Positions 1 to 21,650 of a DNA stretch of 21,650 bases are shown in pieces. Position 1 is the first letter of the stretch; each line of letters begins with the position of its first letter. Source of the stretch: a virus; IMG/VR virus record IMGVR_UViG_3300046006_005878, positions 1-21,650 of that record; one strand, given 5' to 3'. Made by a program: the position numbers and the translations under genes. Below the pieces are notes generated by a model. The model searched no databases. It was given only the letters and a program-made list of their open reading frames with translations, and was not told where the DNA came from.

Positions 1-537
1 ATGGAAGGCATGTCCGAGCGGGAGTATTCAGCCCATTCCGGCCTCTCACGCGGGGCGATCCAGAAGGCGCGCAAAGCCAGTCGGCTGGTGGTTTACAGCG
101 ACGGATCGATCAACGCTGCCGCGTCCGATGTACGGCGTGGCGAGATGACCGATCCGGACCAGCAGCGCCGCAGCACCGGCGGCGATAGCGGGTTCAGCGG
201 TCCCGCGGACAGCTCGTCCTATCTGAAGGCCCGCACGGCGCTGACCGTCTACCAGGCGCAGGACAAGCAGCTTGGCATCCAGAAAAAGAAGGGCACGCTG
301 GTCGACCGGGCCCGGGCGGAAGCGCTGGTGTTCCGGTTGGCCCGACAGGAACGCGATACTTGGGTCACTTGGCCCAACAGAGTGGCAGCGCTGATGGCGG
401 CTGAAGTGGCCTTGGGAGTGGAGAAACAAACCGGAACGCCGGTGATCATCGAGGCCGCGATCCTGCAGAGGGTGTTGGAAGCCCATGTCAGACAGCACCT
501 CGACGCCCTCGCTGACCTCCGAGTTTCCCTCGGATAG
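1..537 (+). CDS. terS: Terminase small subunit (lambda Nu1-like)
   Basis: Probable DNA-recognition subunit of the packaging motor, which binds the phage cos/pac site and loads the large subunit. The 178-aa length is close to lambda Nu1 (181 aa). The first 50 residues look like a winged helix-turn-helix of the Nu1 type (SEREYSAHSGLSRGAIQKA, then a short hairpin ending in VVYSDGSIN). A charged helical segment follows at about residues 85-120 (QDKQLGIQKKKGTLVDRARAE), typical of small terminases. The ATG is the first base of the window, so the true start could lie upstream or at the second ATG (position 10). Its 3' end overlaps the large subunit by 53 bp in another frame. The position directly before a GpA-type terminase supports the call. 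Confidence 0.8.
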   Translation: MEGMSEREYSAHSGLSRGAIQKARKASRLVVYSDGSINAAASDVRRGEMTDPDQQRRSTGGDSGFSGPADSSSYLKARTALTVYQAQDKQLGIQKKKGTLVDRARAEALVFRLARQERDTWVTWPNRVAALMAAEVALGVEKQTGTPVIIEAAILQRVLEAHVRQHLDALADLRVSLG

Positions 538-2524
538 CGATGATCTGACCGTCGATCTCGACCTTGGCTTTGACGGGGCCGAGGACATCCTGCGCTCCTG
601 GCGAAAGGGGATGCGTCCCGATCCGGACCTGACCGTGTCGGAATGGGCGGATGAACATCGCTGGCTGTCGTCTCGCGGTGCGGCCGAACCGGGGCGCTAT
701 CGCACCGCGCGCGCGCCCTATCTCCGCGAGATCATGGATGCGCTGTCGCCGCGTCACCCGGCGCAGCGTGTGACCTTCATGAAGGCGGCACAGGTTGGCG
801 CGACCGAGGCTGGCAACAACTGGATCGGCTTTGTCATCCATCACGCGCCGGGGCCGATGCTGGCAGTATTGCCATCCCTGGAACTCGCCAAACGCACGTC
901 GCGGGGCCGTCTTGATCCCCTGATCGCGGACAGTCCGGCCCTGCGCGAGCGGGTCAATCCGGCCCGATCCCGCGACGCGGGCAACTCGATGCTCTCAAAA
1001 GAGTTTCCCGGCGGTATCCTGGTGCTGACCGGTGCCAACAGCGCCACCGGCCTGCGGTCGATGCCCGCGCGCTACATCTTTCTGGACGAGGTCGACGCCT
1101 ATCCGGCTTCAGCCGACGAAGAAGGCGACCCGGTCACACTGGCCGAGGCGCGCACCACCACCTTCTCGCACCGCCGCAAGGTGTTCATGGTCTCTACCCC
1201 GACAATCCGGGGATTGTCCCGCATCGAACGGGAGTTTGATGCCAGCGATCAGCGCCGGTATTTCGTGCCGTGCCCCCACTGCGGGGCGATGCAATGGCTG
1301 CAGTTCGAACGCCTGCGCTGGGACAAAGGTCGGCCCGACACGGCGGCCTACCACTGCGAAGGCTGCGAACGCCCCATCGCCGAGCATCACAAGACGCAGA
1401 TGCTGGAACGGGGCGAATGGCGGGCGACGGCAGTGTCCGCCGATCCGCATTCCATCGGCTTCCACATCTCGGCGCTCTACTCGCCGCTGGGCTGGAAAAG
1501 CTGGCAGCAGATCGCGCGCGAGTGGCTGGCGGCGCAGGGCTCGGAAGAGATGCTGCGCGTCGCGCGCAATACCCTGCTGGGCGAAACATGGGTCGAAAGC
1601 GGCGACGCCCCCGAATGGCAGCGTCTTGCCGAACGGCGCGAGTCGTATGGTGGGGTGCAGATCCCGATGGGCGGTCTGTTCCTGACGGCTGGCGTGGACG
1701 TGCAGAAAGACCGGATCGAGGTCGACGTCTGGGCCTGGGGTCGCGGCTTGGAAAGCTGGCTCGTCGATCACATCGTGATTGCTGGCGGCCCGGATGATCC
1801 CGCCTGCTGGGACAAGCTCACTGCCCTGTTGGGGCGGACATGGGGCTGCGCCAATGGCGCGGTGATGGTGATCGGCAAGCTGGTCATCGACACGGGCTAC
1901 GAAGCCCCGGCGGTGTACGCATGGGCGCGGAAACAGGGCTTTGACCAGGTGGCCCCGATCAAGGGTCTCGAAGGCTTCAACCGCGCGACGCCGGTGTCGG
2001 GCCCGACCTTCGTGGATGCCACCATCGGCGGCAAGCGTCTGCGACGCGGGGCACGACTGTGGTCAGTGGCCACCGCGACCTTCAAGACCGAAACCTACCG
2101 CTTCCTGCGGCTGGAACGGCCGAGTGACGAGGACCGGGCGCTGGGCGTGCTGGACGCACCCGGCACCGTGCACTTGCCCGACTGGATCGACACCGAATGG
2201 CTGAAGCAGCTGGTGGCCGAACAGCTGGTCACAGTGCGGAACAAGCGCGGCTATGCCCACCCCGAATGGCAGAAGATGCGCGAACGCAACGAGGCGCTCG
2301 ACACCCGGGTTTATGCCCGGGCGGCAGCCTGGATCATGGGCGCGGATCGCTGGGATGAGGCGACATGGCGGCGGCTGGAAGCGCAGGCCGGGGTGGAAAC
2401 CCGACCGGCTGGGCAGGTTGCGGCCCCTGCAGAACAGGCCACGCCCGCCGCGCCCAAGGCCGGAACGCCAACCACACCGCGCCGCAAGCGCCGGGCTTAC
2501 ACACCGAACTTCATGAGGGATTGA
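485..2524 (+). CDS. terL: Phage terminase large subunit, GpA family
   Basis: ATPase and endonuclease that cuts concatemeric phage DNA and pumps it into the prohead. At 679 aa it is similar to lambda gpA (641 aa). A Walker A-like stretch lies at residues 100-109 (KAAQVGATEA), in the deviant style of GpA proteins. A Walker B motif lies at 197-204 (YIFLDEVD), with E202 as the likely catalytic glutamate. A zinc-knuckle-like pair, C263/C266 and C291/C294, follows. The nuclease domain starts near residue 400 with AGVDVQKDRIEVDV, where D405 is the probable metal ligand. The C-terminus is basic and Ala/Pro rich (RRKRRAY) and could contact the portal. The start at 485 has only a short GGAAG spacer, but no better in-frame ATG follows nearby. 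It is followed after 1 nt by the gpW-like gene. Confidence 0.95.
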   Translation: MSDSTSTPSLTSEFPSDSDDLTVDLDLGFDGAEDILRSWRKGMRPDPDLTVSEWADEHRWLSSRGAAEPGRYRTARAPYLREIMDALSPRHPAQRVTFMKAAQVGATEAGNNWIGFVIHHAPGPMLAVLPSLELAKRTSRGRLDPLIADSPALRERVNPARSRDAGNSMLSKEFPGGILVLTGANSATGLRSMPARYIFLDEVDAYPASADEEGDPVTLAEARTTTFSHRRKVFMVSTPTIRGLSRIEREFDASDQRRYFVPCPHCGAMQWLQFERLRWDKGRPDTAAYHCEGCERPIAEHHKTQMLERGEWRATAVSADPHSIGFHISALYSPLGWKSWQQIAREWLAAQGSEEMLRVARNTLLGETWVESGDAPEWQRLAERRESYGGVQIPMGGLFLTAGVDVQKDRIEVDVWAWGRGLESWLVDHIVIAGGPDDPACWDKLTALLGRTWGCANGAVMVIGKLVIDTGYEAPAVYAWARKQGFDQVAPIKGLEGFNRATPVSGPTFVDATIGGKRLRRGARLWSVATATFKTETYRFLRLERPSDEDRALGVLDAPGTVHLPDWIDTEWLKQLVAEQLVTVRNKRGYAHPEWQKMRERNEALDTRVYARAAAWIMGADRWDEATWRRLEAQAGVETRPAGQVAAPAEQATPAAPKAGTPTTPRRKRRAYTPNFMRD

Positions 2525-2525
2525 G

Positions 2526-2741
2526 ATGGATCTGGAACGGATGCGCGCACTGTTGGCCGCGCTGCAGGAGGCACGTTTTGCGGGCGTCCGGTCGGTGAGC
2601 TATGACGGCAAATCGATCAACTATGGCTCGGACGCCGAACTGGCGAACGCGATCAGCGATCTGGAAACCCGGATCGCCACGGCCACCTCCGGCACGCCAC
2701 GTCGTCGGCGCTGGGGCACCGTGGCCTCGAAGGGTCTGTGA
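2526..2741 (+). CDS. gpW-like head-tail connector
   Basis: Small head-completion protein that binds below the portal after packaging and prepares the head for tail attachment. It is 71 aa (lambda gpW is 68 aa). The N-terminal helix (MDLERMRALLAALQEARF), a short beta hairpin (VRSVSYDGKSINYGSD) and a second helix (AELANAISDLETRIATA) match the alpha-beta-beta-alpha order of the gpW fold. The C-terminus is arginine rich (PRRRRW), as is common in connector proteins. The ATG lies 1 nt after the terminase stop, with GAGGGA at 2515-2520 as ribosome binding site. The place between terminase and portal is the lambda order (A-W-B). Confidence 0.85.
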   Translation: MDLERMRALLAALQEARFAGVRSVSYDGKSINYGSDAELANAISDLETRIATATSGTPRRRRWGTVASKGL

Positions 2742-2744
2742 TCC

Positions 2745-4241
2745 ATGGCGTTCGAGGCTTTCCGCCAGCGGTTAGGGTCAATCATCGGCGGGTTCGATGC
2801 AGCCCAAGCCCATCGTCGCCTGCGCGGGTTCCGGGCCAGCCGCGCGCATGTGAACACGCTGATCGCTGCCTCGGGCGACACGATCACCGCCCGGGCGCGC
2901 TGGCTGGTCCGCAACAACGGCTATGCGGCAAACGCGGTGGAGAGTTTCGCCAGCAACGTGGTCGGGGATGGGATAAAGCCGTCGTCCACGATCATGGATG
3001 CCGCCAAAAAAGAAGAACTGCAGGCGCTGTGGCTCGCCTGGACCGATGATGCCGATGCCGAAGGGTTGACGGATTTCTATGGGCTTCAGCGCAGGGCGGC
3101 GCGCGAGGTGTTCTTGTCGGGCGAGGTGTTCATTCGCATCCGGCCACGTCGCGCTGAAGACCGTCTGACCGTTCCCCTTCAGTTGCAGATGCTTCCCGCC
3201 GAAATGCTGCCATTGGATATGAACCGGACCTTGCCCGGTGCCGGGCTGATCCGTCAGGGCATCGAGTTTGACGGCATCGGTCGGCGCGTCGCCTATCACT
3301 TCCTGCGCCGCCACCCAGGTGATCTGACCGATCCCGGCCTCGCGGGCGAAACTGTCCGTGTTCCAGCTGGCGACGTGATCCATGTCCTCGACCCGGTGGA
3401 GGCAGGCCAGTTGCGCGGCGTGTCGCGGTTTGCCGCCGCCATCGTGAAACTGTTCACGCTGGACCTCTATGACGACGCCGAGCTGGAGCGGAAGAAGATC
3501 GCGGCGATGTTCGCGATGTTCATCACCTCGCCCGCGCCAGAAACCCCACTGGAACCGACCGAGGAGGATCTGGAGGTCGAGCCCGGGCAGGTGGTGCGCC
3601 TCGATCCCGGCGAAGATGTCTCGACCCCGGCGACGCCAGACTCAGGCGGCACCTATGAGCCGTTCCAGTACCGCACCCTGCTGCAAATCGCCGCCGCGCT
3701 GGGCGTGCCCTACGGATATCTCACCGGCGACACAGCGAAGGGCAACTTCTCCAACACGCGAATTTCCCTTATCGAATTCCGCCGTCGGATATCCGCCTGG
3801 CAGCATGGCGTATTGGTCTATCAGCTCTGCCGTGCGGTCTGGGTGCGCTGGATGGACACCGCCGTGTTGTCGGGCGCGCTGGACCTGCCCGGCTACGACA
3901 GCCAGCGGCGGCAATATCAGGCCTGCGCCTGGCTCCCGACCAAATGGGACTGGATCGACCCGATGAAGGACGCCTCTGCCGAGATCCTGCAAATCGAAGC
4001 GGGCCTGAAATCCCGAACTCAAGCCTTGGCCGAGCGTGGGTACGACGCCGAACAGGTTGACCGGGAAATCGCTGCTGAGCGGAAGAGAGAACTGGCGCTG
4101 GGCCTCGACTTCCGGCGGCCGGGATCCCCGGCGCAGGCGCCGGGCGAAGGTGCGGCGAAAGACGCTGATCAAGACGGCGCCAAAGACGACGAGGCCGACG
4201 ACACCGGCGACGAGAAACCCGAGCCCAAGGAGGGCGCATGA
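2745..4241 (+). CDS. Portal protein, lambda gpB family
   Basis: Forms the dodecameric ring at one head vertex through which DNA enters and leaves, and to which terminase and connectors bind. It is 498 aa (lambda gpB is 533 aa). The N-terminal signature of lambda-type portals is clear at residues 51-77 (ARWLVRNNGYAANAVESF, then NVVGDGI). The conserved segment with GVPYGYLTGDTAKGNFSNTR lies near residues 318-340, followed by the LIEFRRRI helix. The last roughly 45 residues are strongly acidic (DQDGAKDDEADDTGDEKPE). The lambda portal is trimmed by the prohead protease, and the same may happen here, but no site is visible. The stop overlaps the next start as ATGA, suggesting translational coupling to the protease gene. 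Confidence 0.95.
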   Translation: MAFEAFRQRLGSIIGGFDAAQAHRRLRGFRASRAHVNTLIAASGDTITARARWLVRNNGYAANAVESFASNVVGDGIKPSSTIMDAAKKEELQALWLAWTDDADAEGLTDFYGLQRRAAREVFLSGEVFIRIRPRRAEDRLTVPLQLQMLPAEMLPLDMNRTLPGAGLIRQGIEFDGIGRRVAYHFLRRHPGDLTDPGLAGETVRVPAGDVIHVLDPVEAGQLRGVSRFAAAIVKLFTLDLYDDAELERKKIAAMFAMFITSPAPETPLEPTEEDLEVEPGQVVRLDPGEDVSTPATPDSGGTYEPFQYRTLLQIAAALGVPYGYLTGDTAKGNFSNTRISLIEFRRRISAWQHGVLVYQLCRAVWVRWMDTAVLSGALDLPGYDSQRRQYQACAWLPTKWDWIDPMKDASAEILQIEAGLKSRTQALAERGYDAEQVDREIAAERKRELALGLDFRRPGSPAQAPGEGAAKDADQDGAKDDEADDTGDEKPEPKEGA

Positions 4242-5575
4242 TGCACCACGCCCAAATTGCCCAGCGGGCGTTCAACACTCCGCTGATGGTCGATCCGGCC
4301 AAGGCACTGGCATTCCTGTCCGGGCTGGGGCCGCGCATCACCGGGCAGGAGATCACCTTCCAGGGGCTGGAGGTGGAAGCCGCTGATCAAACTGCCACCA
4401 GCCTGCCCGCCCGGACATCGCTGTTCGGAAACGATCTGGCCCAGCGTCATCAGCGGAACGGCAGCCAGCCTTTTGCGGTGGTGGATGGTATCGCGGTCAT
4501 CGAAATCGCGGGCACACTTGTGCACCGTGGCGCGTGGATCGGGCAGTCCTCCGGCCTGACCTCCTATGAGGGGATCGCGGCCCAGCTGCAGGCGGCGCTA
4601 GTGGATCCCGGCGTTCGCGGCATTGCGCTCGACATCGACAGCTTCGGTGGCGAGGTTGCCGGGGCCTTCGATCTGGCCGACCGCATCCGCGCCGCCCGGG
4701 CGCAGAAGCCGGTGCAGGCGTTCGTCGCAGAACACGCCCTGTCGGCTGGCTATGTCCTCGCCTCCCAGGCCGACCGGATCATCCTGCCCCGCACCGGCGC
4801 TGTCGGCAGCATCGGCGTGGTGGCGCTGCACACCGACATGAGCGGCGCGCTGGATCAGAAAGGGATAGCTGTCACGCTGATCCATGCCGGGGTCCACAAG
4901 GTCGATGCGAACCCGTATCAGCCCCTGCCAGAGGCGGTGCACGACCAGATGCAGCGCGAGCTGGAGGTGGTGCGTTTCCTCTTCGCGGAAACCGTCGCCG
5001 CCGGTCGCGGGGATCGGCTGACCCAAGCGGCAGCGCTGGCCACCGAAGCCGCCGTCTTTCGCGGGTCCGATGCCATTGCCGCCGGTCTGGCCGACGAACT
5101 CGCCGATCCTGGCACCGCCTTCCACGCCTTCGCCGCCGCACCCCGCGGCACCACTTCCCCCAGCAGAAAGGGTCCACAGATGGCCACCACGCCCACAGAA
5201 ACCCCGACCCCGGCACCAGTTGCCGCTCCTCCTGCGGCAATGCCTGCCGTCGCGGTCGCACCCGCCACGCTCGAACCGCCGGTGAACGCGGCAGCGCCCG
5301 TCACCACCACCATGACCGCCGACGCCGTGCGCGCCGAGGCGGCCGAGGTTGCGCAAGTTTGCGCGCAGGCCGCCCGTCTTGGCGTAACCATCGACGCGGC
5401 CGACGCGGTCACCAAGGGGCTGAAGCCTGAAGCCCTGCGCGCCCGCGTGTTGGCTGATCTTGCCGCCCGCAGTGACGCGGCGGGGATCATCGCGACTGCT
5501 CCGGCCGCGGCAACCGCCAAAGACAGCCCGATCATCGCGGCCGCCAGGAAGGCCGCGACCGACGGCAAGCGCTGA
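4238..5575 (+). CDS. Prohead protease, S49/SppA family (lambda gpC-like)
   Basis: Serine peptidase packed inside the prohead that cleaves scaffold and portal and frees space for DNA. It is 445 aa (lambda gpC is 439 aa). The SppA-like core runs from about residue 80 to 290. The oxyanion/substrate strand is LDIDSFGGEVAGAF (131-144), the likely nucleophile is S169 in EHALSAGY, and the likely general base is K221 in AGVHKVDANPY. The S-to-K spacing of 52 fits the Ser-Lys dyad of the phage branch of this family. From about residue 300 the protein becomes Ala/Pro/Thr rich and then helical, like the scaffold part of gpC. The start overlaps the portal stop (ATGA) and has a strong AGGAGG at 4229-4234. 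An internal start for a separate scaffold is listed on its own. Confidence 0.93.
   Translation: MMHHAQIAQRAFNTPLMVDPAKALAFLSGLGPRITGQEITFQGLEVEAADQTATSLPARTSLFGNDLAQRHQRNGSQPFAVVDGIAVIEIAGTLVHRGAWIGQSSGLTSYEGIAAQLQAALVDPGVRGIALDIDSFGGEVAGAFDLADRIRAARAQKPVQAFVAEHALSAGYVLASQADRIILPRTGAVGSIGVVALHTDMSGALDQKGIAVTLIHAGVHKVDANPYQPLPEAVHDQMQRELEVVRFLFAETVAAGRGDRLTQAAALATEAAVFRGSDAIAAGLADELADPGTAFHAFAAAPRGTTSPSRKGPQMATTPTETPTPAPVAAPPAAMPAVAVAPATLEPPVNAAAPVTTTMTADAVRAEAAEVAQVCAQAARLGVTIDAADAVTKGLKPEALRARVLADLAARSDAAGIIATAPAAATAKDSPIIAAARKAATDGKR
5180..5575 (+). CDS. Candidate nested scaffold protein (lambda Nu3-like), in frame within the protease gene
   Basis: In lambda the scaffold Nu3 is made from an internal in-frame start inside gene C. 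Here the ATG at 5180 is codon 315 of the protease frame. It is preceded by AGAAAGG (5166-5172), 7 nt away, which is a plausible ribosome binding site inside a coding region. The product would be 131 aa. It starts with an Ala/Pro/Thr-rich linker, followed by helical, alanine-rich sequence from about its residue 50 (ADAVRAEAAEVAQVCAQAAR). It ends in a basic tail (ARKAATDGKR), resembling capsid-binding ends of scaffolds. No other scaffold gene is present before the capsid gene. The internal start is inferred from sequence and family precedent, not proven. Confidence 0.6.
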   Translation: MATTPTETPTPAPVAAPPAAMPAVAVAPATLEPPVNAAAPVTTTMTADAVRAEAAEVAQVCAQAARLGVTIDAADAVTKGLKPEALRARVLADLAARSDAAGIIATAPAAATAKDSPIIAAARKAATDGKR

Positions 5576-5629
5576 ACCAGCGCCTGCTTCCCTCACCTTC
5601 CCCATCCCCCAAACCATGGAGACTGACCA

Positions 5630-6010
5630 ATGCCCGTCCTGACGGAACCGCCCAGCATGGGCGATGTCCTCAAATATGAGGTCAACCCGAACTACACCCG
5701 CGAGGTGGTCACACTGCTGATCGGCACCTCCTACCCCTCTGGTTCCGTCCTGGGACGCATCACCGCCAGCGGCAAATACACATTGTCTGCCGCAACCGGG
5801 GCTGATGGCGCGCAGGTCGCCGTCGCGGTCCTTCTGTATTCGGTGAATGCCACGTTGGCGGACGCCACCGGTATCGTCGTCGCTCGTGGCCCCTCCATCG
5901 TGTCGCGCGCAGGCCTTGCCTACGAGGGCACTGTCAACGACGCGGCCAAGATCACCGCCAAGATCGCCCAGTTGGCCGCCGTTGGCATCATCGCCCGCGA
6001 CGGCGTCTGA
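5630..6010 (+). CDS. Head decoration protein (lambda gpD-like)
   Basis: Probable capsid-stabilising trimer that binds the outside of the expanded head at three-fold sites. It is 126 aa (lambda gpD is 110 aa). The sequence runs through a flexible N-terminus (MPVLTEPPSMGDVLKYE), a segment with REVVTLLIG, then SGSVLGRITASGKYTLSAA and AVAVLLYSVNA. It ends with a helix and an IIARDGV tail. This is the pattern of the HDPD (gpD) family, whose members have a threonine- or proline-rich disordered start and a beta-rich core. GGAGA just upstream of the ATG is the ribosome binding site. The position between the protease/scaffold gene and the major capsid gene is the lambda order (C-D-E). Confidence 0.9.
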   Translation: MPVLTEPPSMGDVLKYEVNPNYTREVVTLLIGTSYPSGSVLGRITASGKYTLSAATGADGAQVAVAVLLYSVNATLADATGIVVARGPSIVSRAGLAYEGTVNDAAKITAKIAQLAAVGIIARDGV

Positions 6011-6067
6011 CGCGCGACCTCTGACGCTTGGCGTCGCCCACTTTCCCCAAATCCCCCGGAGCACCCC

Positions 6068-7090
6068 ATGACCCTTGTCCGCAATCCCTTTGACGCTGGC
6101 GGCTATTCGCTGGCAGAGATGACGCAGGCCATCAACATCCTGCCCAACCTCTACACCCGCCTCGGCCAGATCGGCCTTTTCCGCTTTGAAGGCGTCACCC
6201 AACGCTCTGTCATCATCGAGCAATACGAGGGCGTGCTGAACCTGCTGCCTTCGGTGCCGCTCGGCGGTCCTGCCACCGTCGGCACCCGCGAGGGGCGCTC
6301 GATGCGCAGCTTCGCCCTGCCGTGGATCCCGCATGATGATGTCATCCTGCCCAATGACATTCAGGGCCAACCCGCGCTGGGCGTCTTCGATGGGGCCGAT
6401 CCTCTGGTCGAGGTGATGAACCGCAAGCTGCAGTTGATGCGCCGGAAGCATGCCCAAACCCGCGAATACATGGAGATGAACGCGCTGCGCGGCATCGTCA
6501 AAGACGGGGCCGGGACGACCCTCTACAACTACTTCACCGAATTCGGGCTGGCGCAAATCTCGGTGGATTTCCTGCTGGGCACCGCTGGCACCCTCGTCCA
6601 AAGCAAGGTACGCGAGGTTTTGCGGGCAATCGAGGACAACCTCCTCGGCGAAAGCATGTCGGACGTGCATGCCCTCGTCAGCCGGGAATTCTTCGACAAG
6701 TTGATCGCGCATCCGAAGACCGAGGAGGCCTACAAGTTCTACGCCGCCACCGGCGCGCAGCCCCTGCGTCAGGATGTGCGGCGGAACTTCCCGTTCGCGG
6801 GCATGGTGTTCGAGGAATACTCGGGCGCCGTCACCCTCTCGACCAAGGCGACCGAACGGCTGGTTCCGGCGAACGAGGGCATCGCCTTCCCATTGGGCAC
6901 GATGGACACCTTCACCACTTACGGCGGCCCAGCCAACCTGCTGGAAGCGGCAAACACAATGGGCCTGCCGCTCTACGCCCGCCAGCACCTCGACGAAAAG
7001 GGGCGCTGGATCGACCTGATGACCGAGGCCTCGATCCTTCCGGTGAACAAGCGGCCGCGCATCGCGATCCGCATTCACACCTCGAACTGA
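6068..7090 (+). CDS. Major capsid protein (lambda gpE-like)
   Basis: Main shell protein of the icosahedral head, with an HK97-type fold expected. It is 340 aa, almost identical in length to lambda gpE (341 aa). Family-typical segments are visible: the N-terminal NPFDAGGYSLAEMTQAINILPN, the E-loop region with RSVIIEQYEGVLNLLPS, and HDDVILPNDIQG. The VSREFFDKLIAHPKTEEAY segment is in the middle (about residues 204-222). A late domain carries EEYSG and FPLGTMDTFTTYGGPANL, and the protein ends in RPRIAIRIHTSN. GGAG at 6058-6061 precedes the ATG by 6 nt. The gene follows the decoration gene by 57 bp, consistent with the operon. Confidence 0.95.
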   Translation: MTLVRNPFDAGGYSLAEMTQAINILPNLYTRLGQIGLFRFEGVTQRSVIIEQYEGVLNLLPSVPLGGPATVGTREGRSMRSFALPWIPHDDVILPNDIQGQPALGVFDGADPLVEVMNRKLQLMRRKHAQTREYMEMNALRGIVKDGAGTTLYNYFTEFGLAQISVDFLLGTAGTLVQSKVREVLRAIEDNLLGESMSDVHALVSREFFDKLIAHPKTEEAYKFYAATGAQPLRQDVRRNFPFAGMVFEEYSGAVTLSTKATERLVPANEGIAFPLGTMDTFTTYGGPANLLEAANTMGLPLYARQHLDEKGRWIDLMTEASILPVNKRPRIAIRIHTSN

Positions 7091-7100
7091 CGGCCCCGAC

Positions 7101-7415
7101 ATGAATGTCTTCGCCGCCGCAATGGACCGGATCTATGCCAACCCGTCCATGGCGGCGGCCGCTGTCTGGATTTCTGCAACCACCTCGGAGGAACGCCCCA
7201 TTCGCGTCATCCACCGCGCCCCGGATCGGATCACGGAATTCGGCGCTGGGCGCTTTGTCAGCGACAGCATGATGGTGGATGTGCGCGTGTCCGACCTGCC
7301 AGATCCCCGACCCGGCGATCTGATCGTGATCGGGGCCGACAGCTTCACCATTCAGGGCGAGCCGGTGCGCGACCGCGAACGCCTGATCTGGTCGCTGGAC
7401 CTGCGGCCATCATGA
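7101..7415 (+). CDS. Head-tail connector, gpFII-like
   Basis: Probable last head-completion protein, forming the platform to which the tail terminator docks. It is 104 aa (lambda gpFII is 117 aa). The sequence is beta rich (RPIRVIHR, FVSDSMMVDVRVSDLPDPRPGDLIVI, FTIQGEPVRDRERLIWSLDLRP). The phrase PRPGDLIVIGADSFTIQGEPVRD, split around a small turn, is the usual ending of this connector family. The short helical start (NVFAAAMDRIYAN) also fits. It starts 10 bp after the capsid stop with no strong ribosome binding site. Its stop overlaps the next start (ATGA). No FI-like chaperone gene lies between it and the capsid gene. Assignment rests on fold pattern and synteny. Confidence 0.75.
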   Translation: MNVFAAAMDRIYANPSMAAAAVWISATTSEERPIRVIHRAPDRITEFGAGRFVSDSMMVDVRVSDLPDPRPGDLIVIGADSFTIQGEPVRDRERLIWSLDLRPS

Positions 7416-8041
7416 AGCTGAAGATCTCGTTCGACCCCGACCTCGTCGCCCTGATGCAAGCCGAAGTCGCCGCCGGGGAAAAGGTCGTATCCGCCGCCAT
7501 GCGCGAGGCGGGCACTTCCCTGAAATCCGCCTGGCGCGGCCAGATCACCGGCGCTGGCCTCGGCACCAGGCTGGGCAACTCCATCCGCCTCGCCAGCTTC
7601 CCCAAATCCGGCGACAGCCTGAACGCAGCGGCGCTGGTCTGGTCCAACGCCCCGGTGATCATCGGCGCGCATGACACCGGGCCGCTGATCCGGTCAAAGG
7701 ATGGGTTTTGGCTGGCGATCCCGACCCCGGCCGCCGGAAAGAGCACCAAGGGCGGCCGGATCACCCCCGGCGAATGGGAACGCCGCACGGGGTTGCGCCT
7801 GCGGTTCATCTACCGCCGCAGAGGCCCAAGCCTGTTGGTGGCGGAGGGGCGGTTGAATTCGAAAGGCCGGGCTGTGGCTTCCAAATCAAAAATTGGACGC
7901 GGCGTTGCAACCGTGCCGATCTTCCTTCTTGTGCCACAGGTCAAATTGCGCAAGCGGCTGGCTCTGGCGCAGGCTGCAGAGCGGGCGGCGGCGAGCGTGC
8001 CGGGGCGGATCGTGGCGGGTTGGGTGGAAGGTAGGGTCTGA
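7412..8041 (+). CDS. DUF6441-like tail completion protein at the gpZ position
   Basis: 209-aa protein in the place of lambda gpZ (192 aa), a minor tail protein needed for joining tail to head. The sequence has an amphipathic N-terminal helix region (DPDLVALMQAEVAAGEKVVSA). A middle part reads SAWRGQITGAGLGTRLGNSIR and APVIIGAHDTGPLI, and the end is basic (VPQVKLRKRLALAQAAERA). This resembles the phage family named DUF6441, which I recall from alphaproteobacterial prophages; its function is not established. The start overlaps the previous stop as ATGA. The gene is followed at once by a cargo gene on the opposite strand, so this is where plus-strand synteny is first broken. Structural role is inferred from position. 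Confidence 0.65.
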   Translation: MKLKISFDPDLVALMQAEVAAGEKVVSAAMREAGTSLKSAWRGQITGAGLGTRLGNSIRLASFPKSGDSLNAAALVWSNAPVIIGAHDTGPLIRSKDGFWLAIPTPAAGKSTKGGRITPGEWERRTGLRLRFIYRRRGPSLLVAEGRLNSKGRAVASKSKIGRGVATVPIFLLVPQVKLRKRLALAQAAERAAASVPGRIVAGWVEGRV

Positions 8042-8044
8042 CGT

Positions 8045-8069
8045 CGGCTTTTCTGACGAACCAAAGCCG
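8045..8069. terminator. Weak stem-loop between convergent genes
   Basis: A 7-bp perfect inverted repeat, CGGCTTT at 8045-8051 and AAAGCCG at 8063-8069, encloses an 11-nt loop. It lies in the 51-bp gap between the DUF6441-like gene and the convergent ClpP-fold-like gene. No run of T follows on either strand beyond the T/A pairs in the stem, so termination is only a possibility. Confidence 0.25.
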
Positions 8070-8092
8070 CGAGGGACGTGGAATTCGCGGGC

Positions 8093-9226
8093 CTATGGAA
8101 CAAAGCGACTTAACGGTGTCATCGGATCCCACAAGGCCGCCCATGGGACCGATACCAGCTCGTCTGCCTTGGCGCTATTTTCAGCATAGCTTGAAAAGGA
8201 CCGGTCAACCGGAACTTGCGCGTCTGTCCAAAGCGTGACTGAAAACCACTGCGTCGTTGGATCTCGGTCTTCCAACGGCAGGTTCGTCTCCCTATCCAGC
8301 GCTACTTGGCTTAGGGATATCTTGCAGAAGGTCTCATTCACATGTGGAGCTGGGTAGCCCCGAATGACGAAGTTCACGAAGTAACCCGAACTCCAGCTCC
8401 AGACTCGGTCATCAAGGGCGATTGGCTTTCCCGACCCATCCTGCCCAGTGTCAGCGAAAGTCTTGAACGCCTCGTCGACGTTATCGATCCCTGAGAACTG
8501 TCCGTCAGTCATGATGACCGCTGTATCGCAGACGTTTCTCAGGCCCCCCCAAGTGATTTCCGGAAACGGCACTTGAGCGAGGCTGACCTGAGCCAGACTT
8601 GCCTTTCCTATCGTGTCGATCGCGTAGATTAAATCTGGCGGTGTTGCGATCGTCCGGGCGAATAGGAATTCGGACATGCCCCTGGCGCCATGTTCCACAT
8701 TCTGCGTGAGTGCAAAGAGGCGGGAAGTGTCGATCAGGGCAAGAGCGTAGGCGTCACGCACATTGGCTGACGAGTGCGCGCCGCCGTCTGGCAGGACAAG
8801 ACGCGGCGCGTGAAATCCCAGCCATGCACCAGGCTCGATCACTGCGTTCTTCGATCTGATTGCCCCGGTTCCGACGACCAGCGATCCACCAAGGAACGCA
8901 ATGGCACAGGCCGACAGACAGTTGTCGCCATTTCTGACATATGTTGCGACCGAATCCTTGTTCCAGATGACGTGAAACATCCTAAGGCCTTCGACGAAAT
9001 CTCCGCCGGGACTGTTCAGGCACAGCCGCGTCCCCGATGCGGTGGCAGCAATCGCCGCTTCGATCCTGTCTGCGTCTCCCGCCTCGATACTCCCCGAAAA
9101 GTAATAGTCACATTGGGCAATGTCTGGGCTTGTTCTGAGGTCTCCTGCGTATGCTGCAGCCGCCATCGACAGGAAAGCTGACAGACAGGGTATCAGGCTT
9201 CCACTGATCTTTACATTGGACGGCAT
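8093..9226 (-). CDS. Secreted ClpP/crotonase-fold-like protein (cargo gene)
   Basis: 377-aa protein encoded against the direction of the phage operon. Residues 1-27 form a signal peptide (K6, hydrophobic stretch, cleavage likely after AYA). The mature protein carries the pattern of periplasmic ClpP-like proteins: LCLNSPGGD (68-76) as the oxyanion strand, DNCLSACAIAFLGG (101-114) with S105 as possible nucleophile, and GFHAP (137-141) with H139 as possible general base. The last 200 residues match nothing I recognise. A GGAGAG lies 5 nt before the ATG on the minus strand. Two 60-nt stretches counted by hand give 47-50% GC, against 68% in the upstream gene, which points to separate acquisition. 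It is not an expected virion component; protease activity is unproven. A phage-exclusion or host-conversion role is possible. Confidence 0.8.
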   Translation of the reverse strand: MPSNVKISGSLIPCLSAFLSMAAAAYAGDLRTSPDIAQCDYYFSGSIEAGDADRIEAAIAATASGTRLCLNSPGGDFVEGLRMFHVIWNKDSVATYVRNGDNCLSACAIAFLGGSLVVGTGAIRSKNAVIEPGAWLGFHAPRLVLPDGGAHSSANVRDAYALALIDTSRLFALTQNVEHGARGMSEFLFARTIATPPDLIYAIDTIGKASLAQVSLAQVPFPEITWGGLRNVCDTAVIMTDGQFSGIDNVDEAFKTFADTGQDGSGKPIALDDRVWSWSSGYFVNFVIRGYPAPHVNETFCKISLSQVALDRETNLPLEDRDPTTQWFSVTLWTDAQVPVDRSFSSYAENSAKADELVSVPWAALWDPMTPLSRFVP

Positions 9227-9343
9227 CTAAACTCTCCGATTCGCTAGGAAATTCAAAGCTACCCATCGCGGCCACCAGCACAACCTGAGACACGTGAAGA
9301 ACGCTTCTTTCTGTGACAACTGAGCTCCGAAAGACCCGAGCCC
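9227..9343. other. Divergent 117-bp gap
   Basis: This gap lies between the start of the minus-strand ClpP-fold-like gene and the plus-strand gpU-like gene. It should hold the promoter of the minus-strand gene, but no convincing -35/-10 pair was found. Only the ribosome binding site GGAGAG on the minus strand (about 9232-9237) is clear. The gpU-like start at 9344 has no recognisable ribosome binding site in this gap. Confidence 0.4.
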
Positions 9344-9766
9344 ATGCCCACAATCCGCGAAACCGTCCTCACCGCGTTGCACGCGCGGCTGCAGCCACTT
9401 GCCGCGCTCACCTTGCGCGATGAAATTCTGCCTGAAAGGATCCCGCCTGCCGGCCTGATCATCCTGCGCGACGGCCAACCGGGCGAGCCGGACGTGACGC
9501 TGTCGCCCCTACGTTATCACTACCAGCACCGCGCCGAGTTGGAGGTCGTCGTCCAGGCGGGCACCGGCCGGGCCAGTGCCTTCGACACCCTGATCGCCGC
9601 CATCGGGACCACGCTAGAAGCCGACCGGACGCTTGGCGGCCTTTGTGACTGGGTCGAACCCGAAGCCCCAGCCTCGGTCGATCTGCCAATCGAAGGCGCG
9701 GCGACGCTGAAAGCGGCGGTGATCACCGTTGTCCTGCACTACACCACGACAGGCCCCTTGGCCTGA
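9344..9766 (+). CDS. Tail terminator, gpU-like
   Basis: Probable ring protein that caps the finished tail tube and joins it to the head connector. It is 140 aa (lambda gpU is 131 aa). It starts with a helix (TIRETVLTALHARLQPLA). The beta-rich body contains PAGLIILRDGQPGEPDVTLSP and HRAELEVVVQAG, followed by the helix ASAFDTLIAAIGTTLEA. It ends with a strand (AAVITVVLHYTTT). This order matches the gpU-type terminators of siphophages. The gene is flanked on both sides by opposite-strand cargo genes. Its ATG has no obvious ribosome binding site, so the cargo insertion may have cost it one, or its start may be off. Confidence 0.7.
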   Translation: MPTIRETVLTALHARLQPLAALTLRDEILPERIPPAGLIILRDGQPGEPDVTLSPLRYHYQHRAELEVVVQAGTGRASAFDTLIAAIGTTLEADRTLGGLCDWVEPEAPASVDLPIEGAATLKAAVITVVLHYTTTGPLA

Positions 9767-9801
9767 CCCCATCATAGCAGCCTGACAAAATCAGACCTCG
9801 G

Positions 9802-10020
9802 TCAGTCGATGTTCCTTTCGTGCTCCCGGTCAGGATGGTCCCCAAGCCACCACAGAAGAAAGATTGCGAAAAAGGGCGAGCAGAAGAGGCTGACCATGAT
9901 CCAGTTGAAGGCACTGCGTCCTCTTGCTTCTGCCATTTCGGCGGGCAACAGGATCAGGAGCCACAGGGTAAGATAAAGGGCGGCCAGCCCGAACATCAGG
10001 AAGAAGAAACCTTCGATCAT
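9802..10020 (-). CDS. Small two-helix membrane protein (cargo gene)
   Basis: 72-aa protein with two predicted membrane segments, at about residues 5-27 (FFFLMFGLAALYLTLWLLILL) and 40-59 (WIMVSLFCSPFFAIFLLWWL). A short charged loop (AEMAEARGRSA) separates them, and the C-terminal tail is hydrophilic (GDHPDREHERNID). I do not recognise the family. AGGGAG lies about 9 nt upstream of the ATG on the minus strand. It follows the nuclease gene by 43 bp on the same strand, so the two are probably one transcript. One 60-nt stretch counted by hand is 52% GC, lower than the structural genes. Small membrane proteins in this setting often alter the host envelope or exclude other phages, but that is only a guess here. 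Confidence 0.65.
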   Translation of the reverse strand: MIEGFFFLMFGLAALYLTLWLLILLPAEMAEARGRSAFNWIMVSLFCSPFFAIFLLWWLGDHPDREHERNID

Positions 10021-10063
10021 GGCCCAAGACTCCCTTTCGATGGCGGGTCCTTTGCTCGCCTGC

Positions 10064-10504
10064 TCAGCAGGTGCCGTAGTACCCGCTCGAATACCGGCAA
10101 TACTCGGTGGCAGCCCCTGAGCGGATCATCTCGGCCGCGATGTCGCGCCCGTCTGGCAGAAAGCACTGCCCGACCAGACGTCCGTACCGGTCAATGTCCA
10201 GAACGTTGCATATGAGGGTTTCGCCGGAGATCAGGCTGCTCAGCGTGGCGGTGGCAGTGGAGCCCCCGCTCTGATCCCACTCTGGGGCATCGAGTCCCCA
10301 GACACGGATCCGGCGGGACTCGCCACTCAAGGTGAAGGTGTCGCCGTCGAGAACCTTGCTGACCCGCGCCTCCAGCTCGCCTGCCTGCTGCGCTTGCGCA
10401 TCGGGCTGGCCGATGAGGGCCGCCGCAATCGCGAATGCCACCAACAAAAATGCCACACGACGCAACGGACGCGTGAAGCGGCGAATGAGAAACCTTCCAA
10501 TCAT
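10064..10504 (-). CDS. Secreted thermonuclease-family (SNase-like) nuclease (cargo gene)
   Basis: 146-aa staphylococcal-nuclease-fold enzyme, expected to cut DNA or RNA with calcium outside the cytoplasm. Residues 1 to about 38 are an arginine-rich signal peptide (LRRVAFLLVAFAIAAALIG, cleavage near AQA). The catalytic set is complete when aligned to the Staphylococcus enzyme. D55 in VLDGDTF, R67 and D72 in RIRVWGLDAPE, E75, and R109 in DRYGR correspond to D21, R35, D40, E43 and R87. The mature part has four cysteines (99, 114, 136, 146), fitting disulfides in the periplasm. It is encoded against the operon between the tail terminator and tail tube genes. GC is about 67% in one 60-nt stretch, like the phage genes. 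It is not a known tail part; a role in degrading incoming phage DNA is a guess. Confidence 0.88.
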   Translation of the reverse strand: MIGRFLIRRFTRPLRRVAFLLVAFAIAAALIGQPDAQAQQAGELEARVSKVLDGDTFTLSGESRRIRVWGLDAPEWDQSGGSTATATLSSLISGETLICNVLDIDRYGRLVGQCFLPDGRDIAAEMIRSGAATEYCRYSSGYYGTC

Positions 10505-10579
10505 CTTGGCAGATGACCCGAGAAACTGCCCCGCCGCAAGGCACCCCCTGACAGTTCACAGTAGAAAGGAACCTCTTTC
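10505..10579. other. Divergent 75-bp gap
   Basis: This gap separates the start of the minus-strand nuclease gene from the plus-strand tail tube gene. It contains the tail tube ribosome binding site AAAGGAA (10565-10571). No clear promoter was found for either direction. Confidence 0.4.
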
Positions 10580-11518
10580 ATGGCACGTGCGCAAGGCGCG
10601 CGGGCGCAGATGGCGCTTGCGTTCGAGACCACATACGGCACCCCGCCTGCGGGTGGCTTCACGAAGATGCCCTTCGCCAGCACTTCGCTCGGATCGGAAC
10701 AGCCGCTTTTGAACAGCGAACTTCTGGGCGAAGGCCGCGATCCCCTGGCCCCGATCAAGGACGCGGTGACGGCGGACGGCGATGTCATGGTGCCGATCGA
10801 TGCCGAGGCCTTCGGCTTCTGGCTGAAGGCGGGTTTTGGCAATCCGGTCACCACGGGCGCTGGGCCATATACGCACGAGTTTCGCTCGGGTGGCTGGACC
10901 TTGCCGTCGATGTCGATCGAGACGGCGATGCCGGAAGTGCCGCGCTTTGCGATGTATTCCGGCTGCATGCTGGATCAACTCAGCTGGCAGGTGCAGCGCG
11001 CAGGGTTGCTCACGGCGACCGCCCGGCTGGTGGCGCAGGGCGAGACGATTGCTGGCACCACCCTGGCTGGCACGCCTGCAGACCTGGAGTTGCGGCGCTT
11101 CGGCCACTTCAACGGTGCGATCAGCCGCAACGGTATTGCTCTTGGCAATGTGGTGTCAGCCGAGATCACCTATGCCAACAACATCGACCGGATCGAGACC
11201 ATCCGCAGCGACGGCAAGATCGACGGGGCGGATCCTGGACTGGCCGCACTGACTGGTCGGATCGAGGTCCGCTTCGCCGACAGCACGCTGGTAACGCAGG
11301 CGATCAACGGCGATCCCTGCGAGATCACCTTCGCCTATGTCCTGCCCTCGGGCGAAAGCTTCACGTTCACCGCCCATGCCGTCTACCTGCCGCGCCCCCG
11401 GATCGAGATCTCCGGGCCGCAGGGCGTGCAGGCCAGCTTTGACTGGCAGGCGGCCCGGGCCGAGACGTCCGGCAGGATGTGCACCGCCACCCTCATCAAC
11501 AGCATTGTGAGTTACTGA
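10580..11518 (+). CDS. Tail tube protein
   Basis: Main building block of the non-contractile tail tube, at the position of lambda gpV (246 aa; here 312 aa). The opening (ARAQGARAQMALAFETTYGTPP) is the usual start of the larger siphophage tube proteins. The body is beta rich with alternating segments such as SWQVQRAGLLTATARLVAQGE and SAEITYANNIDRIETIRSDG. The latter, with its KIDGADPG continuation, is characteristic of this tube family. The last strands (ESFTFTAHAVYLPRPRIEI, ASFDWQAARAE) would close the ring. The ribosome binding site is AAAGGAA, 8 nt before the ATG. The next gene begins 2 nt after its stop. Confidence 0.88.
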   Translation: MARAQGARAQMALAFETTYGTPPAGGFTKMPFASTSLGSEQPLLNSELLGEGRDPLAPIKDAVTADGDVMVPIDAEAFGFWLKAGFGNPVTTGAGPYTHEFRSGGWTLPSMSIETAMPEVPRFAMYSGCMLDQLSWQVQRAGLLTATARLVAQGETIAGTTLAGTPADLELRRFGHFNGAISRNGIALGNVVSAEITYANNIDRIETIRSDGKIDGADPGLAALTGRIEVRFADSTLVTQAINGDPCEITFAYVLPSGESFTFTAHAVYLPRPRIEISGPQGVQASFDWQAARAETSGRMCTATLINSIVSY

Positions 11519-11520
11519 CC

Positions 11521-11976
11521 ATGATCCGCCTGAACCTGACCGCCGCGCCCCAATGGCTGGAGCTCGTCCCCGGCCTGCGCCTGCTGGTCGGCCCGCTGAC
11601 CACTGCACTGATGGTCTCCGCCCGCGCTGACCTTTCTATCGAGACGCTTCCTGAAGGAGCCTCGCAAGAGGAGCTGGCCCTTGCCATGGCAAAGGCCGTC
11701 GCCCGCCGCGCGGTGCTGGATTGGGAGGGGGTGGGCGATGATGCAGGCAACATCGTGCCCGTCACCCCCGAAGGGATCGACGCCCTTCTGGAAATCTGGC
11801 CGGTCTTCGAGGCGTTCCAGACCAAATATGTCGCACGCGGCCTGATCCTGGACGCGGAAAAAAACGTCTCCGCGCCCTTGCCGACTGGTCCTTCGGCGGG
11901 GGCGACCGCTACTGCGCGGCCTGCACACCCTGCGAGGGCCGCGGGGGCATCTGCCCCGACTGCCCCGCAAGACTGA
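11521..11976 (+). CDS. Tail assembly chaperone, short form (lambda gpG-like)
   Basis: Probable chaperone that coats the tape measure protein during tail assembly. It is 151 aa (lambda gpG is 140 aa). The first 115 residues look like a structured, mostly helical domain (beta-rich start LTAAPQWLELVPGLRLLVGP, then EEELALAMAKAVARRAVLDW-type helices and ALLEIWPVFEAFQTKYVARG). The remaining 36 residues, after the slippery site, are low-complexity Ala/Pro/Thr sequence. That is expected if the zero frame is merely the unshifted tail. The ATG at 11521 is 2 nt after the tail tube stop; an upstream in-frame start inside the tube gene (11479) is less likely. Position between tail tube and tape measure gives strong support. 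Confidence 0.85.
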   Translation: MIRLNLTAAPQWLELVPGLRLLVGPLTTALMVSARADLSIETLPEGASQEELALAMAKAVARRAVLDWEGVGDDAGNIVPVTPEGIDALLEIWPVFEAFQTKYVARGLILDAEKNVSAPLPTGPSAGATATARPAHPARAAGASAPTAPQD

Positions 11977-12206
11977 ACCGCCCGCAAACGCTGGACGGCT
12001 GGCAGGTCTGGGATCTGGTCGGCCGTCTAGGTGGGCAGGTGCGCGTGATCCCCGGCGCGGTGCTGGGCTGGGACATGGGCGCGGCACTGGCGATGGCCAA
12101 GGCGCTCGGGATCGACACCCTGATCGCCGCCGAACTGCTGCCAGAGATCGAGGCGGTGATGGTGCGCAAGTTGAACGAACAGATGGAAGGAAACCGCGAT
12201 GGCTGA
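11521..12206 (+). CDS. Tail assembly chaperone, -1 frameshift product (lambda gpG-T-like)
   Basis: Predicted fusion made when ribosomes slip back one base at 11859-11865. Residues 1-115 come from the zero frame, then reading resumes at 11865 and ends at TGA 12204-12206, giving 228 aa. The added domain has a five-cysteine cluster (C132, C135, C138, C145, C148, pattern CxxCxxCx6CxxC). A well-formed helical end follows, with GWQVWDLVGRLGG, LGWDMGAALAMAKALGI and PEIEAVMVRKLNEQM. The -1 frame is closed upstream by TGA at 11739. It has no ATG, GTG or TTG before 12039, downstream of the cysteines, so ordinary initiation cannot easily make this domain. In lambda the T part binds the tape measure protein. 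It overlaps the tape measure start by 8 bp. Confidence 0.75.
11859..11865 (+). promoter_or_regulatory. Programmed -1 ribosomal frameshift site (A_AAA_AAC)
   Basis: Seven A residues (11858-11864) followed by C create the heptamer A AAA AAC in the exact phase required: third base of GAA, then AAA, then AAC. This is one of the best-known slippery sequences for tandem -1 slippage. It sits in the chaperone gene where nearly all long-tailed phages carry such a signal. Confidence 0.8.
11873..11904 (+). promoter_or_regulatory. Stimulatory stem-loop for the frameshift
   Basis: Bases 11873-11884 can pair with 11893-11904 to form a continuous 12-bp stem (two G-U wobbles, the rest Watson-Crick) around an 8-nt loop. 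The stem begins 7 nt after the slippery heptamer, within the usual 5-9 nt spacer for -1 frameshift stimulators. Pairing was worked out by hand. Confidence 0.6.
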
Positions 12207-14649
12207 AAAACGCATCTCAGTCCGCCTTGTCGCGGAAGGCGGCCGCAAGGTCCGGGCAGAACTTGAAGGCATCGGAGCGGCTGGCACGCGCGGATTTGGC
12301 CGCCTGTCCTCAGAGATGGAACTGGCCAACGCCCGCCTCGGCAGCTTTGCCCGCAAAGCCGGGATTGCACTGGCGGCGGTGACGGTTGCGGCCGCAGCGG
12401 CTGGCGTGGCGATGGTCCGCTCGGGGCTCAACGTCATCGGCGCACAGGCCGACATGGCGGCCTCGCTCCGGACGACGGTCGAAAGCCTGCAGGTGCTGAC
12501 ATGGGCTGGCGAGTTGGCCGGGGTCTCGATGGGCGAGATCGAACAGGCGACCAAGAAGCTGACCACGCGGCTGTCGGAGGCCGCCGCCGGATCAGGATCG
12601 GCCGTCGGGGCCTTGCAGCGGCTGAACCTGACTGCGGCGGAACTGCAGGCGCTGCCGCTCGACCAGCGCATCGTCGCCATTCAGGAAGCCCTGAACCGGT
12701 TTGTGCCGGAAGCCGAACGCGCGGCCGTGGCATCCGATCTCTTCGGCGACAAGGCGGCGCTGGCGTTCTTGCGGATTGATCCGGCCACGCTGCGCGAAGC
12801 GGCGCAAGATGTGCGCGACTTCGGAGTGGCAGTAAGCGCTGCCGATGCGACGCAGATCGAACGCACCGGCGATGCTATCGCCAAGCTGAGCCTGATCTGG
12901 CTCGGGCTGACCAACCGTTTGACCGCCGCCGTCGCCCCGGCGCTGGAAGCCGTGGCGAACGCGCTGGCCGACATGGCCCGCGGCACCGGGCCCATCGGCG
13001 GCGCGATCAGTGCCGTCTTCGACAACCTCGCGCGGCTCGGCACCTATGCCGCGACCTTCGCTGCCTTCCTGGCCGGACGCTGGGTGGCAGGCCTGGCCAT
13101 TGCCGCCCTGTCGGTGCGGGGCCTCGCGACAGCGCTGGTCATCATGCGCGCGGCGCTGATCCGGACCGGCATCGGCGCGCTGATCGTGGGCGCAGGCGAG
13201 TTGGTCTATCAGGTCTCGCAGCTGGTGGCCCGGGTTGGCGGCCTGGGTGAAGCGTTCCGCCTGCTGGCCGATCTGGCATCGGAAGTGTGGTCGCGCATCG
13301 GCCTCGCGCTCGATGCGGCCTTTGCCACCATGACCGCTGGCTGGGAGGAACTGAAAGCTGCCGGGCTGTCGGCGATCGAAGGCACCATCGCGGGCGTGGT
13401 CAGCTTCGGCGACCGGACGGCGGCCATCTTCCAGGGGGCTTATGATGCGGCAGTGGCGATCTGGGGCAGTCTGCCCGGTGCCATCGGTGACTTTGCCTTC
13501 CAGGCCGCGAACGGTCTGATCTCCGGCGTCGAGGCGATGCTGAACGGTGTCGTCACGCGCATCAACAATTTCATCAACGGCTTGAACGCGGCGTTGGCGC
13601 TCCTGCCCGAATGGGCGACAGGGGAAGGCGGGGTGCGGATCGGCACACTCGATCCTGTCGAACTGGCACGCATCGGCAACCCGTTCGAGGGGGCGGCAAC
13701 GGCTGCAGGCACGGCTGCGGCCGAGGCCTTCTCGAACGCCCTCGCAGGCACCTACCTCACCGCGCCAGATCTCGGCCTCGGTGTCATGGCGGACGATGCC
13801 CGGGCCACGGCTGCGGGCTACCGCGAGGCGGCAGGCATGCTGGCCGATGCCGCCGGTCGACCGCTTGCCAGTTGGCAGGCGCTGAAGGATGCCGTGACCG
13901 GTGCCGGGGACGAGGGCGAAGATGCCCTGGACCGTGCCACGGATACGGCCGACGCCCTTGGCGAAAGCTTTGACGACGCTGGCCGCGCGGCGGGAGGTGC
14001 CGGGGCAGCGGCGAAGACCGCGGCCGAAGAGGCGGCGGCGGGCTGGGCGCAGGTCACCCAGTCCCTGGCGGACTATGCCAAAGGTGCGATGGATTGGGGC
14101 AAGGGGCTGGGCGAGACGCTGGTCTCGGCCTTCACCTCGGCCGAGAGCGCCTTCCGGAAGTTTGTCACCACCGGCAAGTTCGACTTCAAATCGCTGATCT
14201 CCTCGATCCTCGCCGATCTCGCGACGCTGGCGTTCAAGAACTCTGTGCTCGGGCCCCTGGCCGACTGGCTCTCAAAAGGGCTGGGCGGGATCTTCGCCCC
14301 GGTGAAGCACGCGGGCGGGATGGTCGGCGCCCCCGGTCCCGGTCGCATGGTGCCCGCGCTGGCCTTTGTGGGTGCGCCCCGGATGCATTCCGGGGGCTGG
14401 GCGGGGCTTCGTCCTGACGAGGTGCCCGCGATCCTGCAGCGGGGCGAACGGGTGCTGTCGCGGCGCGAGGTTGCGAGTGGCATGGGCGGAGGCGGCACCA
14501 GCGGCGTGTCGATCAGCATTGATGCCCGCGGCGCACAATCGGGTGTGGCGGAAGAGATCGATGCCAGGCTGCGCGCGGCGATCCCGGAGATTGCGCGTCT
14601 GGCCAAGGCCAGCGTGGCCGATGGTCGACGGCGTGGCCATGCGCTGTGA
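12199..14649 (+). CDS. Tail tape measure protein (lambda gpH-like)
   Basis: Sets tail length, fills the tube during assembly, and is ejected to help DNA enter the cell. It is 816 aa (lambda gpH is 853 aa), so a tail of similar length is expected. The N-terminus is helical (RISVRLVAEGGRKVRAELEG), with a hydrophobic stretch at about 54-74. The lambda-family N-terminal domain includes ATKKLTTRLSEAAAGSGSA. A second hydrophobic zone lies at about residues 280-335. The C-terminal tape-measure domain is at about 610-700 (DYAKGAMDWGKGLGETLVSA, then FDFKSLISSILADLATLAFK). The end has HSGGWAGLRPDEVPAIL and GERVLSRREV, typical of this family. Ribosome binding site GGAAGGAA lies about 6 nt before the ATG and inside the frameshift ORF, implying coupling. 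Confidence 0.95.
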   Translation: MAEKRISVRLVAEGGRKVRAELEGIGAAGTRGFGRLSSEMELANARLGSFARKAGIALAAVTVAAAAAGVAMVRSGLNVIGAQADMAASLRTTVESLQVLTWAGELAGVSMGEIEQATKKLTTRLSEAAAGSGSAVGALQRLNLTAAELQALPLDQRIVAIQEALNRFVPEAERAAVASDLFGDKAALAFLRIDPATLREAAQDVRDFGVAVSAADATQIERTGDAIAKLSLIWLGLTNRLTAAVAPALEAVANALADMARGTGPIGGAISAVFDNLARLGTYAATFAAFLAGRWVAGLAIAALSVRGLATALVIMRAALIRTGIGALIVGAGELVYQVSQLVARVGGLGEAFRLLADLASEVWSRIGLALDAAFATMTAGWEELKAAGLSAIEGTIAGVVSFGDRTAAIFQGAYDAAVAIWGSLPGAIGDFAFQAANGLISGVEAMLNGVVTRINNFINGLNAALALLPEWATGEGGVRIGTLDPVELARIGNPFEGAATAAGTAAAEAFSNALAGTYLTAPDLGLGVMADDARATAAGYREAAGMLADAAGRPLASWQALKDAVTGAGDEGEDALDRATDTADALGESFDDAGRAAGGAGAAAKTAAEEAAAGWAQVTQSLADYAKGAMDWGKGLGETLVSAFTSAESAFRKFVTTGKFDFKSLISSILADLATLAFKNSVLGPLADWLSKGLGGIFAPVKHAGGMVGAPGPGRMVPALAFVGAPRMHSGGWAGLRPDEVPAILQRGERVLSRREVASGMGGGGTSGVSISIDARGAQSGVAEEIDARLRAAIPEIARLAKASVADGRRRGHAL

Positions 14650-14673
14650 GACAGAAGAGAGGAAGCCGGACCG

Positions 14674-15267
14674 ATGATCCCCGAATTGCCCCTCACGCTG
14701 GTGCAATCCCTCGAACGCCGCCTCGTCAGTGCCACGGCTGTCTCGGCCTCACCCTTCACCGGCACCGAGGAGGTGCAGGACTGGGGCGGGGAGTGGTGGG
14801 ACTTCGCCATCGAGATGGCGCGGACGACCGGGCGTGACGGCCGCCGTCTCTCGGCCTTCCTCGCAGCCCTTGGCGGTCCGCGCGGGCGGTTCCTGTTCCG
14901 TGACCCGACGATCCGGCAACCGGGGACTACGCTTGCGCCCCTTGTCGCGGGCGGATTCCAGACTGGGGCCACGCTGGTGACCGCCGGATGGCCACCCTTC
15001 TCGGCACCGCTTCTGGCCGGGGACTTCTTCTCGCTTGGGACCGATGCCCAGACCCGGCTCCACCAGCTGACGGCGGACGTGGCGACGGACGAGACCGGAC
15101 AGGCCACACTGGCCTTCGTGCCGCGGCTCCGGACGTCGCCCGTCGATGGCACGCCCCTCGAGATCGCGGCCCCGTCCGTCGTGCTGCGCCTGACCGCCCC
15201 GGTGCCAACCCGGATCGGCCGCGCGGACAGCTTCCTCTTCACCCTCGCCGCCCGGGAGGCGCTATGA
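14674..15267 (+). CDS. Minor tail protein at the gpM position
   Basis: 197-aa protein directly after the tape measure gene, where lambda has gpM (109 aa). It probably belongs to the distal tail/tail-tip complex. The first 80 residues contain a tryptophan-rich strand region (EEVQDWGGEWWDFAIEMART) followed by GRDGRRLSAFLAALGGPRGRFLFRD, in two runs. This pairing of a WW strand and a GRFLFRDP turn is common in siphophage distal tail proteins. The rest is beta rich. I do not assign a named family. GAGAGGAAG precedes the ATG by about 9 nt. Its TGA overlaps the next ATG (ATGA), so the two products are probably made together. Confidence 0.6.
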   Translation: MIPELPLTLVQSLERRLVSATAVSASPFTGTEEVQDWGGEWWDFAIEMARTTGRDGRRLSAFLAALGGPRGRFLFRDPTIRQPGTTLAPLVAGGFQTGATLVTAGWPPFSAPLLAGDFFSLGTDAQTRLHQLTADVATDETGQATLAFVPRLRTSPVDGTPLEIAAPSVVLRLTAPVPTRIGRADSFLFTLAAREAL

Positions 15268-15824
15268 GCCGCGATCTGACGCCTGACTTTGCCGCGGCAT
15301 TGGCGGACCGCGATCTGCGTCCGGTGATCTTCTTCGAGGGCGTCTTTGCTTCCGGCACGGTGCGGCTCTGGTCCGGCCTCGGCGAGATCGGCTGGGCCGG
15401 TCAGTCCTGGTCGGGCGCGGGGGCGCTTCTAGGGCTTGGGGCCATCGAGGAAACCTCCGAGGTGGTGGCGGGCGGCACTTCGGTCTCGCTCTCCGGCATT
15501 CCGCTCGATCTGGTGCAGATGGCGATCGCCGAGGCGCGGCAAGGACTGCCCGGCCGGGTCTGGCTTGGGCTTCTGACCCCGGAGGGCCAGATCATCGCCG
15601 ATCCGGTGCTGGCTTTTGCCGGGCGCCTCGATGTGCCCGAGATCGCCGATGATGCGGAGAGCTGCCGGATCACCATCAGTTACGAAAGCCGTCTGATCGA
15701 TCTCAACACCCCACGCAGCTGGCGCTACACGCATGAAAGCCAGCAGGCGCTCTTTCCCGGCGATCTCGGCTTTGAATATGTGGCTGCGATCCAGGATCGG
15801 GAAATCACCTGGGGGCGGGGATGA
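15264..15824 (+). CDS. Minor tail protein at the gpL position
   Basis: 186-aa tail-tip protein in the place of lambda gpL (232 aa). The start at 15264 was chosen because it overlaps the previous stop as ATGA and has GGGAGG at 15254-15259; a longer in-frame reading from 14988 lies inside the previous gene. The sequence reads as a beta-rich structural protein. After PVIFFEGVFASGTVRLWSGL come TSEVVAGGTSVSLSGIPLDL, VWLGLLTPEGQIIADPV and YESRLIDLNTPRSWRYTHES. The arrangement faintly recalls DUF2163-type hub proteins of phages and gene transfer agents. It lacks the cysteine-rich end of lambda gpL (a single Cys in the body), so no iron-sulfur cluster is expected. The stop overlaps the next start. 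Confidence 0.6.
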   Translation: MSRDLTPDFAAALADRDLRPVIFFEGVFASGTVRLWSGLGEIGWAGQSWSGAGALLGLGAIEETSEVVAGGTSVSLSGIPLDLVQMAIAEARQGLPGRVWLGLLTPEGQIIADPVLAFAGRLDVPEIADDAESCRITISYESRLIDLNTPRSWRYTHESQQALFPGDLGFEYVAAIQDREITWGRG

Positions 15825-16270
15825 CGGATGCGGCAGAAAGAAAGTCGGTCATCGCAGCCATGACGACCCGCCGTCCCGGCTGGGAACTTCGCCTTGCGGA
15901 AGCCATCGAGGCCGCCCGGTGCCTGCCGTTCTCATGGGGGCGGCATGATTGCGCGACCTTCGCCTTCGATCTGCGCCGTGACCTGACCGGGTCCTACGAC
16001 GTCGCGGCCCTTTGGCGTGGCCGCTACACCACGGCGCGCGGCGCGGTCCGGGTGATGCGGCGGCTGGGCTGGCAGTCCCTGGAAGCCGCTGGCCGCGATC
16101 TTCTGGGCGAGCCATTGCCCTCGGTTCCTCTCGCCCAGCGGGGCGATCTGGTGCTGGCGGGTACCGGGCTCGGCTTCGGGGTCTGCCTCGGCGCGCGGGC
16201 GGCCGGGATTGCGCCCGAGGGCCTGGTCCTCGTCCCGCTGTCGTCTTGTGCCTTTGCCTGGCGCATTTAG
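15821..16270 (+). CDS. NlpC/P60-like tail assembly protein at the gpK position (DUF6950-like)
   Basis: 149-aa protein in the place of lambda gpK, which carries an NlpC/P60 cell-wall peptidase domain. The cysteine-bearing motif SWGRHDCATFAFD (38-50) has C44 as the equivalent of the NlpC nucleophile, and QRGDLVLAGT (106-115) matches the strand before the catalytic His in that fold. The His itself is missing: the region reads LGFGVCLGARAAGIA, and the only His in the protein is H42. It fits the phage family I recall as DUF6950, which keeps the same ending (VPLSSCAFAWRI). Enzyme activity is doubtful; it may be a structural relic in the tail tip. The ATG overlaps the preceding stop; a second ATG at 15860 is possible. 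Confidence 0.75.
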   Translation: MTDAAERKSVIAAMTTRRPGWELRLAEAIEAARCLPFSWGRHDCATFAFDLRRDLTGSYDVAALWRGRYTTARGAVRVMRRLGWQSLEAAGRDLLGEPLPSVPLAQRGDLVLAGTGLGFGVCLGARAAGIAPEGLVLVPLSSCAFAWRI

Positions 16271-16285
16271 AAAGAACTGACCCCC

Positions 16286-18826
16286 ATGCCCTTCATCGTC
16301 TCTGCGGTCACGGCCATCGCCGGGGCGATCTCCGGCGTGCTGGCGGCGGGCGGGATCGGTGCGGCGCTGGTGCGGCTTGGCGGCACGCTGCTGCTTTCCT
16401 ATGCCTCCCAGGCCCTGATGCCGAAGCCGAAGGTTGCACTGCAGGCCCGCACGGTCACGGTGCGCGAGCCAGTGGTGCCGCGCGACATGGTGTACGGGCG
16501 GGCAAGGAAGGGCGGTGTCATTGTCTTCCTGCATGCTTCGGGGGCCAAGGACCAGTATCTGCATCTGGTGATCGTGCTGGCCGCGCACCGGGTGAAGTCG
16601 ATCGGGGCGGTCTGGTTCGACGGCGAGATGGCCGTGACCGCGGGCGGCCTCGTCCAAGGTCGCTGGTCGGGCAAGATCTCGGTGGAGAAACGCCTCGGGG
16701 CCGAGGACCAGACCGCCTTCGCCAGCCTTGTGGCCGATGTCCCTGGCAAATGGACCCCCGCACACCGGCTGGCGGGTTGTGCCGCGCTCTATCTTCGGCT
16801 GACCTATGACCCGGATGCCTTCCCCGGCGGCATCCCGAACATCACCGTCGACATCGAAGGAAAGGACGACATCCTCGACCCGCGTACCGGGCTCAGGGGC
16901 TACTCTGAGAACCCGGCCCTCTGCCTTGCCGACTATCTCGCCCAATCCTCTTACGGCGTCGGGGCCGGGATCGGGGCTGCGGATGGGACTGACGTCGAGA
17001 GCGTGATCGAGGCCGCCAATATCTGCGACGAGATGGTGCCACTTGCGACCGGAGGATCGGAACGGCGCTACAGCTGCAATGGTGTCGTCTCGCTCGCGGA
17101 AAGCCCGAAGACGATCATCGAGGGCCTGCTCTCTGCCATGGCCGGGCGCTGCGCGGTGCAGGGCGGCACCTGGCGCATCCATGCCGGGGCGTACCGGGTG
17201 CCCGAAGTCACGCTGACCGCCGATGACGTGCGCGCGGGCGGGCTGGTGCTCGCCACCCGCGTCAGCCAGTCAGCCAACTTCAACGCTGTGCGCGGCCAGT
17301 TCGTGAGCCCGGAGAACGACTGGCAGCCCGACGACTTCCCGGCCTATGCCAGCGAGGTTTATCTCTCCGAGGACGGCAGCGAGCGGAAGTGGCGCGATCT
17401 GTCGCTCCCGTTCACGATCTCGGCGGCCATGGCGCAGCGGCTGGCCAAGATCGAGCTGGAACGTGCCCGGCGCCAGATGACGGTGAAGCTCGCAGGCAAG
17501 CTCGCCGCCTGGCGCGCAGGGGTCGGCGAGATCGTGATGCTCTCCTATGTCCGCTGGGGCTTTGCCGCCAAACCCTTCGAGGTGCAGGGCGTGAGCCTCG
17601 ATCTGACGGCGTCTGGCGATGGCGCGCTTCTCCTGCCGGAACTGGTCCTCCGCGAAACTTCACCCTTGGTCTATGACTGGCAGGCCACCGAAGAAGCAAT
17701 CTATGCGGCGGCCCCGCGCACGACCCTGCCGGGACCGGCCGATGTGCCCGCCCCCGGCACGCCGCATCTCGCCGAGGAGATGTACGAGACCCGCGGCGGG
17801 ACGGGTGTGCGGACGCTCATCAAGGCAAGCTGGACCGAAGCACCTTCGGACTTCGTGCGGGACTACCAGATCCGGGCGCGGCGGGTGCTGGACAAGGACG
17901 GGGTCGCCACTGGCGAGGACTGGATCACGCTCGGGCGCACCGATCAGCTGTTCTGGGAAATCCGCGATGTCAAACCCGGCCGCTGGGAGGTGGCGGTGAA
18001 GTCGCTGTCGGTGATCGGGGTCTCCTCGCCTTACGTCAGCGCCGAGATCGAAATCCTCGGGCTGACCGCCCCGCCTGCGGCGCTGGAAAGCCTGACGATC
18101 CAGACCGCCGGTGGTCTCGCCATCCTGAAATGGTTCCCCTCGGCCGATCTCGACGTACGGATCGGCGGGCGTATCGTCATTCGCCATTCAGGCGCGCTGA
18201 CCGCAACCTGGGCCACCTCGACCAGCATGGACGAGGTGGCGGGCTCCGATGCCGTGGCCCTCGTGCCGCTGAAGCCCGGCACCTATCTTGTCCGGGCACG
18301 GGACAACTCGGGCAATCTCGGGCCCCTCGCCAGCGTCGTGACCAAGGGCGCGCAGGCGCTGCCATTTGCGCCGGTGATGAGCCTTGCCGCTGATCCGGCC
18401 TGGATCGGCGACAAGATCAACGTCGCGGTCGATGGCGCGGCGCTGAAACTCAGCGACATTGCGTTCGAGGGCACGTTCACCTTCCCGGTCGGCATGGACT
18501 TCGGTGCCCTGCGTCTCGTCCGCCTCCGTTCGGAAATCGATGTCGCCGCACTCTCCCTCGCCGGGCTCTTGGATGACCGGACCGCCCTGATCGACAGCTG
18601 GCTCGATGTCGATGACACCGACGGGGCCGAGATCGACGTCATCGTCGAGGCCCGCAGCACCGACGACAATCCAGCGGCAGCACCGGTCTGGTCCGCCTGG
18701 TCCCGGCTCGACAGCTCCGAAGATGAGCTGCGCGCCGTGGAACTGCGCGCGCGGCTCATGTCGGCCAGCCCCGATTACAACGTTCTTGTCTCCAAGCTCC
18801 GCATCCATGCGGAAGAGGTCTTCTGA
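16286..18826 (+). CDS. Tail tip / host specificity protein (gpJ-like, TipJ)
   Basis: 846-aa central tail-tip protein that forms the hub below the tape measure and touches the host surface (lambda gpJ is 1132 aa). Residues 1-45 are strongly hydrophobic (IVSAVTAIAGAISGVLAAGG), not a normal signal peptide. The N-terminal hub part has VREPVVPRDMVYGRARKGGV (about 54-73). The phage-tail_3 hub domain spans about 180-370, with SENPALCLADYLAQSSYGVG. About residues 490-590 and 590-690 look like two fibronectin type III-like domains (WTEAPSDFVRDYQIRARRVL; LTIQTAGGLAILKWFPSADL). The last 150 residues are beta rich and could be a receptor- or fibre-binding part. It is followed directly (TGATG) by the tail fibre gene. 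Confidence 0.92.
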   Translation: MPFIVSAVTAIAGAISGVLAAGGIGAALVRLGGTLLLSYASQALMPKPKVALQARTVTVREPVVPRDMVYGRARKGGVIVFLHASGAKDQYLHLVIVLAAHRVKSIGAVWFDGEMAVTAGGLVQGRWSGKISVEKRLGAEDQTAFASLVADVPGKWTPAHRLAGCAALYLRLTYDPDAFPGGIPNITVDIEGKDDILDPRTGLRGYSENPALCLADYLAQSSYGVGAGIGAADGTDVESVIEAANICDEMVPLATGGSERRYSCNGVVSLAESPKTIIEGLLSAMAGRCAVQGGTWRIHAGAYRVPEVTLTADDVRAGGLVLATRVSQSANFNAVRGQFVSPENDWQPDDFPAYASEVYLSEDGSERKWRDLSLPFTISAAMAQRLAKIELERARRQMTVKLAGKLAAWRAGVGEIVMLSYVRWGFAAKPFEVQGVSLDLTASGDGALLLPELVLRETSPLVYDWQATEEAIYAAAPRTTLPGPADVPAPGTPHLAEEMYETRGGTGVRTLIKASWTEAPSDFVRDYQIRARRVLDKDGVATGEDWITLGRTDQLFWEIRDVKPGRWEVAVKSLSVIGVSSPYVSAEIEILGLTAPPAALESLTIQTAGGLAILKWFPSADLDVRIGGRIVIRHSGALTATWATSTSMDEVAGSDAVALVPLKPGTYLVRARDNSGNLGPLASVVTKGAQALPFAPVMSLAADPAWIGDKINVAVDGAALKLSDIAFEGTFTFPVGMDFGALRLVRLRSEIDVAALSLAGLLDDRTALIDSWLDVDDTDGAEIDVIVEARSTDDNPAAAPVWSAWSRLDSSEDELRAVELRARLMSASPDYNVLVSKLRIHAEEVF

Positions 18827-19701
18827 TGGTCGACTACAACCTTGCCAACCAGTCCGGTGCGCAGTTCCGCGCCGAGTTGAACCTGATCCTCGCCGCACTC
18901 CAGTCCTGCGCCTTCGGGGCTGTGGCACCGACCAACACCACGGCCGGGCAGCTTTGGGTTGACGCATCAGGGGCCAGTCCTATCCTGAAGGTCAGGAATG
19001 CCCTCAACACCGGCTGGATCGCGGTCGGCACGTTAGCCTCCGGCGGGTTCGAACTTGTGGGCACCACCGAGGCCGGGCGGGCGCTGATCGCAGCAGCCAC
19101 GGTTGCGGCGCAACGCACGGCGCTTGGGCTTGGCACCGGGGCCACGCTCGGGCTCGCCAGTCTCGCGCAGGCACAAGCGGGCACGGACAATGCCACGCTG
19201 ATGACGCCCTTGCGGGTGGCGCAGGCCATCGCGGCGCTGGTCGCCGAGGTCTCGAACCTCCTGCCCGATCAGATGGCACCGACGGTCGCCGCCGATACCG
19301 TCCTCCTGAAGCATTGTTCCGGGGGAGGCAGTCTGTCCCTCAGCCATTCCAAATCCGGCTCAGGGACCAGCTATCACTTTCTCGTCGGAGAAACCGGGAT
19401 CACGGCCACGCGCGACTGCGCTCTGCGGGTAGCCTTCGAACAGTCCCGAAGTGGCGATGCAAATACTCAGTTTGGCGCCGTGGTCAGAGATGGCGTGGTG
19501 CTGCAGGAGTGGGGCACCTCCAGCACATCCTGGACCGCGCGCAGCCTCGATGTGACCCTCACGGCCGGCCAGACCCTCTGCATCCGCCTCGGCGCCACCG
19601 GGCGCACCGGCGGCAGCAATGACAGCGTCGACTACACCAGCCTCTCGCTCATCCGTAACGTCCGCTACCTCGCAAACCAGCGCTCTCTGATCGGGATCTG
19701 A
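18826..19701 (+). CDS. Tail fibre / receptor-binding protein
   Basis: 291-aa protein after the tip gene. Residues 30-65 have a small beta motif common in fibre bases (PTNTTAGQLWVDASGASPIL). Residues 97-137 carry tail-fibre-type helical sequence with AQAQAGTDNATLMTPLRVAQ, the usual phage fibre repeat phrase. From about residue 150 a new beta-rich, Gly/Ser/Thr-rich domain begins (LSLSHSKSGSGTSYHFLVGE; SLDVTLTAGQTLCIRLGATG). It resembles a trimeric beta-sandwich head and is the best candidate for the receptor-binding tip. The start overlaps the tip protein stop (TGATG). The next small gene begins 3 nt after its stop and may encode its assembly partner. Confidence 0.8.
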   Translation: MVDYNLANQSGAQFRAELNLILAALQSCAFGAVAPTNTTAGQLWVDASGASPILKVRNALNTGWIAVGTLASGGFELVGTTEAGRALIAAATVAAQRTALGLGTGATLGLASLAQAQAGTDNATLMTPLRVAQAIAALVAEVSNLLPDQMAPTVAADTVLLKHCSGGGSLSLSHSKSGSGTSYHFLVGETGITATRDCALRVAFEQSRSGDANTQFGAVVRDGVVLQEWGTSSTSWTARSLDVTLTAGQTLCIRLGATGRTGGSNDSVDYTSLSLIRNVRYLANQRSLIGI

Positions 19702-19704
19702 TCC

Positions 19705-20157
19705 ATGCAAGCCGAATGGCGCAATGCCGCACGCACCATCCTCGCCTTGACCGAAGACAGCGGCCATGTGGTCATCGTCGAACCAGGCCATGCCCTCTGG
19801 CCCAAGGCCTCGAAAAGACCAGACATCGCGCCCGAACCTGTTCCGGATCCGGAGCCCGAAGATCTCCAGGCCGCGATCCCGCCGCTGACCCGTCGCCAGG
19901 TCTTCATTGCGCTGCACCGACTGGGCTTGTTCAGCGCAGAGGAAGCCATTGCCGCAGCGGCAACCGGCGTCGTTCCTGCAGCCCTTGAGCCCACATTCGC
20001 CGCCCTGTCGGAACCCGACCAGACCGATGCCCGAGTCACCTTTGCCGCCTTCCAGATGGCCTACCGGATCGACCCGATGACCGCGATGATCGCGCGCGCA
20101 GCCGGTCTGTCGGAAGATGACATCGACGCGATCTGGACCGGCTTTGCCTCGGTCTGA
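19705..20157 (+). CDS. Small tail-fibre-associated protein
   Basis: 150-aa protein with two parts. The first 35 residues form a short beta segment (HVVIVEPGHALWP). A Pro/Glu/Asp linker follows at about 40-53 (IAPEPVPDPEPED). The C-terminal 95 residues are helical, with PLTRRQVFIALHRLGLFSAE and a late AARAAGLSEDDIDAIW-type ending. This helical layout (LTRRQ..., a middle stretch with a PMT or similar helix start, and a final ...LSEDDIDAIW) recurs in small proteins next to phage tail fibre genes, often called fibre assembly or fibre-associated proteins. I cannot name a family. It probably helps fold or attach the fibre. Confidence 0.55.
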   Translation: MQAEWRNAARTILALTEDSGHVVIVEPGHALWPKASKRPDIAPEPVPDPEPEDLQAAIPPLTRRQVFIALHRLGLFSAEEAIAAAATGVVPAALEPTFAALSEPDQTDARVTFAAFQMAYRIDPMTAMIARAAGLSEDDIDAIWTGFASV

Positions 20158-20184
20158 CATTCCCTCCAGCAAGAAAGCCTGACA

Positions 20185-20493
20185 ATGACTGACAAACCCA
20201 GCCTCATCAGTGGCGTGGCGCAGGCCTTCCGCGACCACGGCCTGACCGCGGCCCTCACCGCCCTGATCGGTGGCTCCCTGGCACTTGCCGCCGCCGTCAC
20301 CCGAAAGGCCTTCACAAACGAAGCGCTTCTAGAGCGCCTCGACCGTGAGCTTGGCCTCGAGCGGGACCGCGTCGAGCACCAGCGCGCCGAAGACCGCAGG
20401 GCCGACGCCGACCGGCTCGACCGCATCGAGACCGATATCCGCGCCATGCGCGACATGCTCTTCGATGCGTTCCAACGCGGCCGAAGCGACTGA
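20185..20493 (+). CDS. Single-membrane-segment coiled-coil protein, candidate holin
   Basis: 102-aa protein with one predicted membrane helix at about residues 19-39 (GLTAALTALIGGSLALAAAV). A long charged coiled coil follows at about 45-95 (ALLERLDRELGLERDRVEHQ and onward, with heptad-like Leu/Ile spacing). It starts the lysis block just before the endolysin gene, so a holin or holin-regulator role is the best guess; its architecture is not that of the common two- or three-helix holins. A spanin-like role is less likely because spanin candidates lie downstream. The AAGAAAG ahead of the ATG is its ribosome binding site. A stem-loop terminator-like element follows at 20532-20552. Confidence 0.5.
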   Translation: MTDKPSLISGVAQAFRDHGLTAALTALIGGSLALAAAVTRKAFTNEALLERLDRELGLERDRVEHQRAEDRRADADRLDRIETDIRAMRDMLFDAFQRGRSD

Positions 20494-20531
20494 CTGACAA
20501 ACCGACCCAACCAACCTGAACGACACCCCCA

Positions 20532-20552
20532 CCCGCCCCAGAGGCGGGTTTT
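20532..20552 (+). terminator. Intrinsic terminator-like hairpin
   Basis: CCCGCC (20532-20537) pairs with GGCGGG (20543-20548) around a 5-nt loop, followed by TTTT (20549-20552). This is a short but good intrinsic terminator shape. It lies between the holin candidate and the endolysin gene, so it may reduce lysis-gene transcription rather than end the operon, or its function may be lost. The endolysin ribosome binding site GGAGG (20560-20564) lies just beyond. Confidence 0.6.
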
Positions 20553-20570
20553 GCATTTGGAGGATCCATC

Positions 20571-21245
20571 ATGCCGACCACCACCTATGCCCACTTCCGC
20601 GACGCGCCCAAGAGCAGCTGGCGCTGGCCGAACTTCTCACCCGCCGAGATTGCCTGCCGCGGCACCGGTGCGATCAAGATCAACACCGAAGCCATGGACA
20701 AGCTGCAGGCCCTGCGCGACCGTCTGGGCAAGCCGCTGATCGTCCGCTCTGCCTATCGCAGCCCCGAACATAACCGCGCCGTCGGTGGGGCCCCGGCTTC
20801 CAAGCACATGCAGGCCACAGCCTTCGACATCGCCATGTCGAACCACGATCCCGTGGCATTCGAAGCGGCGGCGAGGGCGGTGGGCTTTCTTGGCTTCGGG
20901 TATTACCCCCGCTCTGGCTTCATGCACATCGACCTTGGTCCCGCGCGGTCTTGGGGTGAACCCTTCCCGGTTCGCGCAACACCCTTTGTGCCGGAGATCC
21001 CGCCCGCCCGCGAAGTTCTGGCCGACAGCCGCACCCTGAAAGGCGGTGGGGCTGCAGGCATCGCCACGGTCGGTGCGGCCGGTGTCGAAGTGGCGCAAGA
21101 GGTTCTGGCGGAAACCCAGTCCGCGATCCTGCCCCTCGTGCCCTACCTCGACACCCTGCGCTGGGTGTTCATCGCCGTGGCGTTGATTGGCATCGCCGTC
21201 GCCATCCATGCCCGGATCGATGACTGGAAGCGGGGCCAGCGGTGA
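20571..21245 (+). CDS. Endolysin, peptidase M15-type (Peptidase_M15_3), with C-terminal membrane segment
   Basis: 224-aa zinc peptidase expected to cut peptidoglycan cross-links or stem peptides at the end of infection. The catalytic domain fills residues 15-125. The zinc ligands fit H79 and D86 (SKHMQATAFDIA) and H119 (FMHIDLG), with the substrate strand LIVRSAYRSPEHNRAVGG ahead. These are the hallmarks of the VanY/D-Ala-D-Ala carboxypeptidase-like phage lysins. A hydrophobic helix at about 198-212 (WVFIAVALIGIAVAI) is followed by a basic tail (RIDDWKRGQR). There is no N-terminal signal, so release depends on a holin or on the C-terminal anchor. The ribosome binding site is GGAGG, 6 nt before the ATG. 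The stop overlaps the next start. Confidence 0.9.
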   Translation: MPTTTYAHFRDAPKSSWRWPNFSPAEIACRGTGAIKINTEAMDKLQALRDRLGKPLIVRSAYRSPEHNRAVGGAPASKHMQATAFDIAMSNHDPVAFEAAARAVGFLGFGYYPRSGFMHIDLGPARSWGEPFPVRATPFVPEIPPAREVLADSRTLKGGGAAGIATVGAAGVEVAQEVLAETQSAILPLVPYLDTLRWVFIAVALIGIAVAIHARIDDWKRGQR

Positions 21246-21496
21246 TGGGTTGGATCACCGCCATCCTCGCCAGCGGCCCGGCGCGCAAAACGCTGGGCCT
21301 GATCCTCGCGGCTGCAGCGATCCTGCTGTTCATGTTCAACCTGCGCCGGGCTGGCGAACGCGCCGGGCGATTGGCCGAGCGCCTTTCAACATCGGAGAGA
21401 ACACATGAAATCCAACGTCAGATGCTTGACGCCGCAAGCAACCGCCCCGCTGATCGTGATGCTTTGGCTCGGCGCCTGCGCGATGGCCGGTTCTGA
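21245..21496 (+). CDS. Rz-like inner-membrane spanin (i-spanin)
   Basis: 83-aa protein (84 if the GTG at 21242 is used) with an N-terminal membrane helix at about residues 14-33 (ARKTLGLILAAAAILLFMFN). A charged helical segment (RAGERAGRLAERLSTSERTH) is suited to a coiled coil across the periplasm. This is the Rz layout. The ATG at 21245 was chosen because it forms a TGATG overlap with the endolysin stop; the GTG three bases earlier is possible. Its 3' third overlaps an Rz1-like lipoprotein gene in another frame, as in many phages. It is shorter than lambda Rz (153 aa), so the bridge would be short. Function is inferred from position, topology and overlap. Confidence 0.75.
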   Translation: MGWITAILASGPARKTLGLILAAAAILLFMFNLRRAGERAGRLAERLSTSERTHEIQRQMLDAASNRPADRDALARRLRDGRF

Positions 21497-21650
21497 CACT
21501 TGGGCACCTTGCCCACCCGTGGTCGACTATACCGCCGCTGACCAAGACAGGGCCGCCGAAGAGGTCGGGGCTTTGCCGGAGGGCGCAGTCGTGGTCGCAA
21601 TGCTGAGCGATTACGCAGTTCTGCGCGATCAAGCGCGGGCGTGTCGGTAA
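21405..21650 (+). CDS. Rz1-like outer-membrane lipoprotein spanin (o-spanin)
   Basis: 81-aa protein with a lipoprotein signal: a basic start (MKSNVR), a hydrophobic stretch (APLIVMLWL) and the lipobox LGAC, giving lipidation at C25. The mature 57 residues contain a Pro-containing region (APCPPVV) as in Rz1 proteins, then an acidic segment and a final helix (SDYAVLRDQARACR). It would join with the Rz-like product across the envelope and fuse inner and outer membranes at lysis. GGAGAG at 21394-21399 precedes the ATG by 5 nt. The gene begins inside the Rz-like gene in the next frame (92-bp overlap). The stop codon TAA is the last codon of the window. Confidence 0.75.
   Translation: MKSNVRCLTPQATAPLIVMLWLGACAMAGSDTWAPCPPVVDYTAADQDRAAEEVGALPEGAVVVAMLSDYAVLRDQARACR

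What the first reader, a model, noticed from the sequence alone, without database searches (positions are those of the whole stretch)
11859..11904. Complete -1 frameshift signal in the tail chaperone gene
A_AAA_AAC lies in correct phase (GAA AAA AAC). A 7-nt spacer leads to a potential 12-bp stem with an 8-nt loop. The -1 frame is closed upstream by TGA at 11739 and has no ATG, GTG or TTG until 12039. It is then open to 12206 with well-formed protein. Programmed frameshifting at this locus is established for many long-tailed phages (lambda G/GT). This site has slippery run, spacer and stem together and could be overlooked because gene callers would stop at 11976.
Basis: partly seen in the sequence, partly recalled or inferred. 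Interest (0 to 1): 0.75.

Follow-up and report, generated by a model that had tools for sequence, protein, structure and literature searches.

The report
Frameshift site in phage tail chaperone
The phage carries a well-known kind of signal, a slippery run of A's plus an RNA hairpin that should make some ribosomes step back one base, so that one gene gives a short and a long form of the helper protein that builds the tail; the signal is real and strongly conserved, but of an already known kind.

Summary
A_AAA_AAC (11859-11865) is in phase at the end of the tail assembly chaperone domain, followed by a 7-nt spacer and a 12-bp hairpin. The -1 frame has no start codon before 12039, encodes a conserved 113-aa domain and ends at 12206, overlapping the tape-measure gene.

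About 300 related loci strongly support programmed -1 frameshifting. Of 214 distinct junctions, 211 keep a canonical heptamer at the same place (A_AAA_AAC, G_GGA_AAC or A_AAA_AAA). In some relatives a stop codon close to one side pins the shift to the heptamer. The hairpin is more stable than protein and codon usage require (mean z -2.5; control windows about 0). Homologues in Rhodobacter capsulatus phages are already deposited as joined frameshift genes. It is a new member of the lambda G/GT kind.

Small additions: Pfam DUF7697 and phrog_11212 match only the C-terminal half of the frameshift domain; the uncovered half carries a conserved CxxC...CxxC motif; one relative (Roseisalinus) has A8 and a single-frame fusion, natural or a sequencing error. 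There are no expression data, so whether and how often shifting occurs is inferred.

The parts
11521..11976 (+). Zero-frame gene: tail assembly chaperone, G-like product (151 aa)
   Evidence: phrog_313 tail assembly chaperone, E 1.2e-25; lies between tail tube (10580-11518, Phage_tube_2) and tape measure (12199-14649)
11859..11865 (+). Slippery heptamer A_AAA_AAC, zero frame GAA AAA AAC
   Evidence: Read directly; canonical heptamer at the same place in 211 of 214 distinct junctions
11866..11872 (+). 7-nt spacer between heptamer and stem
   Evidence: Read directly
11873..11904 (+). 12-bp hairpin with 8-nt loop (arms 11873-11884 and 11893-11904), presumed stimulator
   Evidence: MFE -23.9; codon-constrained z mean -2.5 over 92 representatives; pair counts
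11865..12206 (+). -1 frame T-like domain (113 aa) with stop at 12204-12206; DUF7697 / phrog_11212 match only its C-terminal half
   Evidence: DUF7697 E 7.9e-29 at aa 61-111; phrog_11212 E 2.9e-31 at aa 59-112; no start codon before 12039; -1 frame conservation

Best explanation
A programmed -1 ribosomal frameshift site of the lambda G/GT kind. Most ribosomes translate the chaperone gene to the stop at 11976 (G-like product). A minority, delayed by the hairpin with AAA in the P site and AAC in the A site, slip back one base on A_AAA_AAC and continue in the -1 frame to 12206, making a 228-aa G-T fusion. By analogy with lambda, many G and few G-T copies bind the tape measure protein and the T part brings in tail tube subunits. 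Shown here: anatomy, conservation of the slippery site as a class, selection on the hairpin, conservation of the -1 frame domain without a start of its own. Inferred: that shifting occurs and how often, that it is ribosomal, and the roles of the two proteins.
For: Phase, frames, stops and lack of starts. Chaperone family and gene order. 211 of 214 distinct junctions with a canonical heptamer at the same place: A_AAA_AAC 190, G_GGA_AAC 19, A_AAA_AAA 2, i.e. the encoded residues change while the slippery property stays. All 83 representatives with Lys use AAA, against 31% AAA in the upstream domain. Of 93 representatives, 5 have a -1 frame stop 9-12 nt before the junction and 5 a zero-frame stop 4 nt after it. 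Differences fall on -1 frame third positions (27% against 6-7%). Hairpin z -2.5, 16 control windows between -0.66 and 0.38. Homologues deposited as joined genes. Same heptamers reported in the same gene of Caulobacter phages (PMC3556154) and of phage Loki (PMC5313236). A natural A8 relative encodes both domains in one frame.
Against: No expression data. A_AAA_AAC is not the type of bacterial motif found most efficient in E. coli (those let the A-site tRNA re-pair fully, PMC4066793), so efficiency may be low. The zero-frame stop is 109 nt from the heptamer. Relatives of the Methylobacterium type lack this hairpin.
Confidence: 0.95

Rival explanations
1. Transcriptional slippage: RNA polymerase adds or drops A's in the A7 run, and normal translation of the altered mRNAs makes the fusion.
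For: A run of seven A's is present.
Against: 19 distinct relatives have G_GGA_AAC, with no long homopolymer, at the same place. Phase X_XXY_YYZ, spacer and a selected downstream hairpin fit ribosomal shifting.
Confidence: 0.03
2. Two separate proteins: the -1 frame ORF is a gene of its own starting at GTG 12039 or at a later start, as gene callers and DUF7697/phrog_11212 imply.
For: DUF7697 and phrog_11212 begin near that codon; two phage records annotate a short second gene there.
Against: Conservation of the -1 frame begins at the heptamer, about 58 codons before 12039, and includes the cysteine motif. The first possible start in this frame differs among relatives, from about +90 to +198 nt.
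Confidence: 0.015
3. Sequencing error or pseudogene: the two halves are really one frame in this phage.
For: Homopolymers are error-prone; one relative (Roseisalinus antarcticus, L024/L094) has A8 and a single frame.
Against: The same frame relation is found in about 200 distinct loci from isolates and metagenomes, including those with G_GGA_AAC.
Confidence: 0.005

Closest known systems
Tail assembly chaperone genes of Rhodobacter capsulatus phages RcKemmy, RcKvothe and RcKai (GenBank MW677517, OP009275, OP009272)
   Same: Same gene position between tail tube and tape measure; homologous -1 frame domain (about 50% identity); deposited as a zero-frame gene plus a joined two-piece CDS
   Different: Heptamer there is G_GGA_AAC, and the stem pairs CTT with AAG where the window pairs CTT with GGG
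Phage lambda G / GT (tail assembly chaperones gpG and gpGT)
   Same: Minor -1 shift near the end of the gene before the tape measure gene, making a C-terminally extended chaperone (PMC5009743)
   Different: No sequence similarity to lambda was tested; ratio and protein interactions unknown here
Pre-tape-measure chaperones of Caulobacter phages phiCbK (AAAAAAC) and Colossus (GGGAAAC)
   Same: The same two heptamers in the same kind of gene (PMC3556154)
   Different: Protein homology was not compared here
Acinetobacter phage Loki gp12/gp13
   Same: AAAAAAC motif and predicted fusion (PMC5313236); its chaperone is among the best fold matches (E 1.5e-3)
   Different: In Loki the motif is adjacent to the zero-frame stop; here that stop is 109 nt downstream
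Pfam DUF7697 (PF24752) and phrog_11212
   Same: Match aa 59-112 of the -1 frame domain far above cut-off
   Different: Cover only the C-terminal half; neither contains the cysteine-rich half next to the frameshift site

Membership tests
Lambda G/GT-type programmed -1 frameshift in tail assembly chaperone genes | Gene for a tail assembly chaperone directly before the tape measure gene | tested here: met
   phrog_313, E 1.2e-25; tape measure at 12199-14649
Lambda G/GT-type programmed -1 frameshift in tail assembly chaperone genes | Slippery heptamer X_XXY_YYZ in zero-frame phase near the end of the first domain | tested here: met
   A_AAA_AAC 11859-11865, GAA AAA AAC; conserved as a class
Lambda G/GT-type programmed -1 frameshift in tail assembly chaperone genes | Overlapping -1 frame ORF encoding a conserved domain without its own start | tested here: met
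Lambda G/GT-type programmed -1 frameshift in tail assembly chaperone genes | Both products made in a fixed ratio, with the fusion the minor one | not testable with these tools
   Needs proteomics or a reporter
Lambda G/GT-type programmed -1 frameshift in tail assembly chaperone genes | G part binds tape measure, T part binds tail tube protein | not testable with these tools
   Known for lambda (PMC5009743); inferred here
Downstream stem-loop stimulator of -1 frameshifting (not required in every case) | RNA structure starting about 5-8 nt after the heptamer | tested here: met
   Stem starts after 7 nt; folding test z -2.5; 91% of cells paired against 44-56% when slid; usual distance from PMC4066793. 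Stimulation itself not tested
Pfam DUF7697 | Score above the curated cut-off | tested here: met
   99.8 bits against a cut-off of 27, aa 61-111 of the -1 frame domain
Zinc-binding domain (considered) | Paired CxxC motifs that bind metal | tested here: inconclusive
   C17, C20, C30, C33 invariant in 12 diverse sequences and aligned in further relatives; metal binding not testable, no solved relative found

The most novel reading that the evidence does not exclude
The frameshift-encoded half of this chaperone is a metal-binding (probably zinc) domain widespread in alphaproteobacterial prophages, whose N-terminal, cysteine-bearing part is missed by ORF-based annotation, so that DUF7697 and phrog_11212 describe only its truncated end.
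Probability: 0.5. Interest if true: 0.35.

Novelty: new member of a known kind. Interest (0 to 1): 0.27.

Why it matters
It is a well-supported comparative case of a tail chaperone frameshift in alphaproteobacterial prophages: the slippery site changes type while staying slippery, and the hairpin is under measurable selection beyond the protein. It also gives an identity to a family of unknown function (DUF7697): the end of the frameshift product of a tail assembly chaperone. In annotation such genes should be joined at the heptamer; without that the cysteine-rich half is lost.

Tried and rejected
The first pattern search in the record used a badly chosen pattern and gave nothing. NCBIfam gave no meaningful hit for either half. 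A profile search of solved structures with the T-like domain and a fold search in the PDB found nothing significant. A Shine-Dalgarno-like stimulator upstream of the heptamer is not conserved: 77 of 93 representatives have none of the motifs tried. No held paper mentions DUF7697. The three junctions without a standard heptamer were read one by one: L127 has N's at the site; L138 looks like a deletion joining the start of another gene to the T-like domain; L289 is divergent but still has chaperone domain and T-like domain in zero and -1 frames, with T_TTG_GGG or G_GGG_AAG as possible sites. A search for more relatives of L289 found only itself. Separate-gene, sequencing-error and transcriptional-slippage readings were considered and are given as rivals.

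Full report
What is there. The window is a whole 21,650-base virus record with terminase, portal, capsid and tail genes in the usual order. Between the tail tube gene (10580-11518) and the tape measure gene (12199-14649) lies an ORF, 11521-11976, whose product matches phrog_313, tail assembly chaperone (E 1.2e-25). Its codons 113-115 are GAA AAA AAC, so A_AAA_AAC (11859-11865) is in the phase needed for a -1 shift. The -1 frame is closed by TGA at 11739, has no ATG, GTG or TTG until 12039 and runs to TGA 12204-12206. Spacer 7 nt, stem 12 bp, loop 8 nt.

Chance within the record. The A7 run is the only run of seven A's or T's in the record. Only two in-phase X_XXY_YYZ heptamers with Y = A or T and Z not G occur in the predicted genes. 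The hairpin is among the most stable 1.2% of 45-nt windows of the strand.

Relatives. Scans with the -1 frame domain, the chaperone domain and diverged members gave about 300 loci from IMG/VR, GTDB genomes, phages and plasmids. At 211 of 214 distinct junctions a canonical heptamer in the right phase lies at the same place: A_AAA_AAC in 190, G_GGA_AAC in 19, A_AAA_AAA in 2; four or five of the G_GGA_AAC cases are shifted by one codon in the protein alignment only. The encoded pair changes (Lys-Asn, Gly-Asn, Lys-Lys) while the slippery property stays. In all 83 representatives with Lys the codon is AAA, against 31% in the upstream domain. The three exceptions are a locus with N's, a deletion derivative, and the divergent L289, in which the two domains are still in zero and -1 frames. 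The 211 include the A8 locus of Roseisalinus, where the two domains are in one frame. In 5 of 93 representatives a -1 frame stop lies 9-12 nt before the junction, and in 5 others a zero-frame stop lies 4 nt after it; each confines the frame change from one side.

Which frame is selected. In the 60 nt after the junction, among 71 relatives, pairwise differences are 6.8%, 6.4% and 27% at -1 frame first, second and third positions. Amino-acid identity is 87% in the -1 frame and 70% in the zero frame. The overlap is coding mainly in the -1 frame, from the heptamer onward and not from GTG 12039.

Hairpin. Natural sequences fold more stably than versions with the same -1 frame protein and pooled codon usage: mean z -2.5 over 92 representatives, 97% below zero; 16 later windows of the domain have means between -0.66 and 0.38. 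Codon choice shows why. Leu is CTC or CTT in 195 of 209 sequences and CTG in one, though CTG is 60% elsewhere; the second Gly is GGG in 156 of 209, though GGG is 13% elsewhere. Overlapping zero-frame coding could contribute, but that frame is poorly conserved. On 32 diverse sequences 91% of cells pair, against 44-56% when the partner is slid, with changes on both sides at three pairs; those shuffles ignore relatedness, so this is supportive only. In R. capsulatus phages CTT pairs with AAG in place of GGG. Methylobacterium-type relatives lack the hairpin.

What it is. Rhodobacter capsulatus phages encode the homologous pair and are deposited with a joined CDS; the paper on such phages speaks of the programmed frameshift usually found in these genes (PMC8601537). 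AAAAAAC and GGGAAAC are reported at this place in Caulobacter phages (PMC3556154), AAAAAAC in phage Loki (PMC5313236). The lambda mechanism is reviewed in PMC5009743. A model of the natural single-frame relative L024 (mean pLDDT 77; most of the T-like part above 90) has phage tail assembly and tape measure chaperones as its best named matches (E 7e-4 to 2e-3, probability about 1, whole-chain TM-scores low). So this is a new member of a known kind.

What is a little new. DUF7697 and phrog_11212 match only aa 59-112 of the 113-aa domain, as expected of families built from ORFs called from an internal start such as GTG 12039; this origin is an inference. The uncovered half has a conserved CxxC...CxxC motif, which suggests metal binding, untested.

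Limits. No expression data. Efficiency, ribosomal rather than transcriptional origin, and protein roles are inferred. Relatives are not independent; representatives below 88% nucleotide identity were used for the hairpin, frame and codon tests where stated.

Noticed in passing
window 12039-12203: Pfam DUF7697 and phrog_11212 cover only this C-terminal half of the -1 frame domain, starting near GTG 12039; they are probably truncated gene calls of a frameshift product.
   Followed up: partly
window 11913-11966: CxxC...CxxC motif in the -1 frame domain right after the hairpin, conserved among diverse relatives; possible metal site.
   Followed up: partly
window 8093-9226, 9802-10020 and 10064-10504, minus strand: Three minus-strand ORFs inside the plus-strand head-tail gene block: a 377-aa protein with a weak match to a head maturation protease family (phrog_1684, E 2.8e-4), a 72-aa protein (phrog_9201) and a staphylococcal-nuclease-like protein (PF00565). 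They look like inserted cargo genes.
   Followed up: partly
L024 / L094 (Roseisalinus antarcticus CECT 7023), junction at L024 2484-2492: Eight A's instead of seven put both domains in one frame: a natural fixed fusion or a homopolymer miscount.
   Followed up: partly
L076 and L079, 3' end of the -1 frame domain: The -1 frame stays open far beyond the usual stop (to +663 nt) with an unrelated sequence after NEQMEG; the usual tape-measure start seems to be missing.
   Followed up: no
L138 about 1350-1500: The start of what looks like a tail terminator gene stands before the T-like domain with no chaperone domain between, as if by a deletion in a decayed prophage.
   Followed up: partly
L083 (Synechococcus phage Sc-Yong805-1) and L084 (Nostoc phage Nsp-JY21): Two phages recorded from different cyanobacteria are the same at this junction and fall within an otherwise mostly alphaproteobacterial family; the recorded hosts may deserve a check.
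   Followed up: no
L127 (CP059262.1, titled Exiguobacterium profundum MAG): A close relative of this alphaproteobacterial-type prophage gene lies in a record titled as a Firmicute MAG; possibly a mislabelled assembly.
   Followed up: no
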